Position numbers and translations under genes: made by a program. From NCBI GenBank assembly GCA_035712365.1, contig DASTAW010000032.1, positions 1 to 64,000 of the forward strand: a stretch of 64,000 bases of DNA, given 5' to 3'. Below are positions 1 to 64,000 of the stretch, in pieces (the stretch's first letter is position 1; the number at the start of each line of letters is the position of its first letter). The notes under the pieces were generated by a model that was not told the origin of the DNA, did not search any database, and worked only from the letters and a program-made list of their open reading frames with translations. This DNA is from Terriglobia bacterium (GTDB lineage Bacteria; Acidobacteriota; Terriglobia; UBA7540).

Positions 1-97
1 CGGCCTTCTTGATCCCGCGCGGCCACAATCGCTCAATTAGGAGGCGCTTTCCGTCAGTGCTTGATCGTCCTTCATAGACCCGCTTCAACTCAATCAT
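1..97 (-). CDS. DUF488 family protein (partial, N-terminus)
   Basis: Only the first 32 codons lie in the window; the rest is beyond the left edge. The reading begins MIELKRVYEG and continues through an RLWPRG motif, which is the signature start of the small YeaO-like DUF488 family. An alternative ATG lies two codons upstream at 103, but a GGGAG Shine-Dalgarno ends 7 nt before the ATG at 97 and only 1 nt before the other, so 97 is preferred. The biochemical role of the family is unknown. The gene reads leftward, about 200 nt beyond the DinB gene. Confidence 0.75.
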   Translation of the reverse strand, partial: MIELKRVYEGRSSTDGKRLLIERLWPRGIKKA

Positions 98-303
98 TGT
101 CATGCTCCCTTCATTTATGAGAATACTCATTGCCACGAGCAAATGTGTTGCCGACGAAGGCAATTCCGCCTCACGACTTGACGACTCAGATCGAAGAAGT
201 CCCGAAACCTTCTGTCCACTTTGAGATTTGGCAAGGCGGTTTGCGCCGCGGGTGGCGCAAACCATCACGTTAGACACCACCATGTCGATTTAGCAACCCT
301 CGG

Positions 304-879
304 TCACTTACGCCCTGCAGCCTCTTCGTTGAGCGTCGGGTCGGCTCCTTTCCAGGTGACATCTGCCGTAGGCCCGTAAGTCGGCGGCACAGATCGGTTG
401 AGCAGGCGAAGATAGACGGCCAATTGCGTACGATGATGCGTGGTGTGGAGCACTCTCCGCCAAAAGATCCAGATTCGCTCGCGCACAACGTCAAAGAACG
501 TCACGCGCTCCAGCCACCACCTTTCGTTCTGCGCAGCGAAGAATGCCAGCCTCGGAAATGCCAACGCATACATCCGACGGGCATATTCTTCTGGAGAGTG
601 ACCTTGGGGAAGGATCTCCGCCGGCGGAGGTTCGGGCACGCCAAGGAACTCGCCGAAAAATCGACGTTCCGATAGCAGTTGGTGCTTCATGATCTCTTCC
701 ACTGCGCTGGCGCGTGGATGCGGCCGATACGGCATATCGTCCGGAGTGAACTCACGCCAGACTGAGACCACTTTGTTGGTTTCGCTGCCATAGATATCGA
801 GCAGATGCTGGAAAGCAGGCGAGGAGGCCTTCGGGATGTCTGATTCCGAAATCGCTACGTAAGCATAATTCATTGGCAT
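304..879 (-). CDS. DinB family protein
   Basis: A 191-residue protein with the DinB/YfiT four-helix-bundle pattern. A His in the MKHQLLSE helix (about residue 64) and a later HTTHHRTQ cluster match the usual three-His metal site. Family members include metal-dependent thiol transferases such as bacillithiol S-transferase, but many have no known substrate. The start at 879 is chosen because GGAGG sits 8 nt upstream; a longer open frame to 1047 would overlap the PNPOx-like gene. It is the last gene of a six-gene leftward run, 46 nt after its neighbour. The substrate cannot be inferred. Confidence 0.8.
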   Translation of the reverse strand: MPMNYAYVAISESDIPKASSPAFQHLLDIYGSETNKVVSVWREFTPDDMPYRPHPRASAVEEIMKHQLLSERRFFGEFLGVPEPPPAEILPQGHSPEEYARRMYALAFPRLAFFAAQNERWWLERVTFFDVVRERIWIFWRRVLHTTHHRTQLAVYLRLLNRSVPPTYGPTADVTWKGADPTLNEEAAGRK

Positions 880-925
880 AGCCACGCCCTCCGAAGTGCA
901 GGATTCGCTTTCTTGCCCGCCTCTG

Positions 926-1834
926 TTAGCTCGGATTTGCCGAGGAATATGCCACGAAGCGCCATCGGAGAGGAATCGCGTTAGGCGTTTCGATGACTCG
1001 GGTTGCCCGGTACTCGACAAGCTGATTTGCCCCAGGAAACTCCGCAACTCGATTCGGATCCCAGATCACGCAGGCGGTTCCTGTAATTTGGAGCGTAGAG
1101 CCTGTATCAAAATCGATGAAGAGGAGTCCTGCGTGGGAATCCACCGTGACATTGCCCAGAGTGTTGAGCATGCTGTTTCCCCAGTAGTTTGGGAAGACCA
1201 GGGTCTCACTGCTCATCACCTTAACGAATCCCGGATTGCCGCCGCGATGGGAAGCATCGGCGCCAGTCTCAGGATGAAAGCTTCCGACGAAAAACGTATC
1301 CGCGTCGGCAATCCATTTCTGCTGGCCAGGCGTAAGAGATTCTGACTGAACCCCCGGCTTCGCCCCCGCAGCTTCAGCCGGTTTGTCAATTGTCTCGCGG
1401 GCCTGGATATACTTCGTACACTGCGAGTAAACTCGCGCTGCATGGATGATCAACGTGCCATCGCTCGCACGTTCAGAATGACCTTTGACTTTCATTCTGC
1501 GACGGGTGGAAAACTCGACTGCAATTAACCCGACCTCGGGCCGATGCTTAAGAATTTCGTCAAGTGGGCCGCCAGGCACAGTCGTGCTGCGAATCTTCAC
1601 GGTTTGACTGTCGGTTGCTTGTATAAAACCTGGAGGTCCGCACAACGCCGATACCCATACCCGTCCCGTCGAGTCCGGCGTTGCCAGAACCACCATTCGC
1701 TGGCTTTGCAGAAACTCCCGGGCGATGTTCGGCATGTCCGAGCGAATGCTCGTGCCGATGTGCTGCGCCTGCTCGCTGACTCCAGCCCGTGCCTGAACTG
1801 CCAGTTCACCGCAATGGTAGATGGACTCGATCAC
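926..1834 (-). CDS. Pyridoxamine 5'-phosphate oxidase-like flavoprotein
   Basis: A 302-residue protein with the split beta-barrel FMN-binding fold of the PNPOx-like superfamily. A first barrel segment (REFLQSQRMVVLATPDSTGRVWVSAL, near residues 38-65) is followed by a second block with NYWGNSMLNTLGN and GLLFIDFDTG, where these proteins form the flavin pocket. It is longer than classical PdxH and lacks its PLP-site signature, so a general FMN or F420-type reductase, or a haem-utilisation-like protein, is more likely than vitamin B6 synthesis. The start is GTG with a strong AAAGGGGGAG upstream. It sits 45 nt after the VOC gene in the same run. Confidence 0.75.
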   Translation of the reverse strand: MIESIYHCGELAVQARAGVSEQAQHIGTSIRSDMPNIAREFLQSQRMVVLATPDSTGRVWVSALCGPPGFIQATDSQTVKIRSTTVPGGPLDEILKHRPEVGLIAVEFSTRRRMKVKGHSERASDGTLIIHAARVYSQCTKYIQARETIDKPAEAAGAKPGVQSESLTPGQQKWIADADTFFVGSFHPETGADASHRGGNPGFVKVMSSETLVFPNYWGNSMLNTLGNVTVDSHAGLLFIDFDTGSTLQITGTACVIWDPNRVAEFPGANQLVEYRATRVIETPNAIPLRWRFVAYSSANPS

Positions 1835-1879
1835 AAACTCCCCCTTTCTTCTCCGTCCAGGAGAAGCTTAAAAGAACCC

Positions 1880-2335
1880 TCAGGTGGGAGCGCCCGCGAC
1901 CGGAGCCGGCCTGTCTCCCGCGCCGGTAGGACTGTAAATCTCAAGACGGATCCCATCCGGATCTTCGAAAAACACTCCGCCGGAATCCATCCCTTCGGAG
2001 TGCGGGACGATGCCGTCATACAACAACTTTACCTTCAAAGCACGAAGCTTCTGTTCCGCCTGCTTAACTTCATCGATTGAAGCAAGCTGGAACGACAGGT
2101 GATGAAGCCCAGGCTTGTGGCCGCCGAACCGTCCATCGCTTTGCTGCCACAACGTCAGAACGATGTTGTGCCCATCGCCCAGGAAGGCAAATTTGCGATT
2201 CTCCGCCTCCGATTCAAGCATGACCTTGAAACCGAAAATGTCCTGGTAAAACTTCCTGGAGCGCCCAAGGTTGGTGACGTTCAGACCTATGTGGCCCGTC
2301 TGAAGCGTCCAGCCCTCGGTTGTCTTCATACCCAT
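1880..2335 (-). CDS. VOC family (glyoxalase/dioxygenase fold) protein
   Basis: A 151-residue vicinal-oxygen-chelate protein built of two beta-alpha-beta-beta-beta modules. Likely metal ligands are the His of the TGHIGLNV strand (about residue 15), the His of GLHHLSF (about 78) and the Glu of RLEIYSP near the C-terminus. These suit a metalloenzyme of the glyoxalase I / fosfomycin-resistance / extradiol dioxygenase superfamily, without fixing the substrate. An AGGAGG Shine-Dalgarno precedes the ATG by 6 nt. The gene lies between a ferredoxin-reductase-like gene and a flavoprotein gene, which fits oxidative or detoxifying chemistry on a small molecule (inference). Confidence 0.8.
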   Translation of the reverse strand: MGMKTTEGWTLQTGHIGLNVTNLGRSRKFYQDIFGFKVMLESEAENRKFAFLGDGHNIVLTLWQQSDGRFGGHKPGLHHLSFQLASIDEVKQAEQKLRALKVKLLYDGIVPHSEGMDSGGVFFEDPDGIRLEIYSPTGAGDRPAPVAGAPT

Positions 2336-2400
2336 TCGAATCCTCCTGTCGGGTTAGCCGCATGCGGCTACAAGGTCTTGAAGAAGCACGGCACGCGCCT

Positions 2401-3141
2401 TCAATACCCTGTGAACTCCTCGATCCTGATGTCATCATCATCGATGCCAGCGGCATTCAGCACCTTGTGGAGGCCGTTGACCATGGCCGCCGGGCCAGCG
2501 ATGTAATAGATGGCGTTCTCGACCCCCTTCAAATGTCTCGAGAGCATCTCCTTGTCGATGAGGCCCTTTTCACCCTGCCAGCCTCGGTGAGATTTTTCCA
2601 TATCGGTCATCGTGGCGATCAGATGAAAATTGGGATTCTCTTTCTGAAGGGCTTGCATTTCCTCGAGAAAGGCTGCATCCTCTGGCCTCCGGTTGGAATA
2701 AAAAAGGAAAATGCGGTGCGCCAGCTTTTCCTTTGCAGCGCGAACCACGATGCTCCTGAAGGGCGTGATGCCAATTCCTCCCGCCAGCAACACGCAGGGC
2801 CTCGATGTATCGTTATGCAGTGTCAGGCTGCCGAAGGGGCCCTCTACCTTGACTTCGGTGCCCAGCGGCACCGTCTTCAGTGATCGTTTAAAGGCGGTGT
2901 CGCGAAGACGGGTCGTTACCATCAAGAAGTCTTCCTGCGGCGCACTCGCGATAGAAAAACCGCGCGTGTTGCCTTCAGCGTCAGTTTCCGGCGGATTGGG
3001 CAGAGTGATGTCAATAAACTGGCCTGCCTTGAAAGTCCAGTCGCCCGGTTTCTCGAACTGGAAAGCCATCGTCCGCTCAGCCACTTCCTTCCGGTTTTTC
3101 AATTTCGTCATAAAGATTGGCCAAGTGGCCTGATCAACCAT
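2401..3141 (-). CDS. Ferredoxin-NAD(P) reductase-like FAD oxidoreductase
   Basis: A 246-residue single-chain flavin reductase. The N-terminal FAD barrel carries the RGFSIAS motif (family RxYS-type; FAD phosphate binding) near residue 60. The C-terminal NAD(P)-binding lobe begins with LLAGGIGITPFRSI near residue 118. No 2Fe-2S Cys cluster is present, so electrons must go to a separate partner. The di-haem cytochrome two genes upstream in the same run is a plausible partner (inference). A GGAGG precedes the ATG by 5 nt. A paralogue of the same fold lies at 48555. Confidence 0.85.
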   Translation of the reverse strand: MVDQATWPIFMTKLKNRKEVAERTMAFQFEKPGDWTFKAGQFIDITLPNPPETDAEGNTRGFSIASAPQEDFLMVTTRLRDTAFKRSLKTVPLGTEVKVEGPFGSLTLHNDTSRPCVLLAGGIGITPFRSIVVRAAKEKLAHRIFLFYSNRRPEDAAFLEEMQALQKENPNFHLIATMTDMEKSHRGWQGEKGLIDKEMLSRHLKGVENAIYYIAGPAAMVNGLHKVLNAAGIDDDDIRIEEFTGY

Positions 3142-3242
3142 GATTTCCTCCGCGATTCAATAATTCCACGACGGTTGCCGGACCGCACACATCGCAAGCG
3201 CTGCGATGTGTGCGATAACCGACGAACTCCTCATTGGCCGTG

Positions 3243-3614
3243 TTAGGAAGCGGCTTCTATATTGCTAACCTGAATGGTCTTGGTGGCTTTGTCGTATGTT
3301 CCCGTGACCGTCACCTTCTGGCCGGCGAATTCACGCGCCTTCTCTTGATCACTGAGCTCCAAAGCCGTCTTTTTTGCAGAATTGTAAAGAACAAACTTGC
3401 TGCCGGCCTTGACACATGCCAGAGTGCAGTCTTTGGGGGTGTGAGTATGGGTTGCCTCGTACCCTCCAGGAGCGTGGCCGCCCATCGAGGCGCACATGCT
3501 GTCCATGACCTCGCCCTTGAATGTTTTTCCGTGTTGGCCCTGCGCAAAAGAAAAAGTAGCCATGACCATAATGGCCACGGCGACTAACGCCACTTTCTTC
3601 ATACCCTCTTCCAT
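3243..3614 (-). CDS. Exported DUF5818-type small protein
   Basis: A 123-residue protein with a clear Sec signal peptide (basic MEEGMKK, hydrophobic core, AQ at about residue 23). The mature part carries a Cys/His-rich segment (DSMCAS, THTHTPKDCTLACV, residues 35-65), then an OB-like beta domain ending in KTIQVSNIE. This is the pattern of the acidobacterial DUF5818 group, of unknown function. The Cys and His residues could bind a metal. The start at 3614 is chosen because AAGGAGG lies 5 nt upstream; the longer frame to 3662 has no such site. It sits between the cytochrome and flavoprotein genes of the run. Confidence 0.7.
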   Translation of the reverse strand: MEEGMKKVALVAVAIMVMATFSFAQGQHGKTFKGEVMDSMCASMGGHAPGGYEATHTHTPKDCTLACVKAGSKFVLYNSAKKTALELSDQEKAREFAGQKVTVTGTYDKATKTIQVSNIEAAS

Positions 3615-3747
3615 TTCTTCCTCCTTCGAGCCGGTTAATCCGGCATCTTTTCTCGGCAGCAACGATAGGACCGCCGCTGTCGGAATCTGATCAGGTACTT
3701 GCTGTAGCCTTTCCCGGAATTGAATCGAAAAACAACATCATGCTCGC

Positions 3748-4515
3748 CTAGGATCCTTTCTGGCTTATAAGGAACACGGTGAGCGCCTCTAGCTGTTCCG
3801 GAGTTAAATTCTTGAACGATGGCATTACCGATCCCGGAGTAAATTTGGGCGGGTCCTTGAAGTGTCCGACCAGCCATTCCGATGAGCGGCCGCGCGTGCC
3901 CTCGATGCTGAGATCGGGACCGATCGTGCCGCCCTGGCCGTCGAGCTTGTGGCACCCGAAGCAGCCTTCCTGCCGGTAGAGTGTTTTCCCGTACGCGATC
4001 AGTTGCGCGTGCGTTTTATGTGACGGCTCTTGGCTGGAGGCTATCTGGGTTTCGAGGCCGGGCCCGATTTCCGGCAGCGCCTTGATAAAGTTCACCAGTT
4101 CCCACGTCTGTTCCGTAGTCAGGATCGATTTCCAGGAAGGCATCCCGGTGAGGCCCACACCGTTTTGAATAATCCAGAAGAGGTCCGCTTCCGACCAATG
4201 CTGCACGTGCGGCGAGGTCAGGTCCATGGCAGGCGGGTACATCGCCGTTCCGAGTTCGCTATCGGCGTGACCGTCGGTCGAGTGGCAGAGCGCGCAGGAT
4301 CGCTGGAAAGTTTCCGAACCTCTCTGGATTGATTCTGGGGTTGACGGGACGGGGTTTTTTAGATTTTTGGCCTCGATCGGAATTACCACGTCCTTGAGGG
4401 AGTTGGCAAGCGCCCTTTCGACGGTGGTGGGCTTTCGATGGGCTGAGCAAGTTACGAGTAGAATTGCAGAACAGATCAAAACAGCGGCCATCCCGATTTC
4501 TCGCGTTCTACGCAA
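3748..4515 (-). CDS. Di-haem c-type cytochrome lipoprotein
   Basis: A 255-residue protein with an N-terminal hydrophobic segment ending in a lipobox-like LLVTC (Cys about residue 23), so probably a lipoprotein facing the periplasm. Two c-type haem motifs are visible: CALCH near residue 74 with distal Met in GLTGMPSW, and CFGCH near residue 185 with distal Met in GSVMPSF. The duplicated domain resembles the cytochrome modules fused to cytochrome oxidase subunits and seen in other small periplasmic electron carriers. It is the first gene of the leftward run and would start the operon. The redox partner is not identified. Confidence 0.85.
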   Translation of the reverse strand: MRRTREIGMAAVLICSAILLVTCSAHRKPTTVERALANSLKDVVIPIEAKNLKNPVPSTPESIQRGSETFQRSCALCHSTDGHADSELGTAMYPPAMDLTSPHVQHWSEADLFWIIQNGVGLTGMPSWKSILTTEQTWELVNFIKALPEIGPGLETQIASSQEPSHKTHAQLIAYGKTLYRQEGCFGCHKLDGQGGTIGPDLSIEGTRGRSSEWLVGHFKDPPKFTPGSVMPSFKNLTPEQLEALTVFLISQKGS

Positions 4516-4879
4516 CTTGAGCGCTCCACTGGCAATCCATCGGCACTTCTATTGGATGTTTGCAGAGTTATTTGGTTACGCAATGAGGCATTGTCGAGTT
4601 AACCTGACGCTCGGGCGCAGGTGTTGTCGGTCGTTCTGAGGCTGGGATGGGCGATGGCAACGTCATTTGCCGGTTCACCCGGAAGTGATCCGGCGGAAAT
4701 TTGCGAAAGGTGACCTCGCAGTATCCGCCGCCTCGAAGACTGCCGTCAATCCGACGCATGTGTACTGCTCTCCCCGCCGCCGCGACCGGTTGGGCAAGAC
4801 TGGTTGATGGAACGGCCCGCTATCGGGTACGCTGCAACGAGCATCCGAATCTAGAAACTGGGATGGAGGGCCATCGTCT
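4516..4879. other. Divergent intergenic region
   Basis: This 364-nt spacer separates the leftward cytochrome gene from the rightward Gfo/Idh gene and must hold both promoters. A 63-codon leftward frame (4568-4759) and a 60-codon rightward frame (4701-4883) cross it, but neither has a convincing Shine-Dalgarno or a recognisable product. I see no strong palindrome or RNA structure. Confidence 0.5.
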
Positions 4880-5989
4880 GTGAGTGAATCAACTTCCGTC
4901 AGTCGCCGCCGGTTTCTTCAGTCCGCGGCAACCGCGTCTCTGTCCCTGGCAACGTCGCAGGCTAACGCTCAGATGAATATCCCGGATGGCCGCTTCATCC
5001 GAACCGGGCTGATCGGCAGGGACGGACACTACGACATTCTGCTCAACAGCATTCCCCGCCTGAAAAATGTAGAGTGGACCGCGTACGCCAAGGGCGAGCC
5101 CGGTGAGGACGCGGCGTGGATCAGAAAGCAGCGCGCCTGGACACAGAAGCTCCGCGTTTACGAGCATTACCTTGAAATGCTCGAAAAAGAAAAACTTGAT
5201 GTGGTAGGAGTTTGCCTGCCGTTCTACCAGAACGCAGAAGCCGCGGTCGAAGCGTGCCGTCGGGGCATCAACGTGCTTTCGGAGAAGCCCGCGGCCACGA
5301 CGATCGAGGACCTCGCCCGCCTCGAGCAGGCGGTTCGCTCGAGCGGCGTACACTACAACACCATGCTCGACATGCGAGGAATGCCCATCTTCCAGGCGGC
5401 CCGCAAAGCCGTGCGCAGCGGCGCGATTGGGGAACCGGTGCTCGTCTCCGGACAGAAATCCTACATTTGGGGAGATCGCCGGCCCTGGTATTACAGAGAG
5501 CGAACGACTTATGGCGGCACCATCGGCTGGGTCGGCATTCATGCGCTGGATTACATGCGGTGGGTTTCCGGGCAGGACTATACGCGCGTGGCTGCCTGGG
5601 AAGGAAATAAAGCCCATCCCCAATATCCTGGCTGCGAGGATCACGCCGGCCTGCTGTTCGAGCTCTCGAATGGCGGCACTGCCGTCTGCAATCTGGATTT
5701 TCTTCGACCGGAGAACGCGCCCTCCCACGGAGATTCCCGCCTGCGGATTGCGGGACGCGAAGGAGTGCTGGAAGCGTTCGAGGTTGGGAACAGGGTGAAT
5801 CTGATCAGTTCGAAAGGCGCCGTGGGAGATCTCCCGCTGCCGCCCGCCGAGGACCTGTTCTCCAAATTTATTGGCGCCCTGCGGGGGGCAGGCGAGCCCT
5901 TGGTGTCGCCCGAGGATTCGTTTTCCATCACCCGCGTCTGCCTGATGGCTCGAGACGCCGCTGATCGCCGCGCCTGGGTTGCGCTGTAG
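4880..5989 (+). CDS. Tat-exported Gfo/Idh/MocA family oxidoreductase
   Basis: A 369-residue NAD(P)-dependent sugar-type dehydrogenase. The N-terminus has a twin-arginine signal (SRRRFLQSAATASL), predicting export of the folded, cofactor-loaded enzyme. The Rossmann region contains the conserved EKPAA block at about residue 136, with the family's catalytic Lys. The C-terminal beta-sheet domain begins around residue 170. The usual GxxGxxG at the N-terminus is weak (FIRTGLIGRDGHYD). The start is GTG with GGAGGG 9 nt upstream. Substrate unknown; exported members are common in Acidobacteriota and Planctomycetota and often act on carbohydrates. Confidence 0.85.
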   Translation: MSESTSVSRRRFLQSAATASLSLATSQANAQMNIPDGRFIRTGLIGRDGHYDILLNSIPRLKNVEWTAYAKGEPGEDAAWIRKQRAWTQKLRVYEHYLEMLEKEKLDVVGVCLPFYQNAEAAVEACRRGINVLSEKPAATTIEDLARLEQAVRSSGVHYNTMLDMRGMPIFQAARKAVRSGAIGEPVLVSGQKSYIWGDRRPWYYRERTTYGGTIGWVGIHALDYMRWVSGQDYTRVAAWEGNKAHPQYPGCEDHAGLLFELSNGGTAVCNLDFLRPENAPSHGDSRLRIAGREGVLEAFEVGNRVNLISSKGAVGDLPLPPAEDLFSKFIGALRGAGEPLVSPEDSFSITRVCLMARDAADRRAWVAL

Positions 5990-6247
5990 CTCTCTGTTCA
6001 TAGGAATGGGTCGACACGGCGCGACGGAGATCGGCGGGCGGGCGACGCGGGCCTTTCCACCTGACTCCTGATCGTCTTCAAAGCGGCGTGGTTTCTCCTC
6101 GACGGTGGCGGGCCACTGGCGATGGGCGCTATCTTGAAGGATTGACCGGATTCGGCGGGGCTGCGCGATCGCACCCATCCCGAGACGCGAGGCCCGGCGC
6201 TCCGACCGGCCCGATTTGAGATTCGATCTTTAGTCCTGAAATCCAGA

Positions 6248-8110
6248 ATGTGTGGAATTTGCGGGGTATTCAATTTCGGAACGGGTGAGCCGGCCGAGCA
6301 CGCCCAGTTGAAACGCGCGGCGGATTCGATGGCGCATCGCGGGCCGGACGACGAAGGATTTTACCTGGACGGAGATCTCGGCATCGCGAACCGGCGGCTG
6401 AGCATCATCGATCTTCCCGGCGGACACCAGCCGCTGTCGAACGAGGACGGCAGCCTCTGGATCACCTACAACGGCGAAGTCTACAACCATCGCGAGTTGC
6501 GCCGGCAACTTGAAGGCCGTCACCAGTTTCGCACCGCGACGGACACAGAAGTCATTCTGCATCTCTACGAGGAGCACGGGACCGGCCTGCTGGAGCACCT
6601 GCGCGGGATGTTTGCCTTTGCGCTGTGGGACCGCCGCCAACGCCGCCTGATGCTGGCCCGCGACCGGATTGGCATCAAGCCGCTTTACTGTTTGAGCGAG
6701 CCCGGCCGCCTGGCCTTCGCCTCGGAGTTGCGTGCCTTGCGCGAGCTTGCAACGCGGCCGCTCGAAATCGATCCACAATCCGTTTATGATTTTTTCGGCT
6801 TTCGATATGTGCCCGCGCCGAACACTTTTTATCGCGACGTCAGCAAACTGCTGCCCGGCCATTTTTTAATCGCGGACTCGAACGGCGTCCGCCAGGAATG
6901 CTATTGGGACCTGCCGGGCGAGGACGAAAAGCCGCTGGCGGCGGAGGAGTATGCCGGCGAGGTGCTGGAGACCCTGCGGGACTCCGTCCGGCTGCGCCTG
7001 ATTGCCGACGTTCCGCTGGGAGTCTTTCTGAGCGGGGGCGTCGACTCCACGGCCATTGTGGCCATGATGTCGCACCTGGGCGTGCAGCCGCTGCGGACGT
7101 TTTCGGTTGGGTTTGAAGAGAAGGAATTCAGCGAGCTGCCCTACGCGCGGCGGGTCGCGGAGCGCTTTTCAACCGAACACACCGAGGTGGTGCTGCGGGC
7201 GCGCGACCTGACGGACGAGCTTCCGCGGCTGATTGCCTTCCGCGACGAGCCCGTAGCAGAGCCGACCGATGTTGCCCTCTACAGAATGTCGCTGAAAGCC
7301 GCCGAAACCGTCAAGGTGGTGCTGGCCGGCGAGGGCAGCGACGAGCTTTTCGCGGGTTATCCGAAATACGCGGCAGACCGGCTGGCCGGGCTGGTCTCGG
7401 CCTTTCCGCAGGAGGTCACCGGCACAATTTCCCGCTGGCTGCCTTTTCGCCAGCGCAGGGCGAAGCTGGCGCTCGAGGCGCTTTCAATTCCGGATGAGGC
7501 GGAACGTTCGGCCACCTGGTTCGCGTCTTTTTCCCGGCTGGAGCGAGAGGCGCTCTTCTCGCCGGACTTTCTGGCGCAGGTTGACCAGGCGCGCCCGGCC
7601 CGGGTTTTTGCGCAATATCTCGAGCATGTGCGCGAGCGGCCGCCGCTGAAGCGCATGTTGTATGCCGATCTCAAAATCTGGCTGCCCGATAATCTGCTGC
7701 TGCGCGGCGATCAGATGACCATGGCGGCTTCCATCGAGGAGCGCGTGCCGTTTCTCGATCACAAGCTGGTGGAGCTTGCCGCGCGCATTCCCGGGCGATT
7801 GCTCACACAGGGATTCCGCACCAAGGTGCTGCTGCGGCAGGCGCTCAGCCCTTATCTGCCGCCGGAAACATTGCGGCGGCGCAAGGTGGGTTTCACCGTG
7901 CCCGTCGGCGAATGGTTCAGGAAAACGCTCAATTCCTTTGTGGCTGACCTGCTGCTCTCGCGCGACGCGCGTTCGCGGGAATACTTTAATGCTGGCAATA
8001 TGGAAACCTTTGTGCGCGAGCATTTCGACGGCGTCCGCGATCGCCAGAAGCAGATCTGGGCGCTGGTGAATTTTGAGCTGTGGATGAAAGGAAGAGTGAA
8101 TCGTCGGTAG
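6248..8110 (+). CDS. asnB: Asparagine synthase (glutamine-hydrolysing)
   Basis: A 620-residue class B asparagine synthetase. Cys2 of MCGICGVF is the glutaminase nucleophile exposed after Met removal. The N-terminal Ntn-hydrolase domain spans about residues 1-210. The synthetase domain has the PP-loop SGGVDSTA near residue 264, and LAGEGSDELFAGYP near residue 356. It transfers amide nitrogen from glutamine to an acyl-adenylate; in polysaccharide clusters such enzymes often amidate sugar acids instead of making free Asn. It is followed by glycosyltransferase genes, which favours an envelope-polysaccharide role (inference). Its TAG stop is also the first bases of a short tandem array that begins the inserted four-helix-bundle element. 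Confidence 0.93.
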   Translation: MCGICGVFNFGTGEPAEHAQLKRAADSMAHRGPDDEGFYLDGDLGIANRRLSIIDLPGGHQPLSNEDGSLWITYNGEVYNHRELRRQLEGRHQFRTATDTEVILHLYEEHGTGLLEHLRGMFAFALWDRRQRRLMLARDRIGIKPLYCLSEPGRLAFASELRALRELATRPLEIDPQSVYDFFGFRYVPAPNTFYRDVSKLLPGHFLIADSNGVRQECYWDLPGEDEKPLAAEEYAGEVLETLRDSVRLRLIADVPLGVFLSGGVDSTAIVAMMSHLGVQPLRTFSVGFEEKEFSELPYARRVAERFSTEHTEVVLRARDLTDELPRLIAFRDEPVAEPTDVALYRMSLKAAETVKVVLAGEGSDELFAGYPKYAADRLAGLVSAFPQEVTGTISRWLPFRQRRAKLALEALSIPDEAERSATWFASFSRLEREALFSPDFLAQVDQARPARVFAQYLEHVRERPPLKRMLYADLKIWLPDNLLLRGDQMTMAASIEERVPFLDHKLVELAARIPGRLLTQGFRTKVLLRQALSPYLPPETLRRRKVGFTVPVGEWFRKTLNSFVADLLLSRDARSREYFNAGNMETFVREHFDGVRDRQKQIWALVNFELWMKGRVNRR

Positions 8111-8128
8111 CGAATGGCGAATAGGGGA
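8108..8128. repeat. Left heptamer array of four-helix-bundle element 1
   Basis: Tandem 7-nt words TAGCGAA and TGGCGAA, followed by a degenerate third word, start exactly on the TAG stop codon of asnB. The same word appears in inverted orientation four times at 8590-8617, on the other side of the four-helix-bundle gene. Confidence 0.7.
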
Positions 8129-8131
8129 AAA

Positions 8132-8563
8132 ATGAGCAACGGCAATCGTGGGACAAATACTTCCTCTGCTGGACTGCCCGCGGAGAAGTCAACCATCAAG
8201 TCTTACCGAGATTTGAAGGTATCGGAGCAAGCTATGGATTTGACGGTTGAATGTTACAAGCTGACGCAACGATTTCCCAAGACGGAGGTGTTCGGTATTG
8301 TTTCCCAAATCCGCCGTTCTGCCTCGTCGGTTCCTGCCAACATTGCCGAGGGCCATGGCCGGGAGGGTCGCGCGTACTTCATCCAATTTCTCAGAGTTGC
8401 TCAAGGCTCGTTGAAAGAGCTGGAGACGCATTTGCTCTTGTCAGCCCGGGTCGGGTTTCTGGACGATGGGGAAAGTGGCCCGGTCCTCCGGCGCTGCTCG
8501 GATGTCGGGAAAATGCTCCGGGGATTGATACGTGCGCTAGACGCCCGCACAGGTCGGCGCTAG
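8132..8563 (+). CDS. Four-helix bundle protein (S23/IVP, Avd-like)
   Basis: A 143-residue protein of the 23S-rRNA intervening-sequence / four-helix-bundle family. The hallmark core is IRRSASSVPANIAEG near residues 66-80, followed by the aromatic FIQFLRVAQGSLKELETHL helix. Proteins of this fold include Avd, which binds the reverse transcriptase and RNA template in diversity-generating retroelements; stand-alone members have no proven function. ATG 8132 is preferred because AGGGG lies 5 nt upstream; ATG 8114 falls inside the flanking repeat. No reverse transcriptase or 23S gene is nearby. The gene splits asnB from a glycosyltransferase gene and is bracketed by inverted short-repeat arrays, like its relative at 45617. 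Confidence 0.85.
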   Translation: MSNGNRGTNTSSAGLPAEKSTIKSYRDLKVSEQAMDLTVECYKLTQRFPKTEVFGIVSQIRRSASSVPANIAEGHGREGRAYFIQFLRVAQGSLKELETHLLLSARVGFLDDGESGPVLRRCSDVGKMLRGLIRALDARTGRR

Positions 8564-8589
8564 GCGGGGCTCGGCACAACGCGCACCTA

Positions 8590-8617
8590 TTCGCTACTCG
8601 CGACTCGCTATTCGCTA
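8590..8617. repeat. Right heptamer array of four-helix-bundle element 1
   Basis: Four in-phase 7-nt words (TTCGCTA, CTCGCGA, CTCGCTA, TTCGCTA) lie 4 nt upstream of the glycosyltransferase ATG. They are the inverse of the TAGCGAA words at 8108, so the two arrays form an imperfect inverted repeat around the four-helix-bundle gene. Confidence 0.75.
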
Positions 8618-8621
8618 ACGT

Positions 8622-9815
8622 ATGAACGAACCTTCCGCCCCTGCCGTTTGCATCATCATTGAAAACCTGACGGTGCCCGTCGATCGGCGCATGTGGCAGG
8701 AGGCGCGCACGCTTGCCGAAGCCGGTTATCACGTGTCGGTGGTGTGTCCCACCGGGCGCGGCTTTGAGCAGACTTACGAAGTGTGCGAAGGCATTGAAAT
8801 CTACCGGCACAAACTCTGGGAGGCGTCAGGACCGCTCGGGTACTTTTGGGAATACGCCGTCGCTCTGGCTTCGGAATTCCGCCTGGCGCTGAAGGCTTAC
8901 CGCCGGACGCGCTTCCGCATCATCCACGCCGCCAACCCGCCGGACACTATCTTTCTGATCGCACTTTTCTTCCGACTTTTCGGCGTGCGGTTTATCTTTG
9001 ACCACCACGACCTGAACCCGGAACTCTATGAGGCCAAGTTCGGCCGTCGCGGTTTGTTCTATCGTTTCGTGTGCCTCGCGGAGCGGCTGACTTATCGCAC
9101 GGCGACTGTTTCCATTGCCACCAACGAGTCTTATCGCGAGATTGCCCTCACCCGCGGCGGCATGGGCCCGGAGCGGGCCTTCGTCGTCAAAAGTTGTCCC
9201 GACCTTAAAAACATTTGCATTGGTCCGCCACGGCCCGAGTTGAAAAACGGCAAGCCGTTGATGGTGGTCTACGTGGGCGTGATGGGCCCGCAGGACGGCC
9301 TCGATTTGCTGCTGGAGTCGATCCGCTACATCGTCCGGGACGCCGGCCGCGATGATGTCTCGTTTGCGCTGATTGGCAGAGGTCCTGAGACGCCCAGGTT
9401 GAAAGCGCTGACCACGGAGAAAGGGCTGGATTCCTGCGTCACTTTCACCGGACGGGTGCCCGACGCCGAGATGTGGGCCTATCTTTCAACCGCCGATTTG
9501 GGCGTGGCGCCCGATCCGAAGAATCCCATGAACGACAAGTCCACTATGAACAAAATCCTCGAGTATATGGCGTTTAGCCTGCCGGTGGTGCTCTATGACC
9601 TCACCGAGGGCCGCCGCTCGGCAGGTGATGCCGCGCTCTACGCCCGGCCCAACGATCCAACGGATTTCGCGCGGCAGATGATCAAGCTGCTCGACTCCGG
9701 AGAGCTGCGCCGCACGCTTGGCGCCCGCGCCCGCCAGCGCATCGAAGAGGGTCTGAACTGGGACATCGAAAAACGCGAGCTGCTCAAGGCCTATGAAACG
9801 GCGCTGAGCGATTGA
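8622..9815 (+). CDS. GT4-family glycosyltransferase
   Basis: A 397-residue GT-B fold retaining glycosyltransferase, predicted cytoplasmic or membrane-associated. The N-terminal acceptor domain begins with the ENLTVPVDRRMWQEARTLAEAGY segment typical of WbuB-like enzymes. The C-terminal donor domain has VYVGVMGPQDGLDLLLES near residue 208 and a closing LEYMAFSLPVV near residue 310, where GT4 enzymes bind the nucleotide-sugar. It presumably adds a sugar to a lipid-linked repeat unit together with the polyprenyl sugar transferase at 11148. Donor and acceptor are not predictable from sequence alone. Confidence 0.88.
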   Translation: MNEPSAPAVCIIIENLTVPVDRRMWQEARTLAEAGYHVSVVCPTGRGFEQTYEVCEGIEIYRHKLWEASGPLGYFWEYAVALASEFRLALKAYRRTRFRIIHAANPPDTIFLIALFFRLFGVRFIFDHHDLNPELYEAKFGRRGLFYRFVCLAERLTYRTATVSIATNESYREIALTRGGMGPERAFVVKSCPDLKNICIGPPRPELKNGKPLMVVYVGVMGPQDGLDLLLESIRYIVRDAGRDDVSFALIGRGPETPRLKALTTEKGLDSCVTFTGRVPDAEMWAYLSTADLGVAPDPKNPMNDKSTMNKILEYMAFSLPVVLYDLTEGRRSAGDAALYARPNDPTDFARQMIKLLDSGELRRTLGARARQRIEEGLNWDIEKRELLKAYETALSD

Positions 9816-9899
9816 AGTAGTGCCATGCCAGCGGTCTTATGCAGTGGGTGATTGGATACCTTATTCAATGCTGGTGTCCAATATGGTAAAATCAGGCGT

Positions 9900-10103
9900 A
9901 TGGAAACTGCTCGTAAAATCACCGTGGAAGTGCCGCCAGATCTGCTGAAGAAGGCGCAAAAGGCTAGCGGCTCGGGCGTCACTCAAACCGTCCGTGCCGG
10001 CCTCGAACTTGTGGCGGCGTCGGAAACCTATGCTAACCTGCGCAGGCTCCGGGGCAAGGTGCGGTTCTCCCAAAGCCTGGCGGAACTGAAGACCGACCGA
10101 TGA
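9900..10103 (+). CDS. VapB-type antitoxin
   Basis: A 67-residue protein whose N-terminus (RKITVEVPPDLLKKAQKAS) has the beta-strand then helix pattern of ribbon-helix-helix antitoxins. The C-terminal half (GKVRFSQSLAELKTD) would wrap the toxin. The stop overlaps the toxin start by the ATGA arrangement, typical of VapBC operons. The ATG at 9900 is chosen over an upstream in-frame ATG at 9852 because translation from 9900 gives the usual antitoxin length. The pair probably autoregulates by binding its own promoter, as family members do. Confidence 0.8.
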   Translation: METARKITVEVPPDLLKKAQKASGSGVTQTVRAGLELVAASETYANLRRLRGKVRFSQSLAELKTDR

Positions 10104-10480
10104 TTGCCGCCGACACGAGCACCTGGATTGCTTATCTCGAAGGCATCAGGGGCAAAGATGTCCAGTTGCTTGACAAGGCGCTCGGGGACCGGCAGGTCGT
10201 GATGGTGCCTGTTGTGCTGACGGAGCTGTTAAGCGACCCCAAACTTCCCACAAGTGTTTCGAGGACCCTCGCCGAAGTTCCGCTGGTTGAAATCCGATCT
10301 GGTTACTGGGAAAGAGCTGGTGCGCTGCGGGCGTTGGTGCTGGCGAAGCGCCGCAAGGCGCGCCTTGGCGACGCGCTGATCGCTCAGGCCTGCATCGATC
10401 GGGGCATGTCTCTCATTACACGCGACCGGGACTTCCGGGCATTTGCCGAAGCCGCGGGTTTTGACCTCGTGATGGGGTAG
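10100..10480 (+). CDS. vapC: VapC-type PIN-domain ribonuclease toxin
   Basis: A 126-residue PIN-domain protein. Acidic active-site residues are visible: Asp5 in IAADTSTW, Glu in VLTELLSD (about 42), Asp in RLGDALIA (about 92) and Asp in ITRDRDF (about 112). VapC toxins cleave tRNA or rRNA and are held inactive by VapB. It overlaps the antitoxin by 4 nt and sits inside the polysaccharide region between the GT4 gene and the convergent sugar transferase, so it is probably an accessory insertion. Confidence 0.87.
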   Translation: MIAADTSTWIAYLEGIRGKDVQLLDKALGDRQVVMVPVVLTELLSDPKLPTSVSRTLAEVPLVEIRSGYWERAGALRALVLAKRRKARLGDALIAQACIDRGMSLITRDRDFRAFAEAAGFDLVMG

Positions 10481-10758
10481 GGAAAGCGAGCAGAAAATCG
10501 GTCGCTGTCCCTTCGGCGATCCCCTGCCCTATTCGCCATGCCATTGATAAACAACCCACTTAGCCCACCTGGGCCTACGGCCCTGCCAGGCCACCAACGC
10601 AGCCTACACATCCGATTGCAGATTTCGGCCATTTGAGGTACTCTCCGTGTGCGGTGGCTCGTGGGGCTCGAGTCAAATGCTCAAGCACCAGGGCAATGCC
10701 GGACGCGCCGCAGCCTAACCGGGAGGGAGGCAGCCAAAATCATCACCGGAAGGTGCGA

Positions 10759-10962
10759 ATGGAAGAGAAACATGTGCTGGATGTGGTTTCCGCAATCCTC
10801 GCAAGCGGGATCGTTGCGCGGCGGGCGAAGGGGTCGCCGAAAAACGCGGCGAAGATCTTCTTTGACGTCCGGGACGAAGTGCTGAAAGGCATGCTTGATC
10901 GTGAGCTGGACAGGCTCCCGATTTATCTTACTCAGAGCTCTCCCAAGAGAGTTGAGCATTAA
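10759..10962 (+). CDS. Hypothetical small protein
   Basis: A 67-residue frame starting at an ATG with GGAAGG 6 nt upstream. The sequence has an amphipathic N-terminal half (EEKHVLDVVSAILASGIVA) and a charged C-terminal half. I do not recognise a family. It lies between VapC and the convergent sugar transferase gene, on the same strand as the toxin-antitoxin pair. Support is the Shine-Dalgarno and plausible composition only. Confidence 0.4.
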   Translation: MEEKHVLDVVSAILASGIVARRAKGSPKNAAKIFFDVRDEVLKGMLDRELDRLPIYLTQSSPKRVEH

Positions 10963-11147
10963 CCTGCTGTGCAAGGCGCTCAAGGCCGGGACTGTAATCC
11001 AGCCGGGCTGGAGCACGGCGGCGCGTGCAGCGCGAGTGCCGCAATAGGCGCCGGCGGCGCAATATGCCGGGCGCTCGCAGGCCCTGCAACTCAAACACTT
11101 GTACGGACGGTAGTCCTGCCTTGTATTTGCACCCGCGAATCAAACAG

Positions 11148-12572
11148 TCAGCTTGCGCCGCGGCCCAGGAGAACAACGGGGATGGTTTTCAGCAGGATTT
11201 TGAGGTCCAGGCCCGGCGACCAGTTGTCGATGTACTCCATGTCGAGTTCCATCCAGCGGCGGAAGTTCAACTGATTGCGCCCTTCGAGCGCCCACAGGCA
11301 GGTGAGGCCGGGCTGCATGCGCAGACGGCGGCGCTGCCAGCCGGCGTATCTTTCCACTTCCTCGGGCAGCGGCGGGCGCGGCCCCACAAACGACATGTCG
11401 CCTTTCAGAATGTTGAGAAGCTGCGGCAGCTCGTCGAGCGAGAACTTGCGCATCAGGCGGCCGACGGCGGTGCGCCGCGGGTCATTCCGGATTTTGAACA
11501 CCGGACCGTCGGCTTCGTTTAACGCGGCGAGTTCTTCGCGCCGCAGGTCGGCGCCGGCGTGCATCGAGCGGAACTTGTAAACCGTGAATTTCCTTCCTCC
11601 CAGCCCACAGCGCACTTGCCGATAAAAAACCGGTCCCGAGGATGTCAACCGGATGATGGCGGCGAGCAGCAGCAGCAGCGGCGAAAGGATCATCAACAGC
11701 ACCAGGGCCATGGCGAAATCGATGGCGCGCTTTAGCAGCAACAGATACTCGTTTTCGGGCGTGGTGGTGAAGGTGAGCAGCGGCATTTCTTCCAGGCGAT
11801 CGAGGTAAACCCGCGAGATGACGTGCGGGAAAAAGTTGAGCAGCACACGCGTCTTCACGCCTTCCTCTTCGCAAAGCCGGAAAGCGTCTTCAATCCTTTC
11901 CATGTCGCCCTTGGCGGCGGCGAAAACGACTTCGTCAATCACATGCCGGCGGACGAGTTCGGGCAACTGCCCAAGCGAGTAGACCGGGTACTGCCTGCGC
12001 AGGCCGCAGGCGGGCTGGGAATTTGCAGCCGCCGGTCCAATGCGCGCAAATCCGAAAATTCGCATGCCGCGTTTTTCATTGGCTTCGATGGCCTTTGCAA
12101 TTTCAGCCACGCCTGGCCAGTCGCCCACAAGGAGAAATTCGCGGTAGCCGCCAAAATTGCGCCGGAGCGGGTCTCCAAGCCACCGTGCCGCCAACCGAAA
12201 CGCAACCATGGCCACCAGAAGGATGACCGCATAGAGCGCAAGCAACAGGCGGCTGATGTAAACCAGTTTGAAAGCGAAGATGGTGGCGAACAACAGCGCG
12301 GTGCCGAGGAAAGCCGCCTTGATGGGGTCCCAGAAAGTCCGCAGGAGGTTTTCTTCCTGGATTTCGCGATAGCTGCCCGTTACAACGCCGACAACAATCC
12401 AAAGGATGACGGCATACGGAATGATCCACAGGTAATTTGAATCCTGATAGAGCGGCTGTGGCGTAATGAAGCGCGCGCGAACCCAATAGGCCAGCGCAAA
12501 ACTGCCGAGCGCAAGCACAGTGTCAGCCAGCAGGTAGAGGACCCCGATCATCTGTTTGTGGCGGGAAAACAT
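11148..12572 (-). CDS. Polyprenyl-phosphate sugar-1-phosphate transferase
   Basis: A 474-residue membrane enzyme of the WbaP/WcaJ type, which starts surface-polysaccharide repeat units by moving a sugar-1-phosphate onto undecaprenyl phosphate. Four hydrophobic segments fill about residues 5-125. A CoA-binding-like Rossmann domain follows (FLLVGDWPGVAEIAKAI near 145), then a further membrane segment near residue 285. The C-terminal catalytic domain has TVYKFRSMHAGAD and SLDELPQLLNILKGDMSFVGPRPPLPEEV, the family signature. It is convergent with the VapBC region and completes the polysaccharide cluster. Confidence 0.92.
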   Translation of the reverse strand: MFSRHKQMIGVLYLLADTVLALGSFALAYWVRARFITPQPLYQDSNYLWIIPYAVILWIVVGVVTGSYREIQEENLLRTFWDPIKAAFLGTALLFATIFAFKLVYISRLLLALYAVILLVAMVAFRLAARWLGDPLRRNFGGYREFLLVGDWPGVAEIAKAIEANEKRGMRIFGFARIGPAAANSQPACGLRRQYPVYSLGQLPELVRRHVIDEVVFAAAKGDMERIEDAFRLCEEEGVKTRVLLNFFPHVISRVYLDRLEEMPLLTFTTTPENEYLLLLKRAIDFAMALVLLMILSPLLLLLAAIIRLTSSGPVFYRQVRCGLGGRKFTVYKFRSMHAGADLRREELAALNEADGPVFKIRNDPRRTAVGRLMRKFSLDELPQLLNILKGDMSFVGPRPPLPEEVERYAGWQRRRLRMQPGLTCLWALEGRNQLNFRRWMELDMEYIDNWSPGLDLKILLKTIPVVLLGRGAS

Positions 12573-12884
12573 GCGCGCTTTTCACAGCCCGATGGGCATT
12601 CCTATCTTAGCAGAACGCGGGCGCGGAAGAATGCGTGTGATACGCCGCTCGGCCACTGTCCGAGAGCCTTTCCCGCTCATTGCGCGGGAGCAGCAGACGT
12701 AGACCAAAAGGCCGCTTCCGGTTGCAGAGCGGCCCCTTGACTGGGGACAAAGCGAAATCCGAAGCTGTGCTAGACTCGAGACCTGCCATACGAACACGTT
12801 CATCTTTATCATTGGTGGTTTCGGCGCAGGGGCAAAGCGCAAAAGAGACGAATACGGGGAATAGGGGGACGGCAAATCATCTAT
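12573..12884. other. Intergenic region, no gene seen
   Basis: This 312-nt spacer lies between two leftward genes. It holds a short inverted repeat (TCCCGCTCATTGCGCGGGA, about 12673-12691) and the string GTGCTAGACTCGA near 12768, which recurs at about 15086 just upstream of the GT2 gene, where it could serve as a -10 region. No open frame here has ribosome-binding support. Confidence 0.4.
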
Positions 12885-13928
12885 TTATTTCTGGTGGGTC
12901 GCGCGGACTTCTGTGACCACCTGGCGGACCGCATCAACAATCATCGCCGCCGTCAATGGATGGTTTTCAATCATCAGCTTGCCTTGCGTTGACAGACGTG
13001 CCAATCCTGGCTGGACCTGTTCCCGCTGGTATTTGTTCCACGCTGCCTCGGTCGAACCCGGGACGGAATCCTTCTCAGGGAAATCGTATTCAGGTGCAAG
13101 CACGAGCAGCGGAATGGCACCCAGACTCCCCGCCGCCTCCACCTGCTGCATGCTCTTTTCCCGAGCGCACAATTCGCTGCCTTGCACGGCGGTGGGATTG
13201 TCGGAGAGAAAATCGAGCTCCGTCTGTTCCGCCGGCGTCAGGCCGAAGCTTGTCGTTCTGCGCGGTTTTTGGGACTTAGTCAACAAGCGGTTCAAACCGC
13301 TCCTGGCCAAGAGTGGAAAAACTGTGCATGCGGCGGCTCGGACGCGAGGCGCGAACGACCCGAATTCTCTTGCCCATCCGCCTTTGGCGTTCTCGGGGTA
13401 TAGAGCGGCCGCACGGGGATCGTCCACTCCGTTGGCGTTCAGCATGACAACGCCGGCGACTTCGCTAGGATACAGCCCGTGATAAACGCGAAGGTGCGAC
13501 GCTGCGTCGCCAGCGCCAACCAGCACGTAGGGCGGGGGAACGCCTGCGTCATGAAGGAGCGCATGGAGGTCTTCGACGACATCCTTAAAAGTGCGCGGGA
13601 TTGGGGCCGGTTCACTCCATCCATAGGCCGCACGGTCGTACCAGCAGGCGCCAGAGAACTTCGCCACTTCGCGTTGAACGGCGGACCAACTGTAACCGGC
13701 CGCGTGCCCGAAGGTATCGGATACGACCGTCGGACCGCCTTCCCCTGAGCAGTAAATATTAAGCGTGCGGCCGCCAATATCCACGGACCGACCAATCTGC
13801 GGGTAGCGCCCCCGGTCCTTCCGCTCGCCGACCTTTTCATAAATCATTCCTGCAATGACCAGCACTAATATGGCCGGGAGACCTATCTTGGCCGCAGAAC
13901 TGATCCATCGTTTTACGCCTGGTCGCAT
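12885..13928 (-). CDS. Alpha/beta-hydrolase-fold protein lacking the nucleophile Ser
   Basis: A 347-residue membrane-anchored protein (one hydrophobic segment near residues 15-32) whose body aligns with alpha/beta hydrolases: CWYDRAAYGWSEPAP, then YVLVGAGDAASHLRVYHGLYPSEVAGVVMLNA, and a late IENHPLT that could hold the catalytic His. Relatives normally carry VGHSMGG at the nucleophile elbow; here it reads VGAGDAA, so the Ser is replaced. The protein may be catalytically dead or use another residue. The start at 13928 has GGAGG 9 nt upstream; a longer frame reaches 13949. It is the last gene of the PadR operon, 70 nt after the membrane protein. Confidence 0.75.
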   Translation of the reverse strand: MRPGVKRWISSAAKIGLPAILVLVIAGMIYEKVGERKDRGRYPQIGRSVDIGGRTLNIYCSGEGGPTVVSDTFGHAAGYSWSAVQREVAKFSGACWYDRAAYGWSEPAPIPRTFKDVVEDLHALLHDAGVPPPYVLVGAGDAASHLRVYHGLYPSEVAGVVMLNANGVDDPRAAALYPENAKGGWAREFGSFAPRVRAAACTVFPLLARSGLNRLLTKSQKPRRTTSFGLTPAEQTELDFLSDNPTAVQGSELCAREKSMQQVEAAGSLGAIPLLVLAPEYDFPEKDSVPGSTEAAWNKYQREQVQPGLARLSTQGKLMIENHPLTAAMIVDAVRQVVTEVRATHQK

Positions 13929-13998
13929 AGGACACACCTCCGCGCGCACAGACTCACACCGTCTGAGTCATACAGGAATCAATGTGAGTTCGTGACAG

Positions 13999-14514
13999 CT
14001 AAAGTTTGATCCAAACGCCGCTGGCCCTCCGTCTTCGGGCCATCAGGTAAGCTCCGAGCAGGCTGACAACTCCCAGCCCCAGCATGACAACAGCGCCGGC
14101 TTCAAGGGCAAAGACCGTGCCCTGCCATTCCGCGACAGGACTCGCAAATCCCCGAGGCAATGCCCTGCGGGTGAGAATTGCAGTAGTAAAACCTGCTAGG
14201 ATCAGAATTCCGCAGATTGCGGCAGGGATGACAAGCGATTCCGCGAGTGTAACGGCCGAGGAAGCGACTCTCTCAGTTGTGGCCAGCGCTTCACCCCATT
14301 CTTTGCCGAGCGATCGAGCAAAGTCATAGAGTATGCGAAACCAAAACGCGAACCGTTTGCTGAGTGTGCCGTCCCGCAGATGGAGAGCATAAGCGTCGTC
14401 AAAAATCTGGAGCATCTCCGGACCGAAACGAACCCGGAAATCAGGCGGGTAAAGTAGCAGTAAGCGTCCGTAGAGACGCTCCACGAACCTTTCGTTTAGG
14501 GTAAGAACCGCCAT
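13999..14514 (-). CDS. Small membrane protein, permease-prefix-like
   Basis: A 171-residue protein. Its N-terminus (YGRLLLLYPPDFRVRFGPEMLQIFDDAY) matches the cytoplasmic prefix seen before FtsX-like permease domains in Acidobacteriota, but only two hydrophobic segments follow (about residues 92-114 and 135-157) and no permease domain. It starts 8 nt after the PadR gene, so the two are probably co-transcribed. PadR regulators in this phylum frequently sit next to such proteins. Function unknown. Confidence 0.7.
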   Translation of the reverse strand: MAVLTLNERFVERLYGRLLLLYPPDFRVRFGPEMLQIFDDAYALHLRDGTLSKRFAFWFRILYDFARSLGKEWGEALATTERVASSAVTLAESLVIPAAICGILILAGFTTAILTRRALPRGFASPVAEWQGTVFALEAGAVVMLGLGVVSLLGAYLMARRRRASGVWIKL

Positions 14515-14522
14515 AAGCCTCC

Positions 14523-14909
14523 TTAAGCATTTTTCAGCTTGCGAACGGTTCGGGTTGATCGCGCAAGGCGGGCAAGATCTTCGAGCCTTTTGGCTTCCGC
14601 CGCCAGCGCGCGTCCGCCCTGGCCGGTCAGGCGATAGTACCGGCGCCGGCTGTCATCCATTTCGGGGTCGGGGCGCTCTTCCGATTCCTCGATCAGTCCG
14701 TCTCTAAGCAGTCGGCTGATGGCGCCGTAAAGGGTGCCAGGTCCAAGGCGCACCGTTCCTCCGCTTCTGTTGCTGACCTCCTGCATGATGGCGTATCCGT
14801 GCCGATCGCCGTCAGCCAGCGCAATGAGAATGTAGAAGACCGCCGGCGTGAGCGGCGAGCTGGTTTCCGAACGGTTCCGGGCTGTCCTCGGGTGTTCGTT
14901 CGTGCTCAT
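14523..14909 (-). CDS. PadR-family transcriptional regulator
   Basis: A 128-residue winged-helix repressor. The domain spans about residues 20-105: PAVFYILIALADGDRHGYAI, then LGPGTLYGAISRLLRDGLIEE (recognition helix and wing), and RRYYRLTGQG. PadR proteins usually bind a palindrome overlapping their own promoter and release it on binding a small molecule or envelope stress signal. Here a perfect palindrome overlaps the predicted -35 box just upstream. The predicted -10 ends only 5 nt before the ATG, so the mRNA may be leaderless. It heads a three-gene leftward operon. Confidence 0.9.
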   Translation of the reverse strand: MSTNEHPRTARNRSETSSPLTPAVFYILIALADGDRHGYAIMQEVSNRSGGTVRLGPGTLYGAISRLLRDGLIEESEERPDPEMDDSRRRYYRLTGQGGRALAAEAKRLEDLARLARSTRTVRKLKNA

Positions 14910-14913
14910 CCTG

Positions 14914-14941
14914 AATATATCCTCGTCCGCTATATCGTCAA
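14914..14941 (-). promoter_or_regulatory. Predicted sigma-70 promoter of the padR operon
   Basis: Reading leftward, TTGACG (14941-14936) and TATATT (14919-14914) are spaced by 16 nt. Transcription would begin at or next to the PadR ATG at 14909, leaving no room for a Shine-Dalgarno in the mRNA. Confidence 0.6.
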
Positions 14942-14950
14942 ACGATATAG
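14930..14950. promoter_or_regulatory. Perfect palindrome, likely PadR operator
   Basis: Two 8-nt arms, CTATATCG and CGATATAG, are separated by TCAAA. The palindrome overlaps the predicted -35 box of the padR operon and lies 21 nt upstream of the start codon, the expected place for autorepression. Confidence 0.75.
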
Positions 14951-15105
14951 TAGGGCGCCCCCAGCCCGGCTGTCAAGCAATATCTGTTGCCGAGGCTGAC
15001 CGGACGCCTCGACCTGGTGCAGGCGGGACGTGGCCGATCCGGAAATCGGTTCACCGGCGGGCTCCGGGGTGGAATGTAGAGTTGTGCTAGACTCGAAACT
15101 CTTCC

Positions 15106-16335
15106 ATGGGCACGGCGTTCATCATTTTCACCATCCTGGGACTTCTGCTCCTGGCGCAAAGTGCAACGTCGCTGCGTGAGGGGTTGCGATTTCGGCGCTA
15201 CGTGCGGCGATGCCGGGCGCAGCCGATTGGAGACTTTGCGCCGAAGGCGGGCGTGGTGATTCCGGTAACGGGAGAGAACGCATCGCTTAAGGAAAATATC
15301 GCCGCCTTTATGACACAAAAATATCCGCAATACGATTTGGTGCTGGTGGTGAGCGACGAAAGTGACCCTGCCTGTGGGACTTTGAGCGCGCTGATAACGG
15401 AAGCAGCGCCTGGCTCTGGTGCTCCCTGCAAGGCATCGCTGGTGGTGGCGGGACTTGCTCAGGCGCAAGGGCAAAAAGTGCATAATTTGTTGCGCGGGCT
15501 GGATGCGATCGATTCCGGGGCTGAGGTCCTGGTTTTTGCCGACGCGGACGCACGGCCCGGCTCGACGTGGCTGCGGTCGCTGGTGGCGCCACTGGCCAAC
15601 AGTAATGTGACGGTCACTACAGGTTTCCGCTGGTATCTGCCGGGTCAGACCTTCGTCTCACAACTGCGCGCTGCCTGGGATACCTCCATCGCAACCCTTA
15701 TGGGAGAGCACGACAGCAGTTTTCCCTGGGGCGGCTCGATGGCCATCCGCGCGGAAGACTTTGGCCGCCTACACGTGCGCGAGCGATACTGGACCTCAAC
15801 GGTCAGCGACGACTATTGCCTCGGCCGTGCGGTCCAGGATGCAGGCGGCAGAATTCGGTTTGAGCCGCGCTGTCTGGTGGCTTCGCGCCAGGATTCTTCT
15901 TTAGCGGAGTTCCTGCGCTGGGCCAATCGACAGCTCATCATCACGCGGGTCTACGCTCCGCGGTTGTGGGCGATGGGGCTGGCGGCCCATTTGCTTTACT
16001 CGCTGGCCTTCGTTTGTGGTTTTCTTGTGCTGCTTACGCCGGCGGCCGCTGGGTGGGAACGCATTGCAGTTGCCGCCCTGCTTGCAGTCATTCTCGCCTT
16101 GGGAATGGCAAAAGGGAAGATTCGTGAAGCTGTGGCCGGCGAGATTTTTCCGGAAGAGCGCGAATTTCTGGCCAGGTACGGAAAGCGGTACTGGCAAATG
16201 ACGCTGCTGGTTCCCTGGGTAATGCTTTGGAATTTTGTGGTAGCGGGATTCGTTCGGACGATTGAATGGAGCGGGGTCCGTTACCGCATGCGCTCCGACC
16301 ACGAGGTGGAAATTTTAGGACGGGACCCGCGCTGA
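15106..16335 (+). CDS. Membrane GT2-family glycosyltransferase
   Basis: A 409-residue protein with an N-terminal membrane segment (residues 3-22), a GT-A domain and C-terminal hydrophobic segments (about 295-330 and 360-385). Domain marks are [18 protein letters not shown], the DADAR metal-binding motif near residue 147, and a late DDYCLGRA with the catalytic Asp pair. The organisation resembles ceramide-glucosyltransferase-like and HpnI-like enzymes that glycosylate membrane lipids. The acceptor is not known. It is transcribed divergently from the PadR operon. The string GTGCTAGACTCGA about 20 nt upstream may hold its -10 region. Confidence 0.85.
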
Positions 16336-16337
16336 TC

Positions 16338-16694
16338 TCATTTTTTCGCCGCAGGTTTAGCCTTATGGCGAATCAGAGGCCGGGCGCCGGACTCGGTCTT
16401 TGGATTATTGGCGGCCGGGGCCTCCGCAGGACTCGCGGAGGGAGAGACCTTGGCCAGCACCTGGTCGAAGGCAGTCGCTTTGGGCGCTTTCTTCTTTTCC
16501 TTTCCTTCCAGGTAAGGATGCTCGGAGTAGCAGGTCTGGCAGATGACCTTTGCCACCCTGTCGCCCACAAAGCTTGCGATGGCGTGGTTCATCAGGCGCT
16601 TGCAGCGCGGGCAGTGGTCGTCAATCAGGTCGCCAAGCCGCGGAGGACGGTTATCCAGCCATGAATTATCGGTGGCCATAGTCGTGTTGCTCAT
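16338..16694 (-). CDS. Zinc-ribbon-like hypothetical protein
   Basis: A 118-residue protein with a CPRC knuckle (about residue 30) and a CQTC knuckle (about residue 55), spaced as in a zinc ribbon, followed by a Lys/Ala/Pro-rich disordered tail. No catalytic motif is visible; such proteins may bind nucleic acid or a partner. The start at 16694 is preferred to an upstream in-frame ATG at 16760; a TATAAT string overlaps the start, so a leaderless or slightly later start (16679) is also possible. It is convergent with the GT2 gene, with 2 nt between stops. Confidence 0.6.
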   Translation of the reverse strand: MSNTTMATDNSWLDNRPPRLGDLIDDHCPRCKRLMNHAIASFVGDRVAKVICQTCYSEHPYLEGKEKKKAPKATAFDQVLAKVSPSASPAEAPAANNPKTESGARPLIRHKAKPAAKK

Positions 16695-16763
16695 TATAAC
16701 CGGACGGCCCTCAAATTCAAACCTTCGGGCGGACGGGTAAGGGCGGTTGGATGCAGCCACTGT

Positions 16764-16807
16764 GGCGCCTGATGAGGGTCAGTCAGCACGGCTCGATCAT
16801 CAGCGCC
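16764..16807. other. Long-loop inverted repeat between divergent genes
   Basis: Arms of 11 paired bases (GGCGCCTGATGA with one bulged C, and TCATCAGCGCC) flank a 21-nt loop. It lies in the spacer between the zinc-ribbon gene and the AI-2E family gene and could be an operator or an mRNA hairpin; nothing further supports either role. Confidence 0.4.
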
Positions 16808-16864
16808 GGACGGACTGCGGGTATGGAATTTTGGGGCCTGCCAAGTTAAAATCATTCACGAGTC

Positions 16865-17950
16865 ATGCCGACGCTTGAGACGAAATTCGAAGCTGCCCCA
16901 CCCACCAGGATTGCCACAGCGAGCGGGCGCATCATCGCCGTGGCCATCGTGATCGCGTGCATCAATTTCGCAAGCTCGATCATCATCACGCTGATCTGCG
17001 CCATTCTGATTGCCTTTGTGCTGGAGCCGGCTGTCCGTTTTCTGGAGCGGATTCACATCCCGCGCTGGGTGGGGGCGCTGATCATGCTGGCGGGCTCCAT
17101 CGGCCTGCTTTACCTGGTTATATACGGCATCTATGACCGGGTGATCCAGTTCATCCAGGAATTCCCCACCTATGGGGCGCCGCTCAGGCACGTGTTTGCG
17201 AGCCTTCAGGACGCGGTGAGAAACGTTGAGAAGCTGGCTTCCGGAATGGTCCCGCTTCCTGCGGAGCCACAATCCAACCTTCCCACCATCCGGCTGCAGC
17301 AGGAGTCCCACTGGGGACAGTATCTGCTGCGGGGCATCGGGTCGGTTTACACGTTTATTGTGACGGTGATGTTCGTCCCCTTCCTGGTTTTTTTCATGCT
17401 CACGGCCAAAGGCCACATCTGGCAGGGAACCCTCAACCTGTTTTCGGCGAGGCACCGGCAGCAGGCTGAAACCGTTATTCACGGGATCGGCCACATGATC
17501 CGTCGGTACGTGATGGGAAACATTCTGGTGGCGCTAGTGGCGGCTGCGCTCATCACTCCCGCCTTTTCTCTGATGGGGCTCCATTTTGCGCTGCTGATCG
17601 GGCCGCTCGCTGCTTTCCTCAGCATGGTCCCTTACCTGGGGGTTGCCCTGGGGATGGCGCCGCCGATGATGATGGCGCTCGGACAATATACTTCAACAAC
17701 GCCCTTTATCGTGATTGGCGCCATCGTCCTGGTGGTGCATTTCCTGGCCATCAACGTCCTGACCCCCAAGTTCGTTGGCCATCAGGTCAGCCTGAACGCT
17801 TTGACCGTGACCATGGCGATGATGTTCTGGGGATGGCTTTGGGGTGCGGCGGGACTGATCCTTGCCGTGCCGCTGACGGCCGCCTTCAAAGCTGTGTGTG
17901 ACAACGTGGAAAGCCTGAAAGCCTGGGGCGCATGGATGGGCGAGGGATGA
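16865..17950 (+). CDS. AI-2E family transporter (TqsA/PerM type)
   Basis: A 361-residue polytopic membrane protein with the AI-2E-transporter layout: paired N-terminal segments (about residues 20-55), a segment near 65-90, an amphipathic central region, then five to six C-terminal segments. The family's late motif PKFVGHQVSLNALTVTMAMMFWGWLWG is clear near residue 300. Members include the AI-2 exporter TqsA and ion or small-molecule exporters, so the cargo is uncertain. It stands alone, followed by glmU. Confidence 0.88.
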   Translation: MPTLETKFEAAPPTRIATASGRIIAVAIVIACINFASSIIITLICAILIAFVLEPAVRFLERIHIPRWVGALIMLAGSIGLLYLVIYGIYDRVIQFIQEFPTYGAPLRHVFASLQDAVRNVEKLASGMVPLPAEPQSNLPTIRLQQESHWGQYLLRGIGSVYTFIVTVMFVPFLVFFMLTAKGHIWQGTLNLFSARHRQQAETVIHGIGHMIRRYVMGNILVALVAAALITPAFSLMGLHFALLIGPLAAFLSMVPYLGVALGMAPPMMMALGQYTSTTPFIVIGAIVLVVHFLAINVLTPKFVGHQVSLNALTVTMAMMFWGWLWGAAGLILAVPLTAAFKAVCDNVESLKAWGAWMGEG

Positions 17951-18084
17951 GGTCCGCAGGTATTTGCTGCGCCGCAGTTCTTTGTCGAGTTAAAACGTAA
18001 TTTCGCCTCCCGGCCGAACAAGGGCCGGATGCGGAACCCTGGAACGTCCGCCCTCGGCTGCGAGGAGGGACGTGGAACCTTCGA

Positions 18085-19497
18085 ATGGCCAATCGGGACT
18101 TCTCGATCGTTATCCTCGCCGCAGGTAAATCGACTCGCTTTAAGTCAGAGCGTTCCAAGCTCATCCACATGCTGGCGGGCCGCCCTCTCGGGGACTACAT
18201 AGTGAGTGCCGCGCTCGCGGCGGGGCCGGAAACGGTCCTGATGGTGGTGGGTCACGATGCGGCTGCAGTTCGTGAAACACTGGCCCGGCCAGGGCTCCAG
18301 TTTGTGGAACAGAAGAAGCAGCGAGGGACCGGCCATGCGCTGATGGTGGCGCGTCCTCAACTCGAAAAGTGCAAGGGTCCCGCGGTTGTGGTGATTGTGG
18401 GCGACGTGCCGCTTCTGCAGACGCAAACTCTGCGCGACCTGGTTGCCGCCCATCAGAGAGCGCGGGCGGCGGCTTCCGTGCTGACCATGCGTCCCGCGAG
18501 TCCAGGCGGATACGGGAGGATTGTCCGGTCTGGCGGCGCCGCCGTACGCGCTATCGTCGAAGAGAAGATTTGCTCTCCCGCCCAGCGCAAAATCAGGGAA
18601 GTGAGTTCCGGCATCCTCTGCTTTTCGAGGACTGAATTGCTGAGATACCTCGACAAGCTCTCCGACAAGAACGCGCAAAAAGAATACCTTTTGACGGACC
18701 TTGTCAGCATTTTCAACCGGCGGCGTAAAAAGGTTGTGGCGTTTCCCATCGCCGATGCGCGAGAAGTCCTGGGCGTGAATGACCGGGTTGAGCTTGCGCA
18801 AGTGGAGCGCATCCTGAGGCTGCAAAAAGCTGAGGCCCTGATGCGTGGCGGGGTTACCATCGTCGATCCACAATCGACGTACATTGATTCCGCCGTGGAA
18901 GTTGGGACCGACACGGTGATCGAGCCCGGCGTAAGCCTGCTGGGCAATACGCGAATCGGGAGGTGCTGCACCATCCGGGTGCATTCGACGCTCGCCGATT
19001 CCTTATTGCGCGACCGGGTGCTGGTGCGTCCCAATACGTTTGTTACTGGCTGCGAGATTGGTTCAGACGTGGTCCTCGGGCCCTTTGCCCATCTCCGCGA
19101 CAGCGCGGTGATCAGCGACGGCGCCCGCATCGGCAATTTTGTTGAGGTCAAGAAGTCGCGCGTGGGGCGCGGAACTCGCGCCTGGCATCTCACCTACCTG
19201 GGAGACGCCACGCTGGGCGAGCAGGTGAATATCGGCGCCGGGACCGTAACCTGCAACTATGATGGTGAGAAGAAGAACCCGATTGAGATCGAAGATGGGG
19301 TATTTATTGGCAGCGGGAGCATGCTGGTCGCGCCCGTCAAGATAGGCAAGGGTTCGTACGTGGCGGCTGGTTCTACCATCACCGAAGACGTTCCGGAGGA
19401 ATCGCTGGCCGTCGGCAGAGCTCGCCAGGTGAACAAGGCGGGCTGGGTCCGAAAGCACAAAGGCAAAACCCGAGAATCGAAGCGACAGCACAGCTAA
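18085..19497 (+). CDS. glmU: Bifunctional GlmU (uridylyltransferase/acetyltransferase)
   Basis: A 470-residue enzyme that acetylates glucosamine-1-phosphate and then couples it to UTP, giving UDP-GlcNAc for peptidoglycan and lipopolysaccharide. The N-terminal pyrophosphorylase domain starts VILAAGKSTRFKSERSKLIH (family LAAGxGTRM..K). The left-handed beta-helix begins near residue 260 with hexapeptide repeats. The acetyltransferase site is present in RAWHLTYLGD and NIGAGTVTCNYDG near residues 370-395. Length matches the family. The product feeds the glycan genes around it. Confidence 0.95.
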   Translation: MANRDFSIVILAAGKSTRFKSERSKLIHMLAGRPLGDYIVSAALAAGPETVLMVVGHDAAAVRETLARPGLQFVEQKKQRGTGHALMVARPQLEKCKGPAVVVIVGDVPLLQTQTLRDLVAAHQRARAAASVLTMRPASPGGYGRIVRSGGAAVRAIVEEKICSPAQRKIREVSSGILCFSRTELLRYLDKLSDKNAQKEYLLTDLVSIFNRRRKKVVAFPIADAREVLGVNDRVELAQVERILRLQKAEALMRGGVTIVDPQSTYIDSAVEVGTDTVIEPGVSLLGNTRIGRCCTIRVHSTLADSLLRDRVLVRPNTFVTGCEIGSDVVLGPFAHLRDSAVISDGARIGNFVEVKKSRVGRGTRAWHLTYLGDATLGEQVNIGAGTVTCNYDGEKKNPIEIEDGVFIGSGSMLVAPVKIGKGSYVAAGSTITEDVPEESLAVGRARQVNKAGWVRKHKGKTRESKRQHS

Positions 19498-19783
19498 CAA
19501 GAACGGCGGCGATCAAGGCAACCAGACCGCCATCAACGAATTCCCCAAGGTGTTTTCCTTCATTTTTTCTGAAAAATCATCCCCGTTGGACTGCACTTTT
19601 TACATCCGACACGTAAGAAATTCACGTTGATCGCTGGATCCTGCCTCACGGGTCCCGGCGAGAAGACTCCTGTTTGGGTGTTATTACGTAAGGGCGCCAA
19701 GGCTGGAATCTCAATTGCGGAACCTCAGGCATCCGAGTCTGCGGATTAACAAGCGTTTTTTTGTAAGTCAAGGAGGCAGTACT

Positions 19784-20677
19784 ATGGCGATTGATGACGT
19801 GCCTGTTGAGGGCAGCGCTCAGGAAGGCACCTTTGCTGGTCGAGGCATCAACACCTGGATGAAGATCATCCTGGTCGCGCTGGCGGTGCTCCTGGTCGCT
19901 GAAATCTATTCCATCAGCCGCGTTGCCGGGATGGGCAAGACTATTCGGACCCAGGACGCCAAAACCCGCCAGGACCTTACCAACGATTTTAACAGCCAGC
20001 TTTCGGCCAGACTGATGGCCCTTGAACATGCGAATCAGGAGCAGCTTGGAGCGTTGAAAGTGGAGTTGGACGAGGCCTCACGGCACCTGGGCGCGCAGGG
20101 GGGCGAGCTTCGCCGGGCGCGCGACATGGTTGCCAAGCTCCAGACAGAGCACGCGCAGCAAGTCCAAGATCTTAAGCATCAGCTTGCGTTAAAGGCTGAC
20201 GCGCAGCAGCTTGGCGCGCTCACTGCGGACGTTTCGAATACCAAGACTGACCTGGACAAGACCAAGCAGAACGTGGCCGAACTGGTCAACAGCTATGGCA
20301 TGACCCGTACGAGATTCGGGACGCTGATTGCGCGCAACCACGATGAGATTGACGCCCTGCGGAAACTGGGCGAGCGCGATTACTACGAGTTCACGCTGGT
20401 CCGTCACAAGCCCATTCATCTGGCCAGCATCGGCCTGGATTTGAAGAAGACCAACAAGAAGCATCACCGCTTTACCGTGGCCCTTCTGGTTGACGATGTG
20501 TGGGTACAGAAAGACCACCGGACCATTGACGAGCCCATCTTTTTCAGCACCGGCCGTTCGCAATCCTTTTGCGAGCTGGTTGTCAATAAAGTGGACAAGG
20601 ATTTCATCTCCGGCTATATTAGTACACCGAAGAGCGATGGCCACCAGATGGCTTCGCGGTCGGAGGGGCCGCAGTAG
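19784..20677 (+). CDS. Membrane-anchored coiled-coil protein
   Basis: A 297-residue protein with one hydrophobic segment (about residues 25-45, MKIILVALAVLLVAEIYSI), then a long heptad-rich coiled coil (about 55-180). A C-terminal beta-rich domain (YYEFTLVRHKPIHLASIGLDLKK, TVALLVDDVWVQKDHR) ends the protein. An AGGAGG lies 8 nt before the ATG. The layout suggests an inner-membrane protein with a periplasmic or cytoplasmic coiled-coil stalk. I do not recognise a named family. Confidence 0.75.
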   Translation: MAIDDVPVEGSAQEGTFAGRGINTWMKIILVALAVLLVAEIYSISRVAGMGKTIRTQDAKTRQDLTNDFNSQLSARLMALEHANQEQLGALKVELDEASRHLGAQGGELRRARDMVAKLQTEHAQQVQDLKHQLALKADAQQLGALTADVSNTKTDLDKTKQNVAELVNSYGMTRTRFGTLIARNHDEIDALRKLGERDYYEFTLVRHKPIHLASIGLDLKKTNKKHHRFTVALLVDDVWVQKDHRTIDEPIFFSTGRSQSFCELVVNKVDKDFISGYISTPKSDGHQMASRSEGPQ

Positions 20678-20835
20678 TGGTGGGCGACGTTTGACGCGGG
20701 GACCTGAGCCAAACCCCGGCCATGCAGCCGGAGATTGGTGCTGAGCTCCGCAGGCTGAATCCTCTTTGCAATCCCGAAAACCCGCTGGACACAGCGCCAG
20801 AGTCCGGCCATGAAACTTTCTGCGGAGGTGAACTC

Positions 20836-21492
20836 ATGGTCACGCGCGCTGCGCTGGTGGTTTCCCTTATCATTCTAAGTGCATGGGCAGTCCTGGCGGC
20901 AGATTTGACCGTACCGCCCGGCACGGTCCTGAATTGCAGACTTTCCGAAACATTGTCCACAGCAACAAACCTCCAGGGGCAGTTGTTTGCCGCCGCGCTG
21001 GCCGAGCCCCTTGTCGTCAACGGCGCCCAGATTGTTCCCGCAGGCGCCACCATTCGTGGGCGGATCGGCAGTCTCAGCCGCCCGGGGCGCATCAGGGGCG
21101 TGGGGGAGATTCTGCTGGTCCCAGAGACGCTGGCTTTCCCAAACGGGCAGACTTTTACTGTGAACGCCGTGCTGCTCGAGGAGTACGGCGCGCCGGGCGC
21201 CCGCATCGCAAGCCCTGAAGGGGTTGTGCGCGGGCCCAACGCCGTGATGCGCGACCTCAAGGAAATCGGCATAGGCATTGGCGGCGGCGGGCTTCTTGGC
21301 ACGATGCTCGGCGGCCTTCACGGGACCTTGGTGGGCGGCGTCATCGGCGGGGCGGCCGGCCTGGCGGACACTTTTACTCGCCGCGGTCCGGACCTTACGC
21401 TGCCCCGCGGCACGGAGCTCAAGTTTCAATTGAACCGGCAGCTTGTGGTGGCGCGCGCTGGCGTCGCGGAATTCGACCTGAGTTCGCGATAG
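20836..21492 (+). CDS. Exported glycine-zipper-like hypothetical protein
   Basis: A 218-residue protein with a Sec signal peptide (ALVVSLIILSAWAVLA, cleavage about residue 19). The mature part has beta-strand segments with DLTVPPGTVLNCRLSETLST and a repeat of this theme near the C-terminus (DLTLPRGTELKFQLNRQL). Between them lies a Gly-rich segment (GIGIGGGGLLGTMLGG, then LVGGVIGGAAGL) that could insert in a membrane. GGAGGTG lies 6 nt upstream of the ATG. Function unknown; it follows the coiled-coil gene on the same strand. Confidence 0.7.
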   Translation: MVTRAALVVSLIILSAWAVLAADLTVPPGTVLNCRLSETLSTATNLQGQLFAAALAEPLVVNGAQIVPAGATIRGRIGSLSRPGRIRGVGEILLVPETLAFPNGQTFTVNAVLLEEYGAPGARIASPEGVVRGPNAVMRDLKEIGIGIGGGGLLGTMLGGLHGTLVGGVIGGAAGLADTFTRRGPDLTLPRGTELKFQLNRQLVVARAGVAEFDLSSR

Positions 21493-21547
21493 CCTCGACG
21501 CTCCTGGTAAGCAGTTACTGAGATCCTGAAGGGCCGGCTGGTTTCCG

Positions 21548-22561
21548 TCAGGAACTGATGTACTTTGCGTAGATGCCGCGCGCCACGGCCGGGTCCTGGG
21601 TTCCCTTGATGATGGCGCGCCCGTCCGGAAAGACGGTCAAGTCATAGCCGTCGAAAGAGAACTTCAGCAGAAAATCATTGGCCCGCACGGTCCCAAACTG
21701 TTTCAGGCGGGCTTTCAGCAAGGCCAGGTCGAGCCGTCGGGAATCGCGATGGCGAATTTGGACGGCATCCCTGCCGCAGAGCACCGCGGGGAGCGGTTCA
21801 CCTTCATCCAGATAGGTGAAAATCCTTTGCCCGCAGGTCTTGCAATCGGGATCGCGCTTCGGCCTGACCTGCTGCATGCGGTTGTGCCAGATGTCAAATC
21901 CGAAAAGCGTCCCGTGCAATTCCTGCTGGCGTCCCAGCAGGATTTTGAGCGCTTCTGTTACCTGGATGGCGGAGGTCCATGCTGCCGCCGGACCAATCAC
22001 TCCAACTGTGTCGCAGGTTTCGTGTAATCCCGCGGGCGCGTCAGGGAACACACAGGATAGACACGGACCCTGGCCCGGCAGGATGGTCATGGTAACGGCT
22101 GAGCTTGCCACTACTGCTCCGTAAATCCACGGAATCCCCAGTTTGACGGACACGTCGTTCAACAGGTAGCGGGTTTCAAAGTTATCGGTGCCATCCAGAA
22201 TGACGTCAAATCCTCGCACCATACCCTCGATGTTCCGGCTGGTGGCGTCAGCGACCACGCCCTCCGTCCGGATGTCGGAATTGATCTGTTTCAGCTTGCG
22301 TTCCGCGGCAATGGCTTTGGGTAGACTTGCGCGTGCATCGTTCTCATCAAACAGAGACTGGCGTTGCAAGTTGCTCTCTTCAACGTAATCGCGGTCTACG
22401 ATGCGCACAACGCCAACCCCCGCCCGAACTAAGGCATTGGCCTGGCCCGTTCCGAGCGCGCCGCAACCAATGATCACGGCTTTGGCTGCCAGCAGCCTCT
22501 TCTGTCCCGCTTCCCCAACGGGATTGAACAGGACCTGCCGGGAATATTTGTCACCGTTCAT
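21548..22561 (-). CDS. thiF: ThiF/MoeB-type adenylyltransferase
   Basis: A 337-residue E1-like enzyme that adenylates the C-terminal Gly of a ubiquitin-like sulfur carrier (ThiS or MoaD) for thiamine or molybdopterin synthesis. Seen are the nucleotide-binding GCGALGTGQANALVRAGVG near residue 32, the Asp-rich RIVDRDYVEESNLQRQ, zinc-ligand pairs CLSC and CKTC, and the catalytic Cys in HETCDTVGV. The C-terminal extension (AVLCGRDAVQIRHRDSRRLDLALL onward) matches the long ThiF form found in Bacillus-type proteins. No ThiS gene is adjacent, so ThiF against MoeB cannot be settled here. Confidence 0.85.
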   Translation of the reverse strand: MNGDKYSRQVLFNPVGEAGQKRLLAAKAVIIGCGALGTGQANALVRAGVGVVRIVDRDYVEESNLQRQSLFDENDARASLPKAIAAERKLKQINSDIRTEGVVADATSRNIEGMVRGFDVILDGTDNFETRYLLNDVSVKLGIPWIYGAVVASSAVTMTILPGQGPCLSCVFPDAPAGLHETCDTVGVIGPAAAWTSAIQVTEALKILLGRQQELHGTLFGFDIWHNRMQQVRPKRDPDCKTCGQRIFTYLDEGEPLPAVLCGRDAVQIRHRDSRRLDLALLKARLKQFGTVRANDFLLKFSFDGYDLTVFPDGRAIIKGTQDPAVARGIYAKYISS

Positions 22562-22692
22562 GGTCTTTGAACTATTCCTTTCAATTATAACCTTTGGGCC
22601 CGATGGGCTGAAAATACCCCTCGACGCAGGCCCGTTAGGCGTTCATGATAGTAATCAGGATGCCTGCGCGAGAACTTGTGCCTCAAATATCC

Positions 22693-23352
22693 ATGAGCAA
22701 CACCGATTTTGAATCCGAGCGCCGCGCCATGATCGAATGGCAACTGCGCCGCCGGGGAATTCACGATGAGCGTGTTCTGCAGGCCATGCAAGAAGTGCCC
22801 CGCCATGCGTTTGTGCCTCTGCCATTTCAGCAGGCTGCTTATGAGGACCGCCCCATCGTGATCGGGGAGGCACAGACGATTTCGCAGCCCTACATGGTGG
22901 CAGCGATGACGGAGGCTGCGCAGCTCAATCCCGGAGAGAAGGTGCTTGAAATCGGGACAGGCTCCGGTTACCAGGCTGCCATTCTGGCGCACCTGGGGGC
23001 CGAGGTGATTACCCTGGAGCGCATTCGCAGCCTGGCTGATTCGGCATGGCAGCGCCTGCGAGACCTGGGGTATCTCAACGTGCGGGTCATACCCGAGGAC
23101 GGGAGCGTGGGCTACCCGGAGGGAGCGCCTTACGCAGCCATTATCGTGACCGCTGCCGCACCGGCGGTTCCCCAGGTGCTTATCAGCCACCTGGCCGAGG
23201 GAGGCCGGCTGGTGATTCCCGTTGGAACGCTGCAATTGCAGACACTTCAGGTGATTTCAAAACATGCCGATAAACTACTTGTTCGGGACCTCGATCCCTG
23301 CCAGTTTGTACCGCTGGTGGGCAAGCAGGCCTGGCCGGAAAGTATGGCCTAG
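22693..23352 (+). CDS. pcm: Protein-L-isoaspartate O-methyltransferase
   Basis: A 219-residue SAM-dependent repair methyltransferase that methylates isoaspartyl residues in damaged proteins. Visible signatures are VPRHAFVPLPFQQAAYEDRPIVIGEAQTISQP (substrate cap), then VLEIGTGSGYQAAILAHLG (SAM motif I) near residue 80, and GGRLVIPVG near residue 175. ATG 22693 gives the usual family length; ATGs at 22645 and 22663 are possible but unneeded. It is transcribed divergently from the thiF-like gene. Confidence 0.93.
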   Translation: MSNTDFESERRAMIEWQLRRRGIHDERVLQAMQEVPRHAFVPLPFQQAAYEDRPIVIGEAQTISQPYMVAAMTEAAQLNPGEKVLEIGTGSGYQAAILAHLGAEVITLERIRSLADSAWQRLRDLGYLNVRVIPEDGSVGYPEGAPYAAIIVTAAAPAVPQVLISHLAEGGRLVIPVGTLQLQTLQVISKHADKLLVRDLDPCQFVPLVGKQAWPESMA

Positions 23353-23468
23353 CGGCAGCGGCCGTTCTGGCGCGCAGTCTCGAAGGCATCGGCGTGGACG
23401 CGATTCGGAGCGATTGAATCTGGATTTCCATTGTGAACTGCATAGCAGACGGACTTTAGCCTGCCCCT

Positions 23469-24203
23469 ATGTCTGATCCGTACCTGAGCATTGTGGTTCC
23501 CGCTTACAATGAGGCGTTGCGGGTAGGGAAGACCCTTGCCGAAGTGCAAGAATACTGCTCGGCACTGCCCTTCGAAGTCGAGGTGGTGCTGGTGGACGAC
23601 GGCTCGCGCGACGGTACGTGGGACCTCTTCAGACAGTTTCAAACCCTTCGGCCGGGGACCCGTGTGCTTCGCAATGAGACCAACCGGGGCAAAGGATTCA
23701 GCGTCCGGCGTGGCGTGCTGGAATCGCGCGGCAGGCTTGTGCTGTTCACCGATGCCGATCTCTCGGCGCCAATCAAAGAAGCAGACAAACTCCTTGCCGC
23801 GCTTGAATCTCAAACGGCCGATGCCGCCATAGGTTCGCGCGCCCTTGACCGGAGCCTGGTCGGGGTCCACCAGCCGTGGCGCCGCGAATATGCCGGCCGG
23901 TTCTTCAACGTGCTTGTGCGGCTGTTTACCGGCCTGAAGATCCACGACACGCAGTGCGGCCTGAAGCTCTTCCGCAGGGACACGACACGGCGGGCTTTTG
24001 AATTGCAACGGGTCGAGCGGTTCGGTTTTGACCCCGAGGTCCTTTTCCTCATTCAGCGCTTTGGCGGGAAGATCGTCGAGGTCCCCGTTCGCTGGAATGA
24101 TAATCCCGCCACCAAGGTCCATTTTCTTCGTGATTCCGCCCTCATGTTTCTCGATTTGATCGTTCTTCGCTGGCGGGCCTGGGCCGGCTGGAATTCCCCC
24201 TGA
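23469..24203 (+). CDS. Dolichyl-phosphate glucosyltransferase-like GT2
   Basis: A 244-residue GT-A glycosyltransferase of the polyprenyl-phosphate type. Motifs are LSIVVPAYNEALRVGKTL, VLVDDGSRDGT, the DADLSAP metal motif near residue 95, and DTQCGLKLFRRD near residue 160, typical of enzymes that load glucose or mannose onto a polyprenyl phosphate. No membrane segment is clear, so it would work at the membrane face. It follows pcm on the same strand, 116 nt downstream. Confidence 0.87.
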   Translation: MSDPYLSIVVPAYNEALRVGKTLAEVQEYCSALPFEVEVVLVDDGSRDGTWDLFRQFQTLRPGTRVLRNETNRGKGFSVRRGVLESRGRLVLFTDADLSAPIKEADKLLAALESQTADAAIGSRALDRSLVGVHQPWRREYAGRFFNVLVRLFTGLKIHDTQCGLKLFRRDTTRRAFELQRVERFGFDPEVLFLIQRFGGKIVEVPVRWNDNPATKVHFLRDSALMFLDLIVLRWRAWAGWNSP

Positions 24204-24232
24204 TATTTTCCTTGATCAACTTAGATTTTTTC

Positions 24233-24261
24233 TTGACTCAGCCGCGAGAGCCTCTTAGTAT
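24233..24261 (+). promoter_or_regulatory. Predicted strong sigma-70 promoter
   Basis: TTGACT (24233-24238) and TAGTAT (24256-24261) are 17 nt apart. It would start a short transcript that carries the 13-codon ORF at 24289 and ends at the terminator at 24480. Confidence 0.65.
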
Positions 24262-24288
24262 CAAATTACGCTAGAAAGGAGGTGATCC

Positions 24289-24330
24289 ATGCAAATTGAA
24301 AGTAACTGTAGCGAGGGTGCTGAGGCTTAG
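24289..24330 (+). CDS. 13-codon leader-peptide-like ORF
   Basis: The ORF encodes MQIESNCSEGAEA. It is preceded without a gap by AAAGGAGGTGATCC (24275-24288), 14 nt fully complementary to the conserved 3' end of 16S rRNA, so it should be translated very efficiently. Its end is buried in a hairpin (24309-24340), and further hairpins follow that cannot all form at once. This resembles leader peptides of attenuation systems. The peptide has no run of one amino acid as in his or trp leaders. The function, and even whether the peptide itself matters, is unknown. Confidence 0.55.
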   Translation: MQIESNCSEGAEA

Positions 24331-24403
24331 GCGCTCGCTAGTGCTTGTTTGTAGGACCTCTCACTAGCTAAGAGAGGATGAAAGGCACGGCGCAGTCAGC
24401 GCC
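24309..24403 (+). promoter_or_regulatory. Mutually exclusive hairpins downstream of the short ORF
   Basis: Helix 1 pairs TAGCGAG (24309-24315) with CTCGCTA (24334-24340). Helix 2 pairs GCTAGTG (24337-24343) with CACTAGC (24362-24368) and shares bases with helix 1. Helix 3 pairs CCTCTC (24357-24362) with GAGAGG (24372-24377), overlaps helix 2 and covers the GAGAGG directly before an ATG at 24378. A fourth small hairpin, GGCGC with GCGCC, is at 24389-24403. Translation of the short ORF would open helix 1. This is the geometry of an attenuator or riboregulator. Confidence 0.5.
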
Positions 24404-24447
24404 AGTTCCCAAAAGTATCTGGGAGGCCAATCTCAATCAGTATCCGG

Positions 24448-24487
24448 CCCCTGGTCTTGTCAGCGAAACAAGGCCAGGGGTTTTGTT
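24448..24487 (+). terminator. Rho-independent terminator
   Basis: A 13-bp stem (CCCCTGGTCTTGT with ACAAGGCCAGGGG, one G-T pair) with a 7-nt loop is followed by TTTTGTT. It closes the short transcription unit that starts at the promoter near 24233. Confidence 0.8.
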
Positions 24488-24543
24488 ATTTCCGCGGGAG
24501 TTTTGCCTTCGGCGGGACTTATGGCGAAGCCGCCAGCCGAAAT

Positions 24544-24627
24544 GTGGCACGGGCGTCTCGCCCGTGCTTCGGTCAAAAAACACGGCCAGGCCCGCCCTGA
24601 GCGAAGCGAAGCGGATGGCCGTGCCAC
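24544..24627. repeat. Palindromic REP-like element
   Basis: The 84-nt element opens with GTGGCACGGGCG and closes with GCCGTGCCAC, forming an imperfect long hairpin. Its first 28 nt closely match the element inside the Ser/Thr kinase gene at 51165-51222. It lies between the terminator at 24480 and the PrpD-like gene. Confidence 0.7.
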
Positions 24628-24729
24628 CAAATGGGAAGCAAACCGAGTCACTACTCCAGCCCGTCATTGTTCCCAGACCTGAGCTAAAATTAGATAAGGG
24701 GAGCAGGAGAATCAAGCCCTGAGGCCGCC

Positions 24730-26124
24730 ATGACTCTCGTACAGGAAATGGCCGAATTTGTTGCTGCATCCGCCTTCGAGGACATGACCGATGATGTCCG
24801 CGAGCAATTAAAAATTCGAGTCCTGGACACAATTGGCTGTGGGATCGGCGCATTGGACGCAGAACTCGCGCGGACCGTTCGAGCGCACACCGCCAGCTTT
24901 GGGAGCGAGGGGAATTGCACGCTGATAGGCGGGGGAAGCGCCGCCGCCGATCGGGCGGCATTCTACAACGGTACGCTGGTGCGCTATCTGGATTTCAATG
25001 ACAGCTATCTGGCCAAAGGCGAAACCTGTCATCCCAGCGATAACCTGGCGCCCGTCCTTGCCGCGGCGGAATTCGCCGGGTGCGGTGGACGTGATTTTCT
25101 GACAGCGCTGGCTATGGCTTACCAGGTGCAGTGCCGGCTGAGTGATGTTGCCCCGGTGCGGGCGAAAGGATTTGACCACACGACGCAGGGGTCGTATGCG
25201 GTGGCGGCGGGTGTTTCCAGGGCGCTCGGTCTTAACCCGAACCAGACGGCGAATGCCATCGCAATCTGCGGCACAGCTTTCAACGCCCTGCGGGTCACCC
25301 GCACCGGAGCGCTTTCGCACTGGAAAGGGCTGGCGTATCCCAATACGGCTTTTGGGTGTACGCACGCGGCGCTGCTGGCCATGCACGGGATAACCGGCCC
25401 ACAAGAAGTCTTTGAAGGCAACAAGGGATTTATGGAGTCCATCAGCGGACGCTTCCGGATTTCCTGGCTGGAGGAAAATCTGGATCGCGTCCAGCGGACC
25501 ATCCTGAAAAAATACAACGCGGAGATCCATTCTCAGCCCTCGATTGAAGCCTTGCTCGAGCTGAAGCGGGAGACCGGATTCGACGCCGCCGATGTCACTG
25601 CCATCGACCTCGAAACTTTCGACGTTGCCTACCACATCATCGGTGGAGGCGAGGAAGGTGAAAAGATGACCGTTCGAACCAAGGAAGAAGCCGATCACAG
25701 CCTGCCTTACCTGCTGGCCGTCGCGGCGCTCGACGGCGGCGTAATGCCGGAGCAATACCGGCCGGAACGGATCGGGCGCCGGGATGTTCAGGACCTTCTG
25801 CGGAAAGTCCATGTACGGGAGAATGAGGCGTTCAGCAGGCGGTTTCCAGATGAGATGCCCTGTCGCATCACGGTTCGTCTGAAAGATGGCCGGACGCTTG
25901 AAAAATCGAAGCGCGATTATGAGGGTTTCCACACCCGCCCGGCACGATGGGAGACGGCGACGGCGAAGTTTCATCGCCTGAGCGGGCCGTTCACAACCGA
26001 AGCGTTGCGCAATGAAATTGCGGACAGCATCCTCAGAATTGAGGATGCACCGGTCAGCAACCTGACGCGATTGCTCGGGCAGGTTCGAACCTCCCCGGGT
26101 CCGCCAGAGGCTTCTCCGAAATAG
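24730..26124 (+). CDS. MmgE/PrpD family protein
   Basis: A 464-residue protein of the 2-methylcitrate dehydratase / cis-aconitate decarboxylase / iminodisuccinate epimerase family. The N-terminal helical domain contains VLDTIGCGIGALD (residues 37-49), RYLDFNDSYLAKGETCHPSDNLAPVLA (83-110, with the active-site Asp and His region) and SHWKGLAYPNTAFG (near 196). The C-terminal lid domain starts near residue 275. No other propionate-cycle gene is nearby, so 2-methylcitrate dehydration is only one option. The Nudix gene is convergent, with 16 nt between stops. Confidence 0.87.
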   Translation: MTLVQEMAEFVAASAFEDMTDDVREQLKIRVLDTIGCGIGALDAELARTVRAHTASFGSEGNCTLIGGGSAAADRAAFYNGTLVRYLDFNDSYLAKGETCHPSDNLAPVLAAAEFAGCGGRDFLTALAMAYQVQCRLSDVAPVRAKGFDHTTQGSYAVAAGVSRALGLNPNQTANAIAICGTAFNALRVTRTGALSHWKGLAYPNTAFGCTHAALLAMHGITGPQEVFEGNKGFMESISGRFRISWLEENLDRVQRTILKKYNAEIHSQPSIEALLELKRETGFDAADVTAIDLETFDVAYHIIGGGEEGEKMTVRTKEEADHSLPYLLAVAALDGGVMPEQYRPERIGRRDVQDLLRKVHVRENEAFSRRFPDEMPCRITVRLKDGRTLEKSKRDYEGFHTRPARWETATAKFHRLSGPFTTEALRNEIADSILRIEDAPVSNLTRLLGQVRTSPGPPEASPK

Positions 26125-26140
26125 GCAGCGGGAGGGCGGA

Positions 26141-26599
26141 TCAATGGGCCCTGCCGGCGCGCGGTCTTTCGTGTTTTTCAACCCACTCGAAGGCGTCGGC
26201 GATCACTGCGGCTGTCTTGGGCCATAGTTTGTAGCTCGGAAGCTCCTTTCGCTCGACCCACCGCGCATCCAGCACGTCGCTTCCGGGGCTTAGCCGACCT
26301 CCGGCGGGTAGGCACACATAATCAATCAGGACGTAATGGAACCTCACCCGGCGGCCATTTTTCTGCACTCGATCAACCACCGCAATCGATTCCATCGGGC
26401 GGACTCTTAAACCGGCTTCTTCCTCGACTTCCCGCCTGACGCCGTCCTTAAGGCTTTCTCCCAGCTCAAGCATGCCACCCGGAATCGACCACTCGCCCCT
26501 TAGAGGCTCGGTTCCTCGCCGAACCAGCAGCACACAACTGCCGCGGACCACCACGCCGCCAACTCCCACAATGGGCTGTTTAGGATATTCACGTTTCAT
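26141..26599 (-). CDS. Nudix hydrolase
   Basis: A 152-residue Nudix protein with a complete box, GGMLELGESLKDGVRREVEEEAGL (residues 40-63), holding the REVEEE metal ligands. It would hydrolyse a nucleoside diphosphate linked to another moiety; the substrate cannot be read from sequence. The start at 26599 (MKREYPKQPIVGVGG) gives the usual family N-terminus; an open frame continues to 26692 without a convincing start. Convergent with the PrpD-like gene. Confidence 0.85.
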   Translation of the reverse strand: MKREYPKQPIVGVGGVVVRGSCVLLVRRGTEPLRGEWSIPGGMLELGESLKDGVRREVEEEAGLRVRPMESIAVVDRVQKNGRRVRFHYVLIDYVCLPAGGRLSPGSDVLDARWVERKELPSYKLWPKTAAVIADAFEWVEKHERPRAGRAH

Positions 26600-26932
26600 T
26601 GCAGATGCCAGGCCGCCTGTCTCCAGGATTCGAACCAAACCATAAGCGTTTACCGTACTGCTTGCCGGAGGATGCGTCTTAAAGGAACCCACGGCTTGCC
26701 CAGGTTCGTTACCGGATTCTAAGGCATTTCTCGCGCCAGCATCTCATTAGATTTCACTCAGGCCGTTCATGCAGACGCGCGACGGCATTTCGAATCTGGT
26801 TTTGATGGCGAATATTTGGCGAAGGGGGCGCTTTTGAGCGCCGCGTTTCGGGCCGATGAAGGTCCGAAAACTGTTCAAAAGCAACGCCCGAGGGCGCAAG
26901 CCCGGACAATTGACTTGCCGGGATTTTGCCAA

Positions 26933-28504
26933 ATGCTTTATAATAAGGGAGTTCTTCACCATGGAGGGCTGGCTGCCCTGGAAAAACATTTGGTCAAATC
27001 TTCGTCTCCTCGCATCTTTGTGTCGTTGGCGTCGCCGAGTCTGGACGTGGCCGAAGCGTACATCGAGACTCTCGGCACAACTACGCCACTCGGTTTTGAG
27101 CTTCGCCTGGACTATCTCCGCGACCACACCCGGCTCGAATCAGACCTGCACAAGATGCTGGCCCGCTTGCGCTACCCCCAAACCATCGCAACCTGCCGGC
27201 GTGTGGATGCGGGTGGCCGGTTTGAGAACTCGGTTGAAGAACAGATGCAGATCCTGATCGCTGCCGCCCGTGCCGGGTGCCAGTGGGTCGATATTGAGAT
27301 TGAATCCGTCAAGGCGCTTCGCAAGCCCCGGTTCAAAGATTTGGCCCCCGCAAAAGTCATTGTTTCGTACCACAATTTCCGCAGCACGCCGGACCTGGGC
27401 GCCATTTATCGCCGCCTCGCCCGGCTGCCCGTTGAAGCCGTCAAGATTGCGAGCCACGCCCGTGAACTCCAGGATAATCTGAAGGTCTTTCAACTGCTCA
27501 AATCCAATCGCCGCCGCCGTCCCCGGCTTGTTGCCCTGGCCATGGGCAACTCCGGCATCTGTTCGCGGGTGATGGCTTTCCGGTGGGGCAGCGTCTTTAC
27601 CTACGCTTCGGCGGGCAATCATCATGCCGTGGCAGGCGGACAAGTGGCCATTGAAAAGATGCGCTCTGTTTACCACGTCGAGCATCTTGACGAACGCACC
27701 CAACTCTACGGCGTTGTGGGGACCCATTCCTCGATGTCCCTTTCGCCGGCGATGCAGAACATCGCCTTCCAGGCCAAGCGCGTGAACGCTCTTTACCTGC
27801 CTTGTGAAACAGCCCGGCTGGGTGACTTTCTAAAGTTTGCACGGTCGCTCAAGTTTACAGGCTTCAGCATCACGATGCCGTTCAAGCAGGCGATCATGAA
27901 AGAACTCGCCTGGACTGACCCGCTGGCCGAGCAGATTGGCGCGTGCAACACCGTGGCCATCCGGCACGGCAAGTGGATGGGCTGGAACACCGATTCCGCG
28001 GCGGTGATTGAAGTGCTCACCAAGCGGCTGAGGCTCCCCGGCAGCCGGATTCTTGTCCTCGGCGCGGGCGGAGCAGCGCGGGCCGCGGCCTTCGCGCTGC
28101 GGGCCGAGAATGCCGACGTCTATGTCGCAGCCCGAAGGGACGCCGTGGCAAGGAAGCTCTCCCGCGCTGCTGGTGCGGAAGCCGTGCCGTGGGAAAGCGC
28201 CGACAGCCTGGACGTGGACGCGGTGATCAACGCCACGCCTGTCGGCATGGCTCCCTACAGCGATATCCACCCGATTGACCTGGCGCGGCTGCGGACTCGC
28301 GTGGTTTTTGATATGGTCTACTACCCGGTCGAAACCCGCTTTCTATCTGAAGCCCGCGGCCGCGGACTGGTCACCATCACGGGGCTTGAAATGCTGGTGG
28401 CGCAGGGCGCCCGGCAGTTTGAAATCTGGACCGGGCAGTCGGCGCCGCGCGCTCTGATGGAGCAGGCGGTCCGCCAGTCGCTAAGCCACGCCGCCTCGGG
28501 CTAA
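26933..28504 (+). CDS. aroDE: Fused 3-dehydroquinate dehydratase/shikimate dehydrogenase
   Basis: A protein of up to 523 residues carrying two shikimate-pathway steps. The N-terminal type I dehydroquinase domain (about residues 25-250) has FELRLDYL, VSYHNF with the catalytic His, and VKIAS with the Schiff-base Lys. The C-terminal shikimate dehydrogenase domain (about 265-520) has HSSMSLSPAMQN, FSITMPFKQA (catalytic Lys), GWNTDS (Asp) and the NADP loop VLGAGGAARAA. The fusion is usual in plants and found in some bacteria. The start is uncertain: TTGCCG and TATAAT (26939-26944) form a promoter-like pair overlapping this ATG, so a downstream TTG at 26990 may be the true start. Confidence 0.92.
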   Translation: MLYNKGVLHHGGLAALEKHLVKSSSPRIFVSLASPSLDVAEAYIETLGTTTPLGFELRLDYLRDHTRLESDLHKMLARLRYPQTIATCRRVDAGGRFENSVEEQMQILIAAARAGCQWVDIEIESVKALRKPRFKDLAPAKVIVSYHNFRSTPDLGAIYRRLARLPVEAVKIASHARELQDNLKVFQLLKSNRRRRPRLVALAMGNSGICSRVMAFRWGSVFTYASAGNHHAVAGGQVAIEKMRSVYHVEHLDERTQLYGVVGTHSSMSLSPAMQNIAFQAKRVNALYLPCETARLGDFLKFARSLKFTGFSITMPFKQAIMKELAWTDPLAEQIGACNTVAIRHGKWMGWNTDSAAVIEVLTKRLRLPGSRILVLGAGGAARAAAFALRAENADVYVAARRDAVARKLSRAAGAEAVPWESADSLDVDAVINATPVGMAPYSDIHPIDLARLRTRVVFDMVYYPVETRFLSEARGRGLVTITGLEMLVAQGARQFEIWTGQSAPRALMEQAVRQSLSHAASG

Positions 28505-28507
28505 GGC

Positions 28508-28527
28508 GGCGGGCGTGCCCGCCCTTT
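28508..28527 (+). terminator. Terminator-like hairpin after aroDE
   Basis: GGCGGGC and GCCCGCC (28508-28523) form a tight GC stem followed by CTTT. The T tract is short, so termination efficiency is uncertain. Confidence 0.45.
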
Positions 28528-28715
28528 GCCCAGGGGTTCAGCTCCGACAGTTGTCCGGCCCTCCCAGTCAAGAGGCTTCAGTCCCTGAAGCAATCATCGG
28601 GAAATTCTGAAGGACTGACCCACCGCATACATTCCAAACTGCGGAACGTGTGCGCGTCCCGCTGACTCAACCTCAGTTCCTCTTTTCTCATCCCCCAAGC
28701 TTCTACCACCTAAAG

Positions 28716-28757
28716 CGGAACTTTCTACTTTGCTCATACCGGAACTTCTCACTTTGC
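28716..28757. repeat. Paired direct repeats, transposon-end-like
   Basis: Two 18-nt repeats, CGGAACTTTCTACTTTGC (28716) and CGGAACTTCTCACTTTGC (28740), lie 24 nt apart start to start. Spaced repeats of the type GGAACTT..CACTTTG resemble the multiple transposase sites at the ends of IS21-family elements. No istA/istB gene is present, so this would be a solo end. Confidence 0.45.
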
Positions 28758-28864
28758 AGCGACATTCCGCCGAATTTGCTTGACAAACACTGGCCTAGCA
28801 TGGTAGTCTTCTTTCAGATGCCTGCAAGCCGCGAGTTTTCCGGGACCAAAAGAGACAAAATGGG

Positions 28865-29083
28865 ACAAAAAAACACGTTTTTTGAAAAACAAACCGGAGA
28901 GGTTGTTGAAAAAAAAGAGAAATGGCCAAAAAACAAACCGGAACAAACCGGAAAACAAAGCGGAGAAGTTATTGAAAACACGTGCCTGTGGAAAAAACGA
29001 ACCGGAACGAACCTAAAAACAAAGCTACCGATCTTGTTGAAAACACTAGAGAGCCAAAAAAAACGAACCGGAGTCCCACGTGC
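28865..29083. repeat. Diverged 64-nt tandem repeat array
   Basis: About three and a half units (28865-28927, 28928-28991, 28992-29055 and a partial to 29083). Full units 2 and 3 are exactly 64 nt and share AAAAAACRAACCGGAACRAA at the start and TTGTTGAAAACAC-like words later. The array is strongly A-rich on this strand, unlike the GC-rich surroundings. It is not a CRISPR: no constant repeat with variable spacers is seen. Confidence 0.65.
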
Positions 29084-29390
29084 AGAATTCCCGGCCCGCT
29101 CTAGCCCCGCCACTGCCGGTTCCCCCGCCTGTCCACGCTTTGGGAGCGCCCTCGCCCACGAGACTTCACCGGAATCAACTCAGCCCTGGGTCCGGACTGG
29201 CGCTTAGAAGTGAGATGTCGCTGGCGGAATCACATCCCCGTTCGGCGTCAAAATGAAAATCCTACCCTCCTGCAATTGACACGAGGCTACCACGGGATTT
29301 AAGTTGGTCAAATGCGTTGAGTCGAGCGTCGGCGCGTGTCCGTCCTGCTGAAGAGGGACGGAGCTGGATTTTTTTTGAAAGGGTTGTTGC

Positions 29391-30401
29391 ATGCGGTTTT
29401 TTGCGCTGCTGGTAATGCCATGGGCGAATTTTGATTTCGCCTCTATTCTCAGCCATGCCGTCCACGCCGTGATTATCCTGGTGGCCGCCTTCATTGCCGC
29501 CACGGTCCTGAAGAAATCGATTCCTGGCATCAGAGTCCGGATTATCGACCGGATGAAGAAACATGGCCGGGCCGACCTGGAGATGGAAAAGCGCGCGGCC
29601 ACGCTGAGCGGCATCCTGCAAAAAGCAATTGTGATCGTGATCTGGCTTCTGGCGATTGTGATGGCGCTCAAGGAATCGGGGTTTGATATTGGACCCATTC
29701 TGGCCGGCGCCGGCGTCCTTGGACTCGCCGTTGGCTTCGGTGCGCAGAACCTTGTGCGCGACCTGGTTTCAGGCTTGTTTATCCTGCTGGAGAACCAGGT
29801 TCGGGTGAATGACGTGGCTATCATCAACGGGACGGGCGGACTGGTGGAACAGATCAACCTGCGGACCATTGTTCTTCGCGGCCAGGACGGTACCGTCCAC
29901 GTTTTTCCGAACGGCGCCATCACCACCCTTTCCAACATGACGCACGAGTATTCCTACTACTTGTTCAACATCGGAGTTGCGTACAAGGAAGACACCGATC
30001 GTGTCATCCAGGTCATCAACCAATTGGCGGATGAGCTGATGAAGGAAGACAAATACAAGCTTTTAATTCTTGCGCCGCTCGAGGTCATGGGTGTCGACAA
30101 GTTTGGCGACTCGGCGGTAATCATCCTGGCCCGCTTCAAGACGCTCCCCATCCAGCAGTGGACGGTGGGGCGCGAAATGAATCGCCGCATCAAAAAGAAG
30201 TTTGACGAACTCGGCATTGAAATGCCGTTCCCGACCAGAAGCATCTATTGGGGCGAGGCCAGCAAACCTTTCGCCATCCGCTCGGAGCAGGACCGCGAAG
30301 ACTTGAAAGGCCTGGTTCGTGAGGTGCTTGCGGAACAGGCGGCGCAGTCCCCCGCGAAAGAGGCTGAGGGCATCCAGGCCGGCCAACAGGAGAAAACATA
30401 G
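29391..30401 (+). CDS. MscS-family mechanosensitive channel
   Basis: A 336-residue small-conductance channel. Three N-terminal membrane segments (about residues 3-20, 23-45 and 82-105) lead into the pore helix GILAGAGVLGLAVGFGAQNLVRDLVSG, the family signature rich in Gly and Ala. The cytoplasmic beta domain follows with VRVNDVAIINGTGGLVEQINLRTIVLRGQDGTVHVFPNG. The C-terminus is a charged, probably disordered tail. It would release osmolytes under membrane tension. It lies between the repeat region and trpE. Confidence 0.92.
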   Translation: MRFFALLVMPWANFDFASILSHAVHAVIILVAAFIAATVLKKSIPGIRVRIIDRMKKHGRADLEMEKRAATLSGILQKAIVIVIWLLAIVMALKESGFDIGPILAGAGVLGLAVGFGAQNLVRDLVSGLFILLENQVRVNDVAIINGTGGLVEQINLRTIVLRGQDGTVHVFPNGAITTLSNMTHEYSYYLFNIGVAYKEDTDRVIQVINQLADELMKEDKYKLLILAPLEVMGVDKFGDSAVIILARFKTLPIQQWTVGREMNRRIKKKFDELGIEMPFPTRSIYWGEASKPFAIRSEQDREDLKGLVREVLAEQAAQSPAKEAEGIQAGQQEKT

Positions 30402-30466
30402 GCAAGCCGGCAGCACGCTGCCTTCTACGCCCGGCAGGGCAGTAGCGTCCCCGATCTGGTTTTCAC

Positions 30467-31984
30467 ATGGACACCATAACTCCCAATTTCTCGGAATTCC
30501 GCCGCCTGGCAAGTCAGGGCACAGTCGCGCCCGTTTACCGAACGGTTGTGGCTGACCTGCTGAGCCCCGTCTCGGCCTTCCTGAAACTCGTTCCCGGGGC
30601 ATTCAAGGGCACCGGGTCGCGCAGCCAGAGCGCTTCGCATCACAGCTTCCTGCTGGAAAGCGTCGAGGGCGGCGAGCGCGTCGGCCGCTACACTTATTTT
30701 GGCGTTGATCCCTTCCAGGTGATCACCTGCCGCGGTGACCGCATCACGCTGCTTCGCGGGAGCGAGCGGGTTGAAGAATCCGGCAATATCTTTGAGTACT
30801 TGAGGCGCGTCGGCTCAAAGTACCGCTCGGTGAAGCTGCCTGGCCTGCCGCCCTTCAGCGCCGGCGCCGTGGGCTATCTTTCCTACGAAGCCGTGCGCCA
30901 GCTTGAACGTTTGCCCGCCCGCGTCGAGCCTGACGTTGACATGGACGACGCGATTTTTATGTATTTCCGCACCCTCGTCGCCTTTGACCATGTCCGCCAC
31001 CGCCTCTTCCTGATCTCGAATGTCCGGACGGAAGAAGACCCCGGAACGCTTCGCCAGAAATACGATCATGCCGTCGGGGAAATCGACCGGCTGGAGCTGA
31101 AGCTGGCGCGGCCTCTGCGCCTGCCAAGCGTTCGGGCTCCCAAAGGTACGCTGCGGGTCAAACCCAACATGACGCGGAAGCGTTATGAAGAAATGGTTGA
31201 GCAAGGCAAAGAGTACATCCGTGCCGGGGACGTTTTCCAGGTGGTGCTGTCGCAGCGGCTCACGGTCCCGGTTCGCGTTCCGCCCTTTGAGGTTTATCGC
31301 GCGCTGCGAGTGGTGAACCCGTCGCCTTACATGTACTACCTGCAATTCGGCAACTCCACGGTGCTGGGATCGTCGCCGGAGATGCTGGTGAAAGTGGCGG
31401 GGCGTGACGTGGAATACCGTCCGATTGCCGGCACCCGCCCTCGCGGAAAGACCGAGGAAGAGGACATGCGCCTCGAACATGACCTGCTTTCCGACGAGAA
31501 GGAACGCGCCGAGCACATCATGCTGGTTGACCTGGGCCGCAATGACATTGGCCGCGTGTCGGAGTATTCATCGGTGCACCCGGAGCGCGTCATGTTCGTC
31601 GAGCGCTACTCCCACGTGATGCACCTGGTTTCGCTGATCAGGGGAAAGCTCCGGTCCGATGCGGACAGCTACTCGGCGCTCGCTGCCTGCTTCCCGGCGG
31701 GAACTCTGACCGGCGCCCCCAAGGTCCGCGCCATGGAAATCATCGACGAGCTCGAACCCACCCGCCGCGGCCTCTACGGCGGGGCCGTCCTCTATGCCGA
31801 TTTTTCCGGCAACCTGAATTCCTGCATCGTCATCCGCACCGTGATGATCAAGGACGCCAAGGCTTACCTCCAGGCCGGCGCCGGCATCGTGGCGGATTCC
31901 GTCCCCGCCCTCGAATTTGAGGAATCCATGAACAAGGCCCGCGCCATGCTGCGCGCCTTTGCCATGGCGGAAGAAGGGTTGTAA
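30467..31984 (+). CDS. trpE: Anthranilate synthase component I
   Basis: A 505-residue chorismate-utilising enzyme that makes anthranilate from chorismate with ammonia supplied by TrpG. The N-terminal regulatory domain includes HHSFLLESVEGGERVGRYTYFG, whose LLES part lies in the tryptophan feedback site. The C-terminal catalytic domain has SPYMYYLQFG, GSSPEMLVKV, RPIAGTRPRG and LVDLGRNDIGRV, all conserved. The partner trpG is 5.5 kb downstream rather than adjacent, separated by four unrelated genes. Confidence 0.95.
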   Translation: MDTITPNFSEFRRLASQGTVAPVYRTVVADLLSPVSAFLKLVPGAFKGTGSRSQSASHHSFLLESVEGGERVGRYTYFGVDPFQVITCRGDRITLLRGSERVEESGNIFEYLRRVGSKYRSVKLPGLPPFSAGAVGYLSYEAVRQLERLPARVEPDVDMDDAIFMYFRTLVAFDHVRHRLFLISNVRTEEDPGTLRQKYDHAVGEIDRLELKLARPLRLPSVRAPKGTLRVKPNMTRKRYEEMVEQGKEYIRAGDVFQVVLSQRLTVPVRVPPFEVYRALRVVNPSPYMYYLQFGNSTVLGSSPEMLVKVAGRDVEYRPIAGTRPRGKTEEEDMRLEHDLLSDEKERAEHIMLVDLGRNDIGRVSEYSSVHPERVMFVERYSHVMHLVSLIRGKLRSDADSYSALAACFPAGTLTGAPKVRAMEIIDELEPTRRGLYGGAVLYADFSGNLNSCIVIRTVMIKDAKAYLQAGAGIVADSVPALEFEESMNKARAMLRAFAMAEEGL

Positions 31985-31992
31985 AGCTGCCC

Positions 31993-32024
31993 AGAAAATC
32001 ATTGGGAGAGCTGCCCATTTTCTT
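31993..32024 (+). terminator. Hairpin after trpE
   Basis: AGAAAAT pairs with ATTTTCT, and an inner GGG pairs with CCC, directly after the trpE stop, followed by TTGTT. It could end the trpE transcript. Confidence 0.45.
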
Positions 32025-32025
32025 G

Positions 32026-32055
32026 TTGACAGCTTTTGATTCAATTTGTTATGGT
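32026..32055 (+). promoter_or_regulatory. Predicted promoter of the AIPR gene
   Basis: TTGACA (32026-32031) and TATGGT (32050-32055) are 18 nt apart, 79 nt upstream of the preferred AIPR start. Confidence 0.5.
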
Positions 32056-32133
32056 CTTCTTGGCATCAGATGACGAATAGAGCTTCTGATGACTATTACT
32101 CGGCAAGCATACGCTGCCGGAAGGAAGTGCCAA

Positions 32134-33354
32134 ATGCTGTTTCCCACCAAGGTACTTGAGTTCACTCCCCGCGACAACGAGCACATCAAAAGGCTGAACG
32201 ACCCAGTCGACACAGGTTTATTTCATCTCGAGACGTGGCTCCCGTTCTCAGGAGCATCGAAACTGGAACGTGGCAATGCCAATGTCCGGCCGGCGTCCGA
32301 GAGGAAGAAGCCCTTTCGCGATATGATAAACACTGTTGAAAACAGTCCTTCGACTTTCCACCGGAAGAATCGAGGAATCATTTACCTCTGCGACAGGTTT
32401 GAATTTGACAATAAAAGTCGGCTGCTCCGGGTGACAATTCCCGATATTGACCCGAAGGAATACGAGGACCTTGAAAATGGAGAGCCGAAGTTTGGAATTG
32501 CGGACGGTGGCCACACCTTCGAGGTGATTCAGCAAACCGTGGCGCGGATAAACGAGCTGCGCGAGCGAGAGGGATGGACTGAACCCTTCGTGCGCGTGCA
32601 CTTCCTGGCGGGTCAGGGGTTCGAAAGTGGAGAGCTTGAGCAACTCGTAGAAGCACTGAATACTTCGTCCCAGGTACAGCAGTTCACCCTTGATGAGTAT
32701 CAGAATAAGTTCGACGAGTTGAAGGAAGCTCTTCAGAACGGCGGTTTCGATCCGAGTGTCGTTGCCTTCCGCGAGAACGAGGACAAGGAGTGGGATGTAC
32801 GTGACATTGTTCAGCGGCTAGCATGCTTCCTGAAAGAACGATGGAAGACGACTCAACCAGCGTCAATGTACCGGTCTAAGGGCAAAGCTCTCGACCTGTA
32901 TACCAATGAAGCTACACATCCTGAGTTCCGCAAGCTTTATGACGTGGCCTCGGATATCGTTACGTTGCCCGAATACATCCAATCCGAATTCAGCAAAGAT
33001 ACGGGTAAGGGCCGGAAGTTCGGGAAAATCCGAGCCGTGAAGACACTCAAGAAGCCTTGGACCCCTGCTGGCACGCAGTACACTACTGACCATGAGATGG
33101 ACCTGGCCGCATCCCTTCCAATCGCTGCAGCTTTCCGGGAGCTTCTGGAATTAAAGGGTGACCGCTACTACTGGAAAGTAGACTACAAGGATGTATTCAA
33201 GGTAGCCGCCGACGAGCTGTACAAAGTGTTGCTAAATAAAGTAAGGACTGCCAAGGCCGTGAATTCTCTCGGAGCCGATACTGAGTACTGGACCCAGTGT
33301 TCCAATATCGTCCTACGCGCCATGTATGAGGTGTTGAACAGGCCGAGCAGTTAG
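32134..33354 (+). CDS. AIPR-like (abortive infection phage resistance) protein
   Basis: A 406-residue protein whose order of motifs matches the AIPR family: HRKNRGIIYLCDRFEFD, then FGIADGGHTFEVIQ near residue 125 (family pattern N-x-G-I..., D-G-x-x-T), and EALNTSSQVQQFTLDEYQNKFDELKEAL near residue 185. AIPR proteins occur in phage-defence islands; their biochemical activity is poorly known. The start at 32134 has GGAAGGAAG upstream; an in-frame ATG at 32089 lacks one. It stands alone, has its own promoter and a hairpin after it, and its codon use looks less GC-biased than its neighbours, which suggests horizontal gain (inference). Confidence 0.65.
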   Translation: MLFPTKVLEFTPRDNEHIKRLNDPVDTGLFHLETWLPFSGASKLERGNANVRPASERKKPFRDMINTVENSPSTFHRKNRGIIYLCDRFEFDNKSRLLRVTIPDIDPKEYEDLENGEPKFGIADGGHTFEVIQQTVARINELREREGWTEPFVRVHFLAGQGFESGELEQLVEALNTSSQVQQFTLDEYQNKFDELKEALQNGGFDPSVVAFRENEDKEWDVRDIVQRLACFLKERWKTTQPASMYRSKGKALDLYTNEATHPEFRKLYDVASDIVTLPEYIQSEFSKDTGKGRKFGKIRAVKTLKKPWTPAGTQYTTDHEMDLAASLPIAAAFRELLELKGDRYYWKVDYKDVFKVAADELYKVLLNKVRTAKAVNSLGADTEYWTQCSNIVLRAMYEVLNRPSS

Positions 33355-33365
33355 GCGAATGGTGA

Positions 33366-33394
33366 GCCACGGTCAGCACTCCTCTGACCGTGGC
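33366..33394 (+). terminator. Perfect 11-bp hairpin after the AIPR gene
   Basis: GCCACGGTCAG and CTGACCGTGGC pair perfectly around a 7-nt loop, 11 nt after the stop codon. No T tract follows, so it may stabilise the mRNA end or need Rho. Confidence 0.55.
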
Positions 33395-33637
33395 TTCTCA
33401 AGGTTGATTGGATGTCAAGCGCGCACGCTCGCATTATAACGTCTGCGACGTGGCGAACCGATAAACTCTGTAATCGTTCCAGGCCCCTCGCTAGAATTCC
33501 CCTGTGAGAAAACCCAGGCTCCACAAATCGGGGTTTGTGTCGGGCCCGTTCTTCACCCTCATCCATTGACAAATACTTGATTAGGAAGGAGACTTTCCGG
33601 GAGTTCGACTTGTTCCTCTACGGATTGGAGAGATCGA

Positions 33638-35890
33638 ATGCCCACGCGAAGAAAATTTATCCAGACGAATATCCTTGGCGCGGCGATGGCGCTGACGGGG
33701 CGCGATGCTTTTGCGGCCGGGCGCCCCTCCGCATCACAAGCTGCTGCACCGGGAGATGATGGCAAGCGGGACTTTTGGAACGATCTGCCGCGTTACCTCA
33801 CCGCGCAGATGAACGAGGCCCGCGCCCGGCGCCTGGCCGAACTGCGCGCCATGCGCACCGAAGCCGACGTGCGCGCGCGAATTGAAACGGTGCGCTCGAA
33901 GGTTTGGAAGCTCATCGGCGGGCAATTTGATAAGACCCCGCTGAAGCCGAAAATCGTTGGCACCATTGACCGCAGCGACTACCGAATCGAAAAGGTCATC
34001 TTCGAAAGCCTCCCGGAGGTTTTTGTCACGGCGAATCTTTACCTGCCAAAGAACCACAAGCCTCCGTATCCGGCAATCATTGTTCCGCTGGGCCATTCCG
34101 ACATCGGAAAGTCTTTCTACTACTACCAGTATGTCTGCCAGTCGCTTGCCAGAAAAGGCTATGCGGTGCTGCCGTATGATCCCTTCGGGCAAGGCGAACG
34201 GCAGCAGTTTCTGGACCCTCGCACCGGCAAGAGCCATTTTGGGCCGACCGGTGAGCACGACCAGGCGGGAAGGCCCATGCTGCTATTCGGTTCGCAATTC
34301 GAGCAGTACCGCACCTGGGACGGCATCCGTGCCGTCGATTATCTCCTCACGCGGCGGGAAATTGATCCGGAGCGCATCGGTTGCACGGGGCAGTCGGGCG
34401 GCGGAACCATGACCATGTGGTTGGCGGCGCTCGAACCTCGCATCAAGGTGGCCGTGGCTTCCGACGGGCAGAATGAAAACTTGGCGGGGCCAAATTACGC
34501 GCCTCCGGGCGCGGTGGACGACGCTGAACAGAACATCGCGGGCAGCCTTCCCGAGGGCATCGACCGCGGCGACCTGTTCCTGGCGTTTGCGCCCAAGCCG
34601 CAGTTGATTATGTATTCCCGCACCGATGCCGGCCTGACTTATTCGCCCACCTACGTCGAGGGAACAACGGAGATCTACCACGAGGCCCTGGCCGGATACA
34701 AACTGATGGGCGCCGACGACAAATTAAAACTTTTCGGCTCGCCGCTGCCGCATGCCTACGACTTCTTCAATCGCCGGGAAGCCTACAGTTGGTTTAACCG
34801 CTGGCTGGGCAATCAAGATGCCGGAACCGGCGAGGCGGAGTTCGAGGAATCGCCTGCAGACAGCTTGCACTGCACCAGCACCGGGCAGGTGCTCACATCC
34901 CTGGGCGGCCGCTCCATTGTCGACCTGAACTCGGACCGCCTGCGGCAAGTTGCACAAGCGAACCAATCGGCCACGCCGCCTGAAGCGAAGACTGCGCGCG
35001 AGCAGGCGCAGAAAACTCTCAAGGAACTTCTCGGCCTTCCTGCTGAGCGAACACCGCTGAATCCCCGGATTCTTTCGTCAAACGTCTGGATGGACGACAT
35101 CGCCGTCGATGAGTTTCAGTTTTTTTCCGAGCCTCTGGTGCGGGTGACGGGTTGGTTTCTGAGGCCGGCGAAGGGTGGTCCCGCGTTCCCCACGGTTGTC
35201 TTTGTTTCAGAAGGGGGGAAGAACCATATTTTGTATGAAACGTCGCCCATCAGCCGCCTGGTGCGACAGGGCGTAGCTGTTTGCGCCATTGACCTGCGCG
35301 GCCTGGGAGTCTCCACTCCGCATCATCCGAGCGCGGGGCCGCTATTCTATCAGGACGTGCCGCTCGACGAGCGTTACGCCTGGGCATGCCTCAGTCTCGG
35401 CAAGCCCCTGGTTGGCCAGCGCGTTTGGGACCTTCTCCGCTGCCTCGATTATCTTCAAACCCGGCGCGAGGTGGACCAGGGCCAAATCCTTGGCCTTGGT
35501 GAACGGGGCGCCGCAAGCGCCGTGCTGCTTTCCGCGGTGCTCGATGACCGCCTTCACTCCGTACTGTTCGACCGCCCCATGGCCACGCTTGCGTCAATCG
35601 TGGAATCGAAGGAGTACTCGCTCGACCTTTCCTGGTTTCCTTTTGATATTCTCCGGCACTTCGACCTGCCGGATCTCACGGCGCTTCTGGCCCCGCGGCG
35701 GTGCTGGCTCCTGAATGCTACAAATTCTCAAGGTGAAGCCCTTGCCGAGTCCGAGGTGTCGGCACTTTACAGGCAAGCCGTGGCGACGTTCCGGCAGACC
35801 GACGCCGCCGACAATATTCGGTTCCTGGTTCGCCCGGAGCGCGAAAGTGACGAGGTCTACCGGGAGTGGCTGGGGGCGGCCAAGGTCTGA
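33638..35890 (+). CDS. Tat-exported tandem alpha/beta-hydrolase protein
   Basis: A 750-residue exported protein with a twin-arginine-type N-terminus (TRRKFIQTNILGAAMALTG). Two hydrolase-like domains follow. The first (about residues 85-400) resembles acetyl-xylan-esterase-type enzymes, with GCTGQSGGGTMT giving a nucleophile Ser near residue 253. The second (about 465-745) keeps the fold but its elbow reads GLGERGAAS, without a Ser at the expected place. It could deacylate sugars or peptides in the periplasm; the substrate is unknown. GGAGAG lies 5 nt before the ATG. Confidence 0.8.
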   Translation: MPTRRKFIQTNILGAAMALTGRDAFAAGRPSASQAAAPGDDGKRDFWNDLPRYLTAQMNEARARRLAELRAMRTEADVRARIETVRSKVWKLIGGQFDKTPLKPKIVGTIDRSDYRIEKVIFESLPEVFVTANLYLPKNHKPPYPAIIVPLGHSDIGKSFYYYQYVCQSLARKGYAVLPYDPFGQGERQQFLDPRTGKSHFGPTGEHDQAGRPMLLFGSQFEQYRTWDGIRAVDYLLTRREIDPERIGCTGQSGGGTMTMWLAALEPRIKVAVASDGQNENLAGPNYAPPGAVDDAEQNIAGSLPEGIDRGDLFLAFAPKPQLIMYSRTDAGLTYSPTYVEGTTEIYHEALAGYKLMGADDKLKLFGSPLPHAYDFFNRREAYSWFNRWLGNQDAGTGEAEFEESPADSLHCTSTGQVLTSLGGRSIVDLNSDRLRQVAQANQSATPPEAKTAREQAQKTLKELLGLPAERTPLNPRILSSNVWMDDIAVDEFQFFSEPLVRVTGWFLRPAKGGPAFPTVVFVSEGGKNHILYETSPISRLVRQGVAVCAIDLRGLGVSTPHHPSAGPLFYQDVPLDERYAWACLSLGKPLVGQRVWDLLRCLDYLQTRREVDQGQILGLGERGAASAVLLSAVLDDRLHSVLFDRPMATLASIVESKEYSLDLSWFPFDILRHFDLPDLTALLAPRRCWLLNATNSQGEALAESEVSALYRQAVATFRQTDAADNIRFLVRPERESDEVYREWLGAAKV

Positions 35891-35950
35891 GGTTTGGCGC
35901 TCGCACTTTGCGGCAAGGCTTCTGGCTGGTGATGCCTGCCCAAGAGAGTT

Positions 35951-36556
35951 TTACTGGGTCCTGATCCCGCGTGACATCATTCCTTCCAGCCGCGTTTTCA
36001 CCTGCGGCCATTCGGAATCGATGATGCTGAAGTAGACGGTGTGCCGGATGCGGCCCGTCCAGGTCAGCATGTGATTGCGCAAAGTTCCTTCTTCGATTGC
36101 GCCCAGGCGCAGGATGGCGTCGCGTGAGCGTTGGTTCAATGAGTCGGTCTTGAATTCCACCCGGATGCAGCCGAGTTTCTCAAAGGCGTGGCGAAGCATC
36201 AGGTATTTGGCTTCGGTGTTGGCGACGGTCCTCTGCCAGTTCTTGCCGAGCCAGGTGGCGCCAATTTCCACGCGAAGGTTGGAAGAGTCGATGTTCAGGT
36301 AGCGGGTGCTGCCGATAACTTTTCCGCTGGCACGATCAATGGTGGCGAAGGGCAGTGAAGTTCCGTGTGCCTGCTCGGCGAGCGCCTTCTCGATGTAAGC
36401 GCGCATTTCCGCCGGCGTTCTGATGTTGGTGGTGGTCCAATGCCACAGTTCAAAATCAAGCCCGATCTCGCACAATGGGCGGTGGTGAGTCAGGCTGAGC
36501 GGCTCCAGCCGCACGGCGCTTCCTTCCAGAGTGATCGGACCTATTTCCATGGCCAT
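35951..36556 (-). CDS. GNAT-family N-acetyltransferase (RimJ/RimL-like)
   Basis: A 201-residue acetyl-CoA-dependent acyltransferase. It starts with the ITLEGSAVRLEPLSLTHH strand-helix typical of RimJ/RimL-like enzymes, contains VIGSTRYLNID and the acetyl-CoA-contact region TEAKYLMLRHAFEKLGCIRVEFKTDSLNQRSRDAILRLG (about 120-160). The family's WLGKNWQR variant of the WIG motif is present. The start at 36556 lies 1 nt after the stop of the upstream TIM-barrel gene, so the two are translationally coupled. Substrate unknown. Confidence 0.87.
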   Translation of the reverse strand: MAMEIGPITLEGSAVRLEPLSLTHHRPLCEIGLDFELWHWTTTNIRTPAEMRAYIEKALAEQAHGTSLPFATIDRASGKVIGSTRYLNIDSSNLRVEIGATWLGKNWQRTVANTEAKYLMLRHAFEKLGCIRVEFKTDSLNQRSRDAILRLGAIEEGTLRNHMLTWTGRIRHTVYFSIIDSEWPQVKTRLEGMMSRGIRTQ

Positions 36557-36557
36557 C

Positions 36558-37463
36558 TTAGGCGGCCGCCTCATATTCCCAAAGTTTGCGGTAGTAGTGC
36601 ATTAGCCGGATGGGCTCGCAGCTATCCGCAATTTCAGCAAACGTATAGCGATTGTAGCCCACGCTTCGGAACAGCGCAAAGAGCTCGCCATAGGGATATT
36701 CGGGGTCCCACAGCTCGTGGATATGGCAGCTTCGCAGCCAGGGACCGATCAGATCGAAACTCTGCCTTACGGAACCGCCCACAACGTCCGGAGGGTTCGA
36801 ATTCCAGCAGATCCCGACCGCTGGGTGGTTGGCGACCGTCATGATGCGATAGATGTTCTGAGGCAACTCCGTTCCGCGTCCGTGGACCTCAAGCCAGATT
36901 TCCACGCCGTTATCGCGCGCGATGTCGCCGCATTTAGAAAGCGCGTGGCCGATCTGGTCGAGCGTTTTGTCATGGGGCGCGTTAGGTGGAAAGCCGTTTG
37001 GCCTCACCTTGACGCCCATCGCGCCCACGTCCCGCGCAAGTTCGCAGAATTCGCGGGCCGTCTGGATGTTTCGGTCAACCTCGGCGGGGTCAGGCGACTG
37101 GAAGGAGCACGCTGATCCCAGGCTCACCAGCTTCACGCGCGAACCATCAAACTTCTTCCGAACTTCCGCGCGCTGGGCCTTCGTGAGCGTTGGCTCCACG
37201 CCGTGCTTGTGCGTGGTGCGCAGCTCGGTCCCGTCAAAGCCAGTGGCTTCGCAGTTTTTGATGAGGGTATCCACGTCCCAATCTTTGGCCAGATTGTAGG
37301 TGACGAGTCCAAGCTTGAAGTCCCTGGGCGCCTGAGGATCGACATTCTGCTTCGGCAATCGACGGGTCTGCGCCAGCGTTTTTTCGGTAGGACCGCTTGC
37401 GCCAATCGCTGCAAGGCCGATGAAGCCATTCTTCAAAAACGACCGGCGGCCTGTCTTCGGCAT
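36558..37463 (-). CDS. Exported sugar isomerase/epimerase-like TIM-barrel protein
   Basis: A 301-residue protein of the xylose-isomerase-like TIM-barrel superfamily with a Tat-type signal (GRRSFLKNGFIGLAAIG). The barrel starts FKLGLVTYNLAKDW. Candidate metal ligands lie in the EIWLEVHG strand (about residue 190), GICWNSNPPD (about 218) and CHIHELWD (about 247). In the family, Glu, Asp and His bind a divalent metal for isomerisation or epimerisation of a sugar. Periplasmic members are common in Acidobacteriota and Planctomycetota. Divergent from trpG, with 61 nt between starts. Confidence 0.83.
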   Translation of the reverse strand: MPKTGRRSFLKNGFIGLAAIGASGPTEKTLAQTRRLPKQNVDPQAPRDFKLGLVTYNLAKDWDVDTLIKNCEATGFDGTELRTTHKHGVEPTLTKAQRAEVRKKFDGSRVKLVSLGSACSFQSPDPAEVDRNIQTAREFCELARDVGAMGVKVRPNGFPPNAPHDKTLDQIGHALSKCGDIARDNGVEIWLEVHGRGTELPQNIYRIMTVANHPAVGICWNSNPPDVVGGSVRQSFDLIGPWLRSCHIHELWDPEYPYGELFALFRSVGYNRYTFAEIADSCEPIRLMHYYRKLWEYEAAA

Positions 37464-37524
37464 TGATTTAGCCTCCTGGGTGCGACAGCGTATAATGAAT
37501 CGTTTGGGGGCTTAAAGCAAGCTC

Positions 37525-38088
37525 ATGATTCTGGTTATCGATAACTACGATTCGTTCACTTATAACCTGGTGCAGTATTTTGGCGAGCTTGGCGCGAAGT
37601 TGGAAGTGCGGCGCAATGACCAGATCACGGTTGATGAGATCGAGCGCATGGCTCCTGAGCGCATCGTGATCTCACCTGGCCCCAAGACCCCATCCGAGGC
37701 CGGTGTCTGTCTGGACGTCATCCTGAATTTTGCCGGACACGTGCCGATTCTCGGGGTCTGCCTCGGGCATCAGGCCATCGGGCAGGCTTTTGGCGGTATG
37801 GTGGTCCGCGCGCCGGAAATTATGCACGGCAAGACCAGTTTGATTTCCCACGACGGCACGACGATCTTTGCCGGGCTGCCCAATCCTTTTCCGGCGACGC
37901 GCTACCATTCACTCATTGTTGAACGTGGCAGCCTTCCTGAATGCCTGGCTGTTTCCGCCACGTCACCAGACGGCCTTATCATGGGCCTTCGCCACAAGGA
38001 GTTGAAAGTTGAAGGCGTCCAGTTCCACCCTGAATCGGTCCTCACGGACGCCGGCATGCAACTGCTGGCCAATTTTCTGAAGGTTTAA
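37525..38088 (+). CDS. trpG: Anthranilate synthase component II (glutamine amidotransferase)
   Basis: A 187-residue class I glutamine amidotransferase that feeds ammonia to TrpE. It opens [19 protein letters not shown], has the oxyanion region [11 protein letters not shown], the nucleophile Cys in GVCLGHQ near residue 79, and the catalytic His-x-Glu in [10 protein letters not shown] near residue 170. The same subunit can serve para-aminobenzoate synthase. It is separated from trpE (5.5 kb upstream) and trpD (convergent, 5 kb downstream). Confidence 0.94.
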
Positions 38089-38320
38089 CATATGGCCGCC
38101 GACCGGAAGGTCGCGGAGATTGGCCTTCGCGGTGTACCGAAGAACCGGCGCTCGAGGTTGATGGTTCCTCAGGGAAGCCCTCACCTGTGCGGCGCGGAAG
38201 GAAGTTTACATCCTCTGTCAAACGCGATAACGTGGCTTTTTGTGCCGGACCACAGGACCCAGAAGGCAACAGCAATCAACGGTTCGGCTGTTAATTGAAT
38301 TGGCGGTGGGAGTGGCTTGA

Positions 38321-40021
38321 ATGGCTTCGCAACCAGTTTACGACGTGATTGTGGTGGGCTCGGGCGCGGCGGGCGGCATTGCCTGCCATGTGCTGGCCAA
38401 TAAGGGCCTGAAGGTACTGTGTCTCGAAGCTGGCCGGAGAATTGAATCCGCCAGGGATTTCCACACCCACATGTTTCCTTACGAGTGGAGCTATCGCGGC
38501 AATGGAAAACCTGGCCAGTACGGCAAGCTTCCCCAAGGGATGGAATGGAAGATCAAGCAGTGGACCGACCACCTTTACACCATTCCTGATGAGGACCCTT
38601 ATGCACTGGCGCCGGGAGCAAAATTCACCTGGACACGGATGCGCGTGCTTGGCGGGCGTACCAACTGCTGGGGGCGGGGCTGTGACCGCTTCGGGCCTCT
38701 GGACTTCAAGGCAAAGAGCCTTCAGGATGGCTGGGGCGAAGACTGGCCCATCAGCTACGATGATGTGGCCCCATATTACGACGCGGTTGAAGAATTCATT
38801 GGCGTGGCGGGCAGTGCGGAAGGCGTTTACAACACTCCGAGTGGGAAGGGCCTTCTTCCGCCCTTCAACCCGCGCTGCGGCGAATGGCTGATTAAGAAAG
38901 GCGCTGAAAAACTCGGTATCAACGTCCGGCCGAAGCCCCTGGCCGTCCTGAGCAAACCTTACCACGGCCGTCCTGAATGCCATTACTGCGGGGCCTGCAA
39001 CTGGGGATGCGACGTCGCGGCGCGCTACAGCAGCGTGGATGCCGTCTTCCCCCACCTCGAAGGCCGGCCGAACTTCACTTTGAAAACCAATGCTGCTGTC
39101 CATACTCTGCTTATGGACCGCGCCAACGGGAAGGCCCGAGGCGTTACCTATATCGACGCAGAGAACAAGCAGGAATACGAGGCCTACGGCAAAGCCGTTG
39201 TGCTGGCTGCTTCCATGGCGGAGTCAATCCGAATTCTCCTCAATTCACGATACCGGGAATTCCCCAACGGGCTGGCGAACTCCAGCGGCGCCTTGGGCCG
39301 TTACCTGATGGAGCACGTCGCTTTCAACGATATCGAGGGTTTTTTCCCGCAACTCGCCGGACGGCCCACCACCAATGATGACGGACCGGGCGAGTCCTGC
39401 CTCTATATTCCGCGATATAACTATGGCCACAAGGATACGAGGAAGTATCTGCGTGGCTGGCGGTTCGACTTCTACACGGGCTGCGGCATGGGGCCTGGCC
39501 CTGGCGCCAGCCTGCCGGGTTTTGGTTCAGCCTACAAGAAGAAGATCAAGAATCTGTATCCGGCGGCATTTTCGATTGGAGGATACGGTGAAGGACTTGC
39601 CTTCGATTGGAACTATGTTGAAATCGACCCTGACGGCCTGCGCGATCGCCTCGGTATTCCCCAGGTGCGCTTCCACACCAACGCCGAGTACCCGGAGGCA
39701 TTTGCCGTCCGGGATGAAATGTACGGACAGATGGAAGAGATCATGAAAGCTTCGGGCGCGGAAATTTTTCCGTATGAAAAAGCGGCGCCGTATCCGCTGG
39801 GGAGCGTAACTCACGAGGCGGGCGGCGCCCGAATGGGAAATGATCCCAGGACCTCGGTTCTCGATAAATGGAACCGTTGTCACGATGTAAAAAACATCAT
39901 CGTCGCGGACGCGGCTTGCTTTGTCACTCATCCCGAAAAGCAGATTACGCACACGCTGATGGCGCTCGCTTATCGGGCGTGCGATCATCTGGCTGAAGAA
40001 TTCCGCCGGGGGAATGTGTAA
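38321..40021 (+). CDS. GMC-family FAD oxidoreductase (large dehydrogenase subunit)
   Basis: A 566-residue flavoprotein. The N-terminus YDVIVVGSGAAGGIACHVLANKGLKVLCLEAG is the ADP-binding Rossmann motif. A CHYCGACNWGCDVAARYS segment near residue 223 is Cys-rich, as in membrane dehydrogenases for gluconate and related sugars. The C-terminus has HEAGGARMGNDP and the active-site TH-x-x-KQITHTLMALAYRA. It lacks its own export signal; the overlapping small subunit carries a Tat-like signal and probably hitch-hikes it across. No cytochrome c subunit is adjacent. Confidence 0.9.
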   Translation: MASQPVYDVIVVGSGAAGGIACHVLANKGLKVLCLEAGRRIESARDFHTHMFPYEWSYRGNGKPGQYGKLPQGMEWKIKQWTDHLYTIPDEDPYALAPGAKFTWTRMRVLGGRTNCWGRGCDRFGPLDFKAKSLQDGWGEDWPISYDDVAPYYDAVEEFIGVAGSAEGVYNTPSGKGLLPPFNPRCGEWLIKKGAEKLGINVRPKPLAVLSKPYHGRPECHYCGACNWGCDVAARYSSVDAVFPHLEGRPNFTLKTNAAVHTLLMDRANGKARGVTYIDAENKQEYEAYGKAVVLAASMAESIRILLNSRYREFPNGLANSSGALGRYLMEHVAFNDIEGFFPQLAGRPTTNDDGPGESCLYIPRYNYGHKDTRKYLRGWRFDFYTGCGMGPGPGASLPGFGSAYKKKIKNLYPAAFSIGGYGEGLAFDWNYVEIDPDGLRDRLGIPQVRFHTNAEYPEAFAVRDEMYGQMEEIMKASGAEIFPYEKAAPYPLGSVTHEAGGARMGNDPRTSVLDKWNRCHDVKNIIVADAACFVTHPEKQITHTLMALAYRACDHLAEEFRRGNV

Positions 40022-40082
40022 GCTACGAAGTCAATTCAAAGTCCGTGGCGTCCACGGGACGCCGCGCCCAATGGTGAAGGCA

Positions 40083-40727
40083 ATGGATGGTAAAGTGATT
40101 GGAAGACGGAAAGCCCTGAAATATTTCGGATTTCTCAGCGCCTCTGCGGCAGGGACCAGGTTCCTCACGAACTGGCTGCCCGGCGGAAGGGAAGCTCTTG
40201 CGGCCTCCGCGCCGGGAGGATTGGTGGCAATAATGGGGGCTTCGCAATCCGCGGCGGCTTCCGGCGAACCTTATGTGCCACAGTTCTTCAAGCCGGAGGA
40301 GTTCCGCACCGTTGGAATTTTGACGGAGATGATCATTCCTACGGACGATCAGCCTGGCGCGAAGGAAGCCAGAGTGGCCGACTACATCGACTTTGTTGTC
40401 TATTCCGCGGCAGAATTCGAGCCGTCATTACAAAAAGATTGGACCGACGGCCTTCGATTGCTTGACGAGTTGAGCCCGAAAAAATACGGGAAATCATTCT
40501 CAGATATTTCGGCGTCGCAGAGAGAAGAGTTGTTAACTGAGATGAGCGGTCCTGAACACGACCCGAAACTCACGCACCCCGGATTCGCTTTCTATCGGAT
40601 TTTGAAAGCCATGACGCTGGAAGCATTCTTCACTTCGAAGGTGGGCCTGATAGATTTCCTGGAATACCAGGGGCTTGCTTTTCTGACGGAGTTTCCGGGC
40701 TGCACCCATCCGGAACATCAGGCATGA
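40083..40727 (+). CDS. Gluconate 2-dehydrogenase subunit 3 family protein
   Basis: A 214-residue small subunit with an N-terminal Tat-like signal (IGRRKALKYFGFLSASAAGTRF). The body has LTEMIIPTDDQPGAKEARVADYIDFVV near residue 90, the family hallmark. It pairs with the GMC subunit just upstream; start codons at 40014 and 40071 are also open, but ATG 40083 has AAGG close upstream and puts the RR motif near the N-terminus. The pair would oxidise a sugar or polyol in the periplasm and pass electrons to the respiratory chain through a cytochrome encoded elsewhere (inference). Confidence 0.85.
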   Translation: MDGKVIGRRKALKYFGFLSASAAGTRFLTNWLPGGREALAASAPGGLVAIMGASQSAAASGEPYVPQFFKPEEFRTVGILTEMIIPTDDQPGAKEARVADYIDFVVYSAAEFEPSLQKDWTDGLRLLDELSPKKYGKSFSDISASQREELLTEMSGPEHDPKLTHPGFAFYRILKAMTLEAFFTSKVGLIDFLEYQGLAFLTEFPGCTHPEHQA

Positions 40728-40788
40728 CGGCTGCCGCTTTTCAGCCAAAGACAATTGAGCAAGTGAGCGTAGGACTTTGGAGGTCCGT

Positions 40789-42984
40789 GTGCCTCGACGA
40801 TTCGAAGCATCTGCAGCGTGGTTCATAAGCATTGTGGTTTTTATTGCAATATTGTGTGTCGGGGTCCTTCCCGCGCGGGCGGCCAAAAAGTCTCTCACTC
40901 CCGAGCTGGTGACGCAGGGAGACCAGGTTGTCGCATCATCGATCAGGCGCATCATGTGGCGGCCCGGCCACGACGAGGTCAGTTACGTGCGGGACGACTC
41001 CGGCGAAGGGTTGTGGCTCTATGATGTCGCCAGCGGCAAAGCCCGTCGCCTGGGGCTTCCGGCCAGCGCGGACCCCGGCACTTATCAGTGGTCGCAGGAC
41101 GGCAGCAAGATTCTGTTCCAGGGCGCCAACGACCTCTGGGTGTTTGATGTCCAGAGCGGCGAGGCGAAGCGGCTGACGAACAACTCGGAGGAAGAAGAAG
41201 AACCAACCTTTTCACCTGCTGGTGACGCCGTTGCTTTTGTCAGGCAGAACAACATCTACGCGATTTCGCTGAAGACCGGTAAGACGGCGCAACTTACCAG
41301 AGACGGATCGGAATGGGTTTACAACGGCACGCTCGACTGGGTTTACAAGGAGGAACTGGCGGACCGCGCTACAGGACGCTCGTACGAATGGTCGCCTGAC
41401 GGCAAAGAGATTGCCTATCTCAAGCTCGATGACCTGCACGTTCCGCGATATCCCCTCATCAACTTTCTTGGCCGGCACGTTGAGCTCGAGATCCAGCGAT
41501 TTCCCCAGGCTGGAGACCCCAACCCTGTAGCATCGCTACACATCGTTCCGGCTGAGGGCGGCCTGATCAGGACCTGGACCGCAGGAAGTTCATCTTCTCC
41601 CGTCGAGTATTTTGCGCCACGGGTCGCCTGGACGCCCGATTCAAAATCCGTTTGCTTCCTTACACTGAACCGCGACCAGACGGACGAGACAGTGCACCTG
41701 TGGGACGTAGCTTCCGGGGCCGACCGCACTCTGCTGGAGGAGCATGACAAGTACTGGATCAATTCGCTGAATCCTCCTGAATTTCTCAGTGACGGGCGCT
41801 TTTTGTGGCTTTCCGAGCGCGACGGCTGGATGCATCTCTATCTCTACGATGCGGACGGCAAGCTGCAGGCGAAGGTCACTAACGGCGATTGGATGATTGA
41901 CCACCCCCTATTTTCAGACGTTCCGATGTTCCAGGTGGCGGACAGTTCCGACTGGGTCTATTTTCTCTCGACGCAAGCAGACGCGCGCCAGCGGCAGATT
42001 TATCGTGTACGTCTCGATGGCACTGGTCTCGAAAGAATTTCAAAACTGTCCGGCACTCACGTTTTCCATCTTTCGCCAGACGGCCGTTTTTACGTAGACA
42101 CGTTTTCCGATTTCCAAACACCGCCCATGACCCGCCTCTACAAATCGGATGGTGAAGAGGTTGCCATGCTCGACAATCCTGCAAATCACCTGGGCGATTA
42201 CAACCTTGGCGGAACCGAATTTGTCACGCTCGCAGCCCCTGGCGGGACCGAACTTTACGCCCGCATGGTCATACCCCCGGACTTTGATCCTCACAAAAAG
42301 TATCCGGTGATTGTAAAGGTTTACGGCGGCCCCGAAGTGCAGATGGTGACGAATTTCTGGGGAGTCACTTCGCTTGAAGATCAGCTTTTTGCCGAGCACG
42401 GTTACCTGCTTTGGATCCTGGACAATCGAGGGTCGTGGGGACGCGGCCACGCCTGGGAGAGCACTATTTTCGAGCATCTGGGGCGGCAGGAACTCAAAGA
42501 CCAACTGGTGGGCATCAATTACCTGAAGTCGCTTCCATATGTCGATTCCACGCGCATGGGAATCTGGGGTTGGTCATACGGCGGCTACATGACGCTCTAC
42601 ACCCTGACGCACGCGCCCGATGTGTTCAAGTGCGGAGCGGCAGGCGGCCCTGTCACCGACTGGAAGTTCTACGACAGCATTTATACCGAGCGGTACATGC
42701 GGACTCCAGAGGTGAACCCTGACGGATACCGGGAATCGTCACCACTTGAAGCGGCAGGGAATTTGACGGCCAATCTTTTGCTGATGCACGGCGTGGACGA
42801 TGACAACGTCCACCTGCAGAACACGATTAACTTCATCGCAGCCCTGGCACGCGACGGCAAGCCGTACCAGCTTTATCTACAGCCCGGCGAGAAGCACGGC
42901 TTCAGCGCTTACTCGGCGCGGCTCTATCTCCTCAAAAAGCTGTTAAGGTTTTTTGACGACAACCTGCATCCGGCAGGGAACTGA
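40789..42984 (+). CDS. Exported dipeptidyl-peptidase-IV-like S9 peptidase
   Basis: A 731-residue serine peptidase with a signal peptide (WFISIVVFIAILCVGVLPARA). The N-terminal beta-propeller includes LDWVYKEEL near residue 188, matching the double-Glu motif that anchors the substrate amino end in DPP-IV. The C-terminal alpha/beta-hydrolase has GWSYGGY (Ser near 596), HGVDDDNV (Asp near 671) and EKHGF (His near 703). It would release dipeptides with Pro or Ala at position 2 in the periplasm. The GTG at 40789 is chosen because GGAGG ends 5 nt upstream. Confidence 0.92.
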   Translation: MPRRFEASAAWFISIVVFIAILCVGVLPARAAKKSLTPELVTQGDQVVASSIRRIMWRPGHDEVSYVRDDSGEGLWLYDVASGKARRLGLPASADPGTYQWSQDGSKILFQGANDLWVFDVQSGEAKRLTNNSEEEEEPTFSPAGDAVAFVRQNNIYAISLKTGKTAQLTRDGSEWVYNGTLDWVYKEELADRATGRSYEWSPDGKEIAYLKLDDLHVPRYPLINFLGRHVELEIQRFPQAGDPNPVASLHIVPAEGGLIRTWTAGSSSSPVEYFAPRVAWTPDSKSVCFLTLNRDQTDETVHLWDVASGADRTLLEEHDKYWINSLNPPEFLSDGRFLWLSERDGWMHLYLYDADGKLQAKVTNGDWMIDHPLFSDVPMFQVADSSDWVYFLSTQADARQRQIYRVRLDGTGLERISKLSGTHVFHLSPDGRFYVDTFSDFQTPPMTRLYKSDGEEVAMLDNPANHLGDYNLGGTEFVTLAAPGGTELYARMVIPPDFDPHKKYPVIVKVYGGPEVQMVTNFWGVTSLEDQLFAEHGYLLWILDNRGSWGRGHAWESTIFEHLGRQELKDQLVGINYLKSLPYVDSTRMGIWGWSYGGYMTLYTLTHAPDVFKCGAAGGPVTDWKFYDSIYTERYMRTPEVNPDGYRESSPLEAAGNLTANLLLMHGVDDDNVHLQNTINFIAALARDGKPYQLYLQPGEKHGFSAYSARLYLLKKLLRFFDDNLHPAGN

Positions 42985-43005
42985 ATATAAGCACCGTGGC
43001 CTGTG

Positions 43006-44058
43006 CTAACGCCGGTGTTTGCCAGTAAATTCCACCAAAGCACGAAGCGTTCGCTTGGCTTCTCCGGAATCAATCGACTCGGCTGCGGCGGCAACGCCTT
43101 CGCGGAAATCGGGCGCCTTGCCCGCGGCCACCAGCGCCGCAGCGGAATTGGCCAGGATGCAATCCCGCAGCGGATTTTTCTCGCCGTCAAGTATTTGAAT
43201 CAGGAGCTTCGCGTTCTGTTCGGGATCGCCGCCGGCGAGTGTTTCGGCCGCAGCGCGAGGCAGCCCGAAATCTTCCGGCAGAACGCGGCGGGTTTCGATC
43301 CGTCCGGAATTGTACTCCGAAAGCTTGGTAGGCCCCGCGATGGTGATCTCGTCCAGGCCGTCTGAACCCGCGACGACGATCGCGCGGCGTGTCCCGACCA
43401 TCCCCAGCGCTTCGGCCATCATCTCCGTCCGCGCCTCGTGGTAAACGCCTGTAAGCTGGTGCCGGGCTTCCAGCGGATTGGTAACCGGTCCGAGCAGATT
43501 GAAAATGGTTTTGCCTTTGATGCTCCTTCTCGCGCCCATCACGTGTTTCATGGCCAGATGAAGGTGCGGCGCGAAAAGGAACACCATGCCTGCTTCGTCA
43601 AGGCAGGCTGGAATATGTCTGAGTGGCAGATCGATTGCCACCCCAATCGCTTCCAGCACGTCAGCGCTGCCGCAGCGGCTTGAAATGGAGCGGTTGCCGT
43701 GCTTGGCGACCGGCACGCCGCATCCGGCCACCACCAGCGCGGTTGCGGTTGACACGTTTGCAGTCCCTCGTCTGTCGCCGCCCGTGCCGCAGGTGTCGAG
43801 CAGCGCCTGAGAATCGACGAAGTCCTCCACGCGCACTCCGGCGTCCGCCAGCACCTGCCTGGCCTGGGAGCGCATCACTTCCGCAAAACCTACCAGCTCT
43901 GCTGTGGTTTCGCCCTTGTCGCGCAGAGCGAGCAGCAGCGCCGCGATGTGCTCGTCCGGCGCGCGTCCGGAAAGCAGCTCATCCATTACGGCGTGAGCTT
44001 CCTGGCGTTCGAGGCTTTCGCCCCGCATCAGTTTTTCAGCGGCTTCGTGAATTTGCAT
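43006..44058 (-). CDS. trpD: Anthranilate phosphoribosyltransferase
   Basis: A 350-residue enzyme joining anthranilate to PRPP in tryptophan synthesis. Motifs are DTCGTGGDRRGTANVSTATA near residue 85 (PRPP loop), VAKHGNRSISSRCGSADVLEAIG near residue 113, GARRSIKGKTIFNLLGPVTNP near 175, and the metal-binding GLDEIT near 230. ATG 44058 is preferred over 44139 because it gives the usual start (MQIHEAAEKLMRGE). Convergent with the S9 peptidase gene; sucC is divergent. Confidence 0.94.
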   Translation of the reverse strand: MQIHEAAEKLMRGESLERQEAHAVMDELLSGRAPDEHIAALLLALRDKGETTAELVGFAEVMRSQARQVLADAGVRVEDFVDSQALLDTCGTGGDRRGTANVSTATALVVAGCGVPVAKHGNRSISSRCGSADVLEAIGVAIDLPLRHIPACLDEAGMVFLFAPHLHLAMKHVMGARRSIKGKTIFNLLGPVTNPLEARHQLTGVYHEARTEMMAEALGMVGTRRAIVVAGSDGLDEITIAGPTKLSEYNSGRIETRRVLPEDFGLPRAAAETLAGGDPEQNAKLLIQILDGEKNPLRDCILANSAAALVAAGKAPDFREGVAAAAESIDSGEAKRTLRALVEFTGKHRR

Positions 44059-44374
44059 GGTGTTTAGAAAGGACCTTGCCCCCACGCGCTGAATCGCGCC
44101 AGCCTGCATTGTTCGCATCGGGTCGCACAACGATGGCACGCGGCAGGTTACGGCCCGGCATACTAAAAAGCTCAGATTGAATCGCCACCAGGCGAATCAA
44201 CTGTTTGATTTTCGGTTTCACATTGCCTATACTGGCAGATTCTGCGGACATCACGTCACTCTATTGTACGATGGAACACCACTTTATAGCGGAAGTTTGG
44301 AGTCAGGCGCGCGGATTCGGGCAGTTGCCGGCTGTGCCATTCTTCCGACATTCAGGTTACCGCATCGATCAGCT

Positions 44375-45538
44375 ATGAAGATTCACGAATATCAAGCCAA
44401 GCAGATACTCACGCGGTTTGGAGTTTCGGTCCCCAAGGGTGACGTTGCTTATACGCCGGAAGAGGCCCGCGAAATTGCTACGCGTCTGGGCGGGACGGTG
44501 GTGGTGAAAGCGCAGATCCACGCGGGAGGCAGAGGCAAGGCCGGCGGTGTCAAGCTGGCGCGCTCGGCGGCGGAAGCCGAAACCATCGCCGGCGAGATCC
44601 TGGGCAAGAAGCTGGTGACCGCGCAAACCGGGCCCGAGGGCCGCATCGTGCGCCGGCTGTTGATCGAGGAAGGCCTCGACATCGCCCGCGAGTTTTACCT
44701 GGGACTCGTAATTGACCGTATGTCCGCCGCTCCGGTTTTTATGGCCTCGAGCGAAGGCGGTGTCGAGATCGAAGTGGTGGCTGCGGAGCATCCTGAGAAG
44801 ATTTTGAAGGAACTCGTCAATCCCGCCACCGGCCTTCAGCCGTTTCAGGCGCGCAAGATCGCCTTCGGGCTGGGGATCGATACCGCGCTCGTGAACGAAG
44901 CCGTGCGCTTTTTTGCGGCGCTCTATCGGGCCTTTCAGTCGAGCGATGCCTCGCTGGCGGAGATCAACCCTTTTGTGGTGACGCGCGACGGTCGCCTGCT
45001 GGCGCTCGATGCCAAGATGAATTTCGATGATAACGCGCTGTTTCGGCACAAGGACTTCCGCGAGTTGCGCGACCTGGATGAAGAAGATCCCCTGGAAGTG
45101 AAGGCCTCGAATTACAACCTGAATTACATCCGCCTCGACGGCAACGTCGGGTGCATGGTGAACGGCGCGGGGCTCGCCATGGCCACCATGGACATCATCC
45201 AGTATGCTGGCGGCCAGCCGGCCAACTTTCTGGATGTGGGCGGCGGCGCCAATGAGGAGCAGGTCCGCCGCGGCTTCGAAATCATTCTGGGCGATCCGAA
45301 CGTTCGCGCAGTGCTCATCAACATATTCGGCGGCATCATGCGCTGTGACATCGTGGCCAGCGGCGTGGTGGCTGCAGCGAAGAGCCTGGGCATCAAGGTC
45401 CCAGTGGTGGTCCGTCTTGAAGGCACCAACGTCGATCTCGGCCAGAAGATCCTGAAGGAATCTGGCCTGCGTTTCACCGTGGCCAATGGCATGAAGGACG
45501 CGGCAGAAAAGGTGGTGGCGCAAGCGAGAAGTAATTGA
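44375..45538 (+). CDS. sucC: Succinyl-CoA ligase beta subunit
   Basis: A 387-residue ATP-grasp subunit of the TCA-cycle enzyme that couples succinyl-CoA cleavage to nucleoside triphosphate formation. It opens [17 protein letters not shown], has [14 protein letters not shown] near residue 45, the metal and nucleotide site [26 protein letters not shown] near 197, and [13 protein letters not shown] near 322. The TGA stop lies within the first word of a tandem octamer array; the alpha-subunit gene begins only after the inserted four-helix-bundle gene, 488 nt later. Confidence 0.96.
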
Positions 45539-45589
45539 ATCATTGAATGATTGATTCATTGACTCATTGTTAGATTGACCTGTTGATTA
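45534..45589. repeat. Left octamer array (ATTGNNNN) of four-helix-bundle element 2
   Basis: Seven contiguous 8-nt words fill this interval; six begin ATTG (starts 45534, 45542, 45550, 45558, 45566, 45574) and the last begins GTTG. The sucC stop codon (45536-45538) lies inside the first word. The same word occurs inverted with 8-nt spacing at 45988-46007. Confidence 0.85.
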
Positions 45590-45616
45590 GCTCTAGTGCC
45601 TGGCTTGGTTTCGGGA

Positions 45617-45979
45617 ATGGCGGGAGTCTACAAAGCTGATGAGTTAAAGGTTCGCAGCAAACGATTTGCCATCGCCATCGTTAGGCTTGTTCGCGAGCTG
45701 CCCCGAAACGAAGAGGCGCGCATCCTGGGAAGACAACTTCTGCGGTCAGGTACTTCCGTTGCCGCGAACTATCGGGCGGTGTGTAGAGCAAGATCAAAAG
45801 CGGAATTTATTGCTAAGCTTGGGGTAGTGGTTGAAGAAATTGATGAAACCGCCTTTTGGATTGAGCTGCTTGCTGAATCGGAAACATTTCCGCAGGAGCG
45901 GCTGAGAGACATTGAAAGAGAGGCAAACGAGCTGCTGGCGATTTTTGCCGCATCTCGAAACACGGCCAAGAAACGATGA
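45617..45979 (+). CDS. Four-helix bundle protein (S23/IVP, Avd-like)
   Basis: A 120-residue protein of the same family as the gene at 8132. The core ILGRQLLRSGTSVAANYRAVCRARSKAEFIAKLGVVVEEIDETAFWIELL (about residues 32-82) is the family hallmark, with the second half acidic as is usual. ATG 45617 has GGGA just upstream; an in-frame GTG at 45596 is also open. It interrupts the otherwise universal sucC-sucD neighbourhood and is flanked by inverted arrays of 8-nt words. Stand-alone members have no established function; Avd relatives bind RNA and a reverse transcriptase. Confidence 0.85.
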   Translation: MAGVYKADELKVRSKRFAIAIVRLVRELPRNEEARILGRQLLRSGTSVAANYRAVCRARSKAEFIAKLGVVVEEIDETAFWIELLAESETFPQERLRDIEREANELLAIFAASRNTAKKR

Positions 45980-45985
45980 GCGAAG

Positions 45986-46010
45986 TTCAATCATTCAATC
46001 TGTCAATCAG
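45986..46010. repeat. Right octamer array of four-helix-bundle element 2
   Basis: CAAT (inverse of ATTG) recurs at 45988, 45996 and 46004, exactly 8 nt apart, just before the sucD start region. With the array at 45534-45589 it forms an inverted pair around the four-helix-bundle gene. Confidence 0.75.
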
Positions 46011-46026
46011 AAAATGAGTAAATCCC

Positions 46027-46911
46027 ATGTCCGTTCTCGTTAATGAAAACACGCGCCTTCTCGTCCAGGGCATCACTGGCCGCGAGGGCACGTTCCACAC
46101 GCAGCAGGCTGTCGCCTACGGCACCAAGGTTGTTGCTGGAATGACGCCTGGCAAGGGTGGCTCCAGTGTCGATGGCATTCCGGTATTCAACACCGTGCGC
46201 GAAGCGAAGGACGCCACAGGGGCCAATGCTTCGGTGATTTTCGTTCCTCCCCCGTTTGCCGCCGACGCCATCATGGAAGCAGCGGACGCGGGCATTCCTC
46301 TTGTGGTTGCCATCACTGAAGGCATTCCGACACTGGACATGGTTACCGTCACGCGCTTCCTGGCTGGGACCGGCACGCGATTGATCGGCCCCAACTGCCC
46401 CGGAATCATTTCGCCCGGCAAGTGCAAGATCGGCATCATGCCCGGCTCGATACACCGGCCGGGGAACGTGGGCGTGATTTCGCGCAGCGGAACTTTGACT
46501 TACGAGGCCGTCGGACAGCTCACCGCGCTCGGCATAGGACAGTCCACCTGTATAGGTATCGGCGGCGATCCCATTATCGGGACATCTTTCGTCGACGCCC
46601 TTGAACTAATGAATGAGGACAAAGAGACGCACGGCATCGTCATTATTGGAGAGATTGGAGGCACCGGCGAGGAGCTGGCAGCCGACTTCATCAAAGCAAA
46701 CGTCAAGAAACCGGTTGTGGGATTTATCGCCGGCCGCACCGCGCCACCCGGTCGCCGCATGGGCCATGCTGGAGCCATCATCTCCGGCGGTAAAGGTACG
46801 GCTGCGGACAAAATTGCGGCCTTCAAAGCGGCGGGCATTCGCGTAGCGGAAAGCCCCGCGCTGATCGGCGAAACAATGGCGCACGCCCTTCAGGGCAAAG
46901 CGAGCGCCTAG
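46027..46911 (+). CDS. sucD: Succinyl-CoA ligase alpha subunit
   Basis: A 294-residue subunit that binds CoA and carries the phosphorylated active-site His. It opens [38 protein letters not shown] (CoA-binding fold). [10 protein letters not shown] lies near residue 122 and the catalytic His is in [15 protein letters not shown] near residue 245. It works with SucC, whose gene ends 488 nt upstream on the other side of the inserted element. It is followed after 27 nt by ndk. Confidence 0.96.
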
Positions 46912-46938
46912 AAGAGTGGCATCGGGAGAAATCAAAAA

Positions 46939-47352
46939 TTGGAACGCACGCTTACCATTATCAAGCCCGACGCCGTGGCGGCGGGGCACATCGGCGACAT
47001 CATCAGGGTTTTCGAATCCAACAAGCTTACCATCAAGGCAGCCCGCCTGATCTCCTTGACGAAGAAAGAGGCCGAAGGCTTTTACGCCGTGCATCGCGGC
47101 AAAGGATTTTTTGAAAGCCTGACTGACTTTATGAGTTCGGGCCCGGCGCTGGCGATGGTGCTCGAGGGCGAGGATGCCATCGTGCGCCTGCGGAAATTGA
47201 TGGGCGCCACCAATCCCGCCAATGCAGACGAGGGCACCATCCGTAAACTCTATGCCCGGAACATTGAGCACAACGCCGTTCATGGCTCGGACGCACCGGA
47301 AACCGCAGCCTTCGAGATTTCCTATTTCTTCCCCGGCATCGAACTTGTCTGA
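46939..47352 (+). CDS. ndk: Nucleoside-diphosphate kinase
   Basis: A 137-residue enzyme moving the terminal phosphate between nucleoside triphosphates and diphosphates. It has [21 protein letters not shown] at the start, [17 protein letters not shown] in the middle, and the catalytic His in NAVHGSD near residue 115. The start codon is TTG (46939), with GGGAG 10 nt upstream. It follows sucD by 27 nt; nucleotide turnover with succinyl-CoA ligase is a known functional link. Confidence 0.95.
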
Positions 47353-47742
47353 ATTGTCTTTGCTGGATTGGGCGGCAGGGTCGCCTCATACTTTTCTCCC
47401 ACTCAGTTGACTTACTGAGAGGAATGCGAGGCTCGGAACCGGCTTCTACTCCTGTGGAGGCTGGATCAAGTTCTCTGCGCAGGTGAAGGCGCTGGTCCAG
47501 TTACTGCCGAACACGTGGCAGAGTTGCGAGCTGGCTCGACCCAGGCCGCGGATCTGGAAAATTCACGATCACGAGCCGGTTGTTATGACCGCTTGAACTC
47601 CGCTTCTTTTACCATTATAGTATTGACTGTCTCTCAACCAGATTGCCATCAGATAAGCTGTTTCAAGGTTCGCGAAGGTCGTCATGGGCCGAGTAATCCT
47701 GCGCCATGAATGTGCTGCTTCGCAACAATGCGTGAGGCCAGA
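47353..47742. other. Intergenic region after ndk
   Basis: This 390-nt stretch has a short hairpin (CTCAGT with ACTGAG, 47402-47419) soon after the ndk stop, possibly an mRNA end. A 64-codon frame (47515-47709) crosses it without a Shine-Dalgarno or recognisable product. A TTGACT near 47624 could be a -35 box. I see no RNA gene. Confidence 0.4.
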
Positions 47743-47991
47743 ATGAGGGATTGGTCAAATCTAGTTGTGGGTTTCGCGTGTGGTCTGGCAGTTGGGTTTG
47801 TGCTCTCCTCTTTCCTTTTTGGCGCCAGAATCAGGTTCTACAAAGAGTATATTGAGCAGCGCCTCGCTTCCATCAATCGAATGCATTTTCAAAGTAGGGC
47901 AGCGCAGGGCAAGCCCGGAGGTTCATTTTGGAGAACCTTTCTTCACCGTCCGTCCAAAACGGAAAAGGGCTCAAAATCTGTTCAGGACTAA
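47743..47991 (+). CDS. Small single-span membrane protein
   Basis: An 82-residue frame with one clear hydrophobic segment (NLVVGFACGLAVGFVLSSFLFG, residues 6-27) and a basic cytoplasmic-type tail. GAGG lies 6 nt before the ATG. No family is recognised. It stands between ndk and the sirohydrochlorin chelatase on the same strand. Confidence 0.5.
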   Translation: MRDWSNLVVGFACGLAVGFVLSSFLFGARIRFYKEYIEQRLASINRMHFQSRAAQGKPGGSFWRTFLHRPSKTEKGSKSVQD

Positions 47992-48144
47992 CGGCTTAAG
48001 CGGCGTGGGGATCCTACTGAGCACGGTTCTCCTCGCCGTGGACGGCCAGTCGCTTTTTCCCAGAAGCTTACCGCCAGCCTGTACCATTAAGCGCCAATTC
48101 TGCTACGCAATTCGGAAGTTTTAGGTTAAAATGGACTTTTCAGT

Positions 48145-48558
48145 ATGGATTCAGCCAAACAACTGACTGACCGCAGCGCCGCCATCATCCTGTTTGCCCA
48201 TGGGAGTGCGGTAGAGGAGGCCAACGAAGGAGTTCGCGAACTGGCCCGCAGGATTGAGAGGCAAGCCGGCTACGCACATGTGCGGGCGTCGTTTCTGGGT
48301 CCGGGTCAGCCGGAACTGGGTCCAGCAATTGCCGAGGCCATCGCAGGGGGCTTTAATCGCATCGTCGTGGTTCCCTACTTTCTGACTTTGGGCATCCACC
48401 TGCGGCGTGACCTGCCGCGGCTTGTGGCAGCGGAGAAGGAGAAGCATCCCGGCCTTGAAATCCTCGTTGGCCGGTCGCTTGAAGATCATTCCGAAATGGC
48501 GTCGCTGGTTCTTAGCAGGATCCGAGACATTACTGAAGGAGTCAGGGTCAGCCCGTGA
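48145..48558 (+). CDS. CbiX/SirB-type sirohydrochlorin chelatase
   Basis: A 137-residue small chelatase that inserts Fe or Co into sirohydrochlorin in the sirohaem or anaerobic cobalamin route. The first metal-ligand His is in ILFAHGSAVEEANEGV near residue 15, and the second in VVPYFLTLGIHLRRDLP near residue 78. The length is that of the single-domain CbiX-S form. Its stop overlaps the GTG start of the next gene by GTGA, so the two are translationally coupled. Confidence 0.87.
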   Translation: MDSAKQLTDRSAAIILFAHGSAVEEANEGVRELARRIERQAGYAHVRASFLGPGQPELGPAIAEAIAGGFNRIVVVPYFLTLGIHLRRDLPRLVAAEKEKHPGLEILVGRSLEDHSEMASLVLSRIRDITEGVRVSP

Positions 48559-49265
48559 GCCATTCCCGCCACGAAGCGTTTCTGCGCGATGTCAGGTACA
48601 CGAACGAGAGGACGAAGCATTTCCAGTTTCAGATCTCGAACGGACATCGATTTGACTTTCGCCCGGGTCAGTTTATCTCACTCGACATCGAACTGGACGG
48701 CCGAAAGGTCCGGCGGCCCTATTCCATTGCTTCTGCGCCGCGTTCCGACAACGGATTTGACCTTTGCTTGAACATGCTTCCGGAAGGGCGCGTTTCCTCA
48801 TGGCTGTTCAACCTGAAGCCAGGTGACAGGATCGGTTTTTCCGGCCCGTTCGGATTTTTTTCTCTGCGCCAGCCGCTTGATCCGGTGCTGGCTTTCATCG
48901 CCACGGGAACCGGCATTGCGCCCATCCGGGCCATGCTTCAGGATCTCTACAGTCGCCCGCACGGTTCTGAGGTATGGCTCATCTTTGGCATGCGCCAGGA
49001 GCGCGACATCCTTTACCGTGAGGAATTTGAGAAGCTGGCCAGGGAGCATTCCCGTTTCCATTTTGTGCCCACCCTCAGCCGCCCCGAACCCGGCTGGACT
49101 GGCCACACCGGCTACGTGCAGCAGCACGTTGTCCGCTATCTGGCGGAGCAGAAGGGTCTTCATGCCTATCTTTGCGGGCTGCGCAAGATGATTGACGACG
49201 TGGCACAGGAATTCCGAGCCATGGGGTATGACCCCAAGGCCCTCAGCTACGAAAGGTACGATTAG
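48555..49265 (+). CDS. FAD-dependent ferredoxin/flavodoxin reductase-like protein
   Basis: A 236-residue flavin reductase. The FAD motif is RRPYSIAS near residue 55. The NAD(P) lobe starts FIATGTGIAPIRAML near residue 115, and CGLRKMIDD lies near 214, with an acidic-aromatic C-terminus (ALSYERYD) typical of ferredoxin-NADP reductases. It is coupled by overlap to the sirohydrochlorin chelatase, so electrons for sirohaem or cobalamin chemistry are a possible use (inference). No 2Fe-2S motif is present. Confidence 0.87.
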   Translation: MSHSRHEAFLRDVRYTNERTKHFQFQISNGHRFDFRPGQFISLDIELDGRKVRRPYSIASAPRSDNGFDLCLNMLPEGRVSSWLFNLKPGDRIGFSGPFGFFSLRQPLDPVLAFIATGTGIAPIRAMLQDLYSRPHGSEVWLIFGMRQERDILYREEFEKLAREHSRFHFVPTLSRPEPGWTGHTGYVQQHVVRYLAEQKGLHAYLCGLRKMIDDVAQEFRAMGYDPKALSYERYD

Positions 49266-49365
49266 CTTCGGCCTGTGGCAGTGCGGAGGGGGCTGCCTGC
49301 GGCTTCGTCTCCGGATGTTTGTTCAGTCGCCATCCTGCGGGGCCGTATACCGGAGACGATTGAGG

Positions 49366-49995
49366 ATGACTCCAACCCACCCAAATTCTGCTTCAGACCC
49401 CGTCCAGCCTCAGGCCGTCGCGGATGAAATCTGGACTGACCTCATGGAGGGCAACCGGCGCTTCAGGGAAGGAAAAGAGGCGCCGAGGGAACTCGCCCGT
49501 CGTCGAGCGGAACTTGCCAATCACCAGAACCCGCGGGTTATCGTTCTGGCGTGTTCGGACAGCCGGGTATGCCCCAGCCTGATCTTCGACAAGAATCTGG
49601 GCGACCTTTTTGTTATTCGGACGGCGGGCAACGTGGCCGATTGTGTGGCCCTGGGCAGCATTGAGTATGCGGCGGAGTATTTGCAGTCCAGGGTCCTTCT
49701 GGTACTTGGCCACGAGCACTGCGGAGGAGTGGCGGCGGCAGCGGGGAAGAAGTTGCCGTCCTCTAATTTACAATCCATCGTGGACAGAATTCGCCCCGCT
49801 TTCGACAGCGTCAAGGGCAAAGCCAGCGGAGACAAGTTACTCAGGCTGGCCGAGCGGGCTAACGTCCACCAGAGCGCATCTGACATCCTGCGCAACAGTG
49901 CGCTGCTTCAGCAGAAAGTGTCGGACGGGAAGCTTTCCGTTATCAAGGCCATCTACCAACTGAGTAGCGGGCAGGTCATTCGCCTGCCGGATTAG
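49366..49995 (+). CDS. Beta-class carbonic anhydrase
   Basis: A 209-residue zinc enzyme interconverting CO2 and bicarbonate. The zinc ligands and catalytic pair are visible in ACSDSRVCP near residue 62 (Cys and the Asp-Arg dyad) and GHEHCGGV near residue 118 (His and Cys). ATG 49366 gives the usual N-terminus (DEIWTDLMEGNRRFREG); the frame stays open upstream but overlaps the reductase gene. No export signal, so cytoplasmic. Confidence 0.93.
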   Translation: MTPTHPNSASDPVQPQAVADEIWTDLMEGNRRFREGKEAPRELARRRAELANHQNPRVIVLACSDSRVCPSLIFDKNLGDLFVIRTAGNVADCVALGSIEYAAEYLQSRVLLVLGHEHCGGVAAAAGKKLPSSNLQSIVDRIRPAFDSVKGKASGDKLLRLAERANVHQSASDILRNSALLQQKVSDGKLSVIKAIYQLSSGQVIRLPD

Positions 49996-50113
49996 CTTCG
50001 CCCGCCACTGTTCCTATGGTGACAGCGGCGCAATTGCCGTTCCTGCCAGGTGCCATTGACTTCCCGCCCTGCGCTTTTTAAGATGAAGGCACTCTGGGTT
50101 GAGGGCCCGGCGG

Positions 50114-53053
50114 GTGCAAGGCAATACCGTTTCCCACTATCGCATTCTTAAAAAGCTCGGCGGCGGAGGCATGGGTGTGGTGTATAAGGCCGAGGACACC
50201 ACGCTCGGGCGATTCGTCGCGCTGAAGTTTTTGCCCTTAGAGGCGTCGGAACGTAGCGGCGAGTTCACCTTGCCACCGACAGGTAGCGGCGATCCCGCTA
50301 GGGCGGGATCGCCACATGGCGGCGTAAAGCCGCCGCTACCCTCCAACCGCACTGCCCTCGAACGCTTCCAGCGTGAGGCGCGCGCCGCGGCGGCTTTGAA
50401 CCACCCCAACATCTGCACGATTTACGAAGTGGGCGAGCACGAAGGCCAGCCGTTCATCGCCATGGAGCTGCTGGAAGGCCAGACGCTGAAGAACCGGTTG
50501 GCCGTAGGGGCGAGCCTTGCGCCCGCCCAGGGGCGCCCACAAGGGGCGCCCCTACAGATTGACCAGATGCTCGACCTGGCCATCGAAATCGCCGACGCGC
50601 TCGACGCCGCGCATCAGAAAGGCATCATCCATCGCGACATCAAACCGGCCAATATTTTTGTCATCCCGCGAGGCGGGACGGTCCAGGCGAAGGTTCTCGA
50701 TTTCGGTTTGGCAAAATTGACTGTAGGGGCGGGCCTTGCGCCCGCCCAAGGGCGCCCACAAGGGGCGCCCCTACCGGGATCACCCGCAGATGCTCCCACC
50801 GCCACCCTTGACCGCGAGCATCTTACCAGCCCCGGCGCGACGGTGGGCACGGTGGCTTACATGAGCCCGGAGCAGGCGCGAGGCGAAGCGCTCGACGCCC
50901 GCACGGACCTGTTCAGCTTCGGCGCGGTGCTCTATGAGATGGCCACAGGCAGGCAAGCGTTCAGCGGCGAAACGACGGCGGTGATTTTCCACAAGATTCT
51001 TGCCGAAGACCCAGCGCCGGTCACTCGGCTCGACCCGGACCTCCCGGAGAAGCTTGAGGAGATCATCGCCAAGTGCCTGGAAAAAGATCGCGATCTCCGT
51101 TACCAGCACGCCTCCGACATACGAACCGACCTCAAGCGTCTGAAGCGCGACACGGGCTCGGGCCGTGGCACGGGCGCTCCCGCCCGTGCTTCCAAAGAGC
51201 ACGGGCAAAGTGCCCGTGCCACGACTGCCGCAGACGCCGAAGATGGCGGCACAAAGCCGCCGATGCAGTCCGCCGCCTCCGGCACTCAGCAGATTAGTTC
51301 CGATTCACAGGTTGTCGCGGCCCTTGTCAAACGTCACAGGAAGTCTCTCTTCGGCGGGCTGGCAGCGGTTGTCGTCCTCGCGGCAATCCTGGTCTACTGG
51401 CTGATGCCACCCCTGCCGCCGCCCAGCGTTTCAGACTTTGTCCAGCTTACCCATGACGGGCTTCCGAAAGGATTGAGGGGCACCGATGGCTCGCGGCTTT
51501 ATTTTCTGGAGCAAATCCCCAACAGCCTGAATGCGGTCGCTCAAGTGCTGGTGAGCGGAGGAGATGTTGCGCCCATCCCTCTGCCCTTGCCAACTATGTG
51601 GCTCTTAGGTGTGTCGTCAATCGGATCCGACTTGTTGCTGGAAGACATGCAAGGCGTATACTCAGGCCCTATTGGCCAGGAAGGCCCGTTCTGGGCGCTT
51701 CCGGCTATCGGCGGCTCGCCGCGGCGCTTGGCCGACGCACTCGGCCATGATGCAGCATGGTCCACGGACCAGAATAAGCTGGTGTACGCGAAGGGGAAAG
51801 ACCTTTACCTTGCCAGTGGAGACGGAACGGATTCCCGCAGACTTGTTTCCCTCGAAGGCGCAGCGTTCGCGCTTGCATGGTCGCCCGATGGAAGCGAGAT
51901 CCGGTTTTCTGCTGACGATCCCAAGACCCAGCTCAGCTCAATCTGGCAGATCTCGGCCGATGGCGGAAATCTTCACCAACTACTTCCTGGCTGGCATCCT
52001 GGCGCAGCCGGGTGTTGCGGCAAATGGACGCCTGAGGGAAAGTACTTTATTTTCGTCTCTGATGGCCAGATCTGGGCCATCCGCGAGACCGGCAGCTTCC
52101 TGCGTAAAGTCAACCACGAACCTATGCAGCTCACGTCTGGAGCCATTACGTATGGCGAGCCACTGCCCGGAAAAGACGGCAAGAAATTGTACACGGTGGC
52201 GGGGCTTGCTCGCGGCGAGTTGGACCGTTACGACGCGAAGTCCCGCCATTTTGTGCCGTTTCTTTCAGGCATTTCAGCTAGCTGCGTAAACTTCTCACGC
52301 GACAAACAGTGGGTGACCTACGTCAGTTATCCCGAAGGAAACTTATGGCGGAGCAGGACCGATGGAAGCCAGCGGCTCCAGCTCACATTTCCGCCAATGG
52401 CCGCCATCTTGCCTCGCTGGTCGCCCGATGGCAAGGAGATTGCCTTCGTGGGAGGATCTCCGAACCAGACCACGAAAATCTACCTCGTCTCCGCTGGCGG
52501 AGGTACGCCGAGGCAAGTGACGCAGGGCAATACCAATGAAAACGACGTGACGTGGTCGCCGGAGGGGAATTCGATCATTTTCAATACCGAGCCTCAGACG
52601 GGTGAAGCAATTGCCAGCGCCGTCTTTGAGCTGGATCTGAAAAGCGGAAAGCAGACCAGGCTGCCTGGATCGGAAGGTCTTTATTCGGCTCGCTGGTCTC
52701 CTGATGGCCGGTACGTGGTGGCGACTCCGCCTGATAATAAGAATATGGTGATCTTTGATTTTTCCAGCCAAAAGTGGACCCAACTGACCTCGTTGCCGCA
52801 GCAGACATGGGAAGAGTGGTCGCACGACGGCCAGTTCGTCTACTTCTGGGGGACATCGGCGAAAGGCGAGCCGGCAATTTACCGGGTGCGTGTCAGCACG
52901 CGAAAGGTCGAAGAAATCGTAAGCCTCAAGGACTTCCGCCAGGCCCCCGGCCTCTTTGGCGGATGGGTGGGGCTCAACCCGGACGATTCGCCTCTGCTCG
53001 TAAAAGACACCGGCACGCAGGATATTGTCTCCATGGATTTTCACGCGCCGTAG
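50114..53053 (+). CDS. Ser/Thr protein kinase with membrane anchor and TolB-like propeller
   Basis: A 979-residue Pkn-type kinase. The N-terminal Hanks domain (about residues 8-365) has [14 protein letters not shown] (Gly loop), VALKF with the ATP-binding Lys (38), [12 protein letters not shown] (catalytic Asp near 175), LDFGLAKL (near 196) and [11 protein letters not shown] single membrane segment ([21 protein letters not shown]) lies near 418. The C-terminal half is a PD40/TolB-type beta-propeller, probably a periplasmic sensor. In-frame palindromic DNA elements add foreign peptide blocks at several places, including [17 protein letters not shown] and a twin copy after DFG. The start is uncertain: a TTG at 50099 is also possible. 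Confidence 0.92.
50253..50340. repeat. In-gene palindromic element A (kinase)
   Basis: An 88-nt GC-rich palindromic block inside the kinase gene. GTAGCGGCGA occurs at 50253 and 50283, and the block closes with CGCCGCTACC. It encodes about 29 residues between the ATP-binding Lys and the ALERFQREA helix, where other kinases of this type have only a short loop. Confidence 0.75.
50504..50555. repeat. In-gene 52-nt palindromic element B (kinase)
   Basis: Starts GTAGGGGCG and ends CGCCCCTAC, with inner GC palindromes. Encodes [17 protein letters not shown] between the hinge region ([11 protein letters not shown]) and the [15 protein letters not shown] helix. Differs from the copy at 50723 at 2 of 52 positions. 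Confidence 0.85.
50723..50774. repeat. In-gene 52-nt palindromic element C (kinase)
   Basis: Near-identical copy of element B, in the same reading frame, encoding [17 protein letters not shown] directly after the DFGLAKLT motif, that is, within the activation segment of the kinase. Confidence 0.85.
51165..51222. repeat. In-gene palindromic element D (kinase)
   Basis: A 58-nt element from GTGGCACGGGCG to GCCCGTGCCAC, in the linker between kinase domain and membrane segment. Its start matches the intergenic element at 24544-24627, so this repeat family is present both inside and outside genes. Confidence 0.8.
51245..51261. repeat. Short palindrome E (kinase linker)
   Basis: GGCGGC, ACAAA, GCCGCC. 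The same stem with a GTAAA loop forms the end of element A, suggesting a reduced copy of the same repeat. Confidence 0.5.
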
Positions 53054-53165
53054 CCGCGCTTGCTTAGACCTCGCCCCCCTGAAGAAATCTACGTTCAATC
53101 CCGCAGTTTCCAAAGCTGCAAAACTCTGCGATACTTGCTGCTATCCTGCGCCGAGGTCCTGAATC

Positions 53166-54683
53166 ATGAAAAGCAAGACGACGATTGGATTCCTGGCTGT
53201 GATCTGCTGTTGCTTTCTGGCGCCTGCCGTTACGGGGCGATCGCAATCTGACAACCTGGCATCGCAATTCGGCCTGTTTGAAGATCATCAGGACGTGGGG
53301 ACTGTCCTGCATTCCGGGTCGGTGAAGTACGACGCCTCAGCCCAAAGCTATACGATCTCCGGCAGCGGCAACAATATGTGGCTTTCAGAAGATGATTTCC
53401 AATTTGTCTGGAAAAAAGCGTCGGGCGACGTAACGTTGACGGCGGACATGGCGTTTGAGGGAACCGGAGGCAGCGAGCACCGCAAGGCCGTGCTGATGGT
53501 CCGCCAGAGTCTGGAGCCCGATTCCGTCTATGCAGACATTGCTCGGCACGGCGTGGGGCTCACATCGTTGCAGTGGCGGGAGGAGAAAGGCGACACCACG
53601 CACGAAGTGCAGGCCAATATCAACGCGCCCGCTCGCCTGCGGATCGAAAAGCGCGGCGATTACTTCTACATGTTCCTGGGCGAGGGTGACGACCTGAGAT
53701 TCGCCGCGGGCTCGCCATTGATCCAACTGAAGGCGCCGTTTTACGTGGGCCTCGGCGTCTGTTCGCACGACAAGGACCGGATCGAAACGGCGGTCTTTTC
53801 AAATGTTCATCTTGAAGTCTCCCAGCCTGCGCCGTCGGCGAAAGCGGCGATTTACAGCACGCTCGAAACGGTCTCCATCGACTCTGGCGACCGGCGCGAG
53901 GTCTACACAACCGAAGGCCGCATTGAAGCGCCCAACTGGACTCCCGACGGCAAGCTGCTGCTCTTTAATCGCGATGGCCAGCTCGAAAGAATTCCCGTAG
54001 AAGGCGGCGAGCCCGAGCCGCTGGATACCGGGTTCGCCACGCGCTGCAACAACGATCATGGCATTTCGCCCGACGGCGCCTCGCTGGCCATCAGCGACAG
54101 CTCGCAGGCGGAGCACGAGTCGCTGATTTACGTCGTTCCGCTGGCCGGCGGCACGCCGCGACGCGTCACCAGTAAGTCGCCATCCTATTTTCATGGATGG
54201 TCGCCCGACGGCAAAACGATTGCTTTCTGCGGCGAGCGCGACGGAAAGTTTGATGTCTACACGATTCCCGCGGCGGGCGGGGAAGAAGTGCAGCTTACCA
54301 AAGACGCGGGCCACAACGACGGCCCGGAATATTCTCCCGACGGCAAGTATATTTACTTCAACTCCAGCCGCTCGGGCCTAGAGCAGATCTGGCGCATGCA
54401 TCCTGACGGCACAGGCCAACAGCGCGTGACGAACGACAACACGAACGACTGGTTTCCGCATTTTTCCCCGGACGGAAAGTGGATGGTGTTTCTTTCTTAC
54501 CCGACCGAGGTCACCGGCCATCCCGAAAACAAAAATGTGATGCTGCGCCTGATGTCGATGAGCGACGGTAAGATAACGCCGCTGGCGCGCCTGTTCGGCG
54601 GGCAGGGAACCATCAACGTCGCATCCTGGTCGCCCGACAGCCTGAATCTAGCCTTTGTCAGCTATCACCTGCTGCCGCAATAA
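53166..54683 (+). CDS. Exported LamG-like plus TolB/PD40 propeller protein
   Basis: A 505-residue protein with a signal peptide ([19 protein letters not shown]). An N-terminal beta-sandwich (about residues 30-210, with [19 protein letters not shown] and [21 protein letters not shown]) resembles DUF1349/concanavalin-like domains. A TolB-type propeller follows with repeated SPDGK motifs (near 250, 345, 400 and 440). It probably binds glycans or proteins in the periplasm; no catalytic residues are seen. It starts 112 nt after the kinase, whose C-terminal half has the same propeller type. Confidence 0.82.
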
Positions 54684-54694
54684 GCGGGCCACCC

Positions 54695-54853
54695 GTCATG
54701 CTGAGCCCGTTCGCCTTCCATTGCCGACGGCCCCGAACGAAGTGAAGAGCCTGTCCTGAACAAAGCGAAGGAGGCTCAGGGTAAACTCCGCCCATCATCT
54801 ACGGATTGTACTGAGAATCAACAAAGCAGGTCCTTCGCTTCGCTCAGGATGAC
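54695..54853. repeat. Intergenic repeat with GTCATGCTGAGC / GCTCAGGATGAC ends
   Basis: A 159-nt spacer element opens GTCATGCTGAGC and closes TTCGCTCAGGATGAC, with internal GAACGAAGTGAAGAGCCTG and CAAAGCGAAGGAGGCTCAGG words that are partly inverted copies. It lies between the stop codons of two convergent genes and is a typical dispersed, non-coding palindromic repeat. Confidence 0.65.
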
Positions 54854-54881
54854 GTGGCGTAGGGGTCGTTTCAGCAACCCG

Positions 54882-56930
54882 TTAGCGTTGAGCTTGTGCC
54901 GTTGCAGCGGGTGAAAGCGTCCAGGGTTTGCCGTCGAACTTTTCGGAAGAATGCGCGCCGAGCAGCTTGAGGACGGTAGGCGCAACGTCCATGAGGCTGG
55001 GATCGGAGGAATCGAGTTTGCGGTTGATAAAGAGTACCGCCTGGGTGTCTTTTGGGTCGGAGGCGCAATGGTCGCCGCTCCACTTGCGCGTGTTGGGAAC
55101 CACAATGTCGGGCGGGATGGCTCCCAGCGAGGTTTCCCAGGAAGTCCGATAACCGGGCAAAAAATTGAGCTGAAGTTCGGGCGCTTGATTGACGTAGGCC
55201 CCATGGTCAATTTCATGGCCCAGTGAAACGTCTTCAAGCACGGGCTTGTTGGTGCGCGGGTCGCGGAACGCCAGAAGCCTGGCGCGGATTTCTTCTTCCA
55301 CCTGGCGGGCCTGCTGGCCGGGCTCGATGATGCCATAACGCTCACGCCCGTAAATGTTCAGATAGATCTGGCCCAGGCCGAGCGCGTAGGCTTTGGTCCG
55401 GCTCCAGTCAACGTTGGGGAAGAAGTTGGAGTGGCTGTAGAGGTTTTCCAGGCTGTACTGGTTATCCTGTGCCTCGGGATTCTTGAGGACCATGTAGCCG
55501 TTCTTCACCAGCCACGTGTTCGTGTTAAAGCCGTAGTTGAAGGCGTGGAAACCGTGGTCGGAAACGACAATCAGCGTGGCGCCGGGCTTCATGTTTTTCT
55601 CAACTTCGCCCACCACTTTGTCCGCCGCCTGGTACACCTGCAGGATGGCGTCTCCGTATTTTTTTGCAAGCGCGGGATCGTAGCGGGGGCTCGAGGGATC
55701 GGTCAGCCGCCAGAACATGTGCTGGACGCTATCCGTGCTGGTGTAGACGGTCACCATCAGGCTGGGAGGATTGTTCTGGAGCTGGTCCAGCAGCATCCTG
55801 GTCAGCTTATCCATGGTGTGGAACAGGTCCTGGAGAAATACGCCTTCGTCGATGCGCTCCTCGTTCAGCGCCCAGGTGTCGTGCCACCAGCCGAGCGTCT
55901 TGAAGTCTCCCCACTTCTGGGCCAGTTGCTTGCTCCAGCCGGCGGGATAAGTGACTGCCAGAGCGGGGTCCTTCGGATCGATGTTTAGCGGCGACATGTA
56001 GATCCGCAGATTGGGCGATGACTCGAGAACGTAAAACCGGCTGATGGCGCGGACCGACATAAACATATTGATGGGAAACTTTTCGCTGAACCAATTGCTC
56101 CAGTGGCCGCTGGCGACTGTTTCCGACTGGCCGTCCAGTTGAATGGCGACCGATTTGCCATCCGGCGACAACTGAAATTCCACCGGGATTGAAATCCGCT
56201 TGTACTCATCGGTTGTGGGATCGACCGGTCCTGAGATTTCGCTTTTGGCGCTGCGGCCGTTCATTTCCAGGCGGACCAGCATCCCGCCGAATTCGGTGCT
56301 GCCGGCCTCTTCCGCAGGCAGGTTGGAAGCAAAGTAGAAGAATGTGCCCCAGGTCCCGCGGATGTCAGGAACGCCCAGCCCCGCCATCAGCTTGCCGCCG
56401 GGCACCGGTGTGGGCGGGAATTCGAGCGGCATCCTAAGCACCGTGGTCTTGTAACCGGCATCGGCGGCCTCCTCATAGAAAGGAGTCCCGTGCCGTTGGT
56501 TGGTGACCTTGGGGCCCTTGATGGGAATCAGGCCAAAAAGGAATTTGGGTTTTTCCTGGGCTACCAGGCCGATCCGGGGAAGATAAGTCTGAGGGTCGCG
56601 CGCAAGAAAATCGTAGATGCCGGTCCCGCCCGGATTCAATCCTGTCGCGAATGCCGCCCAGGCCACGGGCGATTCCGGAGGGTTGGTGGTTCCCAGCTTT
56701 GCGAAAGTGCCGGTCTGGGCCAGACGCGCGAAGTTCGGCAGCTTGCCTTCCTGCATCCACTTGGCGGCAAGATCGGGCGACATTCCGTCGAAGCCGAGAA
56801 CGACAACCTGGTTCTTAACAGGAAGGGTAGCTTTGTGGCTGCACGCGGAAGTGGCCAGGATGAGAGCGGCCAACACAAGCGCCAGGGAAGGAATTCCGGC
56901 GGACGGTCTCAGTTGTTTTCGCGAGCCCAA
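54882..56930 (-). CDS. Lipoprotein alkaline-phosphatase-superfamily phosphodiesterase
   Basis: A 682-residue enzyme of the type I phosphodiesterase / nucleotide pyrophosphatase family. The N-terminus (LALVLAALILATSACS) is a lipobox-ended signal, Cys near residue 30. Metal ligands begin in VVVLGFDGMSPDLA (Asp near 48), the nucleophile region is PPESPVAWAAFATG (near 85), then STDSVQHMFWR (near 402) and VVSDHGFHAFN (near 460), with further ligands from VDWSRTKAY on. It would hydrolyse phosphodiesters or phosphonate-like head groups at the envelope; the substrate is unknown. Convergent with the propeller gene. Confidence 0.88.
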   Translation of the reverse strand: MGSRKQLRPSAGIPSLALVLAALILATSACSHKATLPVKNQVVVLGFDGMSPDLAAKWMQEGKLPNFARLAQTGTFAKLGTTNPPESPVAWAAFATGLNPGGTGIYDFLARDPQTYLPRIGLVAQEKPKFLFGLIPIKGPKVTNQRHGTPFYEEAADAGYKTTVLRMPLEFPPTPVPGGKLMAGLGVPDIRGTWGTFFYFASNLPAEEAGSTEFGGMLVRLEMNGRSAKSEISGPVDPTTDEYKRISIPVEFQLSPDGKSVAIQLDGQSETVASGHWSNWFSEKFPINMFMSVRAISRFYVLESSPNLRIYMSPLNIDPKDPALAVTYPAGWSKQLAQKWGDFKTLGWWHDTWALNEERIDEGVFLQDLFHTMDKLTRMLLDQLQNNPPSLMVTVYTSTDSVQHMFWRLTDPSSPRYDPALAKKYGDAILQVYQAADKVVGEVEKNMKPGATLIVVSDHGFHAFNYGFNTNTWLVKNGYMVLKNPEAQDNQYSLENLYSHSNFFPNVDWSRTKAYALGLGQIYLNIYGRERYGIIEPGQQARQVEEEIRARLLAFRDPRTNKPVLEDVSLGHEIDHGAYVNQAPELQLNFLPGYRTSWETSLGAIPPDIVVPNTRKWSGDHCASDPKDTQAVLFINRKLDSSDPSLMDVAPTVLKLLGAHSSEKFDGKPWTLSPAATAQAQR

Positions 56931-57089
56931 ACGACGATTCTAATATTCCCCAGGCCCGAACGTCGAGACAAATTTAGCCCTAAGCGCTCGCAGATGGAGC
57001 ATGCTGATCCCGTGGCGTCTGGCGTTTGTACAACGATAATTGCCTGGAACCTGAAACCAATGCTCCATGAGAATCACAGAGGCCAAACA

Positions 57090-57305
57090 TCAGCCTTCGC
57101 GCCAGCCCGATACGTCACAGCGGACGGCCAGTGTCTTGTGACCTTGATCGGCGATCTCCTTGGCGGCGGCTTCCACTTCCTTCTCGTTCCAGTCCGCCAA
57201 CACCACGGAAGCACCTGATTCAGCAAACGCCTTCGCTGTGGCGAGACCCAATCCGGATGCAGCACCTGTAATGAGTGCAACTTTGTTTTCAAAAGAAATG
57301 TTCAT
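57090..57305 (-). pseudogene. Truncated short-chain dehydrogenase (SDR) fragment
   Basis: A 71-codon fragment with a complete SDR N-terminus: NKVALITGAASGLGLATAKAFAESGASVVLADWN (cofactor Gly motif) and AVRCDVSG. It then stops, whereas family members continue for about 170 more residues with the NAG and YxxxK motifs. The downstream DNA in all frames does not restore the SDR. It lies directly after the aldo/keto reductase on the same strand, so a two-gene operon seems to have lost its second gene. Confidence 0.8.
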
Positions 57306-57333
57306 AACGAGCTCCTCACTTTTCAATTGCCAC

Positions 57334-58332
<999 letters not shown>

Positions 58333-58461
58333 CTAAACTCCTCTGACAAAGTTCGGGTTTGGAACATGTGTGTGTTTCTCCGTACTTCGATGGCTTGCAA
58401 GCTATTTCAAAACCCTTCGCAAGGCGATCATGAAGCAGGCGATACGAAAGTACACCTGCCA

Positions 58462-59349
58462 TTACTTCAATCGTGAGTAGGAGCGATCGAGCGTAAAGGA
58501 CATCGTGCCGACCGCTTTTTCGGTATACGCGGTAAGCGCCTCGCGATAGAAATTCAGGCTGCGTTGACGGATGGACGCCTCCTGAACATTCGGGTACACC
58601 ACGTGGTTGGTCTCATGGAGAATGACGCTCAGCAGCCGGAGGCGGTACTGCTTGGCGTGAAATTCTTCGAGCCGGCTGCCGTCTAAAAATTTCGCGTCCA
58701 GGGCCGTGTCGCTGAGCGGCAGGGCCTGCCATTTGAGGATCTGCTCGCAGGCAATGTCCAGTTCACCGGCATGTTCGCCTCCGAAGGCATCGTGGGGCAC
58801 GGTGAAGGGACCTTCGCTGACGGCCGCGTGCCGGTGTCCCAGGCATCCGCACACGTTGGTCCGCTGGAGCTGGATGATGACCAACTGCGGGGCTTGGATG
58901 AGGGTCTCATCATAAGGTTCCCGGCACCTGTCGGGCACCTCCATCCAGTCGCGTTCCAGAGTGCGGACTACTTCTGCAGCACGCCCGGCATCGCGCGCGC
59001 GATGGGCAATCACGTAGAGCGGGCGGGGGCGGTCAGGAAGCGCAGCCAGCAGGTAGCGGCGCCCGCGCAGCCACTCGCGCCACCGGAGGGTGCGAGGGCG
59101 CGAATCGAGGTGGTTCCAGATGGCCGCTTTCAAGTTTGCTTTTTCAGGGCACACAGGGCCTCCATCCTCCTCAACCGCTCTGCTGGGTTCGTCCGCCGGC
59201 CTGTTTGCAACCGCTACCCAACCCCGGCAACTCTCCGGCCTGTTTTTTGGGAGACCTCCAGCCCTTATCGTAAACCCATATACGGCGGCGATGCCAAGGG
59301 AAAGGCTGGTGATGAGGACTGATGAAAGTGCAGGGCCGGACCCCGCCAC
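58462..59349 (-). CDS. Membrane-anchored protein with an HEXXH motif
   Basis: A 295-residue protein with an N-terminal hydrophobic segment (LSSVLITSLSLGIAAVYGFTI, residues 8-28). A VILHETNHVVYP motif near residue 242 matches the zinc-metalloprotease HEXXH pattern, in the last third of the protein. Four Cys residues occur (for example CREPYD and VCGCLGH). The start is GTG. I do not recognise a family, so protease activity is only a possibility. It follows the GT87 gene by 21 nt on the same strand and may be in its operon. Confidence 0.6.
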   Translation of the reverse strand: MAGSGPALSSVLITSLSLGIAAVYGFTIRAGGLPKNRPESCRGWVAVANRPADEPSRAVEEDGGPVCPEKANLKAAIWNHLDSRPRTLRWREWLRGRRYLLAALPDRPRPLYVIAHRARDAGRAAEVVRTLERDWMEVPDRCREPYDETLIQAPQLVIIQLQRTNVCGCLGHRHAAVSEGPFTVPHDAFGGEHAGELDIACEQILKWQALPLSDTALDAKFLDGSRLEEFHAKQYRLRLLSVILHETNHVVYPNVQEASIRQRSLNFYREALTAYTEKAVGTMSFTLDRSYSRLK

Positions 59350-59370
59350 GCGCCCGGCGCTGACGCCGCT

Positions 59371-60654
59371 TCATGTAGCGTTGGCGATTGGACCCGCGAC
59401 ATTTTCGTAGCCTGGCTCCTGGCTCCTATTCGCATGCAGCCTCAGTTCCCGGCTGAGCATGACAAGGAAGAGCAGGATCGGCCAGAAGAACAGATACATC
59501 AGGCCATGGCGCATCAGCAGCAGGTAGATCGGGCTCAGGTAGAAGAAGGCAATGAGGGCATAGACTGGAAGCCGCCGGTGGCCCGTGAAAATCTCGTTCT
59601 TGATCGACCGATTCAACACCAGGACGAAAGGGATGAGAAGCAAAGATAGATCGTGCAACTGCAGGTGATAACTGACCAGAATCGACACCACCAGCGAAAG
59701 ACTGAAGCCCAGGTCAAAATCCATTTCTGAAAGCGCGCGGCCCAGCGGCCACTGCCTGACGGCCCACAACACTGCGATGGTCGAAAGCAAAACGATGAGC
59801 GGTTTCTCGAAACCGTGGGGCATAAAGCCAGGAGCCATCATTTCGACGGCGCCGCGAATGTTGGGCATGGTGTTGGACAAGATGCCGAGCGCGCTCTGAA
59901 CGCTGTGCGAAGACAGGCCCTTCACGAGGCTGGAAAGAAATGCGGCGTAAGACAATGTCCCCCGAAATCCCGCGACCGGAAGTGAAAGCACGAACAGAAT
60001 GGCCGAGGAAATCGCGAAGCCCGAAACTACTTTCCACCGCCGCCACAGAACAAACGGAACCAGAAAGGGTATGGCGTATTGAAACTTGAAAAGAGCAATC
60101 GCCAGAAAGCAACCTGCTTTGAGTTCGTGCCTCTCCTTCAGGCTGGCGAACACGAGCGTGAAAGCCAGGAGGAGTAGAAGAGAATCCTGTCCCTGAAGCA
60201 AGTCAACAAACACCGGGAAGAAGCCAATGAATGCCAGGACCGGAAGGGGAGTCCAAACGGCTTTCAATTCCGCCATGTATGGCCAAAGCAACCATACCGT
60301 CAGCGACAAAACCATAAGGCTGAAAGCCAGCCAGATGATGTATGCCGTCGCGTACGGGACGTAGGCGAGGGGGAGATACAGCAACGCCTCGAAAGGGGGA
60401 TGATCATAGATGAGCGTTCCGCTGCGGGTAGTTACGTTCGGGTATAAGGCCGATTGCATTTGGCCCTGTGCAGCGATGTCATAGAGTTGGGATGACTGTC
60501 CGCTCCGAACCATCCTGACCGCGCTGTAGAAAGCAGAAAAGTCAGCCGAGCCCTTCAACGCGTCATCTTTGGCGCGCCAGAAGAGCATCAAGTGGAATAG
60601 CAGCAGGAAAGCGAAAAACGCAAAAAGAATCGGATGCAGGTTCCCTTTCTTCAT
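59371..60654 (-). CDS. GT87-type polytopic membrane glycosyltransferase
   Basis: A 427-residue protein with about ten hydrophobic segments and the GT87 N-terminal signature: a first segment (HPILFAFFAFLLLFHLMLFW), then DFSAFYSAVRMVRSGQSSQLYD with the catalytic acidic residue region, and YDHPPFEALLYLPLAYVPY. GT87 enzymes use polyprenyl-phosphate mannose or related donors and act outside the membrane. The start at 60654 is chosen because the upstream open frame contains a clear promoter (TTGACA and TAAAGT). Little leader remains before the ATG. Confidence 0.85.
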   Translation of the reverse strand: MKKGNLHPILFAFFAFLLLFHLMLFWRAKDDALKGSADFSAFYSAVRMVRSGQSSQLYDIAAQGQMQSALYPNVTTRSGTLIYDHPPFEALLYLPLAYVPYATAYIIWLAFSLMVLSLTVWLLWPYMAELKAVWTPLPVLAFIGFFPVFVDLLQGQDSLLLLLAFTLVFASLKERHELKAGCFLAIALFKFQYAIPFLVPFVLWRRWKVVSGFAISSAILFVLSLPVAGFRGTLSYAAFLSSLVKGLSSHSVQSALGILSNTMPNIRGAVEMMAPGFMPHGFEKPLIVLLSTIAVLWAVRQWPLGRALSEMDFDLGFSLSLVVSILVSYHLQLHDLSLLLIPFVLVLNRSIKNEIFTGHRRLPVYALIAFFYLSPIYLLLMRHGLMYLFFWPILLFLVMLSRELRLHANRSQEPGYENVAGPIANAT

Positions 60655-60667
60655 AAAAGGTGGAACT

Positions 60668-60696
60668 ACTTTAGGGTCAATGATGGCGGGTGTCAA
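60668..60696 (-). promoter_or_regulatory. Predicted promoter of the GT87 gene
   Basis: Reading leftward, TTGACA (60696-60691) and TAAAGT (60673-60668) are 17 nt apart and lie just before the ATG at 60654. Confidence 0.6.
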
Positions 60697-60829
60697 GCTG
60701 ACTCAACCTGCGGACGGAGCGGAGGATTGAAGGTGGTAATTTCGCGTGAACCGGACATGGCCTTGCGAAGAGCTCGAAGAGAATTCATCGTAACCTGCAA
60801 TGGCGTGCTCTGTCTGATGCAGAGTGGTT

Positions 60830-60857
60830 GCAGGGGCACGGCGTGGCGTGCCCCTGC
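60830..60857. terminator. Palindrome after the TonB receptor gene
   Basis: GCAGGGGCACG and CGTGCCCCTGC pair perfectly over 11 bp around GCGTGG, 12 nt beyond the TonB-receptor stop. It may end that leftward transcript or be another REP-like element; there is no T tract. Confidence 0.5.
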
Positions 60858-60869
60858 TCTCGAACGGCA

Positions 60870-63800
60870 CTAGAAGGACAGCTTCAGGCTGAATTCAAAT
60901 TGCCTCTCGTCGATGCCTTCCCGCGCCAGGTCCTGCACACCGCTCACCGTCATAAAGCTTCCTGGGTCGGTAACAACGTGAGTGACGGGGTCAAAGGCAT
61001 TGGCATCGCTCAGCGTGTTGTCCGGAGCGGCAAAGTGTGGCGTATTGGTGAAGTTGAACGCATCCATCCTGAACTGAAGTTTGAAGCGCTCCGTCAGGTT
61101 GAACATGCGCTGAACCGAGAAGTCGTAGTTGGCGGCTCCCGGCGCGCGCAGGAGGTTATAGCCCGTAGTACCCAGGCGAGCTGCATCCGGATTTGCAAAG
61201 GCGAAGGGATCGTAGAAGAAGGCATTGGGATCCACGGTCCCTATCTTCTGGATAGTGGATTTGACCTGGTCGGCCGTCTGGTTACTGCCCGGGGTATTGA
61301 AGCCATTGCCATTCGAATAGATGGAGAAGGGCGGACCCGAGAGGAAGCTAGCCAGGCCGCTCAACTGCCACCCGCCGACGATGGCGCTGCCGACGCCGCC
61401 GCTCGAAAGCCACCTCTTGCCTTTGCCGAACGGCAACTCCCATACGTGGAGAATCTGGAGGTTCTGCGTGCGGTCGTAATCCGTGACAGTCTGATTGAGG
61501 TTCATGAGATTGAAGATCTGGAGTTTCTCATCACCCGGGCTGCCATCGCTATTGTCAATGTTGGAGATGGCCTTGCTGTAGGTATAGTTCACCTGCAACA
61601 TCAGCCCTCCGGTGAAGCGCCGGCTGAGGACGGCCTGGAGAGAATCATAGTGCCCGGAGCCGACGGGCACGATGTTGATGGTGGGTGCGGTCCGGCCATA
61701 TTTTGCGAAGAGGGGCTGCCCTGCGGAGCCAGCGCCAATGACCTGTCCGGCGTTGGTATCAAGGAAGCCCAGCAGTCGAGTCTGACGTGTGGCAACGTAG
61801 CCAACTTGTCCTGTAAAGCCCCACTTGAGTTCCTTCTGGAGGGTGAGGTTCCAGGATTGGACGTATCCGCGGTCAAACTTCTTTGACGGATATCCTGCAA
61901 AGGCAACGTCAAGAGGAACGGGGATTATGCCATTGCCAAGATTTGGAGTGGCGATGGCAGGAACACCTGTTGCAAGAGATCCTGAAGGAAGTAGTCCCCC
62001 CTTTCCGCCTGCCGGAAGAGTGTTGGTGTCATGCGTGGGGACGGAAATTGGGAAGTTATTGCGGTTGGGCTCCATCGCTTCATAAGGGTCAACGGTCAAG
62101 CCGTAACCGGCCCGAATGACAAAAGTGTCCGAAAGGCGATAGGCAAATCCAACGCGCGGCGAAAAGAGTTTCTTGCTGATCTCGACGCCGCAGCCAGAGG
62201 GCACGCTGCCAAACCCGCAGAGCTCCATGGTGTTATTGGATGGTTGGTAGACCTCGATTCCCCGGCCCAGGTCGGGGCGGGTGGGCATGGGATAATACTC
62301 CCAGCGCAGGCCGTAATTGAGGGTCAGGTTCTTATTGACATTCCACCGGTCCTGAACGTAGAGGGAATAGAGGTCCGCGCGCTCGTGGTAAGCCTCTGGA
62401 ATCTGGAAGTTTCTTCCCATGGTATCTGGCAGCCCGAGCAGTAATGACGCGATCGCGTTGTCACGCGATGTGTCTGTGGTGCCATTGCAAGCGCCACCGC
62501 CGCCAGGCGACGTGCAATTTGCAGTGACGCCCTGGCCGAAATTAAATCCTCCCTGGGAGCCATAACCGCCGGAGAGGTCTTCCGCCTGCGTCTGGTTGAG
62601 GGTCTGGGTGTACCAGTTGACCCCAAACCGGACGCTGTGGGGGCCTTTGATCCAATTGAAGTTGCCCACAATCTGCTTTTGCGGATCGTGGCGGTAGTAG
62701 GGCATAAAGTTATCCACCTGGCCGATCGTGGAAAACCCGTCCATGTCAAATTCCGGCCAGCCAGTTTCAAATGAGCGCGTGCCGTTCGTGCCGGGAATTC
62801 CCAGCACGTCACTACCGATATTCGTTCCAAGGTCGTTTTGCACTGAGCTTGTGCCTTGTTTCGCCCAGCCAAAATGAGCGTCCATCAGGAAATTGGGGCT
62901 GAAGGTGTAGGTCCCCATGATGGTCATCCGGTAAGTATTCCCATAGCCCTTGCCAGGGTTCCCTCCCTGCCCAAAAGCGGGTCCGCCGCCAGCCACTCCG
63001 AAAGCGGTCGGGGTGATGTTGATGTAATGAAGCATTCCGAATGTACCGATCAGGTTCATCTTGGAATTGACGTTGTAATTGATCTTGGTGTCCACCTGGT
63101 TGCGGTGGAACACGCGGTCGCCATTCGTAAAGAAATCGCGCTTAACCCCTCCGCGGTCGGGAAGGGGGACAAAGGAAAGGATGTGTTGAGCGATGGGGTC
63201 GAGCCGCGAGGTGGGAATCATGTTCAGGCACTGCGCGCTGGCGCAGGCGGCATTGAAATGGGCAGTGTCATTCGGATCATTGGTCGCAAAAAACTGCGTC
63301 CTGCCTGAACCGTCCGCATTCCCGGTCATCGGGTCATAGATATCCGTCCCCGAGTCCGACAGGTCGCCGTTGCGCATCGCCTGCGTCGGGACGGTTTGGA
63401 ATGTTTGCGCGTAGAAGTTGTTGAAAAGGCCTTCGTAGCTGCCGAAGAAAAAGAGCTTGTTCTTCACGATAGGCCCGCCGACCGAGCCACCGAAGTCATT
63501 GTAGATGTACTTCGGCTTGTTGCCGACATTGTCGCCCGCGCCGTCAAAAAGGTCCGGCCAAGCCTTAAGGTGATTGTTGTTGTGGTACTCGAAGACGTCG
63601 CCATGAATCTGGTTAGTCCCACTCTTGGTCTCCACGTTGATGGCGGCGCCACCGGCAAAGCCCTGTTCCGCTTCGAAGCTGTCCGTCGCCACGTTCACCT
63701 GTTGAATGGAATCCAGCGTCGGGACGTAGGAATTGACGTGCGGCAACTGGACGTTGTATGTACTCACTCCGTCAATCTGCGTGTTGTTCTGGTTGTTGCT

Positions 63801-64000
63801 TGTCCCGTTGACGTTGAACGAAAGCGAGCGAGCCGGATTGGTTGGATAGGAGTGGTTGTTAACCGGCGGGCTGAAGCCTGGTTCGGCGCGATAAATCTGC
63901 TGATAGTTTCTTCCGAGCGGAACGGGCAGGTTTGTAAGCGTTGGAGTGTCAATGTTGGCGTGGACCTCGGAAGTGTCGGTCTGGAGGATCGGCTGCGCAC
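60870..64000 (-). CDS. Oar-type TonB-dependent receptor (partial, C-terminal part)
   Basis: At least 1,043 codons are in the window; the gene continues past the right edge, since the frame stays open through 63767 to 64000 (the upstream part reads PLGRNYQQIYRAEPGFSPP). The plug region has DSFEAEQGFAGGAAINVETKSGTNQIHG, followed by GGSVGGPIVKNKLFFFGSYEG, marks of the Oar/carboxypeptidase-regulatory-domain TonB receptors abundant in Acidobacteriota. The rest is the outer-membrane beta-barrel, ending in aromatic SLKLSF. Such receptors import large sugars or peptides; the cargo is unknown. The start and signal peptide lie outside. Confidence 0.92.
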   Translation of the reverse strand, partial: AQPILQTDTSEVHANIDTPTLTNLPVPLGRNYQQIYRAEPGFSPPVNNHSYPTNPARSLSFNVNGTSNNQNNTQIDGVSTYNVQLPHVNSYVPTLDSIQQVNVATDSFEAEQGFAGGAAINVETKSGTNQIHGDVFEYHNNNHLKAWPDLFDGAGDNVGNKPKYIYNDFGGSVGGPIVKNKLFFFGSYEGLFNNFYAQTFQTVPTQAMRNGDLSDSGTDIYDPMTGNADGSGRTQFFATNDPNDTAHFNAACASAQCLNMIPTSRLDPIAQHILSFVPLPDRGGVKRDFFTNGDRVFHRNQVDTKINYNVNSKMNLIGTFGMLHYINITPTAFGVAGGGPAFGQGGNPGKGYGNTYRMTIMGTYTFSPNFLMDAHFGWAKQGTSSVQNDLGTNIGSDVLGIPGTNGTRSFETGWPEFDMDGFSTIGQVDNFMPYYRHDPQKQIVGNFNWIKGPHSVRFGVNWYTQTLNQTQAEDLSGGYGSQGGFNFGQGVTANCTSPGGGGACNGTTDTSRDNAIASLLLGLPDTMGRNFQIPEAYHERADLYSLYVQDRWNVNKNLTLNYGLRWEYYPMPTRPDLGRGIEVYQPSNNTMELCGFGSVPSGCGVEISKKLFSPRVGFAYRLSDTFVIRAGYGLTVDPYEAMEPNRNNFPISVPTHDTNTLPAGGKGGLLPSGSLATGVPAIATPNLGNGIIPVPLDVAFAGYPSKKFDRGYVQSWNLTLQKELKWGFTGQVGYVATRQTRLLGFLDTNAGQVIGAGSAGQPLFAKYGRTAPTINIVPVGSGHYDSLQAVLSRRFTGGLMLQVNYTYSKAISNIDNSDGSPGDEKLQIFNLMNLNQTVTDYDRTQNLQILHVWELPFGKGKRWLSSGGVGSAIVGGWQLSGLASFLSGPPFSIYSNGNGFNTPGSNQTADQVKSTIQKIGTVDPNAFFYDPFAFANPDAARLGTTGYNLLRAPGAANYDFSVQRMFNLTERFKLQFRMDAFNFTNTPHFAAPDNTLSDANAFDPVTHVVTDPGSFMTVSGVQDLAREGIDERQFEFSLKLSF

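What the first reader, a model, noticed from the sequence alone, without database searches (positions are those of the whole stretch)
8108..8617. Second four-helix-bundle unit with inverted heptamer arrays, also starting on a stop codon
This copy uses a different word (TAGCGAA, 7 nt) but the same design: the left array starts exactly at the asnB TAG stop, the gene follows, and four inverted words end 4 nt before the next start codon. Two units in 64 kb, both seated on the upstream gene's stop codon within a run of co-directional genes, argue for a common insertion rule that leaves both neighbours intact. The word differs between copies, so it may derive from the target or expand after insertion.
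Basis: partly seen in the sequence, partly recalled or inferred. Interest (0 to 1): 0.78.

Follow-up and report, generated by a model that had tools for sequence, protein, structure and literature searches.

The report
Five-word repeat arms around IVP gene
A tiny gene for a ring-forming protein sits exactly at a stop codon between two ordinary genes, bracketed by two mirror-image arrays that most often hold five 7-letter words; the same arrangement recurs in dozens of bacterial lineages, and it suggests that long-puzzling seven-base repeats in bacterial genomes are the binding sites of this protein family.

Summary
The gene (8132-8563) is a PF05635 "23S rRNA IVP" four-helix-bundle protein, flanked by inverted heptamer arrays (right array 8587-8617, 31 nt). 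I compared 205 IVP loci from the same genome, 60 relatives and many phyla. Periodic flanks occur in 115/116 near and 68/87 broad loci, almost always 7 nt (minority 8 or 9), inverted with fixed polarity. Array length is modal at five cores (30-33 nt); homologous crystal structures (2gsc, 2rld) have five chains. Words track protein lineage at different sites (Mantel 0/1000), so they belong to the element, not the target. The stop-codon seat is real: upstream genes end within about 25 nt of the left array (median 3 nt), in tight operon junctions. Gene-less arrays are dispersed, and their number correlates with IVP copies across 61 genomes (rho 0.80). Resident genes are under purifying selection. 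Best reading: a minimal element whose ring protein recognises five-word ends, possibly one word per subunit; the enzyme that moves it is unknown. Cyanobacterial STRR, Xanthomonas GGGAATC, Beggiatoa TAACTGA and Coxiella IVS heptamers look like the same kind of arrays. Ring-reading and mobility are inferred, not shown.

The parts
8094..8124 (+). Left array, five degenerate 7-nt words (GAGTGAA TCGTCGG TAGCGAA TGGCGAA TAG); the third core is the asnB stop codon
   Evidence: first two words recognised only by comparison with congeners L070/L071
8108..8110 (+). Stop codon TAG of the upstream asparagine synthetase gene (6248-8110), inside the left array
8132..8563 (+). IVP gene (PF05635, 23S_rRNA_IVP; four-helix bundle); longest ORF 8114-8563, probable start ATG 8132
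   Evidence: Pfam E=1.3e-34; AF2 pLDDT 89, four helices; 2gsc TM 0.94, Avd 4dwl TM 0.87 by target length
8587..8617 (-). Right array, five cores: reverse complement TAGCGAA TAGCGAG TCGCGAG TAGCGAA TAG
   Evidence: TRF period 7, 4.4 copies, 31 nt; shuffle 1/2000
8622..9815 (+). Downstream gene (glycosyltransferase-like, named from its sequence by eye), intact, start 4 nt after the right array
45534..45569 (+). Unit 2 left array, five ATTG cores at 8-nt spacing (ATTGAATC ATTGAATG ATTGATTC ATTGACTC ATTG); sucC stop TGA at 45536-45538 lies in the first word
45617..45979 (+). Unit 2 IVP gene (PF05635) between sucC and sucD
   Evidence: Pfam E=1.9e-15
45986..46009 (-). Unit 2 right array (TTCAATCA units; inverted ATTGAATG words)

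Best explanation
A minimal, mostly selfish genetic element made of one gene and two ends. The gene encodes a ring-forming four-helix-bundle protein (IVP/S23 family, fold of the DGR protein Avd). Each end is a recognition site, typically five short cores (usually AGN, for example TCAGYNN, AGTGACN, TAGSGAN) spaced 7 nt apart (8 or 9 in some lineages), both read from outside inwards. Shown here by sequence: the arrays, their inverted polarity, the mode at five, lineage-specific words, residence at stop codons of tight operon junctions, purifying selection on the gene, absence of left/right pairing at variable letters, and dispersed gene-less array copies whose number follows IVP copy number. Inferred: the pentameric ring binds one word per subunit along a single strand of RNA or DNA (as TRAP wraps NAG repeats), which marks the ends of its own element and of gene-less relatives. 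The element then spreads, rarely, into the 3' ends of genes with the help of an enzyme encoded elsewhere (for example a host nuclease, a replication enzyme or a reverse transcriptase).
For: Arrays in 115/116 near and 68/87 broad loci against 17/380 control windows. Period 7 dominant. Array length peak at 30-33 nt (86 of 230 arrays in that 4-nt bin), stop hazard 0.06, 0.24, 0.49, 0.33, 0.30 at 3, 4, 5, 6, 7 words, word 5 kept at 84% then 49% for word 6. Homologues 2gsc and 2rld have five chains; X. campestris S23p is described as a homopentameric toroid (PMC4990558). Protein-word Mantel 0/1000, word similarity 0.17-0.20 below 50% protein identity rising to 0.45-0.54 at 60-80%, different sites only. 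Polarity 122:13 left, 133:10 right. Variable letters not paired L to R, 0.566 vs 0.551 shuffled. Stop-codon seat. dN/dS 0.05-0.46 where synonymous change is not saturated. Dispersed arrays vs IVP copies rho 0.80; 9 of 11 IVP-less genomes have none. TGAANNN arrays: 92 hits in the own genome against 2 in the reversed-pattern control, with only two IVPs of that word.
Against: No binding data. Five is a mode (33%), with 22% four and 13% six, and some arrays run to 10-30 words. The family has no recognised catalytic domain, and no partner enzyme was found. No near-identical copies within a genome (best 77% protein identity), so recent jumping is not seen; gene-less copies on contig C38 partly follow duplicated host genes. 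No target-site duplication was established. Host benefit instead of selfishness cannot be excluded, since the genes persist at one site over saturated synonymous divergence.
Confidence: 0.5

Rival explanations
1. The arrays are a resident regulatory module: IVP binds its own leader array in mRNA (TRAP-like autoregulation or operon attenuation) and the unit is no longer mobile. It was inherited vertically and serves the host.
For: Same-site inheritance across genera with purifying selection; co-directional seat within operons 47/58; no recent copies within genomes.
Against: Symmetric inverted arrays at both ends are not needed for a leader site; occupied and empty alleles alternate between close relatives (sucC|sucD occupied in G000 and G002, empty in G001); the host genes are unrelated; hundreds of gene-less copies.
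Confidence: 0.25
2. RNA hairpin excision element, as in 23S rRNA IVS: the two arrays pair in the transcript and RNase III cuts the unit out of the polycistronic mRNA, protecting the neighbours.
For: Arrays are mutually complementary; the rRNA IVS of Coxiella carries S23p and heptamers and is cut by RNase III (PMC4990558); intergenic operon position.
Against: Variable letters show no selection for pairing; array number and length often differ between the two sides.
Confidence: 0.12
3. The heptamers are ordinary slippage-generated simple repeats that accumulate near stop codons, and the IVP gene is incidental.
For: Heptameric repeats are over-represented in many bacteria and slippage has been proposed (cited in PMC4692102 and PMC4679880); copy number varies within lineages.
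Against: Inverted orientation with fixed polarity, non-monotonic length with a peak at five, word-protein covariation, and correlation of array load with IVP copies.
Confidence: 0.05
4. The word is copied from the target (the 3' end of the host gene) at insertion and then amplified on both sides.
For: The upstream stop codon often lies in the first word; the recX|alaS empty site in G001 already reads AATTATGAACTCTGAA, two words of the G000 array.
Against: Words are shared between different sites with related proteins; other empty sites contain no word; the G001 site may be an excision scar.
Confidence: 0.07

Closest known systems
23S rRNA intervening sequence (IVS) with S23p/IVP gene (Coxiella, Leptospira)
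   Same: Same protein family; complementary ends; [quoted passage not shown]
   Different: Here in junctions of protein-coding operons at stop codons, with full inverted five-word arrays and dispersed gene-less copies; no rRNA insertion
Cyanobacterial STRR heptanucleotide repeats, Xanthomonas/Nostoc GGGAATC/GGGGAYT, Beggiatoaceae TAACTGA
   Same: 7-nt tandem words, intergenic, few units per array, inverted pairs in Xanthomonas, near stop or start codons (PMC2670836, PMC4692102, PMC4679880); cyanobacterial plasmid IVP genes here are flanked by such heptamers
   Different: Passages found in those papers name no IVP/S23 gene or mobilising protein; proposed roles were G-quadruplex, translational regulation, slippage
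REPIN-RAYT system
   Same: A gene flanked by inverted short repeats plus many gene-less repeat doublets in intergenic DNA
   Different: No Y1/HUH transposase domain; repeats are tandem heptads, not REP palindromes; different protein fold
Avd of diversity-generating retroelements
   Same: Same four-helix-bundle fold (4dwl, five chains; TM 0.84-0.87 by target length)
   Different: No reverse transcriptase or template/variable repeat recognised with the element; sequence identity 12-13%; Pfam bAvd below cut-off
TRAP (trp RNA-binding attenuation protein)
   Same: Analogy only, from general knowledge: ring protein, one NAG-type triplet per subunit with fixed spacer
   Different: Unrelated fold, 11-mer, 5-nt spacing; no binding shown here

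Membership tests
PF05635 23S_rRNA_IVP (S23 family) | Profile match above curated cut-off | tested here: met
   119 and 57 bits vs cut-off 33.8
PF05635 23S_rRNA_IVP (S23 family) | Four-helix-bundle fold | tested here: met
   AF2 helices 35-51, 62-82, 86-112, 118-146; 2gsc TM 0.94 by target length
PF05635 23S_rRNA_IVP (S23 family) | Homopentamer | not testable with these tools
   Homologues 2gsc and 2rld each have five chains; oligomer of this protein not tested
23S rRNA IVS element | Located in 23S rRNA helix 25 or 45 | tested here: not met
   Flanked by asnB/glycosyltransferase and sucC/sucD; no Rfam match in the window
23S rRNA IVS element | RNase III excision from the transcript | not testable with these tools
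   No RNA data
STRR heptanucleotide repeats | Tandem 7-nt words in intergenic DNA | tested here: met
   cyanobacterial loci L321-L326
REPIN-RAYT | Y1/HUH transposase encoded by the element | tested here: not met
   Only PF05635 found in the element's gene, plus a sub-cut-off bAvd hit
REPIN-RAYT | Gene-less repeat doublets dispersed in the genome | tested here: met
   (heptad arrays, not REP palindromes)
Insertion sequence / MITE | Terminal inverted repeats | tested here: met
   110/124 loci above the cross-locus 95% null
Insertion sequence / MITE | Target-site duplication | tested here: inconclusive
   Array edges are fuzzy and empty sites are about 15% diverged
Diversity-generating retroelement (Avd) | Reverse transcriptase with TR/VR repeats nearby | not tested
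   No systematic search; none noticed around the element

The most novel reading that the evidence does not exclude
A widespread class of one-gene mobile elements in which a pentameric protein recognises its ends through five tandem words, one per subunit, on a single nucleic-acid strand, and places itself at stop codons; the protein's specificity drifts with the words. This would explain the heptanucleotide repeats of cyanobacteria, Xanthomonas, Beggiatoaceae and many other bacteria as binding sites and gene-less offspring of these elements.
Probability: 0.4. Interest if true: 0.92.

Novelty: new variant of a known kind. Interest (0 to 1): 0.8.

Why it matters
Four-helix-bundle IVP genes are annotated across bacteria without a function, and heptanucleotide repeats have been reported for decades without an accepted maker or reader. 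Linking the two gives a testable function to both, explains why the period is 7 and why arrays tend to hold five units, offers a naturally diversified set of protein/word pairs whose code could be read, and describes an insertion niche (stop codons of tight operon junctions) that leaves operons intact.

Tried and rejected
My first reading took minus-strand loci as IVP-sense; it was corrected on (genome-search loci are not oriented). Universal 'stop codon inside the word' idea: true for TAG/TGA words (including gene-less TGAANNN arrays) but not for TCAGYNN words. Conserved hairpin: rejected by the L/R pairing test. Shared upstream 'RYEPGG' ends suggested a RAYT transposase partner, but the genes look like MacB/FtsX-type permeases. 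Within-genome recent copies: none above 77%. Phage hosts: no tblastn match. Rfam: nothing in the window. TAG enrichment among host stops (18/46) is not clear against 17/53 in the window. Clustered identical array pairs on contig C38 looked like a recent MITE burst but seem to sit beside duplicated host genes.

Full report
WHAT IS THERE. At 8094-8617 a 149-codon ORF lies between an asparagine synthetase gene (6248-8110) and a glycosyltransferase-like gene (8622-9815), all on the + strand. The protein matches PF05635, 23S_rRNA_IVP, at 119 bits. AlphaFold2 gives four helices with mean pLDDT 89. Foldseek finds 2gsc (X. campestris XCC0516, TM 0.94 by target length), 2rld, and then Avd of the Bordetella phage DGR (4dwl, 8ub7). 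The right flank is a 31-nt array of five cores; the left flank is a degenerate five-word array that straddles the asnB stop. The left/right inverted match is not reached in 1000 shuffles. The second unit (45534-46009) has 8-nt words and sits between sucC and sucD.

THE SAME GENOME AND ITS RELATIVES. The window's genome holds nine PF05635 copies, and 50 of 61 genomes searched hold one or more, up to 23. Across 205 elements, including 88 from a scan of one genome per species over many phyla, periodic flanks beyond the 99% shuffle level occur in 115/116 near and 68/87 broad loci, against 17 of 380 control windows. The period is 7 (or 14, twice 7) in most, and 8 or 9 in a few lineages. Arrays on the two sides are inverted with fixed polarity: purine-rich AG words read from outside inwards, 122:13 on the left and 133:10 on the right.

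FIVE WORDS. Best-segment length peaks at 30-33 nt, that is four periods plus a core, hence five cores. Counting cores gives 3:15, 4:57, 5:88, 6:30, 7:18 for period-7 arrays, and the chance that an array ends rises from 0.06 at three to 0.49 at five and falls again. A plain slippage process would not be expected to give this hump. The solved family members have five chains in the crystal and the Xanthomonas one is described as a homopentameric toroid (PMC4990558). The match of five words to five subunits is suggestive and is the basis of the ring-reading hypothesis; it has not been tested by binding. Spacing of 7, 8 or 9 nt, sometimes mixed in one array (L019), is easier to reconcile with a single strand wrapped on a ring than with duplex DNA, where these spacings would face different sides of the helix (inference).

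WORDS BELONG TO THE ELEMENT. Comparing only elements at different sites, word similarity stays near 0.17-0.20 while proteins are below 50% identical and rises to 0.33, 0.45 and 0.54 at 55-60, 60-70 and 70-80%; no permutation of 1000 reaches the observed correlation. This argues against derivation of the word from the target. Same-site orthologues keep the cores while the other letters drift, and the two sides do not pair at the variable letters more than shuffled word orders do (0.566 against 0.551). The arrays therefore behave as sets of binding words, not as a conserved stem.

THE STOP-CODON SEAT. With codon-usage gene calls, all 59 upstream sense genes end between 24 nt before and 41 nt inside the array start; in 46 fully co-directional cases the median distance is 3 nt, and the right array is 18 nt from the next start. 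A frame-only test gives 77/91 near and 37/46 broad loci within 30 nt, against 8-12% of random positions. Forty-four of 46 sit in original gaps below 80 nt, although such gaps hold only about 5-7% of intergenic DNA in this window. Contexts are ++ 47, +- 7, -- 4, divergent none. Whether this reflects targeted insertion or selection for co-transcription in operons is not decided. Words with a stop codon and a period that is not a multiple of three close several frames, which may help harmlessness, but TCAGYNN words lack this property.

EMPTY SITES AND AGE. sucC|sucD is occupied in G000, G002, G005, G006, G010, reduced to arrays without a gene in G021, and empty in G001, G018, G024, G023. The asnB site is occupied in G000, G001, G002, G005, G011 and empty in G016 and G024. 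Empty sites at sucC|sucD and at L003 hold no word; the recX|alaS site in G001 holds two word-like units, either a target feature or a scar. Same-site genes show dN/dS of 0.05-0.46, others have saturated synonymous change, and within-genome copies at different sites are never closer than 77%. The units are long-lived residents that move rarely.

GENE-LESS COPIES. TGAANNN arrays number 92 pattern hits in the own genome against 2 for the reversed pattern, although only two IVPs have that word; several are inverted pairs 50-150 nt apart, and where a gene can be called they too sit at stops. AGYNNTC arrays reach more than 200 hits in some relatives and correlate with IVP copies (rho 0.80, 61 genomes); 9 of 11 IVP-less genomes have none, G029 has 2 and G043 has 23. 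Hits overlap within arrays and genomes are related, so the statistic is indicative.

KNOWN PIECES. Heptamer arrays have been reported separately as cyanobacterial STRR (PMC2670836), Xanthomonas GGGAATC and Nostoc GGGGAYT (PMC4692102; mostly four units, 70 inverted pairs in one strain, nearer to the 5' neighbouring ORF), Beggiatoaceae TAACTGA (PMC4679880; the reverse complement TCAGTTA is one of the words here), and in the Coxiella rRNA IVS (PMC4990558). In the passages searched none connects them with dispersed IVP genes. Cyanobacterial plasmid IVP genes fetched here carry such heptamers (L321-L326). The nearest functional analogue is REPIN-RAYT; the nearest ring reader is TRAP (both from general knowledge). 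Membership in IVS, RAYT or IS families fails on location or on the missing enzyme.

LIMITS. Gene calls use codon usage from the window only; starts are approximate. Array edges are fuzzy. The relatives are phylogenetically related, so counts are not independent. The library searched holds no preprints, so an unpublished or subscription report of the same link cannot be excluded.

Noticed in passing
window 9852-10480: Two small overlapping genes that look by eye like a toxin-antitoxin pair (second one PIN-like); not tested with profiles.
   Followed up: no
L331, L336 (G000 contig C38): Gene junctions with arrays of two different word families side by side (8-nt GATTGAGT next to 7-nt TGAATTA), as if several elements piled up at one stop codon.
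   Followed up: partly
L322 and L326 (Pseudanabaena and Anabaena plasmids): IVP elements sit between cas6 and cas4 of CRISPR loci in two cyanobacteria.
   Followed up: no
L279 (G002 contig C20, recX-alaS junction): A different insert of about 690 nt at the site where G000 has an IVP element, with a small ORF and a tandemly duplicated stretch.
   Followed up: no
G043: Genome without a detected PF05635 gene but with 23 AGYNNTC array hits; possibly a lost or unassembled IVP.
   Followed up: no
L253 (Saprospiraceae): Two IVP loci with 9-nt words and very long arrays (over 20 words).
   Followed up: no
L182, L183, L185, L190, L202, L228: Minority of elements whose arrays have the opposite polarity (CT words outside-in), several from Chloroflexota.
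   Followed up: partly
window 28842-28964: Two short 10-12 nt tandem repeats in a large intergenic gap, with no IVP gene beside them.
   Followed up: no
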